A stretch of 64,000 nucleotides of DNA, from NCBI GenBank assembly GCA_029260715.1, contig JAJDCS010000039.1:1-64000 (forward strand). The letters run 5' to 3'. This DNA comes from Phycisphaeraceae bacterium. GTDB lineage: Bacteria > Planctomycetota > Phycisphaerae > Phycisphaerales > Phycisphaeraceae. The stretch's first letter is position 1. Each line of letters opens with the position of its first letter. Shown here in pieces: positions 1 to 64,000 of this stretch. The translations under genes and the position numbers were made by a program. The notes below the pieces were generated by a model that saw nothing but the letters and a program-made list of their open reading frames with translations, had not been told where the DNA came from and ran no database searches.

Positions 1-3000
1 CGCCGCTGGGCTACCGCCCACGCTCGGTACGGAATCGAACAGGTGACTCTGCCAGACCAACAGGTCCAGCCCGTTGACCAGGCCGTCAAGGTTGAAGTCG
101 CCTTGGTCCCATCCATCGCCGCTAAAAAGATTCGCCTGCCACGTCAGCAGGTCCAGCCCGTTGACGATGCCGTCTAGGTTCGCGTCGCCGGGGATCGCCG
201 CCACAAGCGTTAAACCGGTGTTGCCGTCGTAGTCGTATAGAGGGGCAAGCGTCATATTCGAGTTGATAAGCAGCCCGTTCATCTCATCAAACTCACCGCT
301 GCGCGCGGCGGCGGTGACGATGATGAACTCGTTGAAGTAATCGGGTGTAAAGCCGGGGGCCAGGACGATATCCAACTCGCCTGCGAGTGAGACGTCGCTG
401 GTGACGTTCACTTGGTCGTAGTCCGTGCCCGCCACGCCGCCACTGGCAGCTAATTCGACCGCGAGTGTTGAGTTGGCTTCAAAGACCGCGGCGCCCAGGC
501 CTAGCGTGCCGACGGAGGCGCCCGGTGCGACGGTGCCGCCGGCGTTGACGGTGGTGGTGCCTGCGGCGGAACCCGTGCCGCCGAGCGTGCCGCCGCTATT
601 GATGGTGACGCCGCCCGTGCCCGTGGCGGAGCCGGTGGTGTTGTTGGCTAGCAGCGTGCCTGCGTCGATGGTGGTGGGGCCGGTGTAGGTGTTAGCGTTG
701 GTGAGTGTGAAGGTGCCGGTGCCGATCTTGGTCAGCGAGCCTGTGCCGCTGAATGCTTCGGTGATGCGGCCGCTGAAGGTCGTGTTGTCGTTGTTGTCCC
801 CGACGCGCAGGTTGGTGCCCCCGGCGTTGGAGTTGCCAAAGTTCACAAAGCCTTGGCCGGATAGCGAGCCGATCGTTTCCGTGCCCACCCCCAAGAAAAA
901 CCTCAGGGAGGCGCCGCTGTCGACGGTCACGGCCGTCCCGTTGGGCAGCCGCTCGCTGGCGCCGCTGACGTCCAACGTGCCCTGCTGGACCGCGGTGGGG
1001 CCGGTGTAGGTGTTTTCGCCCAGGAGGTTGAGCACGGTGCCGGACCCTGATTTCGTCAACCCGCCGGCGCCGGAGATATTGCCCAGAAAGTTCTTAGACT
1101 TGGATTGATTGACGGTCAGCATGGTGGTGGGGAGCACGAGGCTGCCTCCGGTGCCCGACAGGCTTGACACCGTCTGGGTGGCGTTTTCAAATTTCAGCTC
1201 GCCGGCGTTGATTGTGATCGCTCCGGTCGGGGCCAGCGACCCGGTTGAGGCCACGACCAGCCGCCCGGAGTCCACGGTCGTGCCACCGGTGTACGTGTTC
1301 ACGCCCGTTAGCCGGATGCCGCCGATGCCCGCTCCGAAGAGTGGCCCGTCGGCGATTGTCAGGCCACGGGCCCCACCGCCATCGTTAATGGCCGCGAGGT
1401 TGGAAAAAAAGTTCGCCGGTCCGTCCGGGTTGTCAATGAAGATCGTCGCCGAGTTGTTCAGGTTGATCGCGCCCACAAAGTCCGTCACCCGCCCCAGCGT
1501 GAAACTCCCGTAGATGTCCAGTGTGTTAGACAACACGCGCGGCGCGGCCCCCGCCCGGATGCCCCCGCCGAACATCGACACCGTCGCCGACCCCAGCGCC
1601 GCGTTGCTGCCCACTTCGAGCGTGCCGTCATGAACCTCAATCACGCCGGTGAGCGTGTTGGTCTGGTTGAGGATCAACATCCCGCCGCCGGTTTTTACCA
1701 GTTGCCCAGAGCCAGAGATGACCCCGGCGTAAGTACCGAGAGCCGTCTGGTTGAATTCGAGTGTGGCGTTGTCGGCCACGCCGTTGGACGCGGGTAGGGA
1801 GTTGGTGTTGACTACCAGCTTGCCCCCGGAGACGGTGGTGCCTCCCTCGTAGGAGTTATTACCGGTAAGCGTCTGCGTCCCGGCTCCGGTCTTGGTCAAT
1901 GTGCCCGTGCCCTCTAGGGTGCCTGAAAAATCCCCCGACCCGCCAGCCGCGCCGACCGTGAGGTTCCCCAGGCTGATCACACCCGCGCCGCTGATCGCGT
2001 CCACCGTTTCGGTCGAGACGGACCAACGCCCGTCGGTGAGCACCTCCACGTCCGAGGTGTCGGGGATGTTGTGGTTGGTGGTTTGGTTGAGTATCGCTGA
2101 CTCGGCGTTCCCTATACCGTCGCCCACCTGGACGTTCCCGGCCATCGCGTCGACACCGCTGTTCTTGGACAGTTTAAGCGTCCCGTTGTTGATCTTGGTC
2201 AACCCCGTGTGCGTGTTGAAGAACGCACCGGAGAGGGTCTGCATGCCCGTGCCGGTCTTGGTGAACGTCCCGCCGAAGCCTTGGAGTCGGCCCGAGAACG
2301 TATTGCCCCCCCCGAACGAAATGCCCCCCCCGTTGTCCGCCCCCACCGTCAGGTTCCCTAGGTTGATCACACCCGAGCCGCCGACATCGTCCACCGTCTC
2401 GGTCGACACGATCCAGAGCCCATCGGAGTTTATAAACACGTCCGTGGTGTCGGGGATGTTGTGGTTGGTGGTTTGGGTGAGCACCGCGGTTCCGACGATT
2501 CCTGAACCGTCGCCGAGGATGACAGGTCCGGCTAGCGCGTTCACCCCGCTGTTTTTGGACAGTTGAAGTGTGCCATCAGCGACTGTCGTAAACCACGTGT
2601 TCGTGTTGGGAGCTGAGCCGGACAGGGTCATCGTCCCCGTGCCGGACTTTTGAAAGCTTCCTGACCCAGATATCACGCCCGAGAAGATAGTGTTGTTGTT
2701 ATTAAATCCGACAGCCGCGCCAGCGTTGAGCACCACGTTCCCGGCCCCCGATAGCCCCCCAAAATCCTCGGCAGCCGCGACACGCAGCGTTGCTCCGGAT
2801 GAGACGATGACCTCGGTGACGGACCCGACCGAGTTGCCGACACCGATTTCCAATGTCCCGGCTTCGACGTTCATGTTTCCAGTAAAGGAGCTGTTGTTCC
2901 CGGAGAGGGTCATGGTGCCCAAGCCTCGCTTGGTGAGGGGTTGCGCCCCAGACAGCGACCCGGAGAAGGTGGTGGTGTCGTTATTGACCCCGACAATCAT

Positions 3001-3687
3001 GACGCCATCGAGGATGGCGTTTCCGGCCCCGGCGAGGCTGCCGAAGCGGTCGCCCTCGGCCATGCGCAGGGTGGCTCCCGAGGCGACCGTGACCTTGGTA
3101 ATGTCGCCGAGTGAGTCGCTGACGCCGGCTTCCAAGGTCCCGTCGTTGACGAACACGTCGCCCGCAAAGGCGCTGTTGTCGCCCCTGAGCGCGAGCGTTC
3201 CGTTTCCGGTCTTGGTCAGAGAGTTTGGCACGCCTGCTTCGTGGGAGATGGCGCCATTAATCACAAGTGTGTTCGCCCCTTCGACAAGCCAAGTGCTGTC
3301 GGCCTGGATGCGGACGAGGGAATTGATGGTGTGGGTGGCGCCCCCCCCAGCGGGGACGTGGAGGGACAGGAACCCGCCCTGGAGCACGAGGAAGCTGCCC
3401 CCTGAGATGCTGTAGTTGGTATCGCTCTGAAAGGAAACCGAGTGGACCGCGCGGTTGTTGTCGAGATTGACATTTTTATTGGTAGTAAAGTTATCCGTAA
3501 AGAGCACGACGTCGCCAGGCCCACCGATAACGCCACCATCCCAGTTCGCTGGGGTGCTCCACAGATTATCGCCGCCGGTATCGTGCCAGAAGCGGTCCGC
3601 CGCGTGGGCGGGAACGGCGAGGGTGGCCACAAGCACCACACCACCGACGGCTGCACGGACGCGACGCAATGACAAAAATCGTTGCAT
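1..3687 (-). CDS. Giant autotransporter-associated beta-strand repeat protein with dockerin, C-terminus off window
   Basis: The minus strand is open from ATG at 3687 to the window edge, giving 1229 codons without a stop. The protein starts with a signal peptide (Arg-rich start, hydrophobic stretch, AHA cleavage-like site near residue 26). A long run of beta-helix repeats follows, with units such as NTYTGPTTIDAGTLL, typical of the autotransporter-associated beta-strand repeat family. Near the C-terminus is a dockerin-like pair of calcium loops (GDANLDGIVNGLDLL and GDFNLDGLVNGLDLL). The sequence breaks off at LFDSVPSVGGSPAA, just where the paralogues continue into VPEP and a PEP-CTERM anchor, so about 30 residues are probably missing. 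It is probably an exported, exosortase-processed surface protein. Its ligand is unknown. Confidence 0.88.
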   Translation of the reverse strand, partial: MQRFLSLRRVRAAVGGVVLVATLAVPAHAADRFWHDTGGDNLWSTPANWDGGVIGGPGDVVLFTDNFTTNKNVNLDNNRAVHSVSFQSDTNYSISGGSFLVLQGGFLSLHVPAGGGATHTINSLVRIQADSTWLVEGANTLVINGAISHEAGVPNSLTKTGNGTLALRGDNSAFAGDVFVNDGTLEAGVSDSLGDITKVTVASGATLRMAEGDRFGSLAGAGNAILDGVMIVGVNNDTTTFSGSLSGAQPLTKRGLGTMTLSGNNSSFTGNMNVEAGTLEIGVGNSVGSVTEVIVSSGATLRVAAAEDFGGLSGAGNVVLNAGAAVGFNNNNTIFSGVISGSGSFQKSGTGTMTLSGSAPNTNTWFTTVADGTLQLSKNSGVNALAGPVILGDGSGIVGTAVLTQTTNHNIPDTTDVFINSDGLWIVSTETVDDVGGSGVINLGNLTVGADNGGGISFGGGNTFSGRLQGFGGTFTKTGTGMQTLSGAFFNTHTGLTKINNGTLKLSKNSGVDAMAGNVQVGDGIGNAESAILNQTTNHNIPDTSDVEVLTDGRWSVSTETVDAISGAGVISLGNLTVGAAGGSGDFSGTLEGTGTLTKTGAGTQTLTGNNSYEGGTTVSGGKLVVNTNSLPASNGVADNATLEFNQTALGTYAGVISGSGQLVKTGGGMLILNQTNTLTGVIEVHDGTLEVGSNAALGSATVSMFGGGIRAGAAPRVLSNTLDIYGSFTLGRVTDFVGAINLNNSATIFIDNPDGPANFFSNLAAINDGGGARGLTIADGPLFGAGIGGIRLTGVNTYTGGTTVDSGRLVVASTGSLAPTGAITINAGELKFENATQTVSSLSGTGGSLVLPTTMLTVNQSKSKNFLGNISGAGGLTKSGSGTVLNLLGENTYTGPTAVQQGTLDVSGASERLPNGTAVTVDSGASLRFFLGVGTETIGSLSGQGFVNFGNSNAGGTNLRVGDNNDNTTFSGRITEAFSGTGSLTKIGTGTFTLTNANTYTGPTTIDAGTLLANNTTGSATGTGGVTINSGGTLGGTGSAAGTTTVNAGGTVAPGASVGTLGLGAAVFEANSTLAVELAASGGVAGTDYDQVNVTSDVSLAGELDIVLAPGFTPDYFNEFIIVTAAARSGEFDEMNGLLINSNMTLAPLYDYDGNTGLTLVAAIPGDANLDGIVNGLDLLTWQANLFSGDGWDQGDFNLDGLVNGLDLLVWQSHLFDSVPSVGGSPAA

Positions 3688-3920
3688 AACGGGGTTACTC
3701 CACAACAACAAGCCGAACTGAACGGTTGAAAATACCCGGGCGAGAACAACCCGAAAAGCGGTGCCTACATACACGCGCGACGCCCGACCCGCCCGAACAG
3801 AAACCTCCTGGGGGTGTCAGGCAAGATGAGCCTGAAGATATTTAGCCGACACTTAGCGGACAAGCCGCTGTTGAAACCGTCTCAAAATGATGGTGAACCG
3901 TGCTTTTACGACCCAAAGCT

Positions 3921-3959
3921 ATTGTAGTAGCAAGTGAAACCCCCACCAAGGTTTTTTAC
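3921..3959 (-). promoter_or_regulatory. Sigma70-type promoter of the beta-strand repeat gene, with shared T-rich element
   Basis: Read on the minus strand there is TTGGTG, a 17-base spacer and TACAAT (-35 at 3949-3944, -10 at 3926-3921). The -35 box lies at the end of GTAAAAAACCTTGG (3959-3946). The identical 14-mer overlaps the -35 box of the paralogous gene at 12257. The leader to the ATG at 3687 is about 225 bases. Confidence 0.6.
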
Positions 3960-4147
3960 TATTTTTCAATCTATTTTGATCGATCTGCCCCTCACACCGC
4001 GGTCAAGACGCTCAAGCTCACCCAGCTTAACGCGTGGGGAGCGGATTGGGCCCGTGCGGCTGCCCACGGTGAACGACGATGCCTATAGCGTTTTTCTGTT
4101 TCGTGTACGGCTGTTTAGTTTCGAGATCGATCCTTTGCCTCATGCGG

Positions 4148-4173
4148 GACCGCTCCCTGACGGTCGCGGCTCG
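4148..4173 (-). repeat. Dispersed 26-bp repeat, CGAGCCG...GGAGCGGTC family, copy 1
   Basis: Read on the minus strand this 26-mer begins CGAGCCGCGACCGTC and ends AGGGAGCGGTC. It is identical to 54821-54846 on the plus strand, which lies inside a reading frame of the sdh operon. It shares both ends with the longer palindromic copies at 16563 and 16977. Confidence 0.75.
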
Positions 4174-4305
4174 TCGTGAAACCGTACACCAAATTGAAAA
4201 ATGCCCTAAATTGCAATGAAAAATCGTTTTTTCTCTCTACCACCGGTAAGCCGAGTTGTATTTTTTATTGGCGATTTTGAGACAGACCGCCCCCATGGCA
4301 GGGCT

Positions 4306-5208
4306 TTACGCCAGCGCCGCCGACCCTGCGATGATTTCTGATAGCTCCGTGGTGATCGCGGCTTGGCGGGCGCGGTTGTACTGGCGGGTGAGGTCTTTGC
4401 CCATCTTGCCGGCGCTGTCGGTGGCGGACTTCATGGCTACCATGCGCGCGATGTGCTCGCTCACAGCGGCTTCGTTGAAGCACTGGAAGAGCTGCGTCTT
4501 AACGGTGATGGGCAGCAACTCGTTGAGCAGCTCCTCGGGCTTCGGTGAGAAATCATAAATCGCTTCGCCCCCGGCCCCGGAAATTGCGTCGGAAGTTTTT
4601 CCTGAAGTTGGCTTGTCTTGTCCGGACACGCGTTGCATCGGTAGGAGCGTCAGCGCCACCGGGCTTTGCCGGCCGGCCGAGTGGAACGCCATGTAGACCA
4701 CCTCCACCGCGTCGTACACGCCTTCGGTGAAGGCCTTGATGTACCCACCCGCCAGCCGCTCGACCTCTAGGTACTCGGGTTTGTCCGTGAAGTGGCTGTG
4801 GAATGCCGCCGTCTGCACCCCGGCGAACTTGAAGTAGGCCATCGCTTTTTTGCCCACGACTTCCAGATCGACCTTCTGTCCGGCGTGCTCGCGCATTTTG
4901 CTCATGGCTGTGCGCAGCACGTTGGCGTTGTACCCACCGCACAGCCCGCGGTTGGAGGTGATGACCAACACCAGCCGCTTGCCCACCGCCTGGGCCGGGG
5001 CCTTGAGCAGCGCGTGCTCCACCGACCCGCCTGCCGCGGATAGCTCGCCCACCAACTCGGCGATCTTGCGCGTGTAGGCTTGCGCCTCGGTCGCCCGGCG
5101 CTGCGAGGCTTGGAACTTGGCCGTGGCGATCATCTGCATGGTCTTGGTGATCCGGCGGATATTGGCCACCGCCTTCATCCGGTTCTTGATCTCGCGTGTC
5201 TTGCCCAT
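4306..5208 (-). CDS. atpG: ATP synthase F1 gamma subunit
   Basis: The 300-residue protein is the central rotor stalk of F1F0 ATP synthase, acting at the inner face of the cytoplasmic membrane. The N-terminal helix MGKTREIKNRMKAVANIRRI, the core motif ITSNRGLCGGYNANV (about residues 95-109) and the C-terminal helix QYNRARQAAITTELSEII are all family-typical. The frame is open upstream to 5244, but family alignment favours ATG at 5208. No clear Shine-Dalgarno precedes it. Oddly, no other atp gene is nearby: a membrane protein lies upstream on the other strand and a surface protein gene lies downstream. The subunit is probably the housekeeping one, encoded away from the rest of the complex; a second gamma copy elsewhere cannot be excluded. 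Confidence 0.95.
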   Translation of the reverse strand: MGKTREIKNRMKAVANIRRITKTMQMIATAKFQASQRRATEAQAYTRKIAELVGELSAAGGSVEHALLKAPAQAVGKRLVLVITSNRGLCGGYNANVLRTAMSKMREHAGQKVDLEVVGKKAMAYFKFAGVQTAAFHSHFTDKPEYLEVERLAGGYIKAFTEGVYDAVEVVYMAFHSAGRQSPVALTLLPMQRVSGQDKPTSGKTSDAISGAGGEAIYDFSPKPEELLNELLPITVKTQLFQCFNEAAVSEHIARMVAMKSATDSAGKMGKDLTRQYNRARQAAITTELSEIIAGSAALA

Positions 5209-5280
5209 GGTTGGGTATGATAACCGGTGAACGGACGACGGCAATCGCCAGCCGCCAATTGAACCCCGGAGGTGCTTCTT

Positions 5281-5904
5281 ATGCCCCTAACCCCGTCACA
5301 ACCCGCTCGCCTGCCCTGGCCTGTCATCGCGTTCACGCTGCTCTATATGTCCGCGGCCATCCTGGTGTCGCTCGTGACCGAGAACACCGAGTTCATGTTC
5401 TACGTCGCGGTCATGATCGTGCTGATCGCGGTGGTCAGCGTGGTGCACCTGCGTGTGAGCCTCAGCCAAGCAGTGCTGTGGGCGCTGAGCGTCTGGGGCA
5501 TGCTGCACATGGCGGGCGGGCTGGTGCCGGCGCCCCCGGACTGGCCGATCGACGGGGACATACGTGTGCTGTATAGCCTCTGGCTGGTCCCCGATATGCT
5601 CAAGTACGACCACGTCGTCCACGCCTACGGGTTCGGCGTGACCACTTGGGTCTGCTGGGAAACACTCCAACGCGGACTGGCGCTGGTGGGCATGAACCTG
5701 CGTCCGACCTTCGGGCTGATGGTCCTGTGCGCTGCTGCGGGGCTGGGCTTTGGCGCGCTCAATGAAGTGGTCGAGTTCTTCGCTACGCTCACCGTCCCTG
5801 AAACCAACGTCGGCGGGTACGAAAACACCGGGTGGGACCTCGTCGCCAACACCGTCGGCTGTACCGTGGCTGCGATCATCATCTGGCTACAGGGCCAAAG
5901 CTGA
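5281..5904 (+). CDS. DUF2238/YjdF-like integral membrane protein
   Basis: The protein has 207 residues and about six hydrophobic segments. The ATG at 5281 is preceded by GGAGG eight bases upstream; an in-frame GTG at 5272 overlaps that site and is rejected. Family-like features are the polar stretch DHVVHAYGFGVTT and the later FGALNEVVEFFAT and GGYENTGWDLVANTVG segments, with conserved acidic and His residues inside membrane helices. Its function is unknown in the family. It converges with the PEP-CTERM gene ending at 5879, overlapping it tail to tail by 26 bases. It is divergent from atpG, so the 72-base gap must hold both starts. Confidence 0.75.
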   Translation: MPLTPSQPARLPWPVIAFTLLYMSAAILVSLVTENTEFMFYVAVMIVLIAVVSVVHLRVSLSQAVLWALSVWGMLHMAGGLVPAPPDWPIDGDIRVLYSLWLVPDMLKYDHVVHAYGFGVTTWVCWETLQRGLALVGMNLRPTFGLMVLCAAAGLGFGALNEVVEFFATLTVPETNVGGYENTGWDLVANTVGCTVAAIIIWLQGQS

Positions 5905-8900
5905 AACCCCGCCGCCGCAACAACAGCGCCGCGCCCCCCACCGCCAGCAGCCACACCGCGCCCGGCTCGGGCACGCTTTGCGCCGCCGCCACCGCTCCGC
6001 CGCCCAGGCTCTGCACGGAGTCGAACAGGTGGCTCTGCCAGGTCAAAAGGTCAAGCCCGTTGACCAGGCCGTCCAGGTTGAAGTCGCCCTGCACCCACTG
6101 ATCGCCGCTGAACAGGTTCGACTGCCACCGCAGCAGGTCCAGCCCGTTCACAATCCCGTCGAGGTTCGCGTCGCCGGGGATCGCCGCCACCAACGTCAGA
6201 CCAATGTTGCCCTCGTAGTCGTACACCGGCGCAAGCGTCATGTCGGGGTTGATAAGCAGCCCGTTCATCTGCCCAAACTCGCCGCTGCGCGAGCCGGCTG
6301 TGATCACGACAAATTCGTCAAGGTACGACGGCATGAACCCGTTGATTAGAAAGACGTCCAGATCGCCGCCGCCGAGCGATACGTTTTGAGTGATGTTGAT
6401 CTGGTCGTACTGGTCGCCCGGCGTGGTGCCACCAAGCTCGATTTCAACGGTGTTGGTTTGCGGAAAAATGGCGTTGCCCCCGATGTTAATCGCAGCGGGG
6501 CTGTTGCCCGGGCTGAAACCGCCTGAGAAAATGATGTTGCCATCGAAGCTGCCGATGCCCGACACGTCGCCGGTGAACTCGATCGCGTCGCCCGCGTCGG
6601 GCCCGACGCCTTCCACGTAACCCTGATTAATAAAGTCGCCGTTGATCACGCCGTAGCCCGCCACATTCTTGCCCTGCTCAAGCAGGGACCCGTTGACCGC
6701 CGTGAGCGTGCCGGGGCTGGCCAACGTGGATTGATCCCCGATCGTGGTCAGCGACCCCAGCACCGCGGCATTTGCGTCCAAGATTTCTACCAGGTGATCC
6801 CCCACCACCAACTCGCCATCACTGAAGAACCCCGCCACAGACGCGGCATCACCGAGCGCCAGATCGCCCGTAGCCATGACCGTCGTGCCGCTCTGAGCGG
6901 CGATGCGCCCGGTGATCGCGCCGTGAGCCAGGATGCTGTTACCCACCGGCACCGCAGCGCCGTTGGGCACGCTGAGCGTGCCGCCCGCGATCGTCGTGAA
7001 TTGCCCGATGTTGAAAAACCCGGCCTTGAGCAGCGTCACCGTGTGCGCCCCCACGTTCAGCGGGCCGGTCAGCGTTAAACCCGTGAAGCTGGTTGGATCG
7101 CCGAGTGTCAACGACCCCTCCGCCGTGACAGTGCCGTGGGCGACCACGTCGCCTGCGAGCGTGCCGTGGCCCGAGAAGTCGGTGACGCCCAGGTCGATCT
7201 TGTCAGCCGATACGGTGCCGCCGTCCAGGTCCAGCGCGGTGACTGGCCCCGCCCCGGTTAGGTCGAGCGTGCCCGTGTAATCAACCGAGCCAGACACATG
7301 CATCAACGGCGTGGTGATCGTGCCCGTATCAACTTCGACTGTGGCATTGTCCCACACGCGTAGTTGGCCGCCAATGGTCACCGCACCGCCCGTGTTGATC
7401 GTTAGCTCAGCGGTGCCCCCGGCGGTGGTTTCGTTGCCGCCCAAATACACCGACCCGGCGTTGTTCCACTGGGCGGTGCCGCCAGCCAAACTCTGCATCA
7501 GCAACTCCGAGTGCTGCCCAGCAGCGGCGGATACAAACGCGTTGTCGTTCGAGGCGACACCCTGCTCCGAAACGACCAGCTGCGCCCCCGCCCCACCGAC
7601 GCTGCCCATGTTGATGTCACCCGTGACGGTCAGTGTGCTGCCTAAGCCTTCAACAGCAAGCGGGATAGTGCCCGTGCCGCCAATCTCTACGCTATCGCTG
7701 TTGACATCTCCGTCGCGGACGATAAACAGCAACCCGTTGCCGGTTGGCCCCACGCGCAGTGTGTCCGACACATTCAGCGTCATGTCCTCGCCCACCACGA
7801 ACACAAACCCCGTGGGTGAGTTGGCGTCGGCAGTGAAGTCGCCGTTAGTGATGTTGACCGTGCCGGCCGTCCAGTTGAGCGTGCCGGCGCCGCCCGCCAG
7901 GGAGCTGGCATTCACCACCGCGAACTCGCCGTCGATGTTCAGCTTGCCCCCCGCATCAATGGTGAGTTGGCCACCCACATCAAGCGTAGCCTGGTTGATC
8001 ACATCGACCGTCCCGGTTGACCGTATCACCATATTGTCGTCTACCTCGACCGAGGTGTTGAGGCCGTTGGGGAGGAGGTCTTCGAGGGTCAGGCGCGCGG
8101 AGCCGCCGGTTGCGATGGCGGTGCCGCCGACATACAGCGCGGCGTTGTTAATCCACCGGCCGTCGTTCAGGGTCACGGTTGAGCTGTGCCCCGGGATGGT
8201 CGCGATGAAGGCGTCGCCTTGGTTGCTGACGATCCCGCTGTCCGCGATGGTCATGTTCGCCGTGCCGTGCGCGCCCACGGTTAGCGTGCCGCTGTTATCC
8301 CACCGGCTGGAACCGTCGGACACCGTCACGGTCCCGCTTGAGCCGGGCAGGAACCCGACCAACCCCAAAGAATTGGACATCTCTCCGCCGTCGCTGAGGA
8401 TCATCGTCCCTTGGCCGCTGCTGCCCACGATGGTGAATTGCGAGTTGATCCACTCGGCGTGGTTGGTGATCTCCAGTATGCCTTTGGTGCCGGCGGCGCT
8501 GCCGATGTGTACAGCGGCGCTGGTGCTCACCTGGGCGTCTTCTCCGGCTGCGGGGAAACTCTCGGTGTCGCCCTGGACTGTGAGCTTCGCGGCTAAAGAG
8601 GCGCCGGCACTGCTGCTGATGTTGGCCGCGATGCCGGTGGTGGTGTCGAGAGTGTACACATAACCAAACTCGAGGTTCCCGAATTGACCGGCTTCTTCTT
8701 CGTATAAGTCGAACGTGACGCTGCCCGCCCGGACCTCGAAATTGTTGTTGGTGACGTTGCTGTGGATCCGAGTCGTGTAGCCCCCCAGCACGTCGAACAC
8801 AGCCGTGTCGTTCCCGTCGTTGGGCGGGCCGCCGCCGGGCGTCCAGTTGCTTGCAGAAGTAAAACCACCGGTAGATGGTGTCGCCCAGTGAAAGACCGTG

Positions 8901-8974
8901 CCTTGGGTGGCCGCAACCGCGAAACCAAACACAGCCGCGAAAGCAACCCACGAACAGTTGGCCAAATGTTTCAT
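5879..8974 (-). CDS. PEP-CTERM surface protein with T5SS/PEP-CTERM-type repeats and dockerin
   Basis: This 1031-residue exported protein has a signal peptide at residues 1-24 and a first domain typical of the group (FHWATPSTGGFTSASNW, GGGPPNDGNDTAVFD). Repeats rich in Gly, Thr and Asn follow, such as GTVTVSDGSSRWDNSGTLTV, resembling the T5SS/PEP-CTERM-associated repeat. A two-loop dockerin-like segment lies at about 928-983, and the C-terminus is VPEPGAVWLLAVGG, hydrophobic residues and RRRG. GGGGGAGGAG stands nine bases before the ATG. It lies 76 bases downstream of the next paralogue and has no obvious promoter in that gap, so it may be co-transcribed with it. The dockerin/PEP-CTERM tail is almost residue-identical to that of the neighbour. 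Confidence 0.9.
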   Translation of the reverse strand: MKHLANCSWVAFAAVFGFAVAATQGTVFHWATPSTGGFTSASNWTPGGGPPNDGNDTAVFDVLGGYTTRIHSNVTNNNFEVRAGSVTFDLYEEEAGQFGNLEFGYVYTLDTTTGIAANISSSAGASLAAKLTVQGDTESFPAAGEDAQVSTSAAVHIGSAAGTKGILEITNHAEWINSQFTIVGSSGQGTMILSDGGEMSNSLGLVGFLPGSSGTVTVSDGSSRWDNSGTLTVGAHGTANMTIADSGIVSNQGDAFIATIPGHSSTVTLNDGRWINNAALYVGGTAIATGGSARLTLEDLLPNGLNTSVEVDDNMVIRSTGTVDVINQATLDVGGQLTIDAGGKLNIDGEFAVVNASSLAGGAGTLNWTAGTVNITNGDFTADANSPTGFVFVVGEDMTLNVSDTLRVGPTGNGLLFIVRDGDVNSDSVEIGGTGTIPLAVEGLGSTLTVTGDINMGSVGGAGAQLVVSEQGVASNDNAFVSAAAGQHSELLMQSLAGGTAQWNNAGSVYLGGNETTAGGTAELTINTGGAVTIGGQLRVWDNATVEVDTGTITTPLMHVSGSVDYTGTLDLTGAGPVTALDLDGGTVSADKIDLGVTDFSGHGTLAGDVVAHGTVTAEGSLTLGDPTSFTGLTLTGPLNVGAHTVTLLKAGFFNIGQFTTIAGGTLSVPNGAAVPVGNSILAHGAITGRIAAQSGTTVMATGDLALGDAASVAGFFSDGELVVGDHLVEILDANAAVLGSLTTIGDQSTLASPGTLTAVNGSLLEQGKNVAGYGVINGDFINQGYVEGVGPDAGDAIEFTGDVSGIGSFDGNIIFSGGFSPGNSPAAINIGGNAIFPQTNTVEIELGGTTPGDQYDQINITQNVSLGGGDLDVFLINGFMPSYLDEFVVITAGSRSGEFGQMNGLLINPDMTLAPVYDYEGNIGLTLVAAIPGDANLDGIVNGLDLLRWQSNLFSGDQWVQGDFNLDGLVNGLDLLTWQSHLFDSVQSLGGGAVAAAQSVPEPGAVWLLAVGGAALLLRRRGFSFGPVAR

Positions 8975-9050
8975 CAGAAAAATCTCCTCCCCCGATTTTT
9001 ATCTGTGGTTACCCAGCGAACACGCCGGTGCAGGTTCAATGATTCATATT

Positions 9051-12000
9051 TTAGCCGATCGGCGTGCTACGGCCGACGCGCCGCCGCGGTAAGAGCCCCG
9101 CGCCGCCCACCGCCAGCAGCCACACCGCACCCGGCTCGGGCACGCTTTGCGCCGCTGCCGCCGCGCCGCCGCCCAGGCTCTGTACCGAGTCGAACAGGTG
9201 GCTCTGCCAGGTCAAAAGATCGAGACCGTTGACCAGCCCGTCGAGGTTGAAGTCACCCTGCACCCACTGATCACCGCTGAACAGGTTCGACTGCCAGCGG
9301 AGCAGGTCCAAGCCGTTGACTATCCCGTCAAGATTCGCGTCGCCGGGGATGGCCGCCACCAGCGTCAGCCCGATATTGCCCGCATAATCGTACACCGGCG
9401 CCAATGTCATATCGGGGTTGATGAACAGCCCGCTCATCTGGCCAAACGCACCGCTGTGCGAGCCGGCGGTGAGGATGACAAACTCATCGAGGTATTCCGG
9501 CGTGAACCCGTTAAGCAGAACAACGTCCAGCGTGCCGTCCAGTGAGACGTTGGCGGTGACGTTCACCTGATCGTAATCGCCGCCCGCCACACCGCCCGAC
9601 CCAGCCAGCTCAGCTTCATACGTAGCCGCGGCACCGAAAACAACGCTCCCCGCGACATCCGCCCGCCCCGGGCTAAACCCGGGCGAAAGCGTGCCGTTGA
9701 TTACCACGTCCCCGAACGTCCCCACGCCCTTCACGTACCCATTAAGCGTCACCGGCTCACTCACCGAGTTGCCGCCGATGAAGCCGTTGTTGATCAACGG
9801 CTTGGTCGGGTCGTTGGGCGTGTCCACCGTCCCGTACCCGGCGATGTTCTTGCCGAACTCGACGAGCAACCCGTTCGCCGCGACCAGCGTGCCGGGGTTG
9901 GCTCCATCGCCCAGCACGGTCAACGAACCCAGCACAGCCTCGTTAGCGTCATGGATTGTCACGGTGTTTGAGCCTGTGTACAGCTCGCCGTCGGAGAAGA
10001 ACCCTGCCAACGAGTTCGGGTCGCCAAGCGTGAGGTCGCCGCCGTCGGCTTCGATGGTCGTGCCGCCGTGGACGAACATGCGCCCGTCAATGGCGCCAAA
10101 GGCGGAAAGGTACAAGCCCGGCCGCATGGAAACACCGTTGGGCACCGACAGCGTCCCGCCCATGATGCGCGTGAAGCTGTGCATGTCCCAGAAGCCTTTT
10201 TCGAGGACGGTGACGTGGTGGGCGCCGACGGTGAAGGCGATGTCTTCGGATATGCGCACGGCATTGACAACATCGGCCCTGCCCATGGTCAGGTCGCCGG
10301 TGGCGAACACACCCTTGTTGGCGATCACGACGCCGTCAAGCGTGCCGTAGCCCTGGAAGGTGCTCGAAAGAAACTCGATGGGCGGGCCTACGGTGATCGT
10401 GCCGCCTTGGAGAAACAGGCGGTCGATGTTGCCCGAGCCCAGAGGATCGACCTTCACGAATTGGTTGGCGAACGTGACGTGCCCGCCTTCGGTGACGGTC
10501 AGGTCGGGGATGTCGAACGCGATGTTAGTGCCTATAGACAGCGCCCCGGAGACGACCACATCCGTGGCGGCGTTGGTGTTGAACACCGCGTTGTTCTGCA
10601 GCGTCAGCGACCCGGCCACCTCCAAGTTGTCGATTGTTAGCGTCGCGTTGTCGACGAGCATGGTCGCCCCGCCCCAGAGCTTCAGGAAGTCATCAACTTG
10701 CATCACAGCTTGGTTGGAAACGCTGACGACGGCGGTGCCCCCGGGGGTGTTGAGGTTGCCCCCGACGTAAAGGGCGGCGCCACCGTCCCAGGTGGAGCCT
10801 GTTCCGGTGACGTTGACGGTGGCGTTGGTGCCGGCGAACTCGGCGAGTCGGGATGAGAAGAGGTGGTAAACGTCACCGCCGCCCTGGACGTTCAAAGTGG
10901 CGTTGGTGGTGCCGCGGACTTCGATGGAGACGGCTTCGAGTAGAGCGGCTGCGTTGTTGAGTGTGACGGTGGCGGGATCGGTGCCGGGGATGAGCGAGCC
11001 GATTTCGACAATGCCCCCACCAGCCTCGCCGGTCAAGGTGAGCGTCCCGCCGGCGGTGGGGCCGACCTTGAGCAGGTTGGTCGAGAGTTCCTGGTTGAAG
11101 AAGGAGGAGACGGAAACGTTCCCGCCCAGCGGCGCGTTGGCGTCGATGGAAATCTCGTTTTGCACGAAAAATTGACCCTCGGTCCAGGTGATTGAGTTGG
11201 CCGGGCCGGTGAGCGTTTCGGTGACGAAATCGCCGCGACCAAGTGTGAGCGAGCCGCCGGGGTGGATGACGGTGTCGTTTTCGATGTAGATGCGGTCTCC
11301 CAGTTCGAGGTCCACGGTGCCGTTGCCGTAGATGACGAAGTCGTCGCCGATAGTGATGTTTTCTCCAAGGATGAAGCCTGTAGAGATGAGGTTTCCGTTT
11401 CCGCCTGGGCCTGAGGGGCCGCCGCCGACGTACAGGGAGCCGTCTGATTCGAGGCGGCCGTCGTTGAAGAGGTTGATCGTGCCCACGGAGCCGGACTCTT
11501 CAGCGATGAGGATGTCGCCCGCGGTGGTGTGCACAAACCCGGAGGTGGTGTCAATATTGAGTGTGCCGGTGCCCTCCTTGCCCACGACCAGGGCGCCGGT
11601 CGTGTTCTCCCATTCGCCGGAAATGTCGGCTGTTCCAACCGAGAATTGGGTGAAGCCCAGCACACCGGAGTGGGAAGTCATTTTGGAACTGGTGTTGAGA
11701 TCGAGGGTGCCGTTGCCGTTGAGGCCCACGTACGTGGCAGCCGTGCTGGTCCAGTTGGTGCCGTTGAGGTTGAGGGTGCCTTGGGTGTTGCTGGCTCCCT
11801 CAGCGATCTGCAGCACTTGGCTGGTTTGTACAGCCGATCGGGAGCCGCCCCCGCCGGAGCCACCGGACAGTGTGAGGCTTGTGGAGAACAATGCGCCGGG
11901 GAAGGTGCTGATGATAGCCGCGGCGCTGGTGGTGGTATCTAGCGTGTAGGTGTAGGCTGAGCCTATGGGGATGGCGGGGTCGTGCAGGTCGAAGGTGGGG

Positions 12001-12257
12001 TGTCCGACGCGCACCTCAAATCGATCGTTGGTAATGCTGGCGTCGAAGTCGACGGTGTAGGTGTTCGCAACGGTGTTGAAAGTGGCGACGTCGGCTCCGT
12101 CGTTTGGCCAGGAGGTCGAAGTACTGCCGGGTGACCAGTTGGCCTGATCGTCGAAGTCTCCGCCACTGGGGTTTGTCCAACTGAAGGTGATCGCATCAGC
12201 GGGGCTGGCGATGGCCGCAACAATCAGAGCTATCGCGGGGTAAAAAGTACGTCTCAT
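9051..12257 (-). CDS. PEP-CTERM surface protein, second tandem paralogue, with dockerin
   Basis: The start was set at ATG 12257 because GAGGAG lies seven to eight bases upstream and a signal peptide (MRRTFYPAIALIVAAIASPADA) begins there; the frame is open to 12323. The protein has 1068 residues. The order is signal peptide, WANP/NWSPG-type N-terminal domain, many beta-helix repeats (for example GTLNLNGTNWTSTAATYVGL), a conserved SFTRIMGGTLSVPNG region and the SPGFSPGRADVAGSVVFG motif. Two dockerin calcium loops and a VPEPGAVWLLAVGGAGLL tail with Arg residues complete it. It is probably anchored or sorted by an exosortase not seen in this window. The promoter is at 12354-12395. Confidence 0.9.
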   Translation of the reverse strand: MRRTFYPAIALIVAAIASPADAITFSWTNPSGGDFDDQANWSPGSTSTSWPNDGADVATFNTVANTYTVDFDASITNDRFEVRVGHPTFDLHDPAIPIGSAYTYTLDTTTSAAAIISTFPGALFSTSLTLSGGSGGGGSRSAVQTSQVLQIAEGASNTQGTLNLNGTNWTSTAATYVGLNGNGTLDLNTSSKMTSHSGVLGFTQFSVGTADISGEWENTTGALVVGKEGTGTLNIDTTSGFVHTTAGDILIAEESGSVGTINLFNDGRLESDGSLYVGGGPSGPGGNGNLISTGFILGENITIGDDFVIYGNGTVDLELGDRIYIENDTVIHPGGSLTLGRGDFVTETLTGPANSITWTEGQFFVQNEISIDANAPLGGNVSVSSFFNQELSTNLLKVGPTAGGTLTLTGEAGGGIVEIGSLIPGTDPATVTLNNAAALLEAVSIEVRGTTNATLNVQGGGDVYHLFSSRLAEFAGTNATVNVTGTGSTWDGGAALYVGGNLNTPGGTAVVSVSNQAVMQVDDFLKLWGGATMLVDNATLTIDNLEVAGSLTLQNNAVFNTNAATDVVVSGALSIGTNIAFDIPDLTVTEGGHVTFANQFVKVDPLGSGNIDRLFLQGGTITVGPPIEFLSSTFQGYGTLDGVVIANKGVFATGDLTMGRADVVNAVRISEDIAFTVGAHHVTVLEKGFWDMHSFTRIMGGTLSVPNGVSMRPGLYLSAFGAIDGRMFVHGGTTIEADGGDLTLGDPNSLAGFFSDGELYTGSNTVTIHDANEAVLGSLTVLGDGANPGTLVAANGLLVEFGKNIAGYGTVDTPNDPTKPLINNGFIGGNSVSEPVTLNGYVKGVGTFGDVVINGTLSPGFSPGRADVAGSVVFGAAATYEAELAGSGGVAGGDYDQVNVTANVSLDGTLDVVLLNGFTPEYLDEFVILTAGSHSGAFGQMSGLFINPDMTLAPVYDYAGNIGLTLVAAIPGDANLDGIVNGLDLLRWQSNLFSGDQWVQGDFNLDGLVNGLDLLTWQSHLFDSVQSLGGGAAAAAQSVPEPGAVWLLAVGGAGLLPRRRVGRSTPIG

Positions 12258-12586
12258 TTTTTTCTCCTCAGCACTTTGGGCAATGGTACGCACTAACCGC
12301 GCCCCTCTTGTGACTGGCTCCACGGCACGCCCAATTTGTATTTACAACAATCCATTATACCTGCACTTAAGGCTTTTTCCAAGGTTTTTTACCTCAAAAT
12401 AGTTGGCAAAAACTTACGCCACAAGTGTCTCGTTCACACTCATACAGTCGGTCTTGACAACGCTACGGCAAGCCAATGCCCTATCAAAATACAAGCGTTG
12501 ACCCTAAAAACGAGTCGTTATGCTTCAGCACGCTATTTTTGATACCTCCCCCGTTTGATAACGACGCGCACGAATACCCCCGCTTT
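12258..12586. repeat. Gene-free 329 bp; partly a diverged copy of the recA/PEP-CTERM intergenic region
   Basis: Between about 12360 and 12515 this region is colinear with 15200-15355. The -35 T-rich element, a TTGACA box (12454-12459 here, 15293-15298 there) and the string AAAACGAG 57 bases after it occur at equal or nearly equal spacing. In the second region these elements precede recA; here nothing recognisable follows, so the copy looks like a leftover recA promoter and leader. Confidence 0.65.
12354..12395 (-). promoter_or_regulatory. Promoter of the 9051-12257 surface protein gene
   Basis: On the minus strand there is TTGGAA (12382-12377), a 17-base spacer and TATAAT (12359-12354), close to consensus. 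Upstream it continues into TTTTGAGGTAAAAAACC; the 14-mer GTAAAAAACCTTGG (12392-12379) is identical to that at 3959-3946. The leader to the start codon is about 90 bases. Confidence 0.7.
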
Positions 12587-15097
12587 CTAGTGCGCCCCGC
12601 CACGATCCTCACGCCGCCGCCGCAACACCCCCGCGCCCACCGCAGCCACTAGCCACACCGCGCCCGGCTCAGGCACCACCACGAACAGCCGCCCGGTCGT
12701 CAGCAGCGACGACGTGTTGAACTGCAGCCCGTTGTTGAGCGTCGGCAAGCCGATGCGGTCGAACGCGCCGGCAGCGCCCGCGAACGCGAACAGATCAAAC
12801 GCGTCACCCGCTTGCGGCACAAAGCCATTGATCAACACGATGTCCAACTCGCCGTCAGCGATGAAATCCCCCGCCACCACCACACGGTCGTGCTGCGACC
12901 CAGCGATCAACCCGCCAAGCTCCATTTCCAGGCGCGCCGACTCACCCAGGATCATGTTCCCATCCACGCCGACCTCGCCGGGGCTGTTGCCGGGGCTGAA
13001 CCCGCCCGAAAAAATGATGTTCCCCGCGTAGCTGCCGATACCAGACACGTCGCCGGTGAACTCGATCGCGTCGCCCGCGTCAGGGCCAACGCCCTCGACG
13101 TATCCCTGATTAATGAAGTCGCCGTTGATCATGCCGTAGCCGGTAACGTTCTTGCCCTGTTCGAGCAGGAACCCGTTGGCTGCGGTCAAGGTACCGGGGT
13201 TGCCTGCCGACGCCGCGTTGCCCAACGTTGTCAACGAACCCAGCACCGCCTCGTTCGCGTCCAAAAGTGTCACGATGTGATCCCCCACCACCAACGAGCC
13301 GTCACTAAAAAAACCGTCGAACGCTGAAACACTACCAATGAACAGGTTCCCGGTCGCCTCGATGGTCGAACCGATCCCCGCCGCGATCTTCCCCGCCACC
13401 GCGCTGCCGCCGATCAGGTTGTCGCCCACGCCAAGCGCCAGACCGTTGGGCACAACCAGCGTCCCGCCTGCGATCACGGTTGTTCCGACATGAACGAAGC
13501 CTTTGTGGTGCAGCGTCACGGCGTGCGAACCAACGTCTAGCACACCGCTAAGAATCTGAACGCCGGAGAAGCTGCTCGCGTCCCCAAGCGTCAGGTTCCC
13601 CGTGGCGGTAACGCCCTTGTGGGCGATGACATCGCCGGCGAGCGTGCCGCGGCCCTGGAGCGGTTTGTCAAGAATTTCGATCACGGGTGCGGTCACGGTT
13701 CCACCGGAAAGCACAAACGATTCGATGTCTTGATTCGTGCCCACCACCAGGGGCGATCCGACTTGCGTCAACGTCCCAGCCACGTCCAGCGTCTCCGTCT
13801 TGATTGTCCCGCCGTCGACGGTAACAGCGAAGTTGTCCCATACCTTCAGCAGGACGGATGCATCGACCGTCCCATTGTTATTGATTTGTAGCGTCCCTGT
13901 CCCCCCCGGCCCGTTTTCATCCCCACCGAGGAAGCCGAAAGTGTGTTGCCAAAGGGCGCTGGCGCCGGTGACCTCCACGTCAGCCGAAGTCCCGACCAGA
14001 TTGGCGATATAAGCTTGCGATGACAATACTTTTGTGCGGGCCTGGATAGACAGGGTCGCCCCGTTGGCGCCGCGCACGTGAAGCTCGCCCGAGCCTCCCA
14101 AGCTGACGTCAATATTCCAGATCGTCGACCCCGCAGCCCCCGGCATCTGCTTGAGCGTCGCCGCCGCGACCCCCGACCCGGGGTCGGCGCTGCCGATGAT
14201 GGCGTCGCCGGAATAAACCGTGCCGCCGTTGATGTTCAGCGTCCCGGTCCCACCGTCGTCATCGTTGGCCAAGTCCCCGTTGTTCCCGCCACCGACGTGG
14301 ATAAAGTCCGTGAGCAACCCGCCCTGGTTCTGTGTGCTGAGGTTGACATTCACGACACCGGTGGAACCAGGCTCGCCGGCGATATTCATATTACCGGTTG
14401 CTACGATGGCGATACCCTCGATGTTCAGTGTCCCGGACCCGAGATAACCCACGGTCATTGATGTCGGTTGCCAGAAGCCTTCGATGTTCGCGGTCCCGTT
14501 CCCGGTGGCGAAGTGCCCCAAGGACCCGACACCCCCGCTAATCGTTGAGTCTTCGTCCAGGTCCAGCCCCCCTTGCCCTCTGAACCCCACATACATACCG
14601 GCGCCACCGTTCCAGAACGTGTCGTGCAATTCGAGGATACCTTTCTGGGTGTTCCCGAACCCGACGTAAGACGATCCGGTGGTGATCACCCTGGGGCGAT
14701 CGCTTCCCGTGTTAAACCCGTCCAAGATCAGCTTCGCAGCTAACGAGGACCCCGAACTGCTGCTGATGACCGCCGCGTTCCCGAATTGTGTGGCGAGGGT
14801 GTAGTCGAAGAGTGTGGTCAAGCTGTGCAGATCAAAAGTCACCGTGCCGGCCCCGACGCTGAAGCCCGAGTTGGTCACGTTGCTGCTGAAAACGACGGTG
14901 TAGGCTGCTAACTGGTTGAAGATCGCGAAATCGTTTGAGTCGTTGGGCGGGCCACCGCTAGGCGTCCAGTTGCCGGCGGTGTTGAAAGTCGAGCTGGTGG
15001 TCCTGTTCCAGCTAAAGTTCACCCCCCATGCGCTGCCGCCGCTCATGCCGATCGCCACCGCGAACACCGCACATAGGCTGATATCCAATCGTCTCAT
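12587..15097 (-). CDS. PEP-CTERM surface protein, third tandem paralogue, without dockerin
   Basis: ATG 15097 was chosen because GAGGAG lies shortly upstream (GAGGAGATAAAAATG) and a signal peptide starts there; the frame is open to 15169. The 836-residue protein has the same plan as its two neighbours: signal peptide, NWTPSGGPPNDSNDFAIFN domain, repeated beta-helix segments (GILELHDTFWNGGAGMYVGF) and the SPGNSPGEVGVDGNMILGES motif. It then ends with VVPEPGAVWLVAAVGAGVL and RRRRED. The dockerin present in the other paralogues is absent, replaced by AGAAGAFDRIGLPTLNNGLQ and nearby sequence. It is divergent from recA. Export and exosortase sorting are inferred from the tail. Confidence 0.9.
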   Translation of the reverse strand: MRRLDISLCAVFAVAIGMSGGSAWGVNFSWNRTTSSTFNTAGNWTPSGGPPNDSNDFAIFNQLAAYTVVFSSNVTNSGFSVGAGTVTFDLHSLTTLFDYTLATQFGNAAVISSSSGSSLAAKLILDGFNTGSDRPRVITTGSSYVGFGNTQKGILELHDTFWNGGAGMYVGFRGQGGLDLDEDSTISGGVGSLGHFATGNGTANIEGFWQPTSMTVGYLGSGTLNIEGIAIVATGNMNIAGEPGSTGVVNVNLSTQNQGGLLTDFIHVGGGNNGDLANDDDGGTGTLNINGGTVYSGDAIIGSADPGSGVAAATLKQMPGAAGSTIWNIDVSLGGSGELHVRGANGATLSIQARTKVLSSQAYIANLVGTSADVEVTGASALWQHTFGFLGGDENGPGGTGTLQINNNGTVDASVLLKVWDNFAVTVDGGTIKTETLDVAGTLTQVGSPLVVGTNQDIESFVLSGGTVTAPVIEILDKPLQGRGTLAGDVIAHKGVTATGNLTLGDASSFSGVQILSGVLDVGSHAVTLHHKGFVHVGTTVIAGGTLVVPNGLALGVGDNLIGGSAVAGKIAAGIGSTIEATGNLFIGSVSAFDGFFSDGSLVVGDHIVTLLDANEAVLGSLTTLGNAASAGNPGTLTAANGFLLEQGKNVTGYGMINGDFINQGYVEGVGPDAGDAIEFTGDVSGIGSYAGNIIFSGGFSPGNSPGEVGVDGNMILGESARLEMELGGLIAGSQHDRVVVAGDFIADGELDIVLINGFVPQAGDAFDLFAFAGAAGAFDRIGLPTLNNGLQFNTSSLLTTGRLFVVVPEPGAVWLVAAVGAGVLRRRREDRGGAH

Positions 15098-15194
15098 TTT
15101 TATCTCCTCAGCTTTCTGACCAGCGGCATGGATACACCGCGCCCTCCCCTTTGGATAGGCCCGTGACAAGCTGGGCCTATCTCTGCAAGAAAGT

Positions 15195-15235
15195 ATTATA
15201 GCAATACTTAAGTATTTACCAAGTGTTTTTTATCT
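15195..15235 (-). promoter_or_regulatory. Promoter of the 12587-15097 gene, with a palindrome filling the spacer
   Basis: On the minus strand there is TTGGTA (15222-15217), a 16-base spacer and TATAAT (15200-15195). The spacer contains the perfect 14-bp palindrome AATACTTAAGTATT (15203-15216), placed like an operator. Upstream lies GAGATAAAAAACACTTGG, the third version of the T-rich element. Confidence 0.7.
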
Positions 15236-15292
15236 CAAAAACGGGCAAATAGAAAGACCTTATCCGTTGTTCTAAAAAGCCATTTGGGCGGT

Positions 15293-15321
15293 TTGACAAA
15301 ACCCTAACAAGCCAATACCCT
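15293..15321 (+). promoter_or_regulatory. Candidate recA promoter
   Basis: TTGACA (15293-15298), a 17-base spacer and TACCCT (15316-15321). The -35 box is perfect and the -10 box is poor. The same arrangement is preserved in the duplicated leader at 12454. No known planctomycete LexA site could be recognised. Confidence 0.45.
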
Positions 15322-15360
15322 ACCAAAACACGAACGCTGGCCCTGAAAACGAGGTGAATT

Positions 15361-16536
15361 ATGGTGAGCATGACCCGCAGTGTAGAATCCAAGACACCAG
15401 CCAAATCCAACGGACACTCCAAAACCCGCACAAAGGCAAACAACACCATGGCTAAAACAAAATCCCCCCCAGCACCCGTCGTCGTGTCCGCTTTAGACGC
15501 CACCGGCCCCGCGCGCAAAGAGGCCCTAGACCGGGCGTTGTCCCAGATCGAGCGGGCTTTCGGCAAAGGCTCGATCATGCGACTCGACGACGACCCCTCC
15601 ATCGTGATCCCCGGCATCTCCACAGGGTCGATCAGCCTCGACCTGGCCCTGGGCGGGCGTGGCATCCCTTGCGGGCGTGTGGTGGAGGTCTTCGGGCCTG
15701 AATCGTCCGGCAAAACAACACTTACGCTCCACCTGATCGCCAGCGTGCAAAAACAGGGCGGCGTGGCGGCGTTCATCGACGCCGAACACGCCCTGGACCC
15801 CGCCTGGTCCCGTCGTCTGGGTGTGAACCTCGAAGACCTGCTGGTCAGCCAACCCGATACCGGCGAACAGGCCCTTGAAATCTGCGAACTGCTGGTCCGC
15901 TCCAGCGCCGTCGAGCTGGTCGTGGTCGACTCCGTGGCCGCGCTGATCCCCCGCGCCGAGATCGAAGGCGAGATGGGCGACACACACGTGGGCCTGCAAG
16001 CCAGGCTCATGAGCCAAGCCATGCGCAAGCTCACCGGCGCTATCAGCCGCAGCAAATGCACCGTGGTCTTCATCAACCAGATCCGCGAGAAAATCGGTGT
16101 GATGTTCGGCAGCCCCGAGACCACCCCCGGCGGACGCGCACTGAAGTTTTACGCGTCCGTGCGATTGGACATCCGCCGCACCGCGTCGATCAAGGAGGGC
16201 GACGTGGCTGTGGGCAACCGTGTCCGGGCCAAGGTCGTCAAAAACAAGGTCGCCCCGCCGTTTCGCCAGGCCGAGTTCGACATCATGTTCGACGAGGGCA
16301 TCAGCGCCACAGGCGATTTAGTGGACCTGGGTGTGGAGTGTGACGTTGTGAATAAATCCGGCGCATGGTTCAACTACGGCGACGTGCGCCTGGGCCAGGG
16401 CCGGGAAAACGTCAAACGCTTCCTCAAGGAAAACCCCTCGCTGTTTGAGGAAATCCGCTTGGATATCATGAAGGCCAAGGGGATCGGAAATGCGCCCGCC
16501 GACGCCGAGCAAGTAGAAGAACCCGAAAAAGCTTAA
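15361..16536 (+). CDS. recA: Recombinase RecA
   Basis: The protein has 391 residues. It is the DNA-dependent ATPase that forms filaments on single-stranded DNA for homologous recombination and the SOS response. Walker [10 protein letters not shown] is at residues 112-120, followed by [30 protein letters not shown], the L2 region [18 protein letters not shown] and the C-terminal [10 protein letters not shown]. The start is ATG 15361 with GAGGTGA upstream. This gives an unusually long, Lys/Ser/Thr-rich N-terminal extension of about 30 residues; an internal ATG at 15448 would give a protein of more usual length. It is divergent from a surface protein gene. Confidence 0.97.
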
Positions 16537-16562
16537 TGAGCCTGTGGAAATATGCTCCGCCA

Positions 16563-16597
16563 CGAGCCGTCCGCCTCAGGCGGATCAGGGAGTGGTC
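16563..16597 (+). repeat. Palindromic dispersed repeat, copy 2
   Basis: It reads CGAGCCG, then the hairpin TCCGCCTCAGGCGGA, then TCAGGGAGTGGTCC. The first 24 bases from GAGCCG match 16978-17001 exactly. Its ends resemble the 26-mer at 4148 and 54821. Lying 27 bases after recA, it may serve as a transcript end, but it has no T-run. Confidence 0.65.
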
Positions 16598-16693
16598 CGA
16601 GTGGTGTGTAGGCATGCAATTTTTTCACACGTTGTTAGAAAAATCATTCCGGCTTTAGGTGTAGCACGGCTGTAGGCCGATATATAGCCTGTT

Positions 16694-16948
16694 ATGACCA
16701 GCCCGGACTACATCGTCGATATTGAGGGCGTTGCGACCCCCGGCTCTCCAACGCCGAACAAGGGGGCTACCCGGCTTCAGGGCCGGCCGTGGCTAGCCGT
16801 GCGGTGGCAGTGCTGCTCCACGTACAGCCGGATTTACCGCAACCGGGCGGGCTCGGCGTATGAGGGGCGCTGCCCCCGATGCCAAAAATCGGTCCGGGTC
16901 GGCATCGGGCCGGAGGGATCGTCCAACCGGTTCTTCGAGGCTTCTTAA
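16694..16948 (+). CDS. Small conserved zinc-ribbon-like protein
   Basis: An 84-residue protein. WQCCSTYSRIYRNRAGSAYE is followed by GRCPRCQKSVRVGIGPEGS and ends NRFFEAS. Two Cys pairs (CC and CPRC) about 20 residues apart could bind zinc. I recall similar short proteins with RIYRN and RCPRCG motifs in planctomycetes but know of no function. Codon use and length suggest a real gene; no strong Shine-Dalgarno is seen. It is flanked by two direct copies of a palindromic repeat. Confidence 0.65.
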   Translation: MTSPDYIVDIEGVATPGSPTPNKGATRLQGRPWLAVRWQCCSTYSRIYRNRAGSAYEGRCPRCQKSVRVGIGPEGSSNRFFEAS

Positions 16949-16976
16949 AAAGCGCGTAGCCGGTGTCGCCCCGCTG

Positions 16977-17012
16977 TGAGCCGTCCGCCTCAGGCGGATC
17001 AAGGAGCGACCC
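16977..17012 (+). repeat. Palindromic dispersed repeat, copy 3
   Basis: It reads TGAGCCG, the hairpin TCCGCCTCAGGCGGA, then TCAAGGAGCGACCC. It is a direct repeat of 16563-16597, with 24 identical bases and a diverged right end, lying just after the zinc-ribbon gene. Confidence 0.65.
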
Positions 17013-17242
17013 GGGTGGTGATCAGGCCTGATGATCCGCACACGTGCTTCTGCCGTAGACAATTTACATACACGCTCTAATACCTATCCACAATCGGCAC
17101 AGCCGAATTGGTGATCTAGACCTTTCGCTAGGTGGCCCCGTGCACAAACGATGCAAAGCGAATCCCTCCGTGGCATGGCATAAATGACTAGATCTTCAGC
17201 ACATTGAGAATATCCCCGCAAAAGCGATAAGATATATTGAGT

Positions 17243-17896
17243 ATGGGAGAGCACAGCTCAACGAAACCGGCTTTACCTAGAAACGGCACGAAGGGTACCG
17301 CAAGCGGCGGCCCGGGTTGTGTTGTGCTGGTACCTGCCGCGGCGGCGACCCCCGAACCGCTGGTCCGAGCGCTCGCCAAGCGCCACGCCCAGGTGTGTGT
17401 GGTGTCACACCCGGCGTCGGTGATGGCGGTGTTGGCGTCAGGCCCCTATAAAAACGTGGTGATCGACCAGTCCGGCCCGGTCCCTCAATTGCAACAGTTG
17501 CTTGGCGCGGTGAAGCGATACTACCCAGCCGTGGTGTGCTGGCGGTACGAAGCCGACGCCAACTCCAAAAGACGGCTCCAGCGTTGTGAAAATACGAACG
17601 CCCCTTGTGAAGATTTAGCGAGTCATACGGCCGCCCCCGTATCGGCGGCAGGCTCTCCTGAACCATGCGACGCCCCGCCAATCGAGGGGGTCGCAGCCTC
17701 CCGCCCGCTCAGCCCAGCGGCGGACAGCCGACACCACGGGCTACAATACCACGATGAGCAGTGGACCCCATCGGAAGACCAACTGCCCGAACCGCTGATT
17801 AGCCGTGACGAGTTGGCCATGCTGATCGGCCCCGCTTGGGGTGATGGCGACGATGAAGACTCCGACCTCGACGCACAACGGGAGCGCGACACTTAA
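17243..17896 (+). CDS. Unknown protein with degenerate receiver-like N-terminus, coupled to a GGDEF gene
   Basis: A 217-residue protein from ATG 17243; an in-frame TTG at 17237 is the only other nearby start. Residues about 25-105 alternate hydrophobic strands and helices in a response-regulator-like pattern (CVVLVPAAAATPEPLVRAL, KNVVIDQSG, YYPAVVCWRY), but the acidic pocket is missing. The remainder is acidic, Pro-rich and probably disordered, ending LAMLIGPAWGDGDDEDSD. The stop overlaps the next start (TAATG), so the two proteins are probably made together. I do not recognise the family. Confidence 0.6.
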   Translation: MGEHSSTKPALPRNGTKGTASGGPGCVVLVPAAAATPEPLVRALAKRHAQVCVVSHPASVMAVLASGPYKNVVIDQSGPVPQLQQLLGAVKRYYPAVVCWRYEADANSKRRLQRCENTNAPCEDLASHTAAPVSAAGSPEPCDAPPIEGVAASRPLSPAADSRHHGLQYHDEQWTPSEDQLPEPLISRDELAMLIGPAWGDGDDEDSDLDAQRERDT

Positions 17897-19374
17897 TGTC
17901 TGACTCATTTTCATATAGCGCCGAAGGCGCCTCCACGGTGTTGGGCCAAGGACGCGGCCTGGGTGTCTTGGTGGTCGGCACACCCCGGCACGCCGAAAAA
18001 ATCCGTCGGCTGTTGCATCGTGGCACCGTCGATGCCGTAGTGGAATCGGTGGACGATTATTTGCAGGCCCTGGGGCGGGTTGCCGTCAGCGCGCCTTCGG
18101 CGTTGATCGGGCCACTCGAGGGCCTTGACGAACCGACGATCGAAGCGGTGCGGCAGTTGGCCCCCAACGCGCGGCTGGTGCTGGTGTGCTCGGCGGACCG
18201 CCAGCCCGAAGCAGAACAGGCGCTGGTCAACGGGTGTGACGACTACCTGCTTGAGCCGCTGGACGCCGGGGCGTCTGACCGGCTGGCCCGGGTGTTCCAA
18301 ACTCACCTGCCACAGGCGGAAGCCGAATCGGCGTGGCTGATGGACAACAGCCGCGATATCGAAGATGCGTTAGACCGCGGCATTGAAGACGCCGGCGGTA
18401 ATGAATGGGAACACCACGAAGCAAGCGGGCCACCAGAAGAGCTTCATCAAGACCCGGCCCCCCCGCAACCCCCAGACGATTCGCCCACTGAGCAGACCGA
18501 TGTAGGCGTTACCTCCGCTAGAAGCGGTGAAGGCGACCTGGCGGTGATCGATCAGGTCATGGCGCAGAAGGGCATGACCCGAGACGAGGCGTTGCGCCTG
18601 ATCGCAAACCGAAGCGGCATCGCGCACGTTGGGTGGTGCGAGACCGCCGAAGACGTGCCCGCGTCGCACGTCAGTGTGTCCGTCGCGCACCGTGGCCAGA
18701 ATTTGGGCCTGTTGCACGCGCCCCCACCGGCTGGCGATGAACAATTGCTGCCTTGGGCGCGGTGGCTGGGCGGTTGGCTGGCGATGGACCGCTACGTGGG
18801 CCGGCTGTGGCAGTTGGCCATGCACGACGACCTGACGGGCTTGTGGAACCGCCGGTACTTCAACCGCTTCCTCAAGGCTGTGCTGGACCGCGCCGCGGCA
18901 CGCCGGTTTTACATCTCGCTGATGGTGTTCGATATCGACGACTTCAAGAAATACAACGACCGTTACGGCCACGCGGCGGGAGACCAGATCCTCTGCGAAG
19001 CGGCGAAGCTGATCCAATCGCAGGTGCGTCAGCACGACGTGGTGGCCCGGATCGGGGGCGACGAATTCGCGGTGATCTTCTGGGACCCCGCCGGGCCCCG
19101 CCGCCCCAACAGCTCCCACCCGCTTGACCCGATCAAGGCTGCCCAGCGGTTCCGCAAAGCGATCTGTACCCACCGGTTCCCCAAGCTGCTACACGAGGCG
19201 CCGGGCACGCTGACCATCTCCGGCGGCCTGGCGGGGTTCCCCTGGGACGGCGCAACGCCACAGCAACTGCTCGACCGTGCCGACATGATGGCCCTGCAAT
19301 CCAAGCAGCAAGGCAAAAACGCCATCACCTTCGGACCCGGCGCCCAGCGCCACTGTGACCAGATGTCGCTTTAG
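17896..19374 (+). CDS. Diguanylate cyclase with pseudo-receiver domain
   Basis: A 492-residue protein predicted to make c-di-GMP from GTP. The N-terminal domain (about 8-135) looks like a receiver but lacks the acidic pocket and phospho-acceptor Asp (VVGTPRHA, ALIGPLEG). A long acidic linker follows. The GGDEF domain spans about 305-480: it begins HDDLTGLWNRRYFNRF, has FDIDDFKKYNDRYGHAAGDQ, and has an intact RIGGDEF active loop near 385-391. RQHD five residues before GGDEF fits the RxxD inhibitory site. It has no membrane segments. Its start overlaps the stop of the preceding gene, which carries another degenerate receiver-like region. Confidence 0.9.
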   Translation: MSDSFSYSAEGASTVLGQGRGLGVLVVGTPRHAEKIRRLLHRGTVDAVVESVDDYLQALGRVAVSAPSALIGPLEGLDEPTIEAVRQLAPNARLVLVCSADRQPEAEQALVNGCDDYLLEPLDAGASDRLARVFQTHLPQAEAESAWLMDNSRDIEDALDRGIEDAGGNEWEHHEASGPPEELHQDPAPPQPPDDSPTEQTDVGVTSARSGEGDLAVIDQVMAQKGMTRDEALRLIANRSGIAHVGWCETAEDVPASHVSVSVAHRGQNLGLLHAPPPAGDEQLLPWARWLGGWLAMDRYVGRLWQLAMHDDLTGLWNRRYFNRFLKAVLDRAAARRFYISLMVFDIDDFKKYNDRYGHAAGDQILCEAAKLIQSQVRQHDVVARIGGDEFAVIFWDPAGPRRPNSSHPLDPIKAAQRFRKAICTHRFPKLLHEAPGTLTISGGLAGFPWDGATPQQLLDRADMMALQSKQQGKNAITFGPGAQRHCDQMSL

Positions 19375-19402
19375 ATGCCGCCCGCCGCAGCCTGCTGACG
19401 GC

Positions 19403-20941
19403 TTACCCCGCTGTGTTTGGTCTTAAGCGTTTCAACGCGCCCCCCGCCACGCGCGTGAAGTGTTCGCGTTCCCAAGCCTCAAGACCGACGAACCAAACCA
19501 ACGGCGAAGCGACGGCGGCATACACGACGCATTCGACCAGCAGCCGCAAGGCCTGCTCCGGCATCATGAGCCGAACAGGCACGATCGCGGCGGAGCCCGA
19601 AGCTATAACCACCATCGTGGGCGTCAATACTTTTTTGACCCACACGCTCGGCGACAATTCAATCATCCGCCCGATGATCACCACTTTTTGCCACAGCAAC
19701 ACCGCGTACATGGTGATCGTCATCACGGGCAAAAACCACGGCCCCAAACCGAACACAGAAAACCCGACCCACGCCGCGAGCAAGACCAAACCCGACAAGA
19801 CAAGAACGGACCTAGAGTACCACCCGATGTTCCCCGTGGCGCCCAACGCGACCCCGTAGCCCATCGAGATCTGCTCCATGAACGACCACCCGAGCACCAG
19901 TTGTACAAACAAAGCGGAATATGGAGGCGGCTGCCCCAGCCACAGATGCAGCACGTTGTCGGTGTCGAGCCACAGCGGGATCATCAGAAACGACAGCAGT
20001 ATGGACGCGTATTTGCCCGTCAACAGGTTCAAGGTATGCACCTGCTGGCGGTGCCCGCGTGCCTCGGCGGCAACGATGACAGGCTGAACCGCCCGGATGA
20101 TCGCCATACTAAAATTTGAGAAATAGCCGATCACTTGGATCGAGATGGCGTATGCCGCGTTGATAAGCGGGCCGAAAAAAAGATTGATCAGGATCACCCC
20201 GCCCTGCGACCGCATCTTCCACCCGATCTGACCCACCAGGCTCCACCCGGCATAGGCGCCGACCTCGCGCACCTCCGACCATTGCAGCCGAGACGGGTGG
20301 GGCCGGGTCTCCGGGAATTTTATCAGGCACATCGCGACCAATAGCATACGGCTCGTCAAATTCGCGATAAAAACCAGCATCACGAACCAGACAAGCAGAT
20401 CGCCGCCTAAAAAACCAAGCGCCAGAGCCGCGGCAAACCGCCCGGCGGCAAGCAAACCATCAACCACGGCGAGGTAGACCATCTCCTGGTGGGCGGTCGC
20501 GGCGGCGGTGTAGGGCGTGGTCCAGGCGCCCAGCGCCATGGACACCAGCGTCACGTGGTACGCCCAATAAGCGGCGTCTGAGCGGGCCTCGGGGATATCC
20601 AACACGCTCAAAAGCAAGGGCCCTATCAGCCACCCCACGACGATCAGCGTTGTCCCAACGGTAAAAAAAATGACCAGCACCGTGTTGAACACAACCCGGT
20701 GCTTCTCAAGATCACCAAGCCCCAGTGCGTAGGCCAGGTGCCTCTGGGCGCTGAGTGTGAACGCCGCGGTCAGCAGCGTTAAAAAACCACCGCTGGCGCC
20801 CAACACCATGAGAACGCCGTAGTCTTGGCTGCCCAGGTACCGGATCAGCAGGCGTGTGACGAACAGACCGGCCACGAACGTCACCGACATCCGGGCAAAA
20901 GTGGCCATGGTGTTGAGGATTAAGCGAGTGGATTGGCGCAT
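19403..20941 (-). CDS. Polysaccharide flippase (Wzx/MATE-like)
   Basis: A 512-residue membrane protein with about 12-14 predicted helices. The N-terminal pattern (VTFVAGLFVTRLLIRYLGSQ, DYGVLMVLGASGGFLTLL) is typical of the polysaccharide-transport family of lipid-linked oligosaccharide flippases. It probably moves an undecaprenyl-linked glycan unit across the cytoplasmic membrane. It converges with the GGDEF gene and is followed upstream on the same strand by a glycosyltransferase gene, fitting a glycan-assembly role. The substrate cannot be read from the sequence. Confidence 0.85.
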   Translation of the reverse strand: MRQSTRLILNTMATFARMSVTFVAGLFVTRLLIRYLGSQDYGVLMVLGASGGFLTLLTAAFTLSAQRHLAYALGLGDLEKHRVVFNTVLVIFFTVGTTLIVVGWLIGPLLLSVLDIPEARSDAAYWAYHVTLVSMALGAWTTPYTAAATAHQEMVYLAVVDGLLAAGRFAAALALGFLGGDLLVWFVMLVFIANLTSRMLLVAMCLIKFPETRPHPSRLQWSEVREVGAYAGWSLVGQIGWKMRSQGGVILINLFFGPLINAAYAISIQVIGYFSNFSMAIIRAVQPVIVAAEARGHRQQVHTLNLLTGKYASILLSFLMIPLWLDTDNVLHLWLGQPPPYSALFVQLVLGWSFMEQISMGYGVALGATGNIGWYSRSVLVLSGLVLLAAWVGFSVFGLGPWFLPVMTITMYAVLLWQKVVIIGRMIELSPSVWVKKVLTPTMVVIASGSAAIVPVRLMMPEQALRLLVECVVYAAVASPLVWFVGLEAWEREHFTRVAGGALKRLRPNTAG

Positions 20942-21064
20942 AAGTGATTCTGTCTAGATTCCCCAATAGGGAAGGCAAGGCGAACTGCGCTTGATCGTAT
21001 CGGCCAGGTGTTAAACTTCGCTACTGATCGCTGTCGTATCGTATCAATGATTCTCCGGCCATAC

Positions 21065-22015
21065 TCACCGTCGCATCGGCGTGTCAACACCCCGCACACG
21101 CCGCCACACACCCACCAGTCCCCCCGCCCCCACATGCCGTAACAATAAGTGCCTAACCAACTTTTTCTCTTGACCCAAAATCTTACCGCCCCAAGCCACC
21201 ACCCCATGGAACAAGAAGAGATATGTATAGCCCAATGCCGCTCTCAGCACCTGGGTAAAGCCAAACCTCGGTTTAATTAAAACTCGGGAAATGCCGTTCC
21301 CGTACGACACCGCAGCGAGGTACTTCAGCGAAACCCGCTCGGGCATCACGCGGTGCTTCACCTCCGCGAACGGGGTGTAAAACAGCCGAAACCCTGCATC
21401 CAAGCCCCGCTGGATAAACTCTGATTCTCCGCAGGCCAACAGCAGGTGGCCCGTACGATCCAACCCTTCTTGAAACGGTCCGACGGTCTCAAAGACTTTT
21501 CGCTTGAACGAAAAGTTTGCGCCCGCCGCGTCGTAACAACTGTGACGCTCGTGCGGCTTGTCGCCGTGGTCTTTCCACGTCAGGAGCTTGGTCGCTTGGT
21601 CGGTCATCCAATCGGGCCTGGCCACCATGTCCCACGAAAGCGTGATCTTGCCCCCCACAATGTCAGCCGAACTGTTCTGGTAGGCGTCCAGCAAGCCCTC
21701 TAGCCACCCCGGATCAACCCACACGTCGTCATCAAGGAGCACCAAGACATCACCACGCGCAGACTCGACCGCGCGGTTCCTAGCCACATTAAGGTTCGCC
21801 TTGGGCTCGACGACGCACTTCGTAGGCAATGGCAACTCGGCCGACACCTCCCTAACCACACGCTCCGTGTCGTCCGTACAAGCATTAGCCACAACAACCA
21901 GCTCAACCTCCGTCCCATCCGGAACCCGCAACTCGCCAAGGCTATCGAGCGTCTGGCTGAGGATCTCGCAGCGGTTGTGCGTGGGGATTAGGATAGAAAC
22001 GCTAGGGTACGGCAT
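21065..22015 (-). CDS. Family 2 glycosyltransferase
   Basis: A 316-residue GT-A fold enzyme. It opens with PSVSILIPTHNRCEILSQTL, then LNVARNRAVESARGDVLVLL with the metal-binding acidic run DDD at about 97-99, and has an acceptor-side GESEFIQRG segment. The C-terminus contains a hydrophobic and basic stretch (GYTYLFLFHGVVAWGGKI), which could attach it to the membrane. It lies in a region with a flippase and other glycan genes and probably adds a sugar to an exported polysaccharide or glycolipid. Donor and acceptor are unknown. Confidence 0.88.
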   Translation of the reverse strand: MPYPSVSILIPTHNRCEILSQTLDSLGELRVPDGTEVELVVVANACTDDTERVVREVSAELPLPTKCVVEPKANLNVARNRAVESARGDVLVLLDDDVWVDPGWLEGLLDAYQNSSADIVGGKITLSWDMVARPDWMTDQATKLLTWKDHGDKPHERHSCYDAAGANFSFKRKVFETVGPFQEGLDRTGHLLLACGESEFIQRGLDAGFRLFYTPFAEVKHRVMPERVSLKYLAAVSYGNGISRVLIKPRFGFTQVLRAALGYTYLFLFHGVVAWGGKILGQEKKLVRHLLLRHVGAGGLVGVWRRVRGVDTPMRR

Positions 22016-22192
22016 AAACTATTATGGAGGGTTGTTATGGGATAGCCGCTTATCATAGCATCCTTCAACGATCCGTATCCAACCCGCCGACCCCGCTTCA
22101 CGACTGCAACAAACCCCGAATCACCCCGGTTAAAATGCAAGCGGCACGCACGAACATCGGCTCTTGAACCGGGAGAAAATTGAGAGTGACTT

Positions 22193-23398
22193 ATGATTAA
22201 ACTCTGGCGATGGTTTAGGCGGAGCGTCGTTTCACCACTGAGCCGCGTAGCGCTGCACAGTGTGTGGGCCATACAACCTCGGCGTCGAGCCAACAAAGCC
22301 ACCAAAGAAATCCTACTGCCAGCCGCGCACATGATGGCCCTGGCCTACCTCGATCGATTCAGACAGACCATCGCCGACGACACCCGCCTGCGCTTCACCG
22401 TCACCTCATACTCCCGCCTGCCGCACACACACCGCCAGATCAAGCAGTGGTCGCACGAGCATGGCCTGCGGCACGTCCCACACCTGCTCTCGCGGGTCAT
22501 GCGGTGGGACTTGATCGCGCTGGCCGAGCACCACGGCGCTACCGCCTACAACCCATCCACGCCTAAGCTCTCGATCAACCATTCAATCTCCGGCGGCAAG
22601 CTGGAAAAAAACGGTCTGCCTTACCGGTACGGCCAACAACGCATGTACTACCCAAACGGACAATTGGTCTACACACGGATATTCGAAGCCAGCAAGGAGG
22701 TCTGCGACCAGACCGTCACCCAGCAGCCCGACCTGCGACCGATCATCGCCATCGTCGGCGACCTGCAAGCCGACGAACTGCTGGCCTTACAATCACAACG
22801 CGAAAAAATACGACGCGGCCTAGGCTTTGCCGAGGGCGACACCGTCGTGCTAATCCAATCCACATGGGGACCCACGTCCCTCTTGGAAACCGTCGGCAAA
22901 GACCTCATCGAACAAGCCGCGACCCTACAAAATAACAGCCGATACCGGTTTATCCTTTCGACCCACCCCCACCACTGGGACGGCACCGGCTCGGTCGATA
23001 CCTCGTATGGCCGATACCTCAGCCAACAAACCCAGCGCGGCTTCCACGTCATACACCCCCAAGACGATTGGGGGCCCTACATGATCGCAAGCGACATCGC
23101 GATCACAGACCACACCTCCCTGTCCGTGACTTACGCGTTATTAGGCAAACCCATGCTGTGTGTGGCAAACGACGCAGCGGGGGTACTCAAAAGCATGCCT
23201 GTAGGCCAGCTAATGGATTTCCTGCCGCGTCTACAAAGCCCCGATCACCTGGCACAGCAGATCGAAACCGCGGTCAAACAATTTCCAAAAGAACGCCTAG
23301 CCGCCCTAGCCAAACAGATCAACGCCCACCCCGGCGAAGCAGCGCAACGAGTGCAAAAAGAGGCATTTCAACTGCTTGATTTGCAGCCGCTTACGTGA
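22193..23398 (+). CDS. CDP-glycerol glycerophosphotransferase-like (TagB/TagF-like) protein
   Basis: A 401-residue protein. The C-terminal half has the GT-B pattern of the CDP-glycerol polymer transferase group: VVLIQSTWGPTSLLETVG, YRFILSTHPHHWDG, then DDWGPYMIASDIAITDHTSL and YALLGKPMLCVAN. The N-terminal half is less conserved, without clear membrane helices. In the family these enzymes move glycerol phosphate (or a related group) to a membrane acceptor. A TagD-like cytidylyltransferase is encoded 3.4 kb away at 26757, which could supply the activated donor. This pairing is inference. Confidence 0.7.
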   Translation: MIKLWRWFRRSVVSPLSRVALHSVWAIQPRRRANKATKEILLPAAHMMALAYLDRFRQTIADDTRLRFTVTSYSRLPHTHRQIKQWSHEHGLRHVPHLLSRVMRWDLIALAEHHGATAYNPSTPKLSINHSISGGKLEKNGLPYRYGQQRMYYPNGQLVYTRIFEASKEVCDQTVTQQPDLRPIIAIVGDLQADELLALQSQREKIRRGLGFAEGDTVVLIQSTWGPTSLLETVGKDLIEQAATLQNNSRYRFILSTHPHHWDGTGSVDTSYGRYLSQQTQRGFHVIHPQDDWGPYMIASDIAITDHTSLSVTYALLGKPMLCVANDAAGVLKSMPVGQLMDFLPRLQSPDHLAQQIETAVKQFPKERLAALAKQINAHPGEAAQRVQKEAFQLLDLQPLT

Positions 23399-23527
23399 AA
23401 TACCTTGGCGTCAAGCAAGCAGCCTATCCCCATCAGCGAAACGGCGAAACAGGCAGCGTGAGCGGACGGACTCCGGATTCCTGCACAAGGCAAGCAAACG
23501 CCCTCATTCGGTGTACTGGAGGAGTAT

Positions 23528-24475
23528 TTATTGTTGTGCTGACATTCGTATTTTTTCCATCAATGCCAGTAGTGGCAGACCCAGAATATACTTGAAGCGA
23601 AGCAAGCGAAACTGCATCGGAAGGCTTTTTTTATAGATAATTCTTGCCCAGCCTGTTTCTCGATTCCTGATAAATGTAATGCTCCAGTTCCTGGCAAGCT
23701 TGGTGAGAATTTTTAGCCGCTGGCGCCGACGGCCCGACCTACCGGGGTACGCCCCGGCGCGCTCTTGATCCAAGAGCCGGCACATTCCGCCATAAGATTT
23801 TTGGGGGTCGGCCGTGAGGTTGTTGTCGTTTCGGCCAAGCGATATCACCGCCGGTGAGAGGACCTGCACATACCCCGGCTCCGTGCCAAGCCTCATAAGC
23901 AGGTCCAGGTCTTCCATGTTCATGCGGTCCTCAAAAAAACCGCCGATCCGCCTGAGCGATTCCGCGGACGCCACGGCGCCTCCGAGTCCGATCCACGAGC
24001 CGCAGGCGGGACCCGCGTAGTAATCAAGCCAATCGCGGTAATACTCGGCCTGAAGCGATACGGCGGACTGGTTCAGAGTGGGTTGTGTTGCGTCTTGGAA
24101 CGGCGGCTTTTTGGCTGTAATTAACGACACGGTCTGGTATTTTTCGATGACGGCGGCGTAGGTGGACAGCGTCCAGGGGAACCAGAAATCGTCGCTGTCC
24201 AGGAAGGCCACGTACCGCCCCCTCGCGTTTTGGATGCCCAGGTTCCTGGCGACGCCGGGCCCGGCGTTGGGTTGGGTGAACACCCTGATCCGGTCCTTGT
24301 ACGAGGCCAACGCGGAGGGTGTGTCGTCGGTTGAGCCGTCGTCGACTACGATCACTTCGTAGTCCTGGTAGCCCTGCCTAAAGACCGTTTCGATGGTCTG
24401 GCCGATCAAGTGGGCCCGGTTATACGTCGGGATGATGACTGAAAAAAAAGGGGTTGTAAGATCGGGGTGGGGCAT
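23528..24475 (-). CDS. Family 2 glycosyltransferase
   Basis: A 315-residue protein. It has a GT-A start (PFFSVIIPTYNRAHLIGQTI, VIVVDDGSTDDTPSALA) and the donor/metal motif YVAFLDSDDFW near residue 95. An acceptor region (RIGGFFEDRMNMEDLDLLMR) contains the ED expected of the catalytic base. The C-terminal part is basic (RRRQRLKILTKLARN). The start at 24475 has AGGTGAG about eight bases upstream. It is divergent from the sulfotransferase and belongs to the glycan region; its substrate is unknown. Confidence 0.88.
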   Translation of the reverse strand: MPHPDLTTPFFSVIIPTYNRAHLIGQTIETVFRQGYQDYEVIVVDDGSTDDTPSALASYKDRIRVFTQPNAGPGVARNLGIQNARGRYVAFLDSDDFWFPWTLSTYAAVIEKYQTVSLITAKKPPFQDATQPTLNQSAVSLQAEYYRDWLDYYAGPACGSWIGLGGAVASAESLRRIGGFFEDRMNMEDLDLLMRLGTEPGYVQVLSPAVISLGRNDNNLTADPQKSYGGMCRLLDQERAGAYPGRSGRRRQRLKILTKLARNWSITFIRNRETGWARIIYKKSLPMQFRLLRFKYILGLPLLALMEKIRMSAQQ

Positions 24476-24584
24476 GTTCGGGGCTCACCTGCTTCGCACA
24501 GAGTCTATAATATCAGGCCCTCAATCCTAGCAGCCCGCGTCTGCTCAAAACAGGGTGCCCCCGGTTCATCGATGAAGGTGAGTA

Positions 24585-25508
24585 ATGCCCAAGCCGAATT
24601 TTTTTATTGTTGGTGCTCCTAAGTGTGCGACCACATCACTCTATGAATACTTAAGGGTACACCCTCAGGTCTTTATGCCCCAGTTCAAGGAGCCGCATTT
24701 TTTCGGCTCGGACATGGTCTACCAGCACCCTCACAGCTTCCCGGTTGTGAAGGATGTGCAGGCGTATCTGGAATTGTTCGCCCCGGCGCGTGGTGAGATC
24801 AGACTAGGCGAGGGGTCTACTTGGTACTTGTTTTCACAGCGTGCGGCCGAAGAGATCAAGGCTTTCTCACCCAAGGCGAATATCATTGTGATGCTCCGCC
24901 ACCCGGTGGATATGCTGTTGTCCCTGCACAACCATTTTGTGGCTGACGGCAACGAGCCGATCGTTGATTTTGAAGAGGCGTTGGCCGCCGAGCCCGACCG
25001 CGCCGCGGGCAAGCGCATCCCCCGGTCGGCCCACCTGCCCCAAGGGCTGCTCTATTCCAAGGCCTCGGCTTTCGCACCGCAGGTCCGAAGGTACATCGAC
25101 CAATTTGGAAAAGACGCCGTCCGGGTGATTTTGTTCGACGATTTTGTTCGACGGACCAGCGAGGTTTACCGCGAGACCCTTGAGTTTCTCGGCGTTGACT
25201 GCGATTTTGTGCCGCAGTTCGAGGTCGCCAACGCCGCCCAGACGCCCAGGAACCTCCCATTCAGGCGTGTTCTCAAGACCTACCCAGCGGTCAGAACCTT
25301 GGTCGGCAAAACCATCCCGTTCGGGCTACGGTCGCGGATCGGCAGATCGCTCTCGGTCTTGTTTCCGGGGCCGGGCAATCACAAAGCCAAGCGTGATTCA
25401 GCCATGAGGCTTCGTTTGTGCAAGCAGTTTGAGCAAGGCATTCTAGAGTTGGGCGAACTGATTGATCGTGATTTGTCGCCGTGGGTCAAAGGAAAATCTA
25501 TTTGCTAA
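24585..25508 (+). CDS. PAPS-dependent sulfotransferase
   Basis: A 307-residue protein. The 5'-phosphosulfate loop variant FIVGAPKCATTSLYEYL is at residues 8-24 (Lys13). The 3'-phosphate site is IVMLRHPVDMLLSLHNHF near 101-118 with Arg and Ser in the usual spacing. KEPHFFG near residue 32 is also typical. It probably transfers sulfate from PAPS to a sugar or lipid-linked glycan made by the neighbours. An AAGGTGAG ribosome-binding site precedes the ATG. No APS kinase or sulfurylase is seen here. Confidence 0.88.
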   Translation: MPKPNFFIVGAPKCATTSLYEYLRVHPQVFMPQFKEPHFFGSDMVYQHPHSFPVVKDVQAYLELFAPARGEIRLGEGSTWYLFSQRAAEEIKAFSPKANIIVMLRHPVDMLLSLHNHFVADGNEPIVDFEEALAAEPDRAAGKRIPRSAHLPQGLLYSKASAFAPQVRRYIDQFGKDAVRVILFDDFVRRTSEVYRETLEFLGVDCDFVPQFEVANAAQTPRNLPFRRVLKTYPAVRTLVGKTIPFGLRSRIGRSLSVLFPGPGNHKAKRDSAMRLRLCKQFEQGILELGELIDRDLSPWVKGKSIC

Positions 25509-25516
25509 CGACCCGG

Positions 25517-26266
25517 CTAGAATTTTTTGGCAATAATCGTTTGATAGCCTCGGAGCTTGGGGATGAACTTGTAGCAAAAGTTGAACAAGCCGCTGACCTT
25601 GCGGCCTGTACTGGATTGATAGTTTCGGTACTGAACGGACAATACTTCGAAACCGGTTGATTTAAGGAACTGCTTGACTTCATGGTGGGCGTATTCACGG
25701 ACGTGCCCCATGTGCCCAAGAATGTAGAGCTTTTCAAATTCCTTGTATGGGTCGTAAAGTCCAATACCGAGAATAAAGTTGAACACCCGCTCGGCTGCGT
25801 AGACGTTGGGTGTTGTCAAGTACATAAGCCCGTCTGGTTTAAGGACGCGGTGGATTTCTTTTATCGTAAAAATAGGATCGATCCGTAAATGCTCAAACAC
25901 TTCGGTAAATACGACAAAAGAGAATTGGCCGTCGTCAAAAGGGAACTTGTCTCGTTCGATATCACAAGCCGACACACGGAGGTTAAACTTATCAATAAAG
26001 CCTTTGACTCGATCGGGTTTGAGGTCCAAGCCGGTTACGTCGAACCCCGTTTTCTGCAAGCAGCATGTCATGTGGCAGGGGACTGAGCCGACTTCTAAAA
26101 CCCGTCCGCCATTGCAGTATTGCTTAATGCTCGCCAGGTCTTGGGCGTATCTGCTTTTCTGTTGATGGAAGTATTGGCTGTTCCAGTCGGCGATATTTTC
26201 ATCGCACAGAGTCAGCGCGGGTTCGATTTCTTCGGCAAAGAGGGTATCGATATTCTTGTCAGGCAT
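25517..26266 (-). CDS. SAM-dependent methyltransferase, class I
   Basis: A 249-residue protein. Motif I is GGRVLEVGSVPCHMTCCL, followed by VTGLDLKPDRV and FVVFTEVFEHLRIDP, then the post-core HRVLKPDGLMYLTTPNV. It resembles methyltransferases of surface glycan clusters that act on sugars or glycolipids. The Cys-rich PCHMTCC in motif I is uncommon. It converges with the sulfotransferase, eight bases apart. The substrate cannot be predicted. Confidence 0.8.
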   Translation of the reverse strand: MPDKNIDTLFAEEIEPALTLCDENIADWNSQYFHQQKSRYAQDLASIKQYCNGGRVLEVGSVPCHMTCCLQKTGFDVTGLDLKPDRVKGFIDKFNLRVSACDIERDKFPFDDGQFSFVVFTEVFEHLRIDPIFTIKEIHRVLKPDGLMYLTTPNVYAAERVFNFILGIGLYDPYKEFEKLYILGHMGHVREYAHHEVKQFLKSTGFEVLSVQYRNYQSSTGRKVSGLFNFCYKFIPKLRGYQTIIAKKF

Positions 26267-26756
26267 TTTTTGGGATCTTTTAAGAAAGCACGTTTTACAG
26301 TTGGTTAATCTAATGAAACACTATATTAATAACTGTTGGCTTAAGTAGGGGTATGGACAGCTTCATTATACCAACCAAACGTCCCATATCCATCCACTAA
26401 ATCGCTAAACCGCCAGCAGTAAGTGATAGCGTTGACAACAAAACGCCGCACGACCGCCTTAACGCACACCTTGTATTTCACGGCTTTTTAATCTGCGGCA
26501 GCGGGGAGGGCTAGCGAGTACGGAGCAAAACCTATCTATTGCTGGACTTAAAGCCGCTTGCAAAAACATTCTGCATGGCCGGCGCCTGAACACCCAGGTT
26601 ACTAGCGTGTTGATATCTGTGTTTTTTCTGTTAGGATTTTATTGGTTTAGTGAAGCGTAGGGCCCGGCGACGGGGTCAACACCTTTACTCATTTCTTCCG
26701 GGGAGGGTGATCTGAGACGGCTGTCATATTGAAATACGCGATCCCGTGTTGTGTCT
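26267..26756. other. Intergenic region, 490 bp, no gene seen
   Basis: AT-richer than the flanking genes. A weak plus-strand promoter-like pair (TTGATA at 26610-26615, 16 bases, TAGGAT at 26632-26637) could serve the cytidylyltransferase gene. No conserved RNA or reading frame was recognised. Confidence 0.4.
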
Positions 26757-27245
26757 ATGAATAAGACCATTGTTTACGCTGCGGGCGTGTGGGACGTGTT
26801 CCACATCGGTCACGTCAACCTCCTCAAGGCCGCCAAAGCGCTGGGCGACGTGCTGATCGTCGGTGTGAGTACCGATGAACTGGTGTTGAATTACAAAAAG
26901 CGCCAACCCCTTATGAGCTACCAGGAACGCGCTGCCATCGTAGACGCCTGCCGCTACGTGGACGTGGTCGTGCCTCAAGAAACACTCGACAAAGACGAGC
27001 AGCTAGAGCGGCTCAACGCGGACATCCTCGTTGTGGGCGACGACTGGTGGGCGGAGAAAGTCAACGGGCACCACTGGATGACACGGCAGGGCAAGAAGGT
27101 GTTTTATTTCCCCTACACCACCAGCCAAAGCTCCTCTAGGCTGCGCGCCGCCCTGGAGCGCACGCAAGCACCGCACCTACCACCCGAGCCGCACGTCGTT
27201 TCAACGGAGCCCGCCCGCGGCGCTGCGCCGTTAAAACAAGCCTAA
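26757..27245 (+). CDS. Glycerol-3-phosphate cytidylyltransferase-like protein (TagD family)
   Basis: A 162-residue nucleotidyltransferase. YAAGVWDVFHIGHVNLLKAA has the HxGH nucleotide-binding motif (His16, His19). LIVGVSTDELVLNYKKRQP and the C-terminal YTTSQSSSRLRAAL correspond to the family's second signature, usually RTEGISTT, here changed. In the family it couples CTP and glycerol 3-phosphate to CDP-glycerol; other alcohol phosphates are possible. ATG 26757 is preferred over in-frame GTG 26751. The last 25 residues are a Pro/Ala-rich tail. It fits with the TagF-like gene at 22193. Confidence 0.8.
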   Translation: MNKTIVYAAGVWDVFHIGHVNLLKAAKALGDVLIVGVSTDELVLNYKKRQPLMSYQERAAIVDACRYVDVVVPQETLDKDEQLERLNADILVVGDDWWAEKVNGHHWMTRQGKKVFYFPYTTSQSSSRLRAALERTQAPHLPPEPHVVSTEPARGAAPLKQA

Positions 27246-27347
27246 CCGGTGCTCACCGCCCTAAAGAAAAAGCTGTGTAGCTTTTGACTAGATCAGGCCC
27301 GCCGCGTGTAACATGTCCGCGGGCTCTACCCACCGTGACCACAACCC

Positions 27348-27794
27348 ATGCCGCCAAACACTAGCCAACACGCAGCGGATCAACTCACGCGCCCCGCGCC
27401 CGGACAAGAAGCCCGTCGCCTTGGGTGGCTGCTTGCCGCCGTCGTTCCGATGGGGTTTGCGACGAAGCTGTACACCGGTCCTGGTGACGTGTGGGTGCGG
27501 TCGTATGCCGGCGGGGTGTTGTACGAGGTGTTCTGGATCCTGTTGGCATTGCTCGTGTGGCGGGGGTTGTCGCCGACGCGAACGGCGGCGGGTGTCTTCG
27601 TGGTGACGTGTTTGTTGGAAGTCTTGCAACTGTGGCACCCGGCGAGCTTGGAAACCGTGCGCAACACCTTCATCGGCCACGCCCTGATCGGCAACACGTT
27701 TAGCTGGGGCGATTTCCCCTGCTACGCCATAGGGTCCATCGCGGGCGCGGCGTTGGGCGCTTGGGCCTCATCCGCTGGGCGTGTGCGCGCGTAG
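27348..27794 (+). CDS. DUF2809-family membrane protein
   Basis: A 148-residue protein with three to four predicted membrane helices. The family pattern is visible as FATKLYTGPGDVWVRSYAGG and VLYEVFW, then CLLEVLQLWHP and NTFSWGDFPCYAIGSIAG. The function of the family is unknown. The first 20 residues are polar. No strong ribosome-binding site precedes ATG 27348. Confidence 0.8.
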   Translation: MPPNTSQHAADQLTRPAPGQEARRLGWLLAAVVPMGFATKLYTGPGDVWVRSYAGGVLYEVFWILLALLVWRGLSPTRTAAGVFVVTCLLEVLQLWHPASLETVRNTFIGHALIGNTFSWGDFPCYAIGSIAGAALGAWASSAGRVRA

Positions 27795-27879
27795 ATTAAT
27801 CCTCGCCCAGCAATCAAAATTGGCGCACTCGCCTCCCCACCGTCGCTCCACGCGGCCCTCATTTTGCGATTTATCCCCT

Positions 27880-29388
27880 CTAAGCCGCGTCCGGACCAGA
27901 CGCGATGTCACTGGCGGCGGCGTCTTTCGCGGCACGGGCGGTGCCTTGTAGAGCGTAGACAATCATGGCCGGCTTGCCGTCTCCGCCGAGCACCTCGCCG
28001 ACGCGCTCGGCGGGGAATTGGCCTTTTACCACTTCGTAGGTGGTTTGGGCCATGAGGACGTCATGGTTGAATTTCTTTGTCGCGGTCTCCAGCCGCGATG
28101 CGAGGTTCACCGTGTTGCCTATGGCGGTGTAGTCCATGCGCTGCGTCGAACCGATGTTGCCCACCACAGCCACGCCCGTGTTGATACCGATCCCGATGTG
28201 TAGCCCTCGCAGCCCCTGAGACCGCCACTTGCGGTCGAGCTTCTTGGCCTGCTCGTACATCTCCATCGCCGCGCACACGGCGTTGTGCTCCTGTTCGGCG
28301 TCTTCGAGCGGTGCGCCGAACATTACCATCAAGCCGTCGCCGAGAAACTTGTCGAGTGTCCCCTTGTGCTTGAACACAATCTCGACCATGCTGTCGAAAA
28401 ACTCGTTAAGCAGCCCCACCACGTCTTCGGGCTTCATCGGGCTGGTCATGTTCAGGAAGTCGCGGATATCTAAAAACAAGACGGTGACTTTCTTGCTCTC
28501 GCCGCGCAGCGTGGGCATAACACCCGAACGGACGATATCCTCGGCCACCTGGTGGGACAGGTAGCGGGCCAGCGCCCCGCGCAGGGTCTTGCTTTCGGTG
28601 ATCGCCACCGCCATGCGGTTGACCGCCTGCCCCAGTTGGTCGAACTCGTCGTATGTCTTCAGGTTGACGCGCGCGTCGAGGTTCCCGTTGCCGATCTCCC
28701 GGACCGTGTGGCTGAGCACTTCGACCGGCCGGGCCACCCGCTTGGACAGATAGACCGAGACGACAACCGCAACGCCCAGCGCGAAGAGCGTAGCCAACAC
28801 ACACCTGATAAGCAGGGTGTTGGTTTTCTCGATCATCTGATCGATCGACAGGTCGACGCCCAGGGCCGCCACCGCGTTGCCCCGCGCATCGCGGATCGGG
28901 GCGTTGGCGCTGACCCAGACCCCGAAGTCGTCATGGATCACCGGGTCGATTTGGAACGACTCGATATCCAGCCGCTGGAAATCGTCTGTTTGTGGTTCAA
29001 ATGCGTCGCCGACGTGTGACTTATCACCGGTGCCGGCTTCTTCGGCATCAACGATGTAAATAGCCCCGCTCTCGGCTTGGTCTGACGGGACCATGGTGTA
29101 GACAAATTTGATATGGACTCGGTCGCGGCGGTTGGCGTCGCGCACTTTCCGCAATTGTGATTCGATGGTTTTATAAGGCGATTTCGCCTCGTCCGCACGG
29201 GTTTTGATCTGCCGGTGCAGGTCTCCGTCTATCTGAGAAGCCGCTGTGGCCGCGATCGACAGCACCTGGCTCTGGATCTGATCCTCCAACATCTTCTTAG
29301 CAAAAAAATAAGAACTGGCGGTCAGGAGACCAGCCGTGCACACCGTCAAGGCGATAATCAGCAGTGTTAATTTGGTCCGGTACTTCAT
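27880..29388 (-). CDS. Membrane-bound class III adenylate cyclase with periplasmic sensor and HAMP
   Basis: A 502-residue protein from ATG 29388 (an in-frame TTG at 29403 is the other option). A first membrane helix (about 9-29), an extracytoplasmic PDC/Cache-like domain (about 30-185), a second helix, HAMP (about 205-255) and the cyclase domain follow in order. The cyclase has both metal Asp residues (VLFLDIRDF and KFLGDGLMVMFG). The substrate pair Lys and Thr (GTLDKFLGDG, MDYTAIGNTVN) points to a class IIIb adenylate cyclase, and the catalytic Asn and Arg (VNLASRLE) are present. It is divergent from a cyclic-nucleotide-binding-fold gene. Confidence 0.92.
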   Translation of the reverse strand: MKYRTKLTLLIIALTVCTAGLLTASSYFFAKKMLEDQIQSQVLSIAATAASQIDGDLHRQIKTRADEAKSPYKTIESQLRKVRDANRRDRVHIKFVYTMVPSDQAESGAIYIVDAEEAGTGDKSHVGDAFEPQTDDFQRLDIESFQIDPVIHDDFGVWVSANAPIRDARGNAVAALGVDLSIDQMIEKTNTLLIRCVLATLFALGVAVVVSVYLSKRVARPVEVLSHTVREIGNGNLDARVNLKTYDEFDQLGQAVNRMAVAITESKTLRGALARYLSHQVAEDIVRSGVMPTLRGESKKVTVLFLDIRDFLNMTSPMKPEDVVGLLNEFFDSMVEIVFKHKGTLDKFLGDGLMVMFGAPLEDAEQEHNAVCAAMEMYEQAKKLDRKWRSQGLRGLHIGIGINTGVAVVGNIGSTQRMDYTAIGNTVNLASRLETATKKFNHDVLMAQTTYEVVKGQFPAERVGEVLGGDGKPAMIVYALQGTARAAKDAAASDIASGPDAA

Positions 29389-29796
29389 TCGAGGGGCGCT
29401 CAATCGTATTGTAACGACTGAGTCTTATGGCACGGGGGCAACTGTAATATTTTTTTAGTCTCAATACCAGAACAATAGCCCGGGAAGAACCGTATTTTAT
29501 GGTACTTATATAACATAAAATACGCGTGGCCCGGCCGTTTATGCGGATTGAGTCCGTAGCCGTGTAAACAGCCGCATTGCTTTTCAACCCTGACACAATT
29601 GCTAAACTTAGCGGCTGTTGGATCTGCCCGTCACGCGGCCCGCGGGGGATTACCCAAGACACAGCCTTATACGGGCGAGGCTAGCTGTAACCGGAGCATT
29701 CGCGGCACAAGAGTCGGGTAAACGGATTGCGGCATTCAACAAAACACGGTTCCAACGCAACCGTAACGGCAACACGCTCAAACACAGGGGGCCTTC
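29389..29796. other. Divergent intergenic region, 408 bp, no gene seen
   Basis: Lies between the adenylate cyclase and the cNMP-binding-fold gene and holds the inverted repeat at 29491-29524. No close match to a -35/-10 pair was found on either strand. Confidence 0.5.
29491..29524. promoter_or_regulatory. Perfect 11-bp inverted repeat upstream of the adenylate cyclase
   Basis: CGTATTTTATG (29491-29501), 12 bases, CATAAAATACG (29514-29524). The arms match perfectly and the region is AT-rich in a GC-rich genome. It lies about 100 bases before the cyclase start and 270 bases before the divergent cNMP-fold gene, as expected for an operator. It does not match the Crp consensus. Confidence 0.5.
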
Positions 29797-30300
29797 ATGC
29801 ACGCCGACGCGACACTGTCTCAAGCCGACAAGCAGATCCTGGCGGGCTCTAGCGTCTTTCAGGGCCTGCCGGAGAATGAGATGGCCCACATCCTCGCCGC
29901 CATCAAAATCCAGCGTTACGACGCCGACCGGGTGATTATCTCGTCGGGCGACGTCGGCGACGGGATCTACGTGATCCTGGAAGGCCAGGTGAGAATATTT
30001 TTACCCCTGACCGAGACCGATGAAGACAAACCCGCCAAGCCGGAGATGAGGATCAGCCTGGCGACCCACGAGCCGGGCGCGTGCTTTGGTGAGTACTCGC
30101 TGATCGACCAAAAAGAGGTGTCCGCCACGGTACAGGCCCTGTCGCCGGTCAGGCTTGCCCACCTTTCAACGATAGACTTTCAGGAAATCGCAAGCACACG
30201 CCTGCTGGCCGAAAACCTTATCTACAAAAACCTGCTTCGGCTGCTGGTCTCTCGCTGCCGAGAGGCAAACATGGAACTAGACGGGAGTTTCCTGATCTGA
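29797..30300 (+). CDS. Stand-alone cyclic-nucleotide-binding-fold protein
   Basis: A 167-residue protein consisting of one cNMP-binding beta-roll with short helices and no DNA-binding domain. SGDVGDGIYVILEGQVRIF (about 50-68) and the phosphate-binding cassette start FGEYSLID (97-104) are typical. In the cassette the Arg that holds the cyclic phosphate is replaced by Val108 (QKEVSATV where the family has P-R-A-A-T or P-R-S-A-T). It may therefore not bind cAMP in the usual way. It is divergent from the adenylate cyclase gene, which suggests a shared circuit. CAGGGGG lies before ATG 29797. Confidence 0.85.
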   Translation: MHADATLSQADKQILAGSSVFQGLPENEMAHILAAIKIQRYDADRVIISSGDVGDGIYVILEGQVRIFLPLTETDEDKPAKPEMRISLATHEPGACFGEYSLIDQKEVSATVQALSPVRLAHLSTIDFQEIASTRLLAENLIYKNLLRLLVSRCREANMELDGSFLI

Positions 30301-30585
30301 CCCCCCCGGCCGCACACCCGTTGCGGCCAAACCGCGGTGCCGGGATGCACAAGAGCAATCCCAACGGCATCGACCGCCGCTTGGAATAAGACAGTCCTAT
30401 AATCTCGTTTGATATCAGTCACACTCTTAACCGACGCGTGACGTGCGGCTGTGTTGCTGGCTGTGGGTAAGTGCGTGTATGAAAAAGGCGATACTGAACA
30501 GGTATGGACGCGGTTTTCGGTGTGCCACCCACGCACGGCGATGTTGGCCTGGAATACCGATAAGGCATGCTTTAAGGCGATTACT

Positions 30586-31176
30586 ATGACCGGGGACGTC
30601 GAGGCTGTAGAAAAATTCGTCTCGGACCTGACGCAAGGCCTCCCCGAGGGGTTCTACTACCACAACTGGGAGCACACGCTCGATGTGGTCGAGCAAGCCG
30701 TGCTCTACGCTCAAGAACAGCGCCTGCCCGGTGACGCGATCCTGTTGCTGCGGACCGCCGCCCTCCTGCACGACTCGGGCTTTTCACGCGATTACGACGG
30801 CCATGAAAAAGCCAGCGCCGATATCGCCAAAGAAGTATTACCCGGTTTCGGATACACGCAGGGCGACATCGAATCCATCGTCAAGATGATCCTCGCCACG
30901 CGCTGGCCCCAATCCCCCCACACGCCGCTGGAAGAAACCCTCTGCGACGCGGACATGGACAACCTGGGCCGTGATGATTTTTTCGAAAAAAGCGCCGACC
31001 TGCGGCGAGAGTTGCACGCGGTTTGTAGCCTTGAATACACCGACCCGCAGTGGCACCGGGTGATGTTCGAGATGCTCGAATCCCACAGCTACTTCACCCT
31101 GTCGGCCAGGCAACGCCGCGACACGGGTAAAATCGACAACATCCAACGCTGGATCAAATCGCTACAAGTGATGTGA
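30586..31176 (+). CDS. HD-domain metal-dependent phosphohydrolase
   Basis: A 196-residue protein with HD superfamily metal ligands: YYHNWEHTLDVVE (His), LRTAALLHDSGF (the HD pair), the downstream DGHE and LCDADMDNLG. The start was placed at ATG 30586 because AAGGCGA precedes it and the HD fold begins soon after. The frame is open upstream to GTG 30451 without family features. Enzymes of this type cleave phosphate esters or nucleotides; the substrate is not known. It lies 285 bases after the cNMP-fold gene on the same strand. Confidence 0.8.
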   Translation: MTGDVEAVEKFVSDLTQGLPEGFYYHNWEHTLDVVEQAVLYAQEQRLPGDAILLLRTAALLHDSGFSRDYDGHEKASADIAKEVLPGFGYTQGDIESIVKMILATRWPQSPHTPLEETLCDADMDNLGRDDFFEKSADLRRELHAVCSLEYTDPQWHRVMFEMLESHSYFTLSARQRRDTGKIDNIQRWIKSLQVM

Positions 31177-31232
31177 AGCGGGGTTGCCCGCTAGCCCCTC
31201 GACACGCGCCCGTATCGCTGTGCATGGGGACG

Positions 31233-32096
31233 CTACCGCAGGCGGTTCAACGCGTCCGGCAGCAGCCTCGCCAGGTCCAGCGCCGTCATGCCCGATGGGC
31301 CGTGCTGCTTGGCCCACAGATCGGCCGCCAGCCCGTGTGTGTGTACCCCCAGCACCGCGGCCTCGAACGCGGCCATACCCTGAGCAATCAGCGCCGCGAT
31401 CACGCCCGTGAGCACGTCGCCGCTGCCGCCGGTGGCCAGGGCCGGGTTGCCCGTGGTATTGGTGTATAAGCGTCGCCCGTCGGCCACGACCGTGCGCCTG
31501 CCCTTGAGCACAACCACGGCGCTGTGCGCTTTGGCCAGTTGCGTGGCCGCGTCGGCGCGGGTGCCGGCGTCGGTGGGGCTTGGGGTGATCCCAAGCGGCT
31601 TGGCCAGCCGTGCGAATTCGCCGGGGTGTGGCGTGAGCACCAAATCCGGCGTGGGCGTGGAACGGGCAGCACCACTAGCGGCGAGCAGATTGAGCCCGTC
31701 GGCGTCGAGCACCATAGGGCGCGAGCCCGCCAACAATAGCGACACCAATTCCCCCGCCGCCGGCGACTGGCCCATGCCCGGGCCCACCGCCAAGACCGCC
31801 CCGGCACGCGGGTCGGCCTCGTCGAGGCTGCAAAGGCTGTCACTGGGATTATCGCTGAGGATCACCCCAGTCGCCCCCGGCTCAATCGCCAGCACCACCG
31901 GCAAGACCGGCCCCGGCACTGCGACCTTGACCAAGCCCGCCCCAGCACGCAGCGCCGCAGCCGCGCACAACGCCGGGGCGCCCATCATGGTCTTGCACCC
32001 ACCCACAACGATCACGGTGCCAAACGTGCCTTTGTGCCCGTCGGCTGGACGTGTGGGCAAGGGGGGCAGGCTGGTTATCGTTTCAAAATCACTCAT
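31233..32096 (-). CDS. nnrD: ADP-dependent NAD(P)H-hydrate dehydratase
   Basis: A 287-residue protein that repairs hydrated NAD(P)H. Ribokinase-like fold signatures are HKGTFGTVIVVGG, AAALRAGAGLVKVAVP, LAVGPGMGQS, MVLDADGLNLL, LVLTPHPGEFARL and the catalytic GNPALATGGSGDVLTG near the C-terminal third. The usual partner epimerase domain (NnrE) is not fused here, so the length fits the single-domain form. It converges with the HD hydrolase gene. No promoter was identified. Confidence 0.93.
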   Translation of the reverse strand: MSDFETITSLPPLPTRPADGHKGTFGTVIVVGGCKTMMGAPALCAAAALRAGAGLVKVAVPGPVLPVVLAIEPGATGVILSDNPSDSLCSLDEADPRAGAVLAVGPGMGQSPAAGELVSLLLAGSRPMVLDADGLNLLAASGAARSTPTPDLVLTPHPGEFARLAKPLGITPSPTDAGTRADAATQLAKAHSAVVVLKGRRTVVADGRRLYTNTTGNPALATGGSGDVLTGVIAALIAQGMAAFEAAVLGVHTHGLAADLWAKQHGPSGMTALDLARLLPDALNRLR

Positions 32097-32343
32097 TACG
32101 AAGCCGCAAATGGGTCAAACAGCAAAAGCGTGACCCAACCCGCCGCCCGGCGGATCCACAACACCCCATAAATATATTTCTCACCAGTGCCACTACGCCG
32201 ACACTCCCGCAAAACCATAACAACGATAATAAACCCCTGACGGCGCTACACATGCCAAGCTGTCGTTTCCCTTTCCGGGGCGGCTTGGCCTTGGGTTTAC
32301 CGCAAGCACGATTTTTACCCCCCCGTCGGGCTTGCCCCAAGCG

Positions 32344-33963
32344 TCAGCGTCCATCCGTGGTCGGTGCCACCGGGTCACTGGTGGCATCGACCACTTTGAT
32401 TTTTAATCGGCCGATCAGCGGCAGCATGCTGATCATATCGTTGATCATGGTCGGGTCGTCCATCGCGCTGGTGGCAAACGCGATGTGCGCCGCGTCAAAC
32501 GGCTGGTCTTGAAGCGTGGCGTCCAGGTCGACCCATCGCCCGCCCCGGCCCGGCCCCCCTTCCAACCAGGCCTGCGTCCACATGTGGTAGCCGAACACAC
32601 CCGCCTGATTGAGGAACTCATCAATGTAGATCACGCCGTTAACAGTCCGGCTGGGGATACCCACCACACGCAACAGCGCCGCCAGCAGCACGGCGTGTTC
32701 CGTGCAATCGCCCTGCGCGGTGCGGGCGACCTCGCTAGCGGTGGCGAACCCGACCGAAAGGTCTTTGGCGTCGATGTACTCATAAACAAACCGGCGCAGG
32801 GCCTCGGCCTTGGCAGCCGGAGTTGTCGCGGCGGCTCTGCTCAATGCCCGGCGAGCCAGCGCCTGTATCTCAGGGTCGTCTTTGTTCAGCGCCATGGTGG
32901 CGTGCAGGTGGGTGTCGTCGGGACGCGGGTCTTGATAATCGGGCGGCGGCTTAGACAAATCCACTGCCACACGCACCGCGTGGCCATTGAGCCTGTTAAC
33001 ACGCTGCAACAGTGTGTCGGGCGGCTCGAAAGCTTTAACGGGGTCGCCGCTGCGAAGATCGTTCTCGATCGTCAACTCATACACGGCTGACTCGAGTTGC
33101 CGGGGGCTGGTGATTGGCTTGTCGGGTTTGATGAACGTCGTGGCCATTATCTCGGGCGGGTCGTTCGGGCTGGTCGCCAGTTGCCGATCCGCCAGGACGA
33201 CCGTCATGGTCATGCCAGGGATGGCGGCCATGGTCATGCGGACTTCGCGGCCGTGGTCGTCGAGGTACGACCGCGTGGTGATGCCCGGCATCTTAGAAAC
33301 GGACGTGTCACAGGCGATAGCCGGGACGACCTTGCCCAATACCTCAACGTTTTCGCGCCCCACCACACGCACCACTACTTCCGTCGGTTCGGGCCCCAAA
33401 GCCGGGTCAACCATCCAATAGCTGATCTCTTTGTCACCGGCGGCCAGGCGCTGCTCTACGTACCGCTGGATGCCCGCTGGGGTCAGCCACCCAAGCGCCC
33501 CCGCCGCCTTGGCGCCCGGCGCGTTCACCCTGGGCAGCGGCAGTTGCTGGGTTTGCTCCATGCCCGCTTGTTGGGTGGTGAATTGCATCGTCTCATTTCC
33601 GAATCGCAGCCGCTGCGTGGTCTGCATCTGCCCGAAACTTTGTACGACGCTCGCCTCGATCGGCCGGCCGTTTGCGGTTTCCTCGAACGTGGAGCGGATG
33701 GTAATGGGCAAGGCAACCGGCCCACGACGCAGCGACATCTGCATCTGCGTCACCGTGGTAATGCGCCCGTCCTTAGTCGGCTCGACAGCCAAACGCATCC
33801 ACCCGGCTTTGTGGCCCTCAACCATCACCGCGTACCAGCGGTCGGTCGCGGGGGCGGCCTGGGCGTGGACGCGCCCAACCCAGCCGACCATCACAACCAG
33901 TGCCGCCAGGGAGGCCGCGAAAAGCCCGGTTTTTTTAGTTTTCAACATCTTTTTACGACCCAT
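32344..33963 (-). CDS. Exported transglutaminase-like cysteine protease-fold protein
   Basis: A 539-residue protein from ATG 33963; the frame is open further upstream but a signal peptide (MGRKKMLKTKKTGLFAASL and hydrophobic residues, cut after VHAQ) begins here. A large N-terminal beta-rich domain precedes a transglutaminase-core domain with the triad Cys420 (ARTAQGDCTEHAVLLAALL), His460 (FGYHMWTQAWL) and Asp479 (GRWVDLDATLQD). In the family such domains act as proteases, amidases or cross-linkers in the envelope. Here the target is unknown. It is followed downstream by nnrD on the same strand, 247 bases away. Confidence 0.85.
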   Translation of the reverse strand: MGRKKMLKTKKTGLFAASLAALVVMVGWVGRVHAQAAPATDRWYAVMVEGHKAGWMRLAVEPTKDGRITTVTQMQMSLRRGPVALPITIRSTFEETANGRPIEASVVQSFGQMQTTQRLRFGNETMQFTTQQAGMEQTQQLPLPRVNAPGAKAAGALGWLTPAGIQRYVEQRLAAGDKEISYWMVDPALGPEPTEVVVRVVGRENVEVLGKVVPAIACDTSVSKMPGITTRSYLDDHGREVRMTMAAIPGMTMTVVLADRQLATSPNDPPEIMATTFIKPDKPITSPRQLESAVYELTIENDLRSGDPVKAFEPPDTLLQRVNRLNGHAVRVAVDLSKPPPDYQDPRPDDTHLHATMALNKDDPEIQALARRALSRAAATTPAAKAEALRRFVYEYIDAKDLSVGFATASEVARTAQGDCTEHAVLLAALLRVVGIPSRTVNGVIYIDEFLNQAGVFGYHMWTQAWLEGGPGRGGRWVDLDATLQDQPFDAAHIAFATSAMDDPTMINDMISMLPLIGRLKIKVVDATSDPVAPTTDGR

Positions 33964-34193
33964 GAAACCGCCCACTAGAGTATTGCACAACGGGCAAAGC
34001 CACGTCACAATATACCACCCTGTACATGCTTGATTATCAATCTTCATATGAGAGCCTGGTTTATAACCCCCTAGACATCCCTTTAACGCTAGCCCCAAGG
34101 CCGTTTGGGGGAATGAGGTAACGGCTTGGAATAATTGAAGCTTATTATGGTTTTATCCGCTACGAGTCCCCACAACATTAGAAGGAGAAATTT

Positions 34194-34796
34194 ATGACGA
34201 TCCGCTCAAACTCAGACCGCCGCGTAACCCCCGGGCTAACGCTGGTTGCCACGCTGGTTGCGACAGCCTCGCTACTACTGATTCCCGCGCCCACCGTCGC
34301 GGGCAACGACGCCGGCAAGCCCAGCTACAACGAAGCCGGGGCGTTGATCCTGCCCCAAGGCTACCGGGAGTGGATTTACGTCGGCGCGCCGCTGACGCCC
34401 AACGACATGAACGGCGGCAAAGCCGAGTTCCCCGAGTTCCACAGCGTGTACATCAACCCGCAGGGCTACCAAGGCTACAAGAACACCGGCACGTTCCCCG
34501 ACGGCACGATCATGCTCAAGGAGCTCGTCAGCGTCGGGGCCAAGAAAGCCACAAGCGGCAGCGGCTACTTCATGGGCGACTACGTGGCCGTGGCCGTGTC
34601 GGTCAAAGACTCCAAGCAGTTCCCCGACGAGCCGGGCCACTGGGGGTTCTTCAGCTTCGGCAACCACCCAAACCTCACGCCCACCGCCGAGCCGCTGCCC
34701 ACCGCGTCCTGCAACGGGTGCCACGAGGCCAGCGCCGACGAGGACTGGGTCTTCACGCAGTACTACCCCGTGCTACGCGCAGCCAAGCCGGAATAA
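34194..34796 (+). CDS. Cytochrome P460-family c-type haem protein
   Basis: A 200-residue protein. A signal peptide covers residues 1-36 and the mature protein is periplasmic. P460-family landmarks are PQGYREWIYVGAPLTPNDMN, FHSVYINPQGYQGY, TFPDGTIMLKELVSV and a C-terminal haem site CNGCH at 173-177. Family members oxidise hydroxylamine or bind NO; which applies here cannot be told. AGAAGGAG precedes ATG 34194, and a strong terminator follows at 34852. Confidence 0.88.
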   Translation: MTIRSNSDRRVTPGLTLVATLVATASLLLIPAPTVAGNDAGKPSYNEAGALILPQGYREWIYVGAPLTPNDMNGGKAEFPEFHSVYINPQGYQGYKNTGTFPDGTIMLKELVSVGAKKATSGSGYFMGDYVAVAVSVKDSKQFPDEPGHWGFFSFGNHPNLTPTAEPLPTASCNGCHEASADEDWVFTQYYPVLRAAKPE

Positions 34797-34851
34797 AAAC
34801 CCCGCAAAACAGGTACGGCTCAACAAACACACGAATCACAAGCATCGAAGC

Positions 34852-34878
34852 CCAGGGATTCAATCCCTGGACTTTTTT
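34852..34878 (+). terminator. Rho-independent terminator after the cytochrome P460 gene
   Basis: A perfect nine-base stem CCAGGGATT / AATCCCTGG with a one-base perfect-symmetry centre (a real loop would open the inner pairs), followed by ACTTTTTT. It lies 55 bases after the stop codon and 64 bases before the next gene. Confidence 0.85.
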
Positions 34879-34941
34879 AATGCCTTCTTTGACACGGACA
34901 ACACCGCGATGCATTAAACTAATCCCACACAGGAGCTGCTC

Positions 34942-37323
34942 ATGATCGGATTGATCGGCCGGTACTCACGCTGGCTGCACACGCGCTGGCCGGCGGGCAC
35001 GGTGGAAAAACTGCCCGAAGCACAGCCCGACGGTTCAACCAACGTGCCCGGCCTGTACATCGTCGGCGACCTGACGGGCATTCCCCTCTTAAAGTTTTCA
35101 GCGGACACCGGCGCCCGAGCGGTGCAAACCATCGCCAACGACTCGGCCTTCAAAAAACGCGACACGTCTAACAGCGGCGTGCTGGACCTCGCGATCATCG
35201 GCGGGGGCGTCAGCGGCTTTTCTGCGGCGTTGGAGGCCAAGAAGCTGGGCTTGAGTTTCGAGCTGCTCGAAGCCAGCGAGCCGTTCTCGACCATCGTTAA
35301 CTTTCCCAAAGCCAAGCCGATCTACACCTACCCCACGGACATGACCCCCGTCGGGGAAATCCAGTTTCACGCGAAGGTCAAAGAGCCGCTGGTCGAAGAG
35401 CTCCACGCCCAGACACTCGAACAGGGGATCAAGCCACGCATCGCAAGGGCCGAGCGGGTGACACGTAAAGGCGGTGTTTTTGAGGTGGTCATCCCCAACC
35501 AAGAGCCGCTGCGTGCCCACCGCGTGATCGTCGGCATCGGGCGCAGCGGCAACTTCCGCAAGCTGGGCGTGCCGGGCGAAAAGCTCGACAAGGTCTACAA
35601 CCGGCTGCACGACCCGAAAGATTTTTGCGGGCAAGACGCGCTGGTGGTGGGCGGCGGCGATTCGGCTTTGGAGACCGCCATCGCATTGGCCACCTGCGGG
35701 TGCCGCGTGACGCTCTCATACCGCAAACCCGAGTTCGCCCGCCCCAAACCGGACAACGTTGAAAAGATCAACACGCTCGCCCCAAACCCCATGGCCGACG
35801 TGACGGTCGAAGAGCCGTCGTCGGAGCGCGTCACCACTTCCGCCGGCCCGTATATGGGCCAGCACAAAAAACCCGGCTCGATCAGGCTCATGATGGCGTC
35901 CAAGCCCAAGGAGGTCCGCGAAAAAGAAGTGGTGGTCACCGATTCAGAAGGCCAAGACCAGACCCTGCCCAACGACGCGGTCTTCAGCATGATCGGGCGA
36001 GAGCCGCCGCTGGACTTCTTCCGCAGAAGCGGTGTGCGAATCACCGGCGAGTGGCGGCTCCCCAGTGTCGCCGCCATGGCGGGTTTTATGCTGTTCTGCT
36101 TCTGGCTCTACCACTGGAAAAGCAGCAAGGCCATCCCGCTTTTTGGGAAGCTACCCGCCTGGCTAAACCCCGACCCGGCGAAGCTGTGGGCGTGGCTGTC
36201 GTCGTTAAGCGACCCGATCGCACAATGGGCCAACGACCCAGCCACGCTGCTGGGCACACTGAAAATCTCATCATCAGGCCCGTCGTTCTACTACACGCTG
36301 GCCTACTCGTTGATTGTGATCATTTTCGGGATCAAGCGCATCCGCCGGCGCAAGACGCCCTATGTGAAGTTGCAGACAACCTGCCTCATGGTGATCCAGT
36401 GCGTGCCGCTATTTGTACTGCCGGAAATCATCCTGCCCTTGCTGGGGCACAACGGCTGGTTCGATGGCGGCGCGTTGGGCTGGGTGACGAACCACCTGTT
36501 CCCGGAAGTCAGCTACGGGCACGGCCGTGAGTACTGGCGTGCCTACGGGCTGATCCTGGCGTGGCCGCTGTTCGTTTACAACTGGTTCACCGACGCGCCG
36601 CTGTGGGGGTGGCTGCTCATCGGCGCGTTGCAGACGTTCGTAGCTATCCCCGCGATGATCTACTTCTGGGGCAAGGGGGCTTACTGCGGGTGGATCTGCT
36701 CTTGCGGCGCGTTGGCTGAAACACTGGGCGATACCCACCGCCACAAGATGCCCCACGGGCCCAAATGGAACCGCCTGAACATGCTGGGGCAGGTGATCCT
36801 GTTTACAGCCGTAGTGCTGATGGCGGTGCGCATCATCAGTTGGCTACCCGTGTCGTGGAACGGGTGGGCGAATGTGGTGTTCGACAAAGGCTTTAAAGGC
36901 GTGCCGGTGGTGAACTACGCGTGGTTCGTCGACCTGCTGCTTGCCGGAGTATTGGGGTACGGGTTGTACTTCTGGTACAGCGGGCGTATGTGGTGTCGCT
37001 TCGCATGCCCACTGGCGGCGCTGATGCACATCTACGCGCGGTTCAGCCGGTTTCGCATCCTGGCCGATAAGAAAAAGTGCATCTCGTGCAACGTCTGTAC
37101 CTCCGTCTGCCACCAGGGGATCGACGTCATGAACTTCGCCAACAAGGGCCTGCCCATGGAAGACCCCGAGTGTGTGCGTTGCTCAGCCTGTGTGCAGTCT
37201 TGCCCCACGGGCGTGCTGACGTTCGGGCAGGTCGACCGCGCGACGGGTGAGGTGATCTCCACCGACCGCCTGGCCGCGTCGCCGGTGCAGATGGCCGAAC
37301 AAACAGCCGATCGCACGGCGTGA
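34942..37323 (+). CDS. FAD/NAD(P)-dependent oxidoreductase fused to a NapH-like polyferredoxin membrane domain
   Basis: A 793-residue protein. Residues 1-65 resemble only the last part of an FAD domain (TNVPGLYIVGDLTG). A full thioredoxin-reductase-like unit follows with an FAD site (AIIGGGVSGF, 85-93) and an NAD(P) site (VVGGGDSAL, 235-243). From about 365 there are several membrane helices with NapH/CcoG-type Cys motifs (CGWICSCG, CRFACP). Two cytosolic 4Fe-4S clusters come last (CISCNVCTSVC from 713, CVRCSACVQSCP from 744). Electron transfer from NAD(P)H through flavin and Fe-S centres across or to the membrane is the likely role. AGGAGC precedes the start. The upstream gene is cytochrome P460. 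Confidence 0.85.
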   Translation: MIGLIGRYSRWLHTRWPAGTVEKLPEAQPDGSTNVPGLYIVGDLTGIPLLKFSADTGARAVQTIANDSAFKKRDTSNSGVLDLAIIGGGVSGFSAALEAKKLGLSFELLEASEPFSTIVNFPKAKPIYTYPTDMTPVGEIQFHAKVKEPLVEELHAQTLEQGIKPRIARAERVTRKGGVFEVVIPNQEPLRAHRVIVGIGRSGNFRKLGVPGEKLDKVYNRLHDPKDFCGQDALVVGGGDSALETAIALATCGCRVTLSYRKPEFARPKPDNVEKINTLAPNPMADVTVEEPSSERVTTSAGPYMGQHKKPGSIRLMMASKPKEVREKEVVVTDSEGQDQTLPNDAVFSMIGREPPLDFFRRSGVRITGEWRLPSVAAMAGFMLFCFWLYHWKSSKAIPLFGKLPAWLNPDPAKLWAWLSSLSDPIAQWANDPATLLGTLKISSSGPSFYYTLAYSLIVIIFGIKRIRRRKTPYVKLQTTCLMVIQCVPLFVLPEIILPLLGHNGWFDGGALGWVTNHLFPEVSYGHGREYWRAYGLILAWPLFVYNWFTDAPLWGWLLIGALQTFVAIPAMIYFWGKGAYCGWICSCGALAETLGDTHRHKMPHGPKWNRLNMLGQVILFTAVVLMAVRIISWLPVSWNGWANVVFDKGFKGVPVVNYAWFVDLLLAGVLGYGLYFWYSGRMWCRFACPLAALMHIYARFSRFRILADKKKCISCNVCTSVCHQGIDVMNFANKGLPMEDPECVRCSACVQSCPTGVLTFGQVDRATGEVISTDRLAASPVQMAEQTADRTA

Positions 37324-37358
37324 CGAAACCCGCTGACGCTATAAAATTAGTGAGCGAT

Positions 37359-37655
37359 CTATGCGGCCGACTCGTCGGGGGCGGCGTCGCCGTTGTCCAG
37401 GTGGAACATCAAACCGACGCCCTTCTCGGTAGCGCGTACGATCTCCGCGCGGAGCACCGGGGCGTTCTCACCAAAAGCAAGCGCTTGCACCTCGATGAAA
37501 CTGCCGATCGGCGGCATCTGAATATCCTTGGTGTAGACGAACATGCCGCCGTCGGAAAAGTCGCGCATCATCAAGACAGCCGAGCCGAACGACGGGTGGG
37601 ACACCTTGACCTCGGACTCGAAGTCCATGCGGGGGTAGCGGCGCTGATCTTGCAT
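37359..37655 (-). CDS. Single-domain PilZ protein, probable c-di-GMP receptor
   Basis: A 98-residue protein. The two c-di-GMP motifs are present: RRYPR at residues 5-9 (RxxxR) and RDFSDGGMFV near 30-39 (DxSxxG). The remainder is a PilZ beta-barrel ending LMFHLDNGDAAP. ATG 37655 is used because AAAGGGG lies nine bases upstream; an in-frame GTG precedes it. It converges with the oxidoreductase gene. A diguanylate cyclase is encoded at 17896, but no direct link is shown. Confidence 0.85.
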   Translation of the reverse strand: MQDQRRYPRMDFESEVKVSHPSFGSAVLMMRDFSDGGMFVYTKDIQMPPIGSFIEVQALAFGENAPVLRAEIVRATEKGVGLMFHLDNGDAAPDESAA

Positions 37656-38139
37656 CACACACGCCCCTTTGCGCGCGGGTCAAGGCCGTGGTGGACGCTG
37701 GTGCTGAGGTTGTGTCGGTGTCGAGGCATGTTTGTGTGACACGTCGTGGTGTCTAGCCAAGGTTGGCCATGACCCGTAAGAGCGTGCGTGGCTCTCCGTG
37801 GCTTGCGATTAGTCTCGGGTGGGATACACCCCCGGTTGTGCAGCGCAGCTTGACACCGTTATTATCGGCGTTTTCGACCGCTGCCGCCATAGGCCTTAAG
37901 GTGGAACCATACGGCCCAAATCACATTTACCCTATGTCCAATAAAGTATCAAATGGTTGCTTAAGCCGCATCCGGGGGTACCGTGGAATCCGTAGCCCTC
38001 AATCACATTTTTTGATTCGCCCCTGCATGGCCGGTGAATCACCGCCTATATACTTGCGGCACGAACCGCACCAGGCTTTGCGACTTGAACCAAACCCGGT
38101 TTTAATGTTGAGCTTGTCGCTGGGTACGGGTATGACCAT
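37656..38139. other. Intergenic region, 484 bp, no gene seen
   Basis: Lies between the divergent PilZ and aspartokinase genes. No lysine riboswitch, attenuator peptide or clear promoter was recognised by eye upstream of the aspartokinase. Confidence 0.4.
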
Positions 38140-39459
38140 ATGGGTATCAAAGTCTGTAAATTCGGTGGGACGTCGCTGGCGGATGCGGGCCAAATCCGCA
38201 AAGTGCAAGACGTTGTAAACAGCGACGCTAAAAGACGATATATCGTGCCGTCGGCGCCGGGCAAGCGTGGATCCGACGACCGGAAAATCACTGACTTGCT
38301 GTACCTCTGCCACGGACACGCAAAACAGCACATCCCTTTCGATGGCGTGTTCGAGCTGATCACCGACCGCTACCACGACATTATCACCCAACTGGGCCTG
38401 TCGATGGACCTGTCGAAATACTTAGAGAAGATCAAAACCGACATCGCCGAAGGCGCCAGCGTGGACTACGCAGCCAGCCGAGGCGAGTATTTGTGTGGAC
38501 GGATCATCGCCCAACTGCTTGACTACCCGTTCGTGGACGCGGCGGACATCATCTGCTTCAACGCCGGCGGCCGGTTCGACGCCGAAAAAACTCAGCAGCG
38601 CGTGTCCGACCGGCTAAGCGGGACCGAGCAGGCGGTCATCCCCGGCTTCTACGGCCAGCTACCCGACGGGCAGATCAAAACCTTCTCACGCGGCGGGTCG
38701 GATGTCACCGGCGCAATCGTCGCGCGGGGCGTCGGCGCGGATGTATACGAAAACTGGACGGACGTTAGCGGGTTGCTCATGACCGACCCGCGCGTCGTGG
38801 ACAACCCCGAAACGATCGACACCATCACCTACCGCGAACTTCGCGAGCTGGCGTACATGGGCGCGACGGTGCTGCACGACGAAGCCATCTTCCCCGTGCG
38901 CAAGGCCGGCATCCCCGTCAATATCCGCAACACCAACCGCCCCGATGACGCAGGCACCATGATCGTCGACGAGGCCCAGCCGATCACCCACCAAGGCACC
39001 ATCAGCGGCATCGCCGGGCGCAAAGAATTCACCGTCATCTCTATCGAGAAAGCGCTGATGAACCAAGAGATGGGGTTCGGCCGGCGCGTGCTGAGCGTGC
39101 TGGAAGTACACGGCATCAGCTTCGAGCACATGCCCAGCGGGATCGACACGATGAGCCTTGTCATCGCAGACGCGCAGCTAGAGGGCAAGCTCGACGCCGT
39201 GCTCGAAGACTTGAAAAACGAGTGCCGACCCGACACGGTCGACGTCTACCCCAACATGGCCCTGATCGCGACGGTGGGCAGGGGCATGTCGCACACACCC
39301 GGCACGGCTGCAAAACTGTTCGCGGCGCTGGCGGCGGCGAAGGTCAACATCCGCATGATCGACCAGGGGTCCAGCGAGATCAACATCATCGTGGGCGTCG
39401 AGACCGCGGACTTTGAAAAAGCCGTGCGCGCGATCTACAAAGCCTTCGTGAAGCCGTAA
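38140..39459 (+). CDS. lysC: Aspartokinase
   Basis: A 439-residue enzyme that phosphorylates aspartate at the entry to lysine, threonine and methionine synthesis. KVCKFGGTSLADAG opens the kinase domain, with FSRGGSDVTGAIVARGVGAD, ENWTDVSGLLMTDPR and ELAYMGATVLHDEAIFP as substrate and nucleotide motifs. Two ACT domains follow (VISIEKALMNQEMGFGRRVL and VNIRMIDQGSSEINIIVGVE), so feedback control is likely. The start ATG 38140 is set by the N-terminal motif; the ribosome-binding site is weak. No other amino-acid gene is adjacent. Confidence 0.95.
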   Translation: MGIKVCKFGGTSLADAGQIRKVQDVVNSDAKRRYIVPSAPGKRGSDDRKITDLLYLCHGHAKQHIPFDGVFELITDRYHDIITQLGLSMDLSKYLEKIKTDIAEGASVDYAASRGEYLCGRIIAQLLDYPFVDAADIICFNAGGRFDAEKTQQRVSDRLSGTEQAVIPGFYGQLPDGQIKTFSRGGSDVTGAIVARGVGADVYENWTDVSGLLMTDPRVVDNPETIDTITYRELRELAYMGATVLHDEAIFPVRKAGIPVNIRNTNRPDDAGTMIVDEAQPITHQGTISGIAGRKEFTVISIEKALMNQEMGFGRRVLSVLEVHGISFEHMPSGIDTMSLVIADAQLEGKLDAVLEDLKNECRPDTVDVYPNMALIATVGRGMSHTPGTAAKLFAALAAAKVNIRMIDQGSSEINIIVGVETADFEKAVRAIYKAFVKP

Positions 39460-39618
39460 GGCGTGATCCGATTATCAAGTAAACCGATACCGGCCCGGGT
39501 TCGGGCGGTGTGGGTGGCAGACGTATTGTTTTGCTAAACACCGCACGGGATATTCAACAGCCGCCCCAGCATGGGGGGACGATTCGTGTCACGCGGCGCC
39601 TTGCCGACCGGCCCGTAT

Positions 39619-40008
39619 CTAGGCCGCCTGCTCCATCGGCGGCAGGATCAGATGGATATTCGCGATCAGGGCATCTGTCTCAAAGGGCTTGCGCATCATC
39701 GCCATCGCCCCGAGACGCTCGCCCGTGGAGAATAATTCTTTTGGCGTCGCCTCGCCGGTGATGTAAATCACGGGGATCGAGTCCAAGCCTTGTATGCCGT
39801 CCATCTTTTCGATCAACTCAAAGCCGCCGCAACCGGGCATATTAACATCGAGGATCAACAGGTCGGGCGTGCGTTCACGCGCTACTTCTAGCGCTTGTAC
39901 CCCGTTACTCGCTGTCACCACCTCGAAACCCATCGACTCCAAGCGTATCTTCAACGCCGTCGATAGACTTTCATCGTCATCGGCAATCAGAATCTGAGAT
40001 TTACTCAT
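39619..40008 (-). CDS. Single-domain response regulator (CheY-like)
   Basis: A 129-residue receiver with all key residues: acidic pocket ILIADDDES, phospho-acceptor LLILDVNMPGCGG, Thr in VIYITGEA and Lys in MMRKPFE. No output domain is present, so it must act by protein contact. It is the last gene of a minus-strand run of five signalling genes. It is 101 bases after the previous one, so it could have its own promoter. Confidence 0.93.
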   Translation of the reverse strand: MSKSQILIADDDESLSTALKIRLESMGFEVVTASNGVQALEVARERTPDLLILDVNMPGCGGFELIEKMDGIQGLDSIPVIYITGEATPKELFSTGERLGAMAMMRKPFETDALIANIHLILPPMEQAA

Positions 40009-40109
40009 TGCTGTAACTTCCTCATCTCATGTTGAGCATTCGGGCATAGCCCAAACTGAGAAGACCACCGTATGGCCGCGGCCCTAATAACACCTGTTTT
40101 GAGACAGCC

Positions 40110-40499
40110 CTACCCCGTCGTGGGCTGTGGAGATATCGCGCCCAAGATTGTGTCGATCAACTCTTCGACATGGAACGGCTTGTGGAGTATGGCGAACGCC
40201 CCGAGTTTCTCCGCCAGTTCATCGAGTCGGCTCGACCGGTCGCCCGTCACATAAATCACCGGTATATTCGAGGTACCAGGGATTTCCTTCATCCGCTCCA
40301 AAACGCTAAAGCCGTCCCCAGCGGGCATGTTTACGTCAAGAACCAGGAGGTCTGGTTTGTGCTTGGCGGTTAACGATAGCGCGTTGTAGCCGTCCGTCGC
40401 GGTAATCACCTTGAACCCGACCTTCTCCAGGCGAATCAGCAGGGCTTTAAGAACCCGATCGTCGTCGTCCGCAATCAGGATGGTTGCGTTCGTAGCCAT
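40110..40499 (-). CDS. Single-domain response regulator (CheY-like)
   Basis: A 129-residue receiver with an intact site: ILIADDDDRV, LLVLDVNMPAGDG, VIYVTGDRS and AILHKPFHV. It is closely similar to the product of 39619-40008, suggesting tandem duplication. There is no output domain. It lies 60 bases downstream of the third receiver gene in the same direction. Confidence 0.93.
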   Translation of the reverse strand: MATNATILIADDDDRVLKALLIRLEKVGFKVITATDGYNALSLTAKHKPDLLVLDVNMPAGDGFSVLERMKEIPGTSNIPVIYVTGDRSSRLDELAEKLGAFAILHKPFHVEELIDTILGAISPQPTTG

Positions 40500-40559
40500 A
40501 AGAAGTTCCCCTTACAAACCGCCCCGTGTCGGTCGTGTCATGCTGGTTTCTTAGCTCCG

Positions 40560-40925
40560 CTAAGCGGCAGCGGATTCGACCGCGTTCAATATATCCTTCG
40601 GCTCGTACGGTTTAGCGATAAACACGGCCCCTCCCGTTTCGTACGCTTCCTGACTGGTTGTTTCGGTCGCATTGGCTGAAACAAATATGACAGGTATGGC
40701 GGCTAACCGAGGGTCCGCCTTGAGTTGCCTGCAAACCTCATACCCGTCGATGTCGGGCATACGGATGTCTAGGATGATCACATCGGGCAAGCCCGCCTGG
40801 GCTTGGGCCAGGCCGGCTTGACCGCTCGATGCCTGTATCACCTCGTGGCCAGCCACACGCAATCGCACGGTCAACGCCGCGATGATCGCGTGGTCGTCGT
40901 CAATAATCAGCACCTTCTTAGGCAC
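40560..40925 (-). CDS. Single-domain response regulator, translationally coupled to the histidine kinase
   Basis: A 121-residue receiver with an intact site: VLIIDDDHAI, VIILDIRMPDIDG, VIFVSANAT and VFIAKPYEP. It starts with GTG at 40925 and overlaps the last codons of the kinase gene by eight bases, so its synthesis is probably tied to the kinase. This makes it the most likely direct partner of that kinase. Confidence 0.93.
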   Translation of the reverse strand: MPKKVLIIDDDHAIIAALTVRLRVAGHEVIQASSGQAGLAQAQAGLPDVIILDIRMPDIDGYEVCRQLKADPRLAAIPVIFVSANATETTSQEAYETGGAVFIAKPYEPKDILNAVESAAA

Positions 40926-42477
40926 AGGAACGCAGCTCCGTCATGTGTCTTAGCGCAAGCATCAAATCTGTTTTTTTTATCTCGGCATAGGGAAGCCAGG
41001 CCATGTTGTGGATCCGCAGATCGTACGCCCCGCGCTTCTTCTTGTTTGCAGACCACGCCGACTCGAGTCGTTTGATCCACTGTTGGGGCTCACCGGTCGA
41101 GCCGACGGCCAAGATCGAACCGGCGTGAGGCACTTTCAGCACCAGGTCCATAGGGTAGCACGCCGACGCCAAAAAAAGACGCAGCGGTTCGAGGTCCCCA
41201 AGCGGCACCGTCGGGGTTACCTGGAGCACTACCATGTGGGTGGGCGGCTCACTCAGCTCATCAAGCCTCTCAAAATATTGATTGATAATCGCGGGCTGAT
41301 CGCAAACCGGCAGCGTGAAAGAGAAGGTGCTGCCGTGTCCCCGTTGGCTTTGAACGTTGACCGTGCCGAGGTTAAGCCAGACCAATTCCTTAGCGATGTT
41401 TAAGCCCAGGCCGAACCCTTTCGTGCTGGCGCGTTGGATATCGCCCACCTGCTTGAAGCGCTCGAAAATCACCGCCAGGTCTTCTTCCGTGAGGCCCGGG
41501 CCGTGATCGGTGATGCCGATCTCAACACAGCCGCTACCCCGCCGCTTGGCCCAGAGCTGGATCTCGCTGGATTCAGGTGAAAACTTCACCGCGTTGACAG
41601 CCAGGTTCATGATCACACGCGCGACTTTCTCGGCGTCGGCGAACACCTGCGGCAGGTTCGGCTGAATCCGCTCGACGACCCGGATTTTTTTTGCGGACGC
41701 CCGTGTCGTAAGCATCGAGCGTATCGGCTGGATAACGCCGTCCACACTGTGCGGCTTGCGATCGATCCGCAACACGCGCGCTTTGAGCTTGCTGCTGTCC
41801 AAGAAGTCGTCGACCATCTGCGCCAAGTCGCGGGTCGCCGTGGTGATAAACAGCAGATACTCCGCTTGCTCCTCGGTCACCGGCCCGCCAAGGCCGTCGG
41901 AGATAATCGACGAAAACTCCTTGATCACGGTCAGCGGCGTGCGGAAGTCATGGGCCACGTTGTCCACAAAACGGTGGGCCGTCTCGGTGAGTTCCTCGAG
42001 CTTCTTGTTCTTTCTAATTAAGCCGTCGTTGGCGATCTGCAGCTCTTGGGTAAGCTGGCGGTTTTTTCTTTCAAGAGATACTTTTTCGATGACGTTGCGG
42101 ATGGCTCGGCGCAGCGCGTCGGGGGTGATATCCCCCTTCACTAGATAATCGCACACACCGCTCTTCATCGCCTCCACAGCCACAGCCTCGTTGCCCTGGC
42201 CCGTGAGCATGACAACCGGCAGACAGCCAGACCCGTCCCCCTCCTGCGCCAAGCGGCGCATGAACTCGACGCCGTCCATATCGGGCAGGTTGAAACCCAA
42301 CAAGACACAGTCCGGGTGGTGCTCGTGGTAGAGGCGAAGCCCGTCCTCGCCCACCTCGGATTCAATCAGGGTGTATTGCGCGTCGGGGTCGTGTGACAAG
42401 ACCCGCGTGTAAAACTGTATGTCATCGGGGTTGTCGTCAACAATCAGGATTTTCAAGCTAGGGTTATCTACACCCAT
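40918..42477 (-). CDS. Hybrid histidine kinase with an N-terminal pseudo-receiver
   Basis: A 519-residue cytoplasmic protein. The N-terminal receiver (about 8-125) keeps Asp14, Asp15 and Lys114, but the phospho-acceptor Asp is Gly61 (CVLLGFNLPDMDG). A coiled coil (about 130-165) follows. HisKA has His176 (NVAHDFRTPLTVI). HATPase_c has N box MNLAVNAVKFS, G1 ITDHGPGL and G2 TKGFGLGLNIAKEL. About 115 further residues (from CDQPAIINQYF to the end) are unassigned; their strand and helix pattern loosely recalls a degenerate GGDEF fold. It has no membrane helices, so it senses an internal signal. Confidence 0.92.
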   Translation of the reverse strand: MGVDNPSLKILIVDDNPDDIQFYTRVLSHDPDAQYTLIESEVGEDGLRLYHEHHPDCVLLGFNLPDMDGVEFMRRLAQEGDGSGCLPVVMLTGQGNEAVAVEAMKSGVCDYLVKGDITPDALRRAIRNVIEKVSLERKNRQLTQELQIANDGLIRKNKKLEELTETAHRFVDNVAHDFRTPLTVIKEFSSIISDGLGGPVTEEQAEYLLFITTATRDLAQMVDDFLDSSKLKARVLRIDRKPHSVDGVIQPIRSMLTTRASAKKIRVVERIQPNLPQVFADAEKVARVIMNLAVNAVKFSPESSEIQLWAKRRGSGCVEIGITDHGPGLTEEDLAVIFERFKQVGDIQRASTKGFGLGLNIAKELVWLNLGTVNVQSQRGHGSTFSFTLPVCDQPAIINQYFERLDELSEPPTHMVVLQVTPTVPLGDLEPLRLFLASACYPMDLVLKVPHAGSILAVGSTGEPQQWIKRLESAWSANKKKRGAYDLRIHNMAWLPYAEIKKTDLMLALRHMTELRSCA

Positions 42478-42494
42478 ATACGTCCCAAAGTCGG

Positions 42495-42944
42495 CTAAGG
42501 CAGAAAGGCGGTCTCAAACAAGTACTGCTTAAATCGTCCCATGGCTTGAATAAATCCATCAAGGTCAACCGGCTTCTGGATGTAGCTGCTTGCACCGGCG
42601 GTATAACACCTACGAACGTCCTCATCATTAGAAGAGGTCGTTAAAATAACAACCGGTATCATCCGCAAATCTTTGTCTTTTTTGATCTCATTCAAGACAT
42701 CGTACCCGTCGGTGCCCGGCATGTTCAGGTCTAGGAGGATCACCCCCGGCCTGGGTGCGGCCGCGGGCGGGGCGTAATTGCCCCGTTGGAAGAGATAATC
42801 CAGCGATTCTTCTCCGCTTGCGCAGCGAATAACCGGATTCCTGATCCCTACTTTGTCAAATGTCCGGAGTGTGGCTGCGTAGTCTTCGGTGTTATTGACC
42901 TTCCCCACGCTTGGTGGGCCCGGCTCGTATCCCTCATTAATCAC
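42495..42944 (-). CDS. Rcp1-like response regulator with damaged acidic pocket
   Basis: A 149-residue protein, first gene of the signalling run. The phospho-acceptor is intact (VILLDLNMPGTDG, Asp72), as are the following Thr/Ser (VVILTTSS) and Lys (SYIQKPVD). The DYLFQRGNYAPP insertion is typical of Rcp1-type regulators. However, the first strand and acidic pair are abnormal: where relatives read LLVEDN it has GKVNNTED, and the preceding residues are polar. Magnesium binding, hence phosphorylation, should be impaired. A sequencing error or frameshift near 42890 was considered, but the other frames do not restore the motif. Confidence 0.85.
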   Translation of the reverse strand: MINEGYEPGPPSVGKVNNTEDYAATLRTFDKVGIRNPVIRCASGEESLDYLFQRGNYAPPAAAPRPGVILLDLNMPGTDGYDVLNEIKKDKDLRMIPVVILTTSSNDEDVRRCYTAGASSYIQKPVDLDGFIQAMGRFKQYLFETAFLP

Positions 42945-43208
42945 TCTTCACGCAGAGCAAACCCTTTATACGGGTCAAGATCGTGACCACTTGCCCCCAC
43001 TCTCGACAATTGCCGTTAGGGCAGTCGAGCCGCCAGAAACGGATACGGCGGAAATGAACACCCAACACACACAGCACGCGGACAATCGCCGCAATATGGG
43101 CACGGCAGCCAGCCAAAGCCAATGGAAGGGACTTACACTTAATAGGCGCGGGGTCAGCGGAGTTTGCGCTGACTTTGATATGTTGCCAGCCGATGCGGCA
43201 GTGACCAA

Positions 43209-43283
43209 TGACCCCGACGGGATTCGAACCCGTGTTACCAGGATGAAAACCTGGTGTCCTAGACCTGACTAGACGACGGGGTC
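43209..43283 (-). tRNA. tRNA-Glu: tRNA-Glu (anticodon TTC)
   Basis: On the minus strand the acceptor arms GACCCCG / CGGGGTC pair perfectly. The anticodon arm CCAGG-TTTTCAT-CCTGG gives anticodon TTC. The T arm has GGTTCGAATCC, and the discriminator is A at 43209. CCA is not encoded. It stands alone between the signalling operon and pstB. Confidence 0.95.
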
Positions 43284-43570
43284 AGCGTGTCTTCAATTCC
43301 GTTATATCCAAAACGTGGCTCGCTTTATAGTCGATAGCCCGCTCATTTGCCAAGCGATCAGCCGCTTCAAATCACTGCTCAGAGCCGCTGCCACTTTAAG
43401 CCAGCGGCATTAATATCGCCGTGCCGCCACTCACGAAAGGCTAGCAAAAAGAAGCCCCGCTGGCTATACCCGCGTGGCGTCGCCATCGGTGTAAACCCCA
43501 GGTACCCCTTGCATCAAAACCTTGAAAGTAAATACAGCAACCTAAATGCGTGAAGACAGCGGGAATTGCG

Positions 43571-44434
43571 TCAGCCCCGTGAGCCGTTGATGTAAGCGGC
43601 CGTGATGGGCTGGCTTGGGTTGTTGAACACATCGCCGCAGGGCCCGGTTTCAATTAATTGCCCCGCGTTGTCGTGCATCCAGAACACAGCCACGTCGTGG
43701 GCAATGCGTTTAGCTTGGGCGAGATTGTGGGTGACCATCACAATCGTGAAGCGGCCGCTCAGTGAGACAATAAGGTCTTCAACCACACCGCTGGAGACAG
43801 GGTCGAGGCTGCTGCAAGGCTCGTCGAGTAGCAAAACCTCCGGCTCCAGCGCCAACGCGCGTGCCAGACACAGCCGCTGCTGTTGGCCTCCCGACAGCGT
43901 TGTCGCCGGGCTGTTGAGGCGGTCCTTGACCTCGCTCCACAAACCCACGTCGCGCAGCGCGGTTTCAACCGTCTGTTCAAGATGCTTTTTCTTCCGCACC
44001 CCGTGGTCGCGCAGCGGCAACTCGATGTTCTTACGGATCGACAGCGGAAATGGGCTGGGCTTCTGGAAGATCATGCCAACGCGGCGGCGAAGGGATACGG
44101 CGTCGGTCTCGGGGGCGTAGACCTCGGTTTGGCCAATTGTGACGCGCCCGGTCACACGGCAGCGTGGCACCAGGTCCGTCAGCCGATTGAGGCAGGTCAA
44201 GAAGCTTGTCTTACCGCAGCCCGATGGGCCGATGATCGCGGTGATCCGGTTTTGAGTGAAGGCCATGCTAACGCCCGTAAACGCGGGCTTGCCGTTGTAT
44301 TCAAGTGATAGGTTCTCCACGCGGATGGCGGCGCAGCCGCGGACGGGCCCGGGCGATACGTTGGACGCGGAGCGGTGCATGGCGGCCGCGGTTTTTCGCT
44401 CTGTTAGCAGGGTTGTATTCATGTGGGTTGTCAT
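43571..44434 (-). CDS. pstB: Phosphate ABC transporter ATP-binding protein PstB
   Basis: A 287-residue ATPase that powers phosphate uptake. Walker A is IIGPSGCGKTSFLTCLNRL, followed by the Q-loop region VGMIFQKPSPFPLSI. The signature is TTLSGGQQQRLCLARAL, Walker B VLLLDEPCSSLDPVSSGVVE and the H-loop VMVTHNLAQAKRIAHDVA. The N-terminus has an extra 35 residues. It is the last gene of arsR-pstS-pstC-pstA-pstB, 34 bases after pstA. No phoU follows; a tRNA gene comes next. Confidence 0.95.
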   Translation of the reverse strand: MTTHMNTTLLTERKTAAAMHRSASNVSPGPVRGCAAIRVENLSLEYNGKPAFTGVSMAFTQNRITAIIGPSGCGKTSFLTCLNRLTDLVPRCRVTGRVTIGQTEVYAPETDAVSLRRRVGMIFQKPSPFPLSIRKNIELPLRDHGVRKKKHLEQTVETALRDVGLWSEVKDRLNSPATTLSGGQQQRLCLARALALEPEVLLLDEPCSSLDPVSSGVVEDLIVSLSGRFTIVMVTHNLAQAKRIAHDVAVFWMHDNAGQLIETGPCGDVFNNPSQPITAAYINGSRG

Positions 44435-44468
44435 TCAATCCGCGTAGCGGTTTATCCGCTGCCGTGAG

Positions 44469-45359
44469 TCAGCCGCGTGATCGGCCACACAGCCAGCGTT
44501 GCCCGATCGCGGACGTGGCTCCGTTGATCACCAGCAAAGAAGCTACGAGCACAAGGGCAGTGGTGTATGCGTTCGGCTCACCGCCAGCGACGTTCATCGA
44601 TAGGTCGTATATGTGTACGGACATCGCCCGCCCCGAGTCGGCCAGGGATTGGGGCATGCGGTCGACGTACCCGCTTGTAAAAATCAGCGCCGCGGTTTCA
44701 GCCATCGCCCTGCCGATGCCCAGCACCAGCCCGGCCATCAAGCCCGGTGTGGCCGCGGGCAGCAGCACGTGGGCAAGCGTCCTGGCGCGCGTCATCCCAA
44801 GCGCAGCCGCGGACCGACGGTGCTCGCCCGGCACCGAACCGAACCCCTGCTCCACCGACCGGATCAGAATCGGCAGCACCATGCACGCCAGCGTCAGCCC
44901 GCCCGATAGGATCGAAAACCCCATGCCCAGGTAAACGCAGAAAAAAGCATTGCCGAATAGCCCGAACACAATCGACGGCACACCGGCCAGCATGTCCAAG
45001 CTGCGGCGCACCGACGCGCCCAGCAGGCTTGTTGACGGGCAGAACTCAGCCAGCCACGCGCCGGCGCCCACGCCCAGCGGCACCGACACCGCCATGCACA
45101 CCGTCAAGATGAGGCCCGTCGACACTATGATCGGCCCGATCCCCCCGCCCCGCCCCGCGTGCGTCGGCGAATCAATCAAAAACGACCACGACAGCCCACC
45201 CACGCCATGCACAAATACGTCGCCGACAATCCAAAAAAAAACAGCGACGATCAACCCCGCGCCCAGCCACACAGCTGTGGTCACAAACGCGTCAAGCGAC
45301 CTGCCGCGTGGCAGCGCACCGGGCCCAACCAACCCCGCCTGTGCGGTGGCGTCAAGCAT
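44469..45359 (-). CDS. pstA: Phosphate ABC transporter permease PstA
   Basis: A 296-residue membrane protein with about six helices and the ABC permease coupling loop (EHRRSAAALGMTRARTLAHV followed by LLPAATPGLMAGLVLGIGRA). The start is ATG 45359, inside the last codons of pstC (ATGCTTGA overlap), giving translational coupling; the frame is open upstream to 45407. Together with PstC it forms the phosphate channel in the cytoplasmic membrane. Confidence 0.93.
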   Translation of the reverse strand: MLDATAQAGLVGPGALPRGRSLDAFVTTAVWLGAGLIVAVFFWIVGDVFVHGVGGLSWSFLIDSPTHAGRGGGIGPIIVSTGLILTVCMAVSVPLGVGAGAWLAEFCPSTSLLGASVRRSLDMLAGVPSIVFGLFGNAFFCVYLGMGFSILSGGLTLACMVLPILIRSVEQGFGSVPGEHRRSAAALGMTRARTLAHVLLPAATPGLMAGLVLGIGRAMAETAALIFTSGYVDRMPQSLADSGRAMSVHIYDLSMNVAGGEPNAYTTALVLVASLLVINGATSAIGQRWLCGRSRG

Positions 45360-46206
45360 AAACCCGCTCCCTGCTAAACACACCCGCCGCGGCGACCAGC
45401 AACACAACCAAGCCCATCAGCGTCAACCCGCTGACAAACAACGCCGAGCGGTGGTCGCCCATGGCGTAAGCCATCTCCAACGCGATGTTCGCGGTGAGCG
45501 TGCGCACCGGGTCGAACACACTGCCGGGCAACCGCACCACATTGCCGCAGACCATCAGCACCGCCATGGTCTCGCCGACCGCGCGCGCCGTTGCAAGCAG
45601 CACACCCGTGAACAGCCCCGACCTCGCAGCCGGCAGCGCGACACCCCAGACCGTCCGCCACCGAGTCAACCCAAGCGCCGCCGCACCGTCGAGGTAAGAC
45701 CTGGGCACGTTGGCCAACGCCGCGTCGGACAGCAATGCGACCGTGGGCAGGATCATGATCGCCAGCACAACGATGCCCGCAAGCAAGCTCTGACCCGGCG
45801 GGTGCAACGCGTTAAGCAGCGGCACCAGCGATACCAACCCCCAAAAGCCGTACACCACCGACGGGATACCCGCCAGCAATTCAATCAGCCGGCGGTGGAC
45901 ACGCGCCACACGCGGCGGCGCGTAATAGTGGCTAAAAACCGCGGACACCACACCTAGCGGCGCGGCCAGCAGCACAGCGCCGGCGGTGGTCAACAACGTC
46001 CCGCTTACCATGGCCGTAATGTTGAACCGCCCTTGGCTCGCGTCCGCGGCCGGGTGCCACGAAGCGTCGGTGAAAAACCGCGCTAACCCCAGGCGTTGCA
46101 AAGCGGGCAGCGACTCTTGCATCAAAAAGAACATGATCAAAAGCACCACCGCGCCCGACACAATGCCGCACGCACGCAACGCCCACGCAAGAACCTTGTC
46201 ACTCAT
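45352..46206 (-). CDS. pstC: Phosphate ABC transporter permease PstC
   Basis: A 284-residue membrane protein, at the short end for the family. It carries ELLAGIPSVVYGFWGLVSL and the coupling loop YLDGAAALGLTRWRTVWGVA with LPAARSGLFTGVLLATARAV following. The start is ATG 46206, which overlaps the pstS stop by eight bases (ATGAGTGA); the upstream extension to 46236 is inside pstS and unlikely. Confidence 0.93.
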   Translation of the reverse strand: MSDKVLAWALRACGIVSGAVVLLIMFFLMQESLPALQRLGLARFFTDASWHPAADASQGRFNITAMVSGTLLTTAGAVLLAAPLGVVSAVFSHYYAPPRVARVHRRLIELLAGIPSVVYGFWGLVSLVPLLNALHPPGQSLLAGIVVLAIMILPTVALLSDAALANVPRSYLDGAAALGLTRWRTVWGVALPAARSGLFTGVLLATARAVGETMAVLMVCGNVVRLPGSVFDPVRTLTANIALEMAYAMGDHRSALFVSGLTLMGLVVLLVAAAGVFSRERVYA

Positions 46207-47032
46207 GAACAATCGGGACAAAACTGTGCTCCGCAATGAGGTCGTGCATGGCGAGGGATTGAGCGAAATCGACGAACCGCTGGGTCAACCCCGAAGACGG
46301 CTCAGGCGTCACAAGGTTTAGCTGACGGCACAGCGGGAAACTGCCGGCGGCGACGCTCGCTACGGTCGCTTCGACGCCGTTCATTGGTAATAGCTTGATG
46401 GGCGTGCCGTGGGTGGCTTCGTACTCGGCGCTGCCGACCGAGACATAGCCGATCGCGTAGGGATTGCCCGAGACGGTTTTGATCCCCTGCTGGTTGTCGC
46501 CGATGACGACCGAGGGCTTAACCCGTTCGTTATGAATGCTGAAATGCTCAAGGAATAGCTCCAGCGTGGAGCGGCCTTGTGCTTTGTGGACCACGGTGAT
46601 GGGCCGGTCCGGGCCGCCCAGTTGCCGCCAGTTTGTGATCTCCCCCGTGTAGACCTCAACCACCTGCCGGCTCGTGAGCGAACCGATCGGGTTGCTCGCG
46701 TGAACGATCATGCACACCCCGTCGATCGCGATGGTGAAACTATATAAGTCGCTCTCGTCGTCTTTGAGTGAGCGAGAGACCATGCCGACGTGGGCCAAGC
46801 CCTTGCGTGCATCGGCGATACCGCGTGACGAGCCGCCCGACTGCACGTCCACACGCACGCCGGGGTGGGCCTGCTCAAACCGCTTGGCCATGTCAGCCAC
46901 CAGCGGCGCTACCGTGCTCGACCCTGTGATCACCAACTTGTCAGCCCCCGTGCCGCGAGCCGTGGCGTTGTCGCAGCCGGACACCGTGCCGACCAACAGC
47001 AACCCCAAACCCATCAACGCGACATGCTTCAT
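46199..47032 (-). CDS. pstS: Phosphate-binding lipoprotein PstS
   Basis: A 277-residue periplasmic binding protein. A lipoprotein signal ends in VGTVSGC (lipobox, Cys20). The phosphate-binding loops ITGSSTVAPL, QSGGSSRGIADARKGLAHVG and KAQGRSTLELFLEHF are visible. It captures phosphate for PstCAB; oxyanions such as arsenate can compete in this family. It starts 15 bases after the arsR stop. Confidence 0.94.
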   Translation of the reverse strand: MKHVALMGLGLLLVGTVSGCDNATARGTGADKLVITGSSTVAPLVADMAKRFEQAHPGVRVDVQSGGSSRGIADARKGLAHVGMVSRSLKDDESDLYSFTIAIDGVCMIVHASNPIGSLTSRQVVEVYTGEITNWRQLGGPDRPITVVHKAQGRSTLELFLEHFSIHNERVKPSVVIGDNQQGIKTVSGNPYAIGYVSVGSAEYEATHGTPIKLLPMNGVEATVASVAAGSFPLCRQLNLVTPEPSSGLTQRFVDFAQSLAMHDLIAEHSFVPIVHE

Positions 47033-47047
47033 ACAGTTGACACCCGG

Positions 47048-47356
47048 TTATTTCGGTGGAAACGTTAGCTGGCAGCAGCCCAGATTCAGCGACGGCCGCG
47101 TGGACGACCGCCCACGCACATCGGCCCCCAGCCGATACAACACCGCCTTGCCGTCCCGGCGCGACCGCACCAGCCCCGCGTCCCGCAAGACCTTCAGGTG
47201 GTGCGACAGCAGCGTCTGCTCCACACCCAGCCGCTGGATCAACGCCCCCACGTGCAGTGGCCCGTCCAGGAGCGACTCCATCACCGCCAGGCGCGTTGGA
47301 TCAGCCAATACCTTTAGCCGATCCACACAAGTAAATGTTTCCGTGCCCTGGTTCAC
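47048..47356 (-). CDS. ArsR-family transcriptional regulator heading the pst operon
   Basis: A 102-residue winged-helix protein: RLKVLADPTRLAVMESLLDG, then the helix-turn-helix ALIQRLGVEQTLLSHHLKVL and wing RSRRDGKAVLYRLG. The start is GTG 47356, with GAGG seven bases upstream; the TTG at 47362 is too close to that site. The usual metal-binding ELCVCDL motif is absent (GPLHVGAL), but the C-terminus has NLGCCQLTFPP, whose Cys pair could sense a ligand. It is co-directional with and just ahead of pstS, so it very probably controls the pst genes and itself. Confidence 0.88.
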   Translation of the reverse strand: MNQGTETFTCVDRLKVLADPTRLAVMESLLDGPLHVGALIQRLGVEQTLLSHHLKVLRDAGLVRSRRDGKAVLYRLGADVRGRSSTRPSLNLGCCQLTFPPK

Positions 47357-47402
47357 GTACAACCCTCAGCGCCCACACCCCGGGCGCGCCGCGTCAGTAT
47401 GA

Positions 47403-47465
47403 TATGAAATCTCATAGATATAAAAAATATTTCAACCGATACCTAAAAATATCTCATCCGATGAG
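47403..47465 (-). promoter_or_regulatory. Palindrome-rich AT region upstream of arsR, candidate operator
   Basis: Two short palindromes lie 47 and 97 bases before the GTG: TATGA-AATC-TCATA (47403-47416) and CTCAT-CCG-ATGAG (47453-47465). Between them the DNA is very AT-rich, as in a promoter. No exact -35/-10 pair can be fixed. Confidence 0.45.
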
Positions 47466-47490
47466 GCGGCGGCCCAGCGGCGTCATATTG

Positions 47491-47551
47491 AACCGCTATA
47501 TGACATAAGCACCCGGCGGCGATACGCGCGGGTGCTTATTAATTAGCGGTT
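47491..47551. terminator. Extended stem-loop between arsR and the acyltransferase gene
   Basis: Two nested sets of inverted arms: AACCGCTA (47491-47498) with TAGCGGTT (47544-47551), and AAGCACCCG (47507-47515) with CGGGTGCTT (47529-47537). It lies 28 bases after the acyltransferase stop on the minus strand, so it may end that transcript. It has no T-run in that direction. Confidence 0.45.
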
Positions 47552-47578
47552 TAAGATTACCGATCGGCTCGGCTGAGT

Positions 47579-48493
47579 TCAGCAGGCGCGCTGCTGGGCC
47601 CAAGCGATGGTGCGCTGCTCCCACTCCGTGTACATGTCTTGGAGGTACAGGTGCAGCGACTTGGCATTTTTTATCACACGGCTGGGATCGAACCGGCAGC
47701 GTTCTTGGAAGGTGTCGATCGCGATCGGGTTATTGAGGCAGAAGTCCAGCCCGTATGGCATCGACGGCCGCTTGAGGACTTCCCTGATATCCATGCGCAT
47801 CAACACCACCGGCCGGTTGTTGACGGTGGGGTACGCCTTCTGGGGACCCGCCTGCACAAAGCCCCACCCGCGATCATAAAACTTGGCGTGCTTGGGGTGA
47901 ACACCGATCACGATGTCGGTGCAGTTCATCGTTAAGCCGAAGAAATACGTGCGGCACATCAGATGGATCAGCGACTCGCGTACGCGTGCGATCTGGCTGC
48001 GGTGAAAGCTGTCTTTGTTTCGATCGAAGTATTCCGCCGCTTGAGAGCCCGCGATCTGGACGCGGTGGGCCAACAGCCCGTGCTCGGTCAAACGCCGGCC
48101 ACGGCCACGCAGTGTGTCCAACTCCGCTTTGTAAACCTTATCCAGCGGCAAGCCGTCGGGGCCGTCTAGGATAGCCGACAGCGTGGATTCGATTTCGCCA
48201 TTGATTTCACTGTAAAAAACAGCGGTGCGGCGGTTTACAGCCTGGGGGGTGGTATGCACCTTATAGTCGTTGTGATGGATAAAGCCGCTGCGGCTGTAAA
48301 CATCGTAAACCAAACCCCACGCCCGGGTAACCTCTGACAAGTTCTTCGCCACCTTGATTTGGCCCGGTGGTGCCGGCGTGATCGCTCGCGCACGCTGGCT
48401 TAAGCGCGACGAGTCCGTGCGCGAAGACTCGTCTGACAATGTTTTAGACCGCCTTTGACCAGGAAGACACTCTAACCCTGCAACCATAACCAT
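47579..48493 (-). CDS. FeeM-like N-acyltransferase (GNAT fold)
   Basis: A 304-residue protein. After a polar N-terminus the core begins with WGLVYDVYSRSGFIHHNDY. It continues with NRRTAVFYSEINGEIESTLS, DKVYKAELDTLRGRGRRLTE, a CRTYFFGLTMNCTDIVIGVH segment and FYDRGWGFVQAG. This resembles the N-acyl amino acid synthase (FeeM) core and the acyltransferases associated with PEP-CTERM/exosortase systems, which use acyl-ACP donors. That assignment rests on pattern memory. No exosortase gene is in the window, but four PEP-CTERM genes and a broken fifth are. AAGGAA lies eight bases before ATG 48493. Confidence 0.65.
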   Translation of the reverse strand: MVMVAGLECLPGQRRSKTLSDESSRTDSSRLSQRARAITPAPPGQIKVAKNLSEVTRAWGLVYDVYSRSGFIHHNDYKVHTTPQAVNRRTAVFYSEINGEIESTLSAILDGPDGLPLDKVYKAELDTLRGRGRRLTEHGLLAHRVQIAGSQAAEYFDRNKDSFHRSQIARVRESLIHLMCRTYFFGLTMNCTDIVIGVHPKHAKFYDRGWGFVQAGPQKAYPTVNNRPVVLMRMDIREVLKRPSMPYGLDFCLNNPIAIDTFQERCRFDPSRVIKNAKSLHLYLQDMYTEWEQRTIAWAQQRAC

Positions 48494-49465
48494 AAAAAGA
48501 TTCCTTGGGTTAAAAGATGCTGCTGTGAACTAAGGTTTGATCCGTGCAATACATAGGCGGTTTCATCTCGTCAAAAGACATACTATCTGTCTTTCTATCT
48601 CGCTTTTACGCGTCTATCTTTTTTTAGGATTTACACTTCGATCAAAAGCAGGTCCAAGGCAGGCTACGTTTACTTCTCCGCTCCAATTTCGCTTGCTAAG
48701 TTATGCTAACAATCCGTATACGCTAAATCCAAAATTACATAGCGGCCTGTTTGTTATTCAATCACTATATCCAGTGCCGCAGTCTTCTCAAATATTTTCT
48801 TCACGCACGCCATACCAAAAACTGTTCCGCGTCTCTTCATTCTCCGATCCACGCCCCGGTAATATAAAAAAAACTAATCAATCTATTGTACTCGAATCTG
48901 CCTTTTCTTCAATGGTGTGTTCCTATTTTTCTGCGACAAAAGCTTGTAAAACATCGTCAAGAGTTTTATTTAAGCCTATTTTCACACTCAAATAAGCCCT
49001 TGGACGTATTCAGATCAGCTGTGGCTAATTACCCAGATACCCTATTTTGACTACGCGTTCTCGATAGAAGAAAAACCGTTCCGTCCAAACATTGTCTCGA
49101 TCCCGTTGCTATCCAACCAAACTTATTCTTTTGTATACAGGCTTGTGCCGCTTATCTAGATTCACAGAACTGTGCTGCGGCACTCGGTACGAACTAACAC
49201 TTTGATTACGTCTCCATATACCCATACCACTACTACTACGTACAAACCCATCCGGTTGATCGATATTCTTCAAAATTTTTAGGACAATAATTGAAGCCTT
49301 GTTGTATCTACAGCACTTAGCCGAATCGATCCGTATAGAAAAAGAGACCGAAGCGCCTTGGATGATGGGTACATGGACTTATACGTTAGCTTCTCGCAGC
49401 GTCTGAGCGGCTTACTCATTATGATCATGGTTTCTTAAGAACACAGCTACATTTAGACCACCACT
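48494..49465. other. AT-rich gene desert, 972 bp
   Basis: Base composition differs clearly from the GC-rich neighbours. The longest plus-strand frame (48537-48995) has no ribosome-binding site and no family features. On the minus strand a short stretch near 48990-48900 reads like protein (KTLDDVLQAFVAEK) but is cut by stops. It could be decayed foreign DNA or a structured RNA; no known RNA was recognised. Confidence 0.5.
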
Positions 49466-50449
49466 ATGGGCACCAAGACCTGCCAAGAAAACCCTTCACC
49501 GTCAGCCGATGGTCTTATTGTGAAGGAACGACCATTCAGCTTATCAGGGCTGTGCGGCCAAGCCGTGTTGGTTGTCGTTGTCGGCTTACTCATCTTGTGG
49601 ATGCTGCTGTACCCTTTCCACTTCCGCCCTTGGGACAGCAGCCAGTGGTTAAGCCACAACCGTTTGGCCAAGCTTAACACCCTCAGCAACATTATCTTGT
49701 TCGTGCCCTATGGGCTCGTCGCGGCGTGGGTGGGCGCGAGGCTCTTCCCCGGAGCCAAGCGAGTGGTGATCGTGTTGGTCTTACTCGACGCCGCTGCGTT
49801 AAGCTTCATCGCGGAGACGCTCCAGGTATTAGAAGTCCAGCGGGAAAGCTCCGCAGTGGACATCGCCGCCAACGCGCTGGGGGGGCTTCTTGGCGCGGCG
49901 ATCGGCTGGAAATGGTCGGGGCTGCTGACAGACTTGTGGGACTCACTGGAGCTTTGGCTGGCCCAGCGGCCCGTCGCGAAACGCTGCCTACTGGTGTTGG
50001 CGATGGTTGTGATTGTTAAAACCGCGCCTTTTGATATCTCGCTGGAGACGCGTTACCTGCGATTTTCGCTGTACGACACCCGGGCCGCGGGCCTGCCCAT
50101 GTCCGCAACACGCGCGTGGGCAACCGACACAACCGCCAACCCGTGGCTGCGGCGAGCCGCCATGGAGGAGGCGGCAAGGGTCGCAGTGGGTTTGATCACG
50201 TTTGCCGTCGCGGTGATCACCGTGGGCCAAGCGGTACAAGAAAGCTCCAGGCGATGGGGCGACCGGGTATACCCTCTGATCTCGCTTCTTTTATTCGGCG
50301 TGCTGCTGGTCCTGGCAACCGAGGCGCTGCAGTGGCCGATCCGCAGCCGCTTGATGGACACTTCCGATGCCGCCGGCGGGGTCGCGGGTGTGTTCGCCGG
50401 CGGGCTCATCGGGCTATGGTGGCACAACACACACAAACAAGAGTCGTGA
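49466..50449 (+). CDS. Membrane protein with two VanZ-like units
   Basis: A 327-residue protein with about eight hydrophobic helices. A complete VanZ-like unit is at about 70-150 (NTLSNIILFVPYGLVAAW, then FIAETLQVLE, DIAANALGGLLGAAIG). A second lies at about 265-322 (LLLFGVLLVLATEALQWPI, DTSDAAGGVAGVFAGG). VanZ proteins are membrane proteins of unclear function, some linked to resistance to teicoplanin. No strong ribosome-binding site is seen. The next gene starts one base after this stop and has three more units, so the pair is an operon. Confidence 0.75.
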   Translation: MGTKTCQENPSPSADGLIVKERPFSLSGLCGQAVLVVVVGLLILWMLLYPFHFRPWDSSQWLSHNRLAKLNTLSNIILFVPYGLVAAWVGARLFPGAKRVVIVLVLLDAAALSFIAETLQVLEVQRESSAVDIAANALGGLLGAAIGWKWSGLLTDLWDSLELWLAQRPVAKRCLLVLAMVVIVKTAPFDISLETRYLRFSLYDTRAAGLPMSATRAWATDTTANPWLRRAAMEEAARVAVGLITFAVAVITVGQAVQESSRRWGDRVYPLISLLLFGVLLVLATEALQWPIRSRLMDTSDAAGGVAGVFAGGLIGLWWHNTHKQES

Positions 50450-50450
50450 T

Positions 50451-51845
50451 ATGCCCCAACAGCCCGGCACGCAATTAACCTGCGGCACCCCGCGCGCGTT
50501 CCCAAACCGCTTCCACTATCTCATCGCCGCCGTCGGGTGGACGCTGATGTTTGTTTACGGATCGCTGGCGCCGTTTGAGTACCACCCGATCAGCCTGCCC
50601 GAGGCAATCGAACGATTCGGCGCGGTGCGATACCTGAGCCTGAGTGTCTACGCCCGCGCCGACTTTGTAGCCAACGCGCTGCTGTTTATACCCGTAGGCT
50701 TCTTGTGGCTTGGGGTCGTGGACGGGGACCGCCGCAATCTTTTCTTAAAAGCAGCCGGTGTGTTGGTCGTGGCGGTGATCGCCGGGGCGGCGATCGTCGG
50801 CGTGGAATTCGCCCAGCTATGGTTTCCCAGACGCACCGTCTCACAAAACGACATGTTCGCCGAGGCCGCCGGCACGCTCGCTGGAGTGCTGTGCTGGCTT
50901 GCCGTGGGCAGACGCGCCACGTCGTGGCTGCGCGGCTTGTTTAGCCACCACACCGACGCCGGCGACTGGCGCATCCGCCTATTGCAATTTTACGCCCTTG
51001 GGCTCGCCGTCTACGCGATGCTCCCGCTGGACGTCGTGATCAGCCCGGAAGAAATACGCCGCAAGGTCCAAGAGGGCCGAATAAGCCTCGTCCCGTTTAC
51101 CGAGAGCTACGGCGGCCTCTTTCAAGCGCTGTGGCAGATATCAGCCGACGTGGCGTTGTTCATCCCCATAGGCATGCTCATGCGCGTGGCGTGGGTGCCG
51201 CCCCAGCGGATGCGGTCAGCCCCCGCCGCGATGGCGCTCACACTGGGCCTGGCCGCCGCGATCGAGTTCGGCCAAATCTTTATCTTCACCCGTTACGCGT
51301 CGGTGACGGATGTCATCATCGCGTGCTTGGGCGGGCTGGTCGGCGTCGCGGCGTGTGGGCCGGTATGGCGATCGATTGACGGGCGAACACTTGACGCGCC
51401 GAGGCGTGTACCGGCGGGGTTGGTCGTGGTAACGATAGCCTATGCGCTATGGGTGGTCGCGACCTTTTGGTACCCGTTCGATTTTGTGTTCGACACCGAC
51501 CGCTTCATGGCCCGGTGGAACGGGCTCATCGGGCTGCCGTTCGTCAGCTACTACTGGGGCAGCGAGTACAACGCTTTGTCCAACCTATTGCGCTCGGTCC
51601 TGATGTTCGTGCCCATCGGAGCCGCCCTGCGTTACTGCCTGGTGCAACCGGGCAAGCTGGCGGGCAAGTCGGCGTGGCTGATGGCGGCCGTGCCGACGTT
51701 TGCGCTTGGGGTGGTCATCGAGTCGGGCCAAGCCCTGACCAACTCGCGCACGCCCGACTCAACGGACGTGCTGCTCTACACCGGCGGCGCCCTTCTAGGC
51801 TGGGTGCTGCTGGGCAGGCTACTCGCACGCGCACGCGAATCGTAG
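50451..51845 (+). CDS. Membrane protein with three VanZ-like units
   Basis: A 464-residue protein from ATG 50451, directly after the previous stop (TGATATG); the frame is open upstream inside that gene. Three VanZ-like units can be seen: ADFVANALLFIPVGFLWLG with GVEFAQLWFPRRTVSQNDMF; SADVALFIPIGMLMRVA with IEFGQIFIFTRYASVTDVII; and LLRSVLMFVPIGAALRY with VIESGQALTNSRTPDSTDVL. Each repeats the FxPxG, E-x-x-Q and S-x-x-D elements of the family. Function is unknown; envelope or glycolipid metabolism is inferred from the family and context. Confidence 0.78.
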   Translation: MPQQPGTQLTCGTPRAFPNRFHYLIAAVGWTLMFVYGSLAPFEYHPISLPEAIERFGAVRYLSLSVYARADFVANALLFIPVGFLWLGVVDGDRRNLFLKAAGVLVVAVIAGAAIVGVEFAQLWFPRRTVSQNDMFAEAAGTLAGVLCWLAVGRRATSWLRGLFSHHTDAGDWRIRLLQFYALGLAVYAMLPLDVVISPEEIRRKVQEGRISLVPFTESYGGLFQALWQISADVALFIPIGMLMRVAWVPPQRMRSAPAAMALTLGLAAAIEFGQIFIFTRYASVTDVIIACLGGLVGVAACGPVWRSIDGRTLDAPRRVPAGLVVVTIAYALWVVATFWYPFDFVFDTDRFMARWNGLIGLPFVSYYWGSEYNALSNLLRSVLMFVPIGAALRYCLVQPGKLAGKSAWLMAAVPTFALGVVIESGQALTNSRTPDSTDVLLYTGGALLGWVLLGRLLARARES

Positions 51846-51887
51846 CTGCAATATAGATCACCACCGCACGCGACACCGATCGTGAAG

Positions 51888-51916
51888 TTGAGCACACGCG
51901 ACTCGGCAGATAACAT
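51888..51916 (+). promoter_or_regulatory. Promoter of the sdh operon
   Basis: TTGAGC (51888-51893), a 17-base spacer and TAACAT (51911-51916), followed by a 125-base GC-rich leader with several short inverted repeats before ATG 52045. Confidence 0.55.
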
Positions 51917-52044
51917 GCTAATGTCTTACCCGTCACCGGGTCGGATCGCCGGAGGCGCACACGGCACGACCGGGGCTCCGAGAGTTCCCGGGGGCTCCAC
52001 GGGTTTAGAGGTTGGGGTGTCAAAGCTATAGGAATCGCCAGCCG

Positions 52045-52860
52045 ATGACCGAACACACCCCATCAACCGCCGCGTCGTCGGGCGATCCGGCGACGTCCTT
52101 CTTACAGCAGCACCACTTCCTGTTCCGACGGCTGCACTCCCTGTCGGGCATCCTGCCCGTGGGCGTGTTTGTGATCATGCACCTGTTCACGAACTTCCAA
52201 ATGCTAGGCGGAGATTTCCAGCACGAAGTTGACTTCATCCACTCCACCCCGGCCCTGCTTGTCGTTGAGATCACGCTCTGGCTTTCGATCGCCTTCCACG
52301 CCGGGCTGGGCCTGGTCTACACGTTCTCGGGGCGGCCAAACGTCCGACGCTACCGCTACGGCGGGAACTGGCGCTACTACCTCCAACGCATCACCGGCTT
52401 TATCGCGCTGGGCTTCATCTTTGTCCACGTCGCCACCCTCCGCTGGCGGTGGGACCTGTTCGGCTGGTTCACGCCCTTCTACGTGCGCGGCTTCGACGGC
52501 CAACCCCTGGCACACGCCACCACAGCCATGGCCCTGCAGCACGCGCGATGGGTCGTCGCGATCTATCTCATCGGAGCCATGAGCGTCGTCTACCACTGGT
52601 CCAACGGCCTGTGGACCTCAGCCATCACATGGGGCGTCACCATCAGCGCCCCCGCCCAGCGACGCTGGGGGTATGTCTGTGCAGCGTTGGGCATCGCATT
52701 AACCGTGTTCTCACTGGGCGCGGTGGTGGGAGCACTGAAGTACCACGTGACCGACGAAGACCGCCGTTCGATCCGCATGACCGTTGACTTCTACGAAAGC
52801 GGCGGCACCGACGCCGACACCAAACCGCGTCCACACACCGCCACACACGGGCACGAATAA
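52045..52860 (+). CDS. sdhC: Succinate dehydrogenase cytochrome b558 subunit
   Basis: A 271-residue membrane anchor with five helices and haem-ligand His residues (RRLHSLSGILPVGVFVIMHL, WLSIAFHAGLGLVYTFSG, YLQRITGFIALGFIFVHVA, SVVYHWSNGLWTS). It receives electrons for the menaquinone pool in the di-haem b558 type. ATG 52045 is preferred over the in-frame start at 52012 because AGGA precedes it and the alignment begins there. First gene of the sdh operon; sdhA starts two bases after its stop. Confidence 0.92.
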   Translation: MTEHTPSTAASSGDPATSFLQQHHFLFRRLHSLSGILPVGVFVIMHLFTNFQMLGGDFQHEVDFIHSTPALLVVEITLWLSIAFHAGLGLVYTFSGRPNVRRYRYGGNWRYYLQRITGFIALGFIFVHVATLRWRWDLFGWFTPFYVRGFDGQPLAHATTAMALQHARWVVAIYLIGAMSVVYHWSNGLWTSAITWGVTISAPAQRRWGYVCAALGIALTVFSLGAVVGALKYHVTDEDRRSIRMTVDFYESGGTDADTKPRPHTATHGHE

Positions 52861-52862
52861 CC

Positions 52863-54764
52863 ATGGCTGACAACCAACCAAGAGTCATCGTCGTCGGGGG
52901 CGGGTTGGCGGGGCTGGCCGCGTCCGTGCGGATCGCGGAAGCTGGCGTCCCGGTCGACCTCTTCAGCATGGTCCCGGTCAAGCGCTCCCACAGCGTCTGC
53001 GCCCAAGGCGGCATCAACGCCTGCAACGAAGTCGCTCGCCAGCAAGGCTACTCCGAGTGGCTGCACATGGACGAGACGCTCTACGGGGGCGACTTCCTCA
53101 ACCACCAGCCCCCCGTCTACGAAATGACCCACTGGGCGCCCAAGGTCATCGACCTCATGGACCGCATGGGCGTGCCGTTCAACCGCACGTCCGAAGGCCA
53201 GCGAGACCTGCGCCTGTTCGGCGGCAGCCTCTTCAAACGCACCCACTTCGCCGGCGCCACCACCGGCCAACAACTGCTCTACGCCCTCGACGAGCAGACC
53301 CGCCGGTACGAAGCGGACGGCAAAGTCACCAAGCACGAGTTTTGGGAGTTCCTCTGGCCCGTGCTCGACGATAGCAACGGCAAAAAACGCTGCGTGGGCA
53401 TCGTCGCCCAGGACATGCGGTCCATGCAGATCCGCGCGTTCCGGGCAGACGCCGTGGTCATGGCCACAGGCGGGTGCGGCATGGTCTTCGGCAAGAGCAC
53501 CATGAGCGTCATCTGCACCGGCGGCGCAGCCTCCCGCTGCTACCAAGCCGGCGCCTGGCTGGGCAACCCCGAGTTCATTCAGGTCCACCCCACCGCCATC
53601 CCCGGCGAAGACAAGTGCCGCCTCATGAGCGAATCCGCCCGCGGCGAAGGCGGACGTGTCTGGGTGCCACGCAAGAAAAACGACGACCGCCCACCCAACG
53701 ACATCCCCACAGCCGAACGCTGGTACTTCCTCGAAGAGAAATACCCCAAGTACGGCAACCTCGTGCCGCGCGACATCGCCACACGCGAAATTTTCTTCGT
53801 CTGCCAGCAGGGCCACGGCATCGGCGGCGGACGCATGGTCTACCTCGACGTCACCCACCTGCCAGACGCCACCAAGCACAAGCTCGACGGCATCCTCGAG
53901 ATCTACGAAAAATTCACCGGCGACAACCCGCGCAACGTGCCCATGAAAATCTTCCCAGCCGTGCACTACAGCATGGGCGGGCTGTACACCGTCTACACCG
54001 CCAAGGAAGACAGCAAAGGCATGGTCCAGGGCGCCCCCAACAATATGATGACCAACCTCGAAGGGCTGTACGCATTCGGCGAGGTGAATTATCAGTACCA
54101 CGGCGCCACGCGCCTCGGCGCTAACGCCTTGCTCAACTGCATCTTCGACGGCCTGTTCTGCGGGCTGAGCGTCGTCAACTATGTACGCGACCAAAAGCCC
54201 GGCGCCCGCGCCGCCGAGCTACCCGCTCAGCCGTTCAACACCGTCGTCCAGCAGGAGCAAGCCAAGATGAAGCGCCTGCTCGAAGCGGACGGGCAGTACA
54301 ACCCCTACCAAATCCACGCCAAGCTAGGCGACGAGCTGACCGACTCCTGCACCGTCATCCGCGAAGAAAACCGCATGAAGCGAGCCTACGAAGCGCTCGG
54401 CGAACTCAACGCCCAATATAAAAACCTGGGGCTAAGCGACGCCGGCATGTGGACTAACCAAACGCTCAGCTTCGCCCGGGCGCTGGGCGACATGCTCATC
54501 TACGCCGAGGCCATCCTCGCCGGCTCAATCGCGCGTAAAGAGTCGCGCGGCTCACACTACCGACCCGACTACCCCGAGCGCGACGACAAAAAGTTCCACA
54601 AGACCACCGTCGCCAAGTTCGACGCCGTCACCGGCCGAGCAACGCTCGAATACGAACCCGTGCCCACACCGCTCATCGCGCCCCGAGCCCGCACCTACGG
54701 CAAAGTCGAAGCGGAAGCCGACGACAACAAAAAAGATAAAAAAGAAGAAGCCGCCACGAGCTGA
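52863..54764 (+). CDS. sdhA: Succinate dehydrogenase flavoprotein subunit
   Basis: A 633-residue catalytic subunit that oxidises succinate to fumarate in the TCA cycle and respiration. The FAD site is VIVVGGGLAGLAASVRIAE, the covalent-FAD His is in KRSHSVCAQGGINACNE, and the active-site region is HPTAIPGEDKCRLMSESARG followed by EGG. Lys-rich acidic residues end the protein (KVEAEADDNKKDKKEEAATS). It is co-transcribed with sdhC, and an unrelated gene starts two bases after the stop. Confidence 0.96.
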   Translation: MADNQPRVIVVGGGLAGLAASVRIAEAGVPVDLFSMVPVKRSHSVCAQGGINACNEVARQQGYSEWLHMDETLYGGDFLNHQPPVYEMTHWAPKVIDLMDRMGVPFNRTSEGQRDLRLFGGSLFKRTHFAGATTGQQLLYALDEQTRRYEADGKVTKHEFWEFLWPVLDDSNGKKRCVGIVAQDMRSMQIRAFRADAVVMATGGCGMVFGKSTMSVICTGGAASRCYQAGAWLGNPEFIQVHPTAIPGEDKCRLMSESARGEGGRVWVPRKKNDDRPPNDIPTAERWYFLEEKYPKYGNLVPRDIATREIFFVCQQGHGIGGGRMVYLDVTHLPDATKHKLDGILEIYEKFTGDNPRNVPMKIFPAVHYSMGGLYTVYTAKEDSKGMVQGAPNNMMTNLEGLYAFGEVNYQYHGATRLGANALLNCIFDGLFCGLSVVNYVRDQKPGARAAELPAQPFNTVVQQEQAKMKRLLEADGQYNPYQIHAKLGDELTDSCTVIREENRMKRAYEALGELNAQYKNLGLSDAGMWTNQTLSFARALGDMLIYAEAILAGSIARKESRGSHYRPDYPERDDKKFHKTTVAKFDAVTGRATLEYEPVPTPLIAPRARTYGKVEAEADDNKKDKKEEAATS

Positions 54765-54766
54765 CC

Positions 54767-55405
54767 ATGACCACCGCCGCCCCACAAAAAAACGCTTCAT
54801 TACGCCCTAGCGATCCAATACGAGCCGCGACCGTCAGGGAGCGGTCTCTTCGAAGCCCCATACGCCGCGGACTTACAAAAAATGCTCCACCCACCAGCAG
54901 CAACCCGGAGCACAACCTCTGGCTCCCCCCCACACGCCTGCGCCGCTATCAACTCAACAAAGCCATCGGCGGCGCGCTCGTCACGGCCATCTTCGTCGGC
55001 TGGTTAATCCTCCAGTGGTCCAACCCGGTCATGCGCGTGCTCGCGTGTGTGCTCATCGCTACAACCGCCTGGGTCGTCATCGCCTCGATCATCGACGACC
55101 GCGCCCGCGCCCGTGGGCGGCAGATCGCCATCAACGCCACTACGCTACGCGTCACCACCCCGGACGCCCCGGACAACCCCGACGCCCCAAACGTATCGCT
55201 GGACATCCGTTTAGCCGATATCACCCAAGCCCACTGGCGAGAAGACGACCAGCCCGGCCTGTGGCTGTTCGGCCGCGATGACCGCGTGCTGGCGCACCTG
55301 GACACGAACTTCCTGGCCGATCAGGCCGAAACCAGGGCCTTCCTCGGCTGGGCACGTCAACACGCCGACCTGCCGTTTGAAGTCCGTTGGCCACAGACCC
55401 TGTAA
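54767..55405 (+). CDS. Unknown membrane protein inserted between sdhA and sdhB
   Basis: A 212-residue protein, probably translated by coupling to sdhA (TGACCATG). Residues 1-50 are polar and basic, and part of them (about 19-27, RAATVRERS) is encoded by a dispersed repeat. Two membrane helices (about 67-105) follow, then a soluble beta-rich domain (SLDIRLADITQAHWREDDQP, LFGRDDRVLAHLDTNFLAD) that resembles a bacterial PH-like domain. I do not recognise a family. An extra gene at this place is not usual for sdhCAB; a role in complex assembly is only a guess. Confidence 0.65.
   Translation: MTTAAPQKNASLRPSDPIRAATVRERSLRSPIRRGLTKNAPPTSSNPEHNLWLPPTRLRRYQLNKAIGGALVTAIFVGWLILQWSNPVMRVLACVLIATTAWVVIASIIDDRARARGRQIAINATTLRVTTPDAPDNPDAPNVSLDIRLADITQAHWREDDQPGLWLFGRDDRVLAHLDTNFLADQAETRAFLGWARQHADLPFEVRWPQTL
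54821..54846 (+). repeat. Dispersed 26-bp repeat, copy 4, inside a coding region
   Basis: Identical over 26 bases to 4148-4173 (opposite strand): begins CGAGCCGCGACCGTC, ends AGGGAGCGGTC. It lies within the N-terminal codons of the gene between sdhA and sdhB and keeps the frame open. Confidence 0.75.
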
Positions 55406-55438
55406 AACCGCCACAGCGGATTGGAGTAGACCACCGAC

Positions 55439-56212
55439 ATGGCCACCAACACCGATCAAAAAACAATACGCTTCAAGGTCAAACGCCAAGACGCCCCCCA
55501 GACCGCGCCCTACTGGCAGGACTTCGACGTCCCCCACCCCCCCGGCGCCAACGTCATTAGCTGCCTGTTGCACATCGCCGCCAACCCCGTCACCGCCGAC
55601 GGGCGCACCGTCGCCCCCGTGGCATGGGACTGCAACTGCCTTGAAGAAGTCTGCGGGGCCTGCACCATGGTCATCAACGGGCGAGTCCGCCAGAGCTGCT
55701 CCGCACTCATCAGCGAACTGGCCGAAGAAGCCGCCGCCGTCACCCTCGAGCCCATGACCAAGTTCCCCGTCGTCCGCGACCTCATGGTCGACCGCTCGCG
55801 CATGTTCAAAAACCTGATCGACATCAAAGCCTGGGTCCCCATCGACGGCACGCACGCCCTAGGCCCAGGCCCCACCGAGTCGCCCGCCAACCAAGACACC
55901 CGCTACGCACTGTCTCGCTGCATGACCTGTGGCTGCTGCCTCGAAGCCTGCCCACAGTTCCTGCTGGACAACCACTTCATCGGCGCCGCCGCCATCAGCC
56001 AAGCCCGCTACTTCAACGCACACGAAACCGGCAAGACCCTCCAAGACGACCGCCTCGAAGCCCTCGAAACACCAGGCGGCGTCTCCGACTGCGGCAACGC
56101 ACAAAACTGCGTACAGGTCTGCCCCAAAGACATCCCCCTCACCGAATCCATCGCCGCCATCGGCAGACAAACCACGGTGCATGCGATCAAGTCGTTCTTT
56201 TCGGGGAAGTAG
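55439..56212 (+). CDS. sdhB: Succinate dehydrogenase iron-sulfur subunit
   Basis: A 257-residue electron-transfer subunit. The 2Fe-2S site is WDCNCLEEVCGACTMVINGR with the later Cys in VRQSC. The 4Fe-4S site is CMTCGCCLEACPQF, and the last cluster has NCVQVCPKDIP. It links SdhA to SdhC. TTGGAG lies 12 bases before ATG 55439, so it has its own ribosome-binding site, 33 bases after the inserted gene. A large hairpin repeat follows at 56230. Confidence 0.95.
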   Translation: MATNTDQKTIRFKVKRQDAPQTAPYWQDFDVPHPPGANVISCLLHIAANPVTADGRTVAPVAWDCNCLEEVCGACTMVINGRVRQSCSALISELAEEAAAVTLEPMTKFPVVRDLMVDRSRMFKNLIDIKAWVPIDGTHALGPGPTESPANQDTRYALSRCMTCGCCLEACPQFLLDNHFIGAAAISQARYFNAHETGKTLQDDRLEALETPGGVSDCGNAQNCVQVCPKDIPLTESIAAIGRQTTVHAIKSFFSGK

Positions 56213-56229
56213 CCGACCCCCCGAAATCC

Positions 56230-56300
56230 GTAGGTCCGGGCCTGCCCGGACAAATCGATAATTCAATACGCCGTTCACGTCCGGCCAGGGCCGGACCTAC
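56230..56300. repeat. Paired GTAGG hairpin element after sdhB
   Basis: Two arms in inverted orientation: 56230-56251 (GTAGG, then TCCGGGC-CT-GCCCGGA) and 56279-56300 (complement of GTAGG-TCCGGCC-CT-GGCCGGA). Each arm folds on itself and the arms pair with each other at 20 of 22 positions. It lies 17 bases after sdhB and may also terminate transcription. Confidence 0.7.
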
Positions 56301-56359
56301 AAAACTGAAGCACACCCTGCCCGGCTACGATTGGTCATTGAATCAGTAGGAAGCTTACC

Positions 56360-56617
56360 ATGAATGAACCGATGTCAGAAATGGACAAACAAGTGAGGGA
56401 CACACCTCGTGTCAACCTTGTGATCGCTATCGAGCAGAATAAGGGGAAACGTAACGCTTGTATGTTCCTGGGAATTATCGCCGCGGCGCTTGTCCTATTT
56501 TTTTCATGGAACAAGTGGTTGCTCCTTGTTCCCGCAGTATTGGTAATCGGGTCGATCCTATATCACACGAACATTCTTATCATCTCTTCTGAACTCAAAC
56601 GGCGATCCGAAGAATAA
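56360..56617 (+). CDS. Small membrane protein of unknown function
   Basis: An 85-residue protein with two hydrophobic helices (MFLGIIAAALVLFFSW, WLLLVPAVLVIGSILYH) and charged ends. AGGAAG lies eight bases before ATG 56360, and codon use is less GC-rich than the sdh genes. No family was recognised. It is possibly paired with the next membrane protein gene, 81 bases downstream. Confidence 0.55.
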   Translation: MNEPMSEMDKQVRDTPRVNLVIAIEQNKGKRNACMFLGIIAAALVLFFSWNKWLLLVPAVLVIGSILYHTNILIISSELKRRSEE

Positions 56618-56698
56618 TGAGATGGCCGCGAACCAGAGGCTCGTCGGGAAGTATTTGTTGGGGCTATTTTGATATCTGATTTGAGGAAATAGCGAGCC

Positions 56699-57151
56699 AT
56701 GTCAACTTCTAAGAAACTACTGCGATGGCTTGGCGCAGCTCCTGTCGGCATCATCGCCGCTGCGCTTGTGATGTTCCCTGTCCACTGGCTTGTCATGATA
56801 AATCTCGGGGGCTGGGGCATGGATCCAATAATTGAGATCCGAGATCCAAATACGCTCCGAAGTATCGAGTCGGTCCTTCAAGCAGCATTTGGCCCATTTG
56901 CTTTTATCTATGGTGCAGCCCGAACTGCACCCAACCACAGAATGACCACTGCAGTCCTTCTCTCCGGCATAGTGGTGATCGGACTGCCCATCATCGCGTG
57001 GTATTGGAACACACAGGCCGTCTCCAATGGAAATGGTGTCCTCCTGGAGCATGGATTCACTAGGATTCTTGCGAATGTAGTCGGCACAGCCGTAGCAATA
57101 CTGTTGATGTGCTCACATGAGCGCCGGGGGCCGAGTGCCATCTATGAGTAA
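56699..57151 (+). CDS. Small membrane protein of unknown function
   Basis: A 150-residue protein with four predicted helices (VGIIAAALVMFPVHWLVMI, FGPFAFIYGAARTA, AVLLSGIVVIGLPIIAWYW, ILANVVGTAVAILLM). GAGGAAA lies about 11 bases before ATG 56699. No family was recognised. A three-unit tandem repeat begins right at its stop codon. Confidence 0.6.
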   Translation: MSTSKKLLRWLGAAPVGIIAAALVMFPVHWLVMINLGGWGMDPIIEIRDPNTLRSIESVLQAAFGPFAFIYGAARTAPNHRMTTAVLLSGIVVIGLPIIAWYWNTQAVSNGNGVLLEHGFTRILANVVGTAVAILLMCSHERRGPSAIYE

Positions 57152-57213
57152 GCCGGGTGCCTCGGCCAGCGAGCCGGGTGCCTCGGCTAGCAAGCCGGGT
57201 GCCTCGGCCAGCG
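57151..57213 (+). repeat. Tandem repeat, three units of 21 bp
   Basis: Units start at 57151, 57172 and 57193 and read AGCCGGGTGCCTCGGCCAGC plus one base, with few changes. The GCCGGGTGCC core recurs in the hairpin repeats at 57302 and 59232. Confidence 0.75.
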
Positions 57214-57882
57214 AACGTAGCGAGTCGGCCGTGCCGAACCGAGATACGTCACCAAGATGTATACTATTTTACCTTCACTTGCTTAGCCAGGCCCGGCATC
57301 CTGCCGGGTGCCACACTTTGACCCGCAGGGCAAAGTGTGCTCCTCCATCCACGACAGTGCGCACAACCTGCACGCCTCAACGCCGAAAAAGAAAAAATAC
57401 CGCATTCCCGCCTCCCCCCACCCCAACAAACACAACAACAGCACTTTAACCGTAGGGTGGGCACCGCCCACCTGCTTCGCTCCACACACCTGCGCGCACA
57501 AACGCGTCACCCGCCCCAATGTTGAAGCCCCGCGTCGGGAGGACCGGCCGGGACCGCCGAGAGGCCCCGCAATTTTATGCAAGCCCATGACCCCTCATGA
57601 GAACTCGCCACCACGTGTGTGAGCAGGGAGCGGACAGAAAGGGGGACAGGGAGGATAGGCGGGCCGGGATTAGTAAGCGAGCGGGGAAGGCCACCTCAGC
57701 CCAACCGCCTTTGCGCACATAGACCGCTCCCTCATCAATGCGCATTGGTGCCGAAATCTTCCGCGAAAAACCTCGACTAAAAAACAAGTCGAAAAAACAG
57801 AACACGCCGTGGTTAAAACTTCCGACGGGTGGCTGGGGCTGAGCGAAGCGTGCCCCAGTGGACCTTCGCCTCCGCGAAAGAT
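57214..57882. other. Repeat-rich non-coding stretch, 669 bp
   Basis: Holds the hairpin repeat at 57302-57339 and a single GTAGG hairpin at 57452-57472 (GTAGG, then GTGGGC-ACC-GCCCAC). Reading frames here show low-complexity translations of repeats, not proteins. Confidence 0.5.
57302..57339. repeat. CACTTTG hairpin repeat, copy 1
   Basis: TGCCGGGTGC is followed by CACACTTTG (57312-57320), a ten-base loop ACCCGCAGGG and CAAAGTGTG (57331-57339). Copy 2 at 59232-59269 differs at two paired positions that keep the stem. Confidence 0.75.
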
Positions 57883-57917
57883 AAAAAAACAACCCTCGAC
57901 GGATCTCGCCGAGGGTT
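57883..57917 (-). terminator. Rho-independent terminator of the small PEP-CTERM gene
   Basis: On the minus strand AACCCTCG (57917-57910), an 11-base loop, CGAGGGTT (57898-57891), then GTTTTTTT. It lies 30 bases after the stop codon at 57948. Confidence 0.88.
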
Positions 57918-57947
57918 GCGTGAGATTTTGAATACTAAGATCGAGGC

Positions 57948-58709
57948 TTACGCCGTGCGCCGACGCCGCGTCGCCATGCCCAGCGTGCCTAAGCCCACCA
58001 AGCTCAACCCCGCCGTGATCGGCTCGGGCACTGTTGACGGGTCGACCGGGTCCGGCTCGATCGCCAGCGTCGTGCGGATGCCGAACGTGAAGCCGTGCCA
58101 CTGTTCGGGCGTCGGCACCTCCCAGGTGAAGGTGTTGAACGTGCCGATGAACTGGATCGTGCCGTGCCCCTCGTTACCCAGGAGGATATCGCCCGGCTGT
58201 TGCTGCAGGGCCGTGGCGCTGCCGCCCCAGAAGCCGGCGCCCTGGCTGACAATGGTGAACGGGGAATCGAAGTCATAGGTCGTCGGAAGCGTCGTCCTGC
58301 CCAGGCTCACGATCGCCATGATCGGGTCCTTGATCGCTTCAGACAGTGTGACGCGGTAAGTCTGATTGACGCCGCCGATCAGCGCGACGATGTCCGTGTC
58401 GGGCGGGGCGTTGTCGACTTGGGTGCTGATATACGGCGTGCTGGGGTTCCAGTAGTTGGTCCCGCCGTTGGTCTGTGCAAAATAAAGATTGCCGGGCGAA
58501 CCGTCGGGGTTGATCGCCTCGAAGCCGACGGTGACGGTTGACATATCAGGCAGCGTAATCACGCCCGACGCGGTGCCGCCGGCCACGTCCGCGGTCTGCC
58601 AATCGACGTAGTGGTACAGCACAGCCGACGCGTTGGACGGGGCGATCAACATGCCCACCCCCGTGACAACGACACAAGCCAAGCTTTTTGCAATACTCGT
58701 AGCTCTCAT
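57948..58709 (-). CDS. Small PEP-CTERM protein
   Basis: A 253-residue exported protein: signal peptide 1-29 (ending SNASA), a beta-rich body (VLYHYVDWQTADVAGGTASG, FQIRTT-like strands near 205-215) and the tail VPEPITAGLSLVGLGTLGMA followed by TRRRRTA. Exosortase sorting is inferred. GAGGGAG lies seven bases before ATG 58709 and a terminator follows. It is unrelated in sequence body to the large surface proteins at the left end. Its 3' end is duplicated at 59020-59136. Confidence 0.85.
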   Translation of the reverse strand: MRATSIAKSLACVVVTGVGMLIAPSNASAVLYHYVDWQTADVAGGTASGVITLPDMSTVTVGFEAINPDGSPGNLYFAQTNGGTNYWNPSTPYISTQVDNAPPDTDIVALIGGVNQTYRVTLSEAIKDPIMAIVSLGRTTLPTTYDFDSPFTIVSQGAGFWGGSATALQQQPGDILLGNEGHGTIQFIGTFNTFTWEVPTPEQWHGFTFGIRTTLAIEPDPVDPSTVPEPITAGLSLVGLGTLGMATRRRRTA

Positions 58710-59011
58710 CTTTTAACTCCCTCTCTAATAACGCAACAAAATACGGTTTCCGGGCGCTCCGCTAAAGAAGCCGGTCACAACACGGATTGAACAATGTAAA
58801 CGCCTCCCCCCTCCGAAGAAGAAGACAATCTACCCACGATATACCGTATGAAACCTACCCCAAACACACGACACCGCAAGCGATTTTTACAAAAACCCTT
58901 AGCCGAATTTGAAGCTAGGTAAAATAAGCGTGTGGTGCCGAGGCTAAGGCGGGTGGCTGGGGCTAAGCGAAGGGTGCCCCTGTTGACTTTCGCTTCCTTT
59001 ACTAAAGATAG
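58710..59011. other. Intergenic stretch, 302 bp, no gene seen
   Basis: Lies upstream of the small PEP-CTERM gene. Near its right end (from about 58950) it is a diverged copy of 57827-57890, the DNA downstream of the PEP-CTERM terminator. No convincing -35/-10 pair was found. Confidence 0.4.
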
Positions 59012-59046
59012 AAAAAAACAACCCTCGACGGATCTCGCCGAGGGTT
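59012..59046 (-). terminator. Orphan copy of the PEP-CTERM terminator
   Basis: The same stem AACCCTCG / CGAGGGTT and T-run as at 57883-57917, following the gene remnant 59020-59136. Confidence 0.8.
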
Positions 59047-59136
59047 GCGTGAGATTTTGAATACTAAGATCGAGGCTTACGCCGTGCGCCGACGCCGCGT
59101 CGCCATGCTCAGCGTGCCTAAGCCCACCAAGCTCAG
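59020..59136 (-). pseudogene. Truncated 3' end of a PEP-CTERM gene (duplicate of 57891-58007)
   Basis: About 117 bases are nearly identical to the last 20 codons and terminator of the 57948-58709 gene. They encode the tail LSLVGLGTLSMATRRRRTA and a stop. The sequence upstream on the minus strand is replaced by the GTAGG paired hairpin at 59141, four bases away, so no gene body remains. Confidence 0.85.
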
Positions 59137-59140
59137 CCAA

Positions 59141-59216
59141 GTAGGGTCCGCGATACGCGGACCACGATCCACAGATGATGTTGACCTTGGGACGGTCCGC
59201 CAATGGCGGACCCTAC
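59141..59216. repeat. Paired GTAGG hairpin element abutting the PEP-CTERM remnant
   Basis: Left arm 59141-59163 (GTAGG-GTCCGC-GATAC-GCGGAC-C) and right arm 59194-59216 (complement of GTAGG-GTCCGC-CATTG-GCGGAC-C). The plan is the same as at 56230-56300 but with a different stem sequence. Total 76 bp, like a small non-autonomous mobile element. Confidence 0.7.
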
Positions 59217-59231
59217 GAACTTATATTCATG

Positions 59232-59269
59232 TGCCGGGTGCCGCACTTTGACCCGCAGGGCAAAGTGCG
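59232..59269. repeat. CACTTTG hairpin repeat, copy 2
   Basis: TGCCGGGTGC, CGCACTTTG (59242-59250), loop ACCCGCAGGG and CAAAGTGCG (59261-59269). Compared with copy 1 the A-T pair near the stem base is a G-C pair. Confidence 0.75.
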
Positions 59270-59431
59270 ATCCCCCTTGGGTACACGCCCTACCCTGCTG
59301 ATCGCGGCGCAGCCTAAATCTTCGTATAAATAGTGTAGGTTAGGCCATCCGCCTGACACTTGGCAACACATGGGCACCCGGAGTTAGGCCGATGCCCTGG
59401 CCTACACAACTACGCGAGAAGAAGCATTCGG

Positions 59432-60019
59432 ATGAGTCGCAGCATATTTTCATCTCACAACCGTACACTTTGGAGCCGCATCCTGGGGATTGTCCTCCTG
59501 GCTTACATCCTGGTGGAAGAACCACCCGCTTTTTTTCACCCCTGGGTATTGGAAGCTAGTGAATTGCTGGGCATGGTCCTGCTTGCAGGCGCCGCGTTTG
59601 GACGGGTCTGGTGCTTGATATTCATCGCCGGAAAAAAGAATGACGTTATCGCGTCGGAAGGGCCGTACTCACTTGTGCGAAACCCCCTTTATTGCTTCAG
59701 CTTTATCGGCGCCGTCGGATTTGGGCTCGCGGTGGAGAACCCGATCTTGGCCTTGGCCATGGCTGTATGCTTTTTCTTGTACTACACCTTTGTCGTTCGG
59801 AACGAAGAGCGATACCTAAGGGGGAAATTCGGATCGGCCTACGAAAAGTATTGTGACCGGACACCGCGATGGATTCCAAACTTCAAGCTGTACGTTGAGC
59901 CGGGTTCAATCCTGGTGGACCCCCGCCGCGTACGCCTGGGCATCCTGGACGCCATGTGGTTCATATGGGCGTTCTTTCTCTGGGAACTGCTCGAAGGGTA
60001 CCGCGTAGGCTGGTCGTAA
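59432..60019 (+). CDS. Isoprenylcysteine/phospholipid methyltransferase-like membrane protein
   Basis: A 195-residue membrane protein with four to five helices. The SAM-binding part is typical of the ICMT/PEMT group: SEGPYSLVRNPLYCFSFIGA, followed by VRNEERYLRGKFGSAYEKYC and DRTPRWIPNF. ATG 59432 is chosen because the first hydrophobic helix follows it; the frame is open to 59360. It probably methylates a lipid or small hydrophobic compound. The next gene, 158 bases on, is an acyltransferase. Confidence 0.8.
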   Translation: MSRSIFSSHNRTLWSRILGIVLLAYILVEEPPAFFHPWVLEASELLGMVLLAGAAFGRVWCLIFIAGKKNDVIASEGPYSLVRNPLYCFSFIGAVGFGLAVENPILALAMAVCFFLYYTFVVRNEERYLRGKFGSAYEKYCDRTPRWIPNFKLYVEPGSILVDPRRVRLGILDAMWFIWAFFLWELLEGYRVGWS

Positions 60020-60177
60020 AGCCGCACAGCCCCGCAGGCTCCGAAAGCCGCGAGCTGTGAACCACAGGCGGCGTTGCCCCTGGGGCGGCCCACCCACGGC
60101 GAACCCAACACCACTGAAGTCAACTCTATAAACAGCCGATGCTTGCACGGGCGGGAGCTTGTTTTGGAGTTGACACC

Positions 60178-61461
60178 ATGACAGCTTCCGCGGTTAACCC
60201 CTATATACCAAGCAGCGACGACCACTCCGCCCGCCGTCTGCAGAGCCGCCTTGCGGGGCATCTGGCGCCGATTGATGGGCTGCGAGGCATTGCGATCCTG
60301 CTCGTGATGCTGATGCACGAGACCGTCATCAAGCCGACGTCCGCAGCCGACTCTATTTTTTGCAAGATCGCGTCCGCGGGTTGGTGCGGGGTTGATTTAT
60401 TTTTTGTCATATCCGGCTTTCTCATCACCGGGATTCTGTTTGACGCGCGCGGCAGCCGGCACTATTTCCGCAATTTTTACGCCCGGCGCACGCTGCGGAT
60501 CTTCCCGCTGTACTACACGGTCACGGCCTTTCTGCTGCTGGGGCTGCCGCTCATCGCCCACCCCAAGACGCAGGTATACGCGCGCATCGCCGAACACCAG
60601 GAGTGGTTCTGGCTGTACCTTGCCAACATCTATTTTGCGATACACGACTTTACCGGCGACGCCACGGACGTGTTCTGGTCGCTTGCCATTGAGGAGCAGT
60701 TTTATCTGATATGGCCGATCATGGTCCTGTGCCTGTCCCGCCGAGCGCTGATGTACGCCTGTGTGGGCATGGTCTTCGCGGCCCTGGCGCTGCGGGCTGG
60801 GTTGGTCACGCTGGGATCACCGGCGAACGTGGCGTATGTCCTGACCCCGGCCAGGATGGACGCCCTTGCGATCGGCAGTTGGGTCGCGCTGGTGCTGCGT
60901 GGCCCGGGGTGTGACTGGGCTCAAGTATTGCTCATCGCCAAACGCACAGCCGCCGTTGCCGGGCTGGCTCTGCTGGGGCTGGTCGTGTACCGCGGCGGGT
61001 TGTATCACCTCGACCCGGTTATTCAAGTGGCTGGGTACTTGTTGCTGGCCGTATTCTTTGCCGCGACGCTCGTGCTGTCGATCGGGTTGGCGGAAGACCG
61101 CTTGATCATCCGCGTGTGCAGCCACAGGTTTTTTCGTACTTTTGGGCGGTATAGCTACGCGTTGTATTTATTCCACGTGCCAATGCGTAGCTTGGTTCTT
61201 AACGTCTTTTTCGATGTCGCCGAGATGCCCACGATCTTGGGGTCGCGTCTGCCGGCCCAAGCGGTGTTCTATCTGTTTACATTCGGCCTATCGTTCCTTG
61301 CCGCCTACGGGAGTTGGCACCTGCTTGAGAAGCACCTCCTGTTGCTTAAAAAGTATTTCCCCTATCAGCCCGCCGCTGAGCAGGCAGGCCGAACCAGCGA
61401 CCAAGCACTCAGCAACACAGGCTCTTTCGGAGCCGGATCAACGACACGACCCACCGCTTGA
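60178..61461 (+). CDS. Acyltransferase 3 family membrane protein
   Basis: A 427-residue protein with about ten helices. Family motifs are HLAPIDGLRGIAILLVMLMH, WCGVDLFFVISGFLITGIL, FYARRTLRIFPLYY and DVFWSLAIEEQFYLIWPI. Enzymes of this family acylate sugars in exported glycans or lipids. ATG 60178 is chosen over 60139 because GGAG lies nine bases upstream and the conserved core begins soon after. The last 40 residues are polar. It could modify the surface glycans encoded elsewhere in the window. Confidence 0.9.
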   Translation: MTASAVNPYIPSSDDHSARRLQSRLAGHLAPIDGLRGIAILLVMLMHETVIKPTSAADSIFCKIASAGWCGVDLFFVISGFLITGILFDARGSRHYFRNFYARRTLRIFPLYYTVTAFLLLGLPLIAHPKTQVYARIAEHQEWFWLYLANIYFAIHDFTGDATDVFWSLAIEEQFYLIWPIMVLCLSRRALMYACVGMVFAALALRAGLVTLGSPANVAYVLTPARMDALAIGSWVALVLRGPGCDWAQVLLIAKRTAAVAGLALLGLVVYRGGLYHLDPVIQVAGYLLLAVFFAATLVLSIGLAEDRLIIRVCSHRFFRTFGRYSYALYLFHVPMRSLVLNVFFDVAEMPTILGSRLPAQAVFYLFTFGLSFLAAYGSWHLLEKHLLLLKKYFPYQPAAEQAGRTSDQALSNTGSFGAGSTTRPTA

Positions 61462-61537
61462 GGTCAGCCAAACGCCGCGACCGAGGCCCATCGACTCCGA
61501 GACACGCCCGACGACAACGGATAAACTGTCGAGTGTG

Positions 61538-62068
61538 ATGAGCACTTTATCTCAGCGAAACGAACACCCCGAACCGATCCGCATCGCCGTGGGCCGGTGT
61601 GCTTTGGGGCCTGTGGCAATTGCGGTAACGGGTCGCGGCGTGTGCGCGATTGAACTGGGCGACGACGAAACCGAATTGACCCAAACTTTGCACAAACGCT
61701 TCCCCGACGCGCAGGTATCGCAAACCGATGAATTAGCCGACACGCTCGGAACCGTCATCGCCAGCATCGAACACCCAGACCAAGAAATAAACCTGCCGCT
61801 GGATATCCGCGGCACGGCGTTTCAACAGCGCGTGTGGGCGGCGTTACGCGACATCCCGACAGGCGAAACGCGGACCTACAGCGATGTGGCCCAATGCATC
61901 CATCGCCCCGCCGCGTACAGGGCCGTCGCCGGGGCTTGTGCAGCCAACCAACTGGCCGTGGCGGTGCCGTGTCACCGGGTGGTGCGAACCGATGGCGGCT
62001 TGTCCGGGTACCGCTGGGGCGTCACCCGAAAGCGCGCTCTCTTGGAACGCGAGTCGGCGGGCCAATGA
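61538..62068 (+). CDS. Methylated-DNA-protein-cysteine methyltransferase
   Basis: A 176-residue suicide repair enzyme for O6-methylguanine. The conserved core is FQQRVWAALRDIPTGETRTY, AGACAANQLAVAVPCHRVV with acceptor Cys145, and LSGYRWGVTRKRALLERE. The Asn before the active site and the helix-turn-helix Arg region (YRAVAGA) are present. The frame is open far upstream inside the acyltransferase gene, so ATG 61538 is set by family length (Ogt/Ada C-terminal size). Confidence 0.93.
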   Translation: MSTLSQRNEHPEPIRIAVGRCALGPVAIAVTGRGVCAIELGDDETELTQTLHKRFPDAQVSQTDELADTLGTVIASIEHPDQEINLPLDIRGTAFQQRVWAALRDIPTGETRTYSDVAQCIHRPAAYRAVAGACAANQLAVAVPCHRVVRTDGGLSGYRWGVTRKRALLERESAGQ

Positions 62069-62338
62069 CCTCAACCCACTCATTTCAAAACAGCAATTAT
62101 CATCGCCGAATGACGTCCAACCGCTGATACAAGGGAAAAGCATTTCCCAGTGTTTCGGTGGATATCCAGCGTCTACAACGCCCCGTGAACCCGTGGCAGC
62201 CAAAAGCCGTTCGCCTGTTCCAATAATAACGCCCTTCCCAACCAGCCAACCCTTATCTTTATTGCCCTTGCTTATGGCCAAGACCGGTTTGAGCCGAATA
62301 GAATGTAATAGAAATCGCTTTGCGTTTGAGAGGGCATC

Positions 62339-63133
62339 ATGCAGGCAAGCGAAGGCTACAGCGAGCAAACAATCTCCATCCGGCCGCTGGTGCGGTACGT
62401 GGACGAGTCCCAAGCTGTGGTGGACATCTGCATCACGGTGCGAGGCCCGCGCCGGGGGCAGCCGGCCAAGCCACTTGAGATACACGTCCAACTCATCGGG
62501 CCCGATGGGTGCGCCTACGAGCACAAGGCCCAGGTCACGGTCAAACAAGGGTGCGGGACCACGCGGTTCGAGATGGGCGCGCCCAGCCGCTGGTGGCCGT
62601 CGGGCATGGGGGACCAGTCGCTGTACGACCTGAGCGTCTCCATCATCAGCCGCGACGACATGATCGACCAGTGGGACAACACGATCGGGCTGACGTCGGT
62701 GCGCCCGATGCGCGGCAACCCGGACGCGGTAATGGTCTCATTCAGCGAAGACGACCAGCCCGTGCTGCTGATCAACGGCCAGGAGTGTGAGATCCGCGCG
62801 GTGGTGCCGGTCGACCCGGCCGACGAGCGACACGTCTTGCCCGTCGGCGAACACTGTCTGCTGGTCGTCCGAGACCACTACGGCCCGGACCTTCTTTACA
62901 ACGCCGCCGACCGGGCCGGCACACTGCTGGTGCAATCCATCCCGTTCCTCGACCACATGGGCGCCAAGTGGACCCAACGCAGCGTGGGAGCCGAAGTGGA
63001 CCGGCTTGCGGGCCACCCGAGTTTGGCTGGTTGGCTCGTTGAGCAGGCGGACAAAGCCGGCGACCGCATCGCCGCACACCTCCAAGAACTCGACCCCACG
63101 CGCAGCGTCTTCCGCAGCGTGCCAATGGCGTGA
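62339..63133 (+). CDS. Compact protein resembling a reduced family-2 glycosidase
   Basis: A 264-residue protein. The N-terminal beta-sandwich (about 10-125) carries a signature like that of family-2 glycosidases, RWWPSGMGDQSLYDLSVSI, and IGLTSVR at its end. LLINGQECEIRAVVPVD then corresponds to the linker into the barrel. The barrel itself seems shrunk to fragments (WTQRSVGAEVDRLAGHPSLA, LQELDPTRSVFRSVP), and no catalytic Glu motif (NE) is present. It is probably non-enzymatic, perhaps sugar-binding or structural. It has no signal peptide. This reading is by motif memory. Confidence 0.55.
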   Translation: MQASEGYSEQTISIRPLVRYVDESQAVVDICITVRGPRRGQPAKPLEIHVQLIGPDGCAYEHKAQVTVKQGCGTTRFEMGAPSRWWPSGMGDQSLYDLSVSIISRDDMIDQWDNTIGLTSVRPMRGNPDAVMVSFSEDDQPVLLINGQECEIRAVVPVDPADERHVLPVGEHCLLVVRDHYGPDLLYNAADRAGTLLVQSIPFLDHMGAKWTQRSVGAEVDRLAGHPSLAGWLVEQADKAGDRIAAHLQELDPTRSVFRSVPMA

Positions 63134-63223
63134 AGCGTTTCCTTATTGCAATCGCGGTATATCACCCGGCGCCGGCGTCCTTGGGCGCTGGACCACGGAC
63201 GCTGGACGCTGGACTTGCCAGCA

Positions 63224-64000
63224 CTACTTCGGCAGTGACTTATCGAGGTCTTCGTCGTGGCGCATGACGGACAGCCGGCTGTGGAAGGCTTTGCGCTGGG
63301 CGCGGCGCTGGGCGATGTCGTGCGACCTGCGTGTCCACAGCGGCAGCGGTGTTGTGCGATTGGCGAACATGCGGCGGATGGCGGCTGCCCGGCGTGGGGC
63401 GTACTTGAGCACCAAGTCGTCTTCCATGCTGATGATGCAGCGTGCCGAGCCGGGGTCGCCCTGCCTGCCGGAGCGGCCGTATAGCTGGCGGTCGATGCGG
63501 CTGGCGGTGTGACGCTCGGTGAGGATGACGTGCAGCCCGCCGAGTTCGGCGACACCGGGGTCGAGCTTGATGTCCGTGCCGCGTCCGGCCATGTTCGTGG
63601 CGACCATAATGGCCCCGCGCTGCCCGGCCTTCTCGACGATCTGCGCTTCGGCTTTGTGGTGCACGGCGTTGAGCACTTGGTGCTCCAGACCGTGTTGGTT
63701 GAGCATCTCGCTAAGCAGCTCCGACGCCTCGATGGACCGCGTGGCAATCAGCACGGGTCGGTTTTGGTTGTGGACCTCGGCGATCTCAGCCACCACGGCT
63801 TTCCACTTCAACTCGGCGGTGACGTAGATCAGGTCTTTGAGCCGTGTGCGTTGGAGCGGGCGGTTGGTGGGGATGACGCGCACGGGCAGGCCGTAGGTGG
63901 TTTCGATCTCGGCCTTGGCGTCGGCGGCCGTGCCCGTCATGCCCGACAGCAGCGGGTATTGCCGGAAGAACCGCTGGAAGCTCATGCTCGCCAGCGTGTC
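63224..64000 (-). CDS. SecA-like ATPase, C-terminal part (5' end off window)
   Basis: The frame is open to the right edge (258 codons visible). Typical SecA second-motor-domain motifs: LASMSFQRFFRQYPLLSGMT, ATRSIEASELLSEML, IMVATNMAGRGTDIKLDPGV, LGGLHVILTERHTASRIDRQ and YGRSGRQGDPGSARCIISME. The protein ends only about 70 residues after the EDDL motif. The helical wing, the scaffold end and the C-terminal zinc tail of housekeeping SecA are therefore missing. It is more likely an accessory SecA-like translocase than the main one. Confidence 0.85.
   Translation of the reverse strand, partial: DTLASMSFQRFFRQYPLLSGMTGTAADAKAEIETTYGLPVRVIPTNRPLQRTRLKDLIYVTAELKWKAVVAEIAEVHNQNRPVLIATRSIEASELLSEMLNQHGLEHQVLNAVHHKAEAQIVEKAGQRGAIMVATNMAGRGTDIKLDPGVAELGGLHVILTERHTASRIDRQLYGRSGRQGDPGSARCIISMEDDLVLKYAPRRAAAIRRMFANRTTPLPLWTRRSHDIAQRRAQRKAFHSRLSVMRHDEDLDKSLPK

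Follow-up and report, generated by a model that had tools for sequence, protein, structure and literature searches.

A sigma-70-type promoter layout with an upstream A/T tract at PEP-CTERM genes of a Phycisphaeraceae bacterium

Here, we provide evidence that about half of the genes of a Phycisphaeraceae bacterium that encode exosortase-sorted surface proteins (PEP-CTERM genes), and almost no other genes of its genome, carry a promoter layout in which an A/T tract is joined to a sigma-70-type core. We propose a promoter class of the UP-element type that is used almost only for PEP-CTERM genes and whose upstream half is this element, a reading derived from sequence to which we assign a probability of a little under 60%. 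The proposal is supported by the position and spacing of the element, its genome-wide specificity, the helical phasing of its tracts, the absence of sigma-54 elements and the conservation of an RpoA motif. The layout suggests that a lineage outside the Proteobacteria possesses its own common control element for sorted surface proteins. It is a strong candidate for a PEP-CTERM regulatory motif outside Proteobacteria as anticipated by Haft et al. 2006 (PMC1569441), who expected that more motifs and regulators would come to light, both within that phylum and beyond it.

Promoter sites and genes in the window

The window is the whole stretch of DNA that was analysed, 64,000 nucleotides with which contig C33 begins; the draft assembly comprises 3.32 Mb in 44 contigs. 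The closest named records of the RecA protein are distant ones from Planctomycetota, including Phycisphaera sp. (73–80% identity). The genome has a PEP-CTERM/exosortase system, with two exosortase genes and 86 PEP-CTERM matches listed at E values up to 1, most of them above the cut-off. Genes of the window are named after their start coordinates (Table 1).

Table 1. Coordinates of promoter sites, genes and further features in the window and elsewhere in the genome
Feature	Location	Strand	Description
Promoter of gene 3687	window 3921–3959	−	GTAAAAAACCTTGG at 3946–3959; −10 TACAAT at 3921–3926; spacer 17
Promoter of gene 12257	window 12354–12392	−	GTAAAAAACCTTGG at 12379–12392 (A-tract and −35); −10 TATAAT at 12354–12359; spacer 17
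Promoter of gene 15097	window 15195–15234	−	GATAAAAAACACTTGG at 15219–15234; −10 TATAAT at 15195–15200; spacer 16
Gene 3687	window 1–3687	−	secreted, autotransporter-like large repeat protein ending in a dockerin-like region; truncated by the contig start
PEP-CTERM gene	window 5879–8974	−	1031-aa PEP-CTERM protein; 76 bp downstream of 9051–12257
Gene 12257	window 9051–12257	−	PEP-CTERM protein of 1068 aa; contains T5SS/PEP-CTERM-associated repeats and a dockerin-like region
Gene 15097	window 12587–15097	−	836-aa PEP-CTERM protein, paralogue of 9051–12257
TTTTGRTAGGGYATTGGCTTG blocks	window 12469–12489 and 15308–15328	−	about 80–100 bp upstream of the promoters of genes 12257 and 15097
AATACTTAAGTATT	window 15203–15216	−	perfect 14-bp palindrome between the −35 and −10 of the promoter of gene 15097
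A-tract exception	C33:125992–126028 (L102)		gene without PEP-CTERM tail
T-tract exception	C26:3566–3602 (L126)		gene without PEP-CTERM tail
Exosortase locus	L316:8725–16111 (C5)		see text
NtrC-type response regulator	L316:14615–16111		within the exosortase locus
TPR/alpha C-terminal domain protein	L376:1057–1998	+	~312 aa
TPR/alpha C-terminal domain protein	L378:1192–2130	−	~312 aa

A sequence-only reading of the window had described three sites overlapping the −35 boxes of large surface-protein genes, identical at genes 3687 and 12257 and each followed after 16–17 bases by TACAAT or TATAAT. All three sites and their −10 hexamers were found as described, with spacers of 17, 17 and 16 bp (genes 3687, 12257 and 15097) when counted from TTGGNN, and TAAAAAAC-N0-2-CTTGG occurred three times in the window, whereas 100 shuffles gave 0.00 occurrences on average. 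That reading also described the coding N-termini as different, which is incorrect for genes 12257 and 15097, whose products both start with MRR and have 37% identity over the N-terminal ~290 aa. This level of identity extends through the N-terminal and central parts of the two proteins, both of which carry a VPEPGAVW tail, and their upstream DNA is homologous over ~280 bp, including the leader and the ribosome-binding region. The three sites are real; however, as 12257 and 15097 are tandem paralogues with homologous upstream DNA, the window provides two independent cases rather than three. The upstream region of gene 3687 showed no significant similarity to the other two outside the 14-mer and, having only the 14-mer in common with that of gene 12257, did not inherit this match together with its flanks. 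A PEP-CTERM tail of gene 3687 is not seen because the gene runs off the contig start; its dockerin-like C-terminal region recurs in the product of gene 12257, with 48% identity where the two align. The gene at 5879–8974 is probably cotranscribed from the 12257 promoter, as its own promoter match is only weak (8.5 bits).

Association with PEP-CTERM genes in the genome and in relatives

A first scan with mismatches allowed identified four more sites at three mismatches, where ~0.03 were expected. The refined pattern, AAAAAN{1,3}CTTGN{17,21}TANNAT, has 12 separate matches in the genome of 3.32 Mb, and its reversed form, used as a control, has none. As a caveat, the refinement made use of PEP-CTERM upstream regions, although it involved no tuning against other genes. 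Eleven of the 12 matches lie upstream of PEP-CTERM genes (p ~1e-15 at a baseline of ~3.6%), a count that takes in the three window genes, with the truncated 3687 among them, and two that fall short of the cut-off of the family listing or lie outside it; without the window sites, eight of nine matches precede PEP-CTERM genes (p ~2e-11). The sequence-only reading had proposed a genome-wide scan to ask whether hits lie upstream of such genes, and the refined pattern gives a clear answer. A mirror form with a T-tract was found at six places, four of them at PEP-CTERM genes. The loose pattern without a −10 matched 14 places genome-wide that were mostly within genes, which indicates that the −10 is needed.

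It could be argued that the sites reflect chance, or upstream DNA merely inherited through gene duplication. Duplication does account for the pair 12257/15097, but as a full explanation it is refuted by the eight of nine matches outside the window and by the dissimilar upstream region of gene 3687. The other sites precede PEP-CTERM genes elsewhere, mostly on other contigs, whose products appear unrelated on inspection, and we regard this explanation as hardly tenable.

Further support comes from a two-block weight matrix that was seeded with the three window sites only; four fifths of the genes served for training and the remaining fifth for scoring; upstream regions were taken from 70 PEP-CTERM genes, and control genes were called with a simple ORF caller. 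Scores above 14 bits were reached by 30 of 67 held-out PEP-CTERM genes and by 1 of 208 other leading genes, and scores above 10 bits by 37/67 and 12/208, respectively (p 2e-17). Training on order-2 shuffled upstream regions gave weaker motifs (summed score 384–539 versus 931 with the real ones; information 13–14 versus 18 bits), and the held-out result is therefore not a product of noise fitting. In a background sample of 464 kb (the window plus 400 kb of other stretches of the genome), where PEP-CTERM genes make up ~3.6% of genes (11/309, hand-checked), a first matrix yielded eight sites above 16 bits. Five of these had a downstream gene in range, four being flagged as PEP-CTERM and the fifth being the truncated gene 3687. 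A good match is missing at about half of the PEP-CTERM genes, some of which may be operon-internal, as 5879–8974 probably is. The element provides a DNA handle to predict co-produced surface proteins and to help call uncertain PEP-CTERM genes, and it opens the regulation of exosortase cargo in planctomycetes to direct tests.

In a set of 60 relatives, PEP-CTERM genes follow 19 of the 80 distinct pattern matches that could be inspected (p ~2e-12 at a 3% baseline), and other matches precede LacI/GntR-type regulators and prepilin-like genes. When PEP-CTERM genes of the relatives were chosen regardless of promoter, 4 of 21 scored above 10 bits, as compared to one on the reverse strand. Considering the 19/80 matches but only 4/21 genes, conservation in the relatives is partial; the link exists in the family and is strongest in the present genome. 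The prepilin-like genes preceded by the pattern in relatives L267, L268, L274, L284 and L306 (FTLIELLVVISIIALL) represent another exported class.

Promoter architecture and the UP-element reading

The core of the element, CTTG at −35 followed after 16–17 bp by TANNAT, is sigma-70-like and agrees with a general form of TTG, 16–18 bp and TANNNT. The promoters recognized by ECF-type sigma factors have a consensus of their own, and their form was not matched by the −35 and −10 of the element. Canonical TTGACA/TANNAT promoters were found at 14 places upstream of diverse genes including the 16S rRNA operon, whose promoter candidate TTGACA-16-TACCAT lacks the tract. Two of the 14 precede PEP-CTERM genes and both carry the tract; a similar A/T run is present in two of the other 12. 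These observations bear on the view that the sites are ordinary sigma-70 promoters of the organism without a special link to PEP-CTERM genes, for which the sigma-70-like core and the occurrence of the pattern upstream of regulator and prepilin-like genes in several relatives could be cited. However, the diversity of genes behind TTGACA promoters speaks against this view, the high scores of 1/208 other leading genes versus 30/67 held-out PEP-CTERM genes largely refute it, and we consider it improbable.

What sets the PEP-CTERM genes apart is the tract of 5–6 bp of A or T at −44 to −39. In a profile anchored on the −35 and −10 alone, the A/T fraction at −44 to −39 is 0.88 in PEP-CTERM promoters versus 0.40 in other leading genes, and further enrichments occur at −52 to −49 (0.73 versus 0.53) and −62 to −60 (0.72 versus 0.44). 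Enrichment is absent between these three blocks, and from −80 to −64 PEP-CTERM promoters do not differ from other leading genes. The A/T content follows a period of 10.5–11 bp (0/2000 permutations), and the fitted curve peaks at −41.5, −51.8 and −62.1, positions that alpha C-terminal domains occupy on UP elements. Of 42 sites, 18 have runs of at least five As, nine have T runs and 15 have mixed tracts, and the occurrence of all three types suggests that the tracts are read by shape rather than by base. Alignment to solved alpha subunits showed that SVRxxNCL, a motif of the alpha C-terminal domain, is retained in the RpoA encoded here; the domain's DNA-contacting residues we take to be those of E. 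coli. As the phased tracts stand at alpha positions and the RpoA motif is kept, we prefer an UP-element-type promoter and place a dedicated regulator second.

UP elements are A/T tracts upstream of the −35 that comprise two subsites and are bound by the alpha C-terminal domain, and in rrnB P1 the proximal-subsite adenines at −43 to −41 are critical (PMC4390567). The element resembles the UP element of Estrem, Ross and Gourse (as described in PMC4390567) in that A/T adjoins the −35 directly (about −46 to −38, with the proximal tract around −43 to −41), a further, distal tract lies one helical turn upstream, and either strand orientation is tolerated. Known UP elements belong to the promoters of stable RNAs and to a minority of those of mRNAs, whereas the tracts described here mark one class of surface-protein genes and alpha binding is predicted; the absence of a tract from the rRNA promoter candidate counts against the UP-element reading. 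Briefly, a sigma-70-type core promoter is fused to the tract at −44 to −39, with weaker tracts at ~−51 and ~−61, one and two helical turns upstream, and the alpha C-terminal domains of RNA polymerase probably bind the minor groove of these tracts. Such binding would raise promoter strength, leading to a high or commonly tuned output of sorted surface proteins. The candidate sites would start transcription and thereby coordinate expression. This would be an unusual use of UP-type elements, marking a functional gene class rather than stable RNA genes.

Candidate regulators and known PEP-CTERM regulation

The shared promoter element that the sequence-only reading had proposed for surface-protein genes is strongly supported. 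Its further proposal, that one regulator or growth condition switches these genes together, remains hypothetical. An UP element, read by RNA polymerase itself, accounts for the phased tracts no less well than a regulator's operator does. In its explicit form, this alternative regards the A/T tract and CTTGG as the binding site of a dedicated regulator under which the PEP-CTERM genes would be switched as one regulon; the regulator would be an activator that overlaps the −35 or else an alternative sigma factor of group 2. The near-exclusive association of the element with one functional class is compatible with such a regulator, as are a 310-aa group-2-like sigma factor that the genome encodes besides the main sigma factor, an NtrC-type response regulator adjoining one exosortase, and two TPR proteins whose tandem alpha C-terminal domains might recognize tracts of the UP type. 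However, the core matches sigma-70 (TTG/TANNAT) as do other promoters of the genome, and the acceptance of either tract orientation and the repeats at helical spacing are unlike a sequence-specific operator. None of the candidate regulators could be tied to the element, nor could a sigma factor, with 13 sigma-70 region 2 matches listed in the genome. We see a dedicated regulator as possible, although rather unlikely.

The two TPR proteins, which the genome encodes in addition to a true RpoA, are ~312-aa paralogues on other contigs, each with TPR repeats and two tandem alpha C-terminal domains (Table 1). They could possibly act as stand-alone readers of UP-like tracts. It is intriguing to speculate that planctomycete PEP-CTERM genes form a regulon in which such tracts are read in trans by a protein that carries domains of the alpha C-terminal type, a long shot that, if true, would place the sorted surface proteome under the control of stand-alone copies of an RNA polymerase domain.

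Regulation of PEP-CTERM genes is known from Proteobacteria, where a sigma-54 element lies upstream of 99 of 167 such genes and was found in no other phylum (Haft et al. 2006, PMC1569441). The sigma-54 site of Haft et al., which goes with PrsK/PrsR, and the present element are alike as DNA elements shared by most PEP-CTERM genes of a genome and located in long non-coding upstream regions. They differ in that the former combines −24(GG)/−12(GC) sigma-54 boxes with an activator site and the latter a sigma-70-like core with an A/T tract. A −24/−12 promoter with a PrsR site could be suspected here too, given that exosortase loci harbour a PrsT-like TPR protein and a response regulator of the NtrC type. 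However, TGGCAC-N5-TTGCW with at most one mismatch was found in 0 of 70 PEP-CTERM upstream regions and in 2 of 292 controls, and in the PrsR equivalog test, applied to the NtrC-type regulator of the exosortase locus, this protein scored 366.9, below the cut-off of 502.6. The absence of −24/−12 boxes and the sub-cut-off score refute this explanation at the sequence level and leave it a negligible probability. In addition to the regulator and an adjoining HATPase kinase-like protein, the exosortase locus encodes the PrsT-like TPR protein, just below its cut-off, and a polysaccharide export protein. An RpoN-dependent PEP-CTERM gene is reported from Aquincola (PMC9850573), which is similar in that transcriptional control of PEP-CTERM genes is linked to aggregation; the sigma factor and the phylum are other than those here. 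In the literature on PEP-CTERM promoters and regulons and on Phycisphaerae, we found no such element reported for Planctomycetota.

Two exceptions to the association precede genes without a PEP-CTERM tail, one with an A-tract, upstream of a small secreted-looking protein, and one with a T-tract (Table 1). The small proteins of both have similar N-termini (FQVSDLSRIAY and FQASDLTRAVY) and are possible non-PEP-CTERM members of the same gene set.

Rfam matches on the window were limited to one tRNA, and a sensitive Rfam scan of 12250–15500 gave no credible match; no known RNA leader was found. In the upstream regions of the paralogue pair, the TTTTGRTAGGGYATTGGCTTG block is conserved better than the intervening DNA; it was found only at this pair in the sequences covered, and the copy at 15308 lies directly upstream of the divergent recA start. 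The spacer of the 12257 promoter contains GCCTTAAGTGC, an imperfect form of the palindrome AATACTTAAGTATT in that of the 15097 promoter, and this palindrome is possibly a repressor site.
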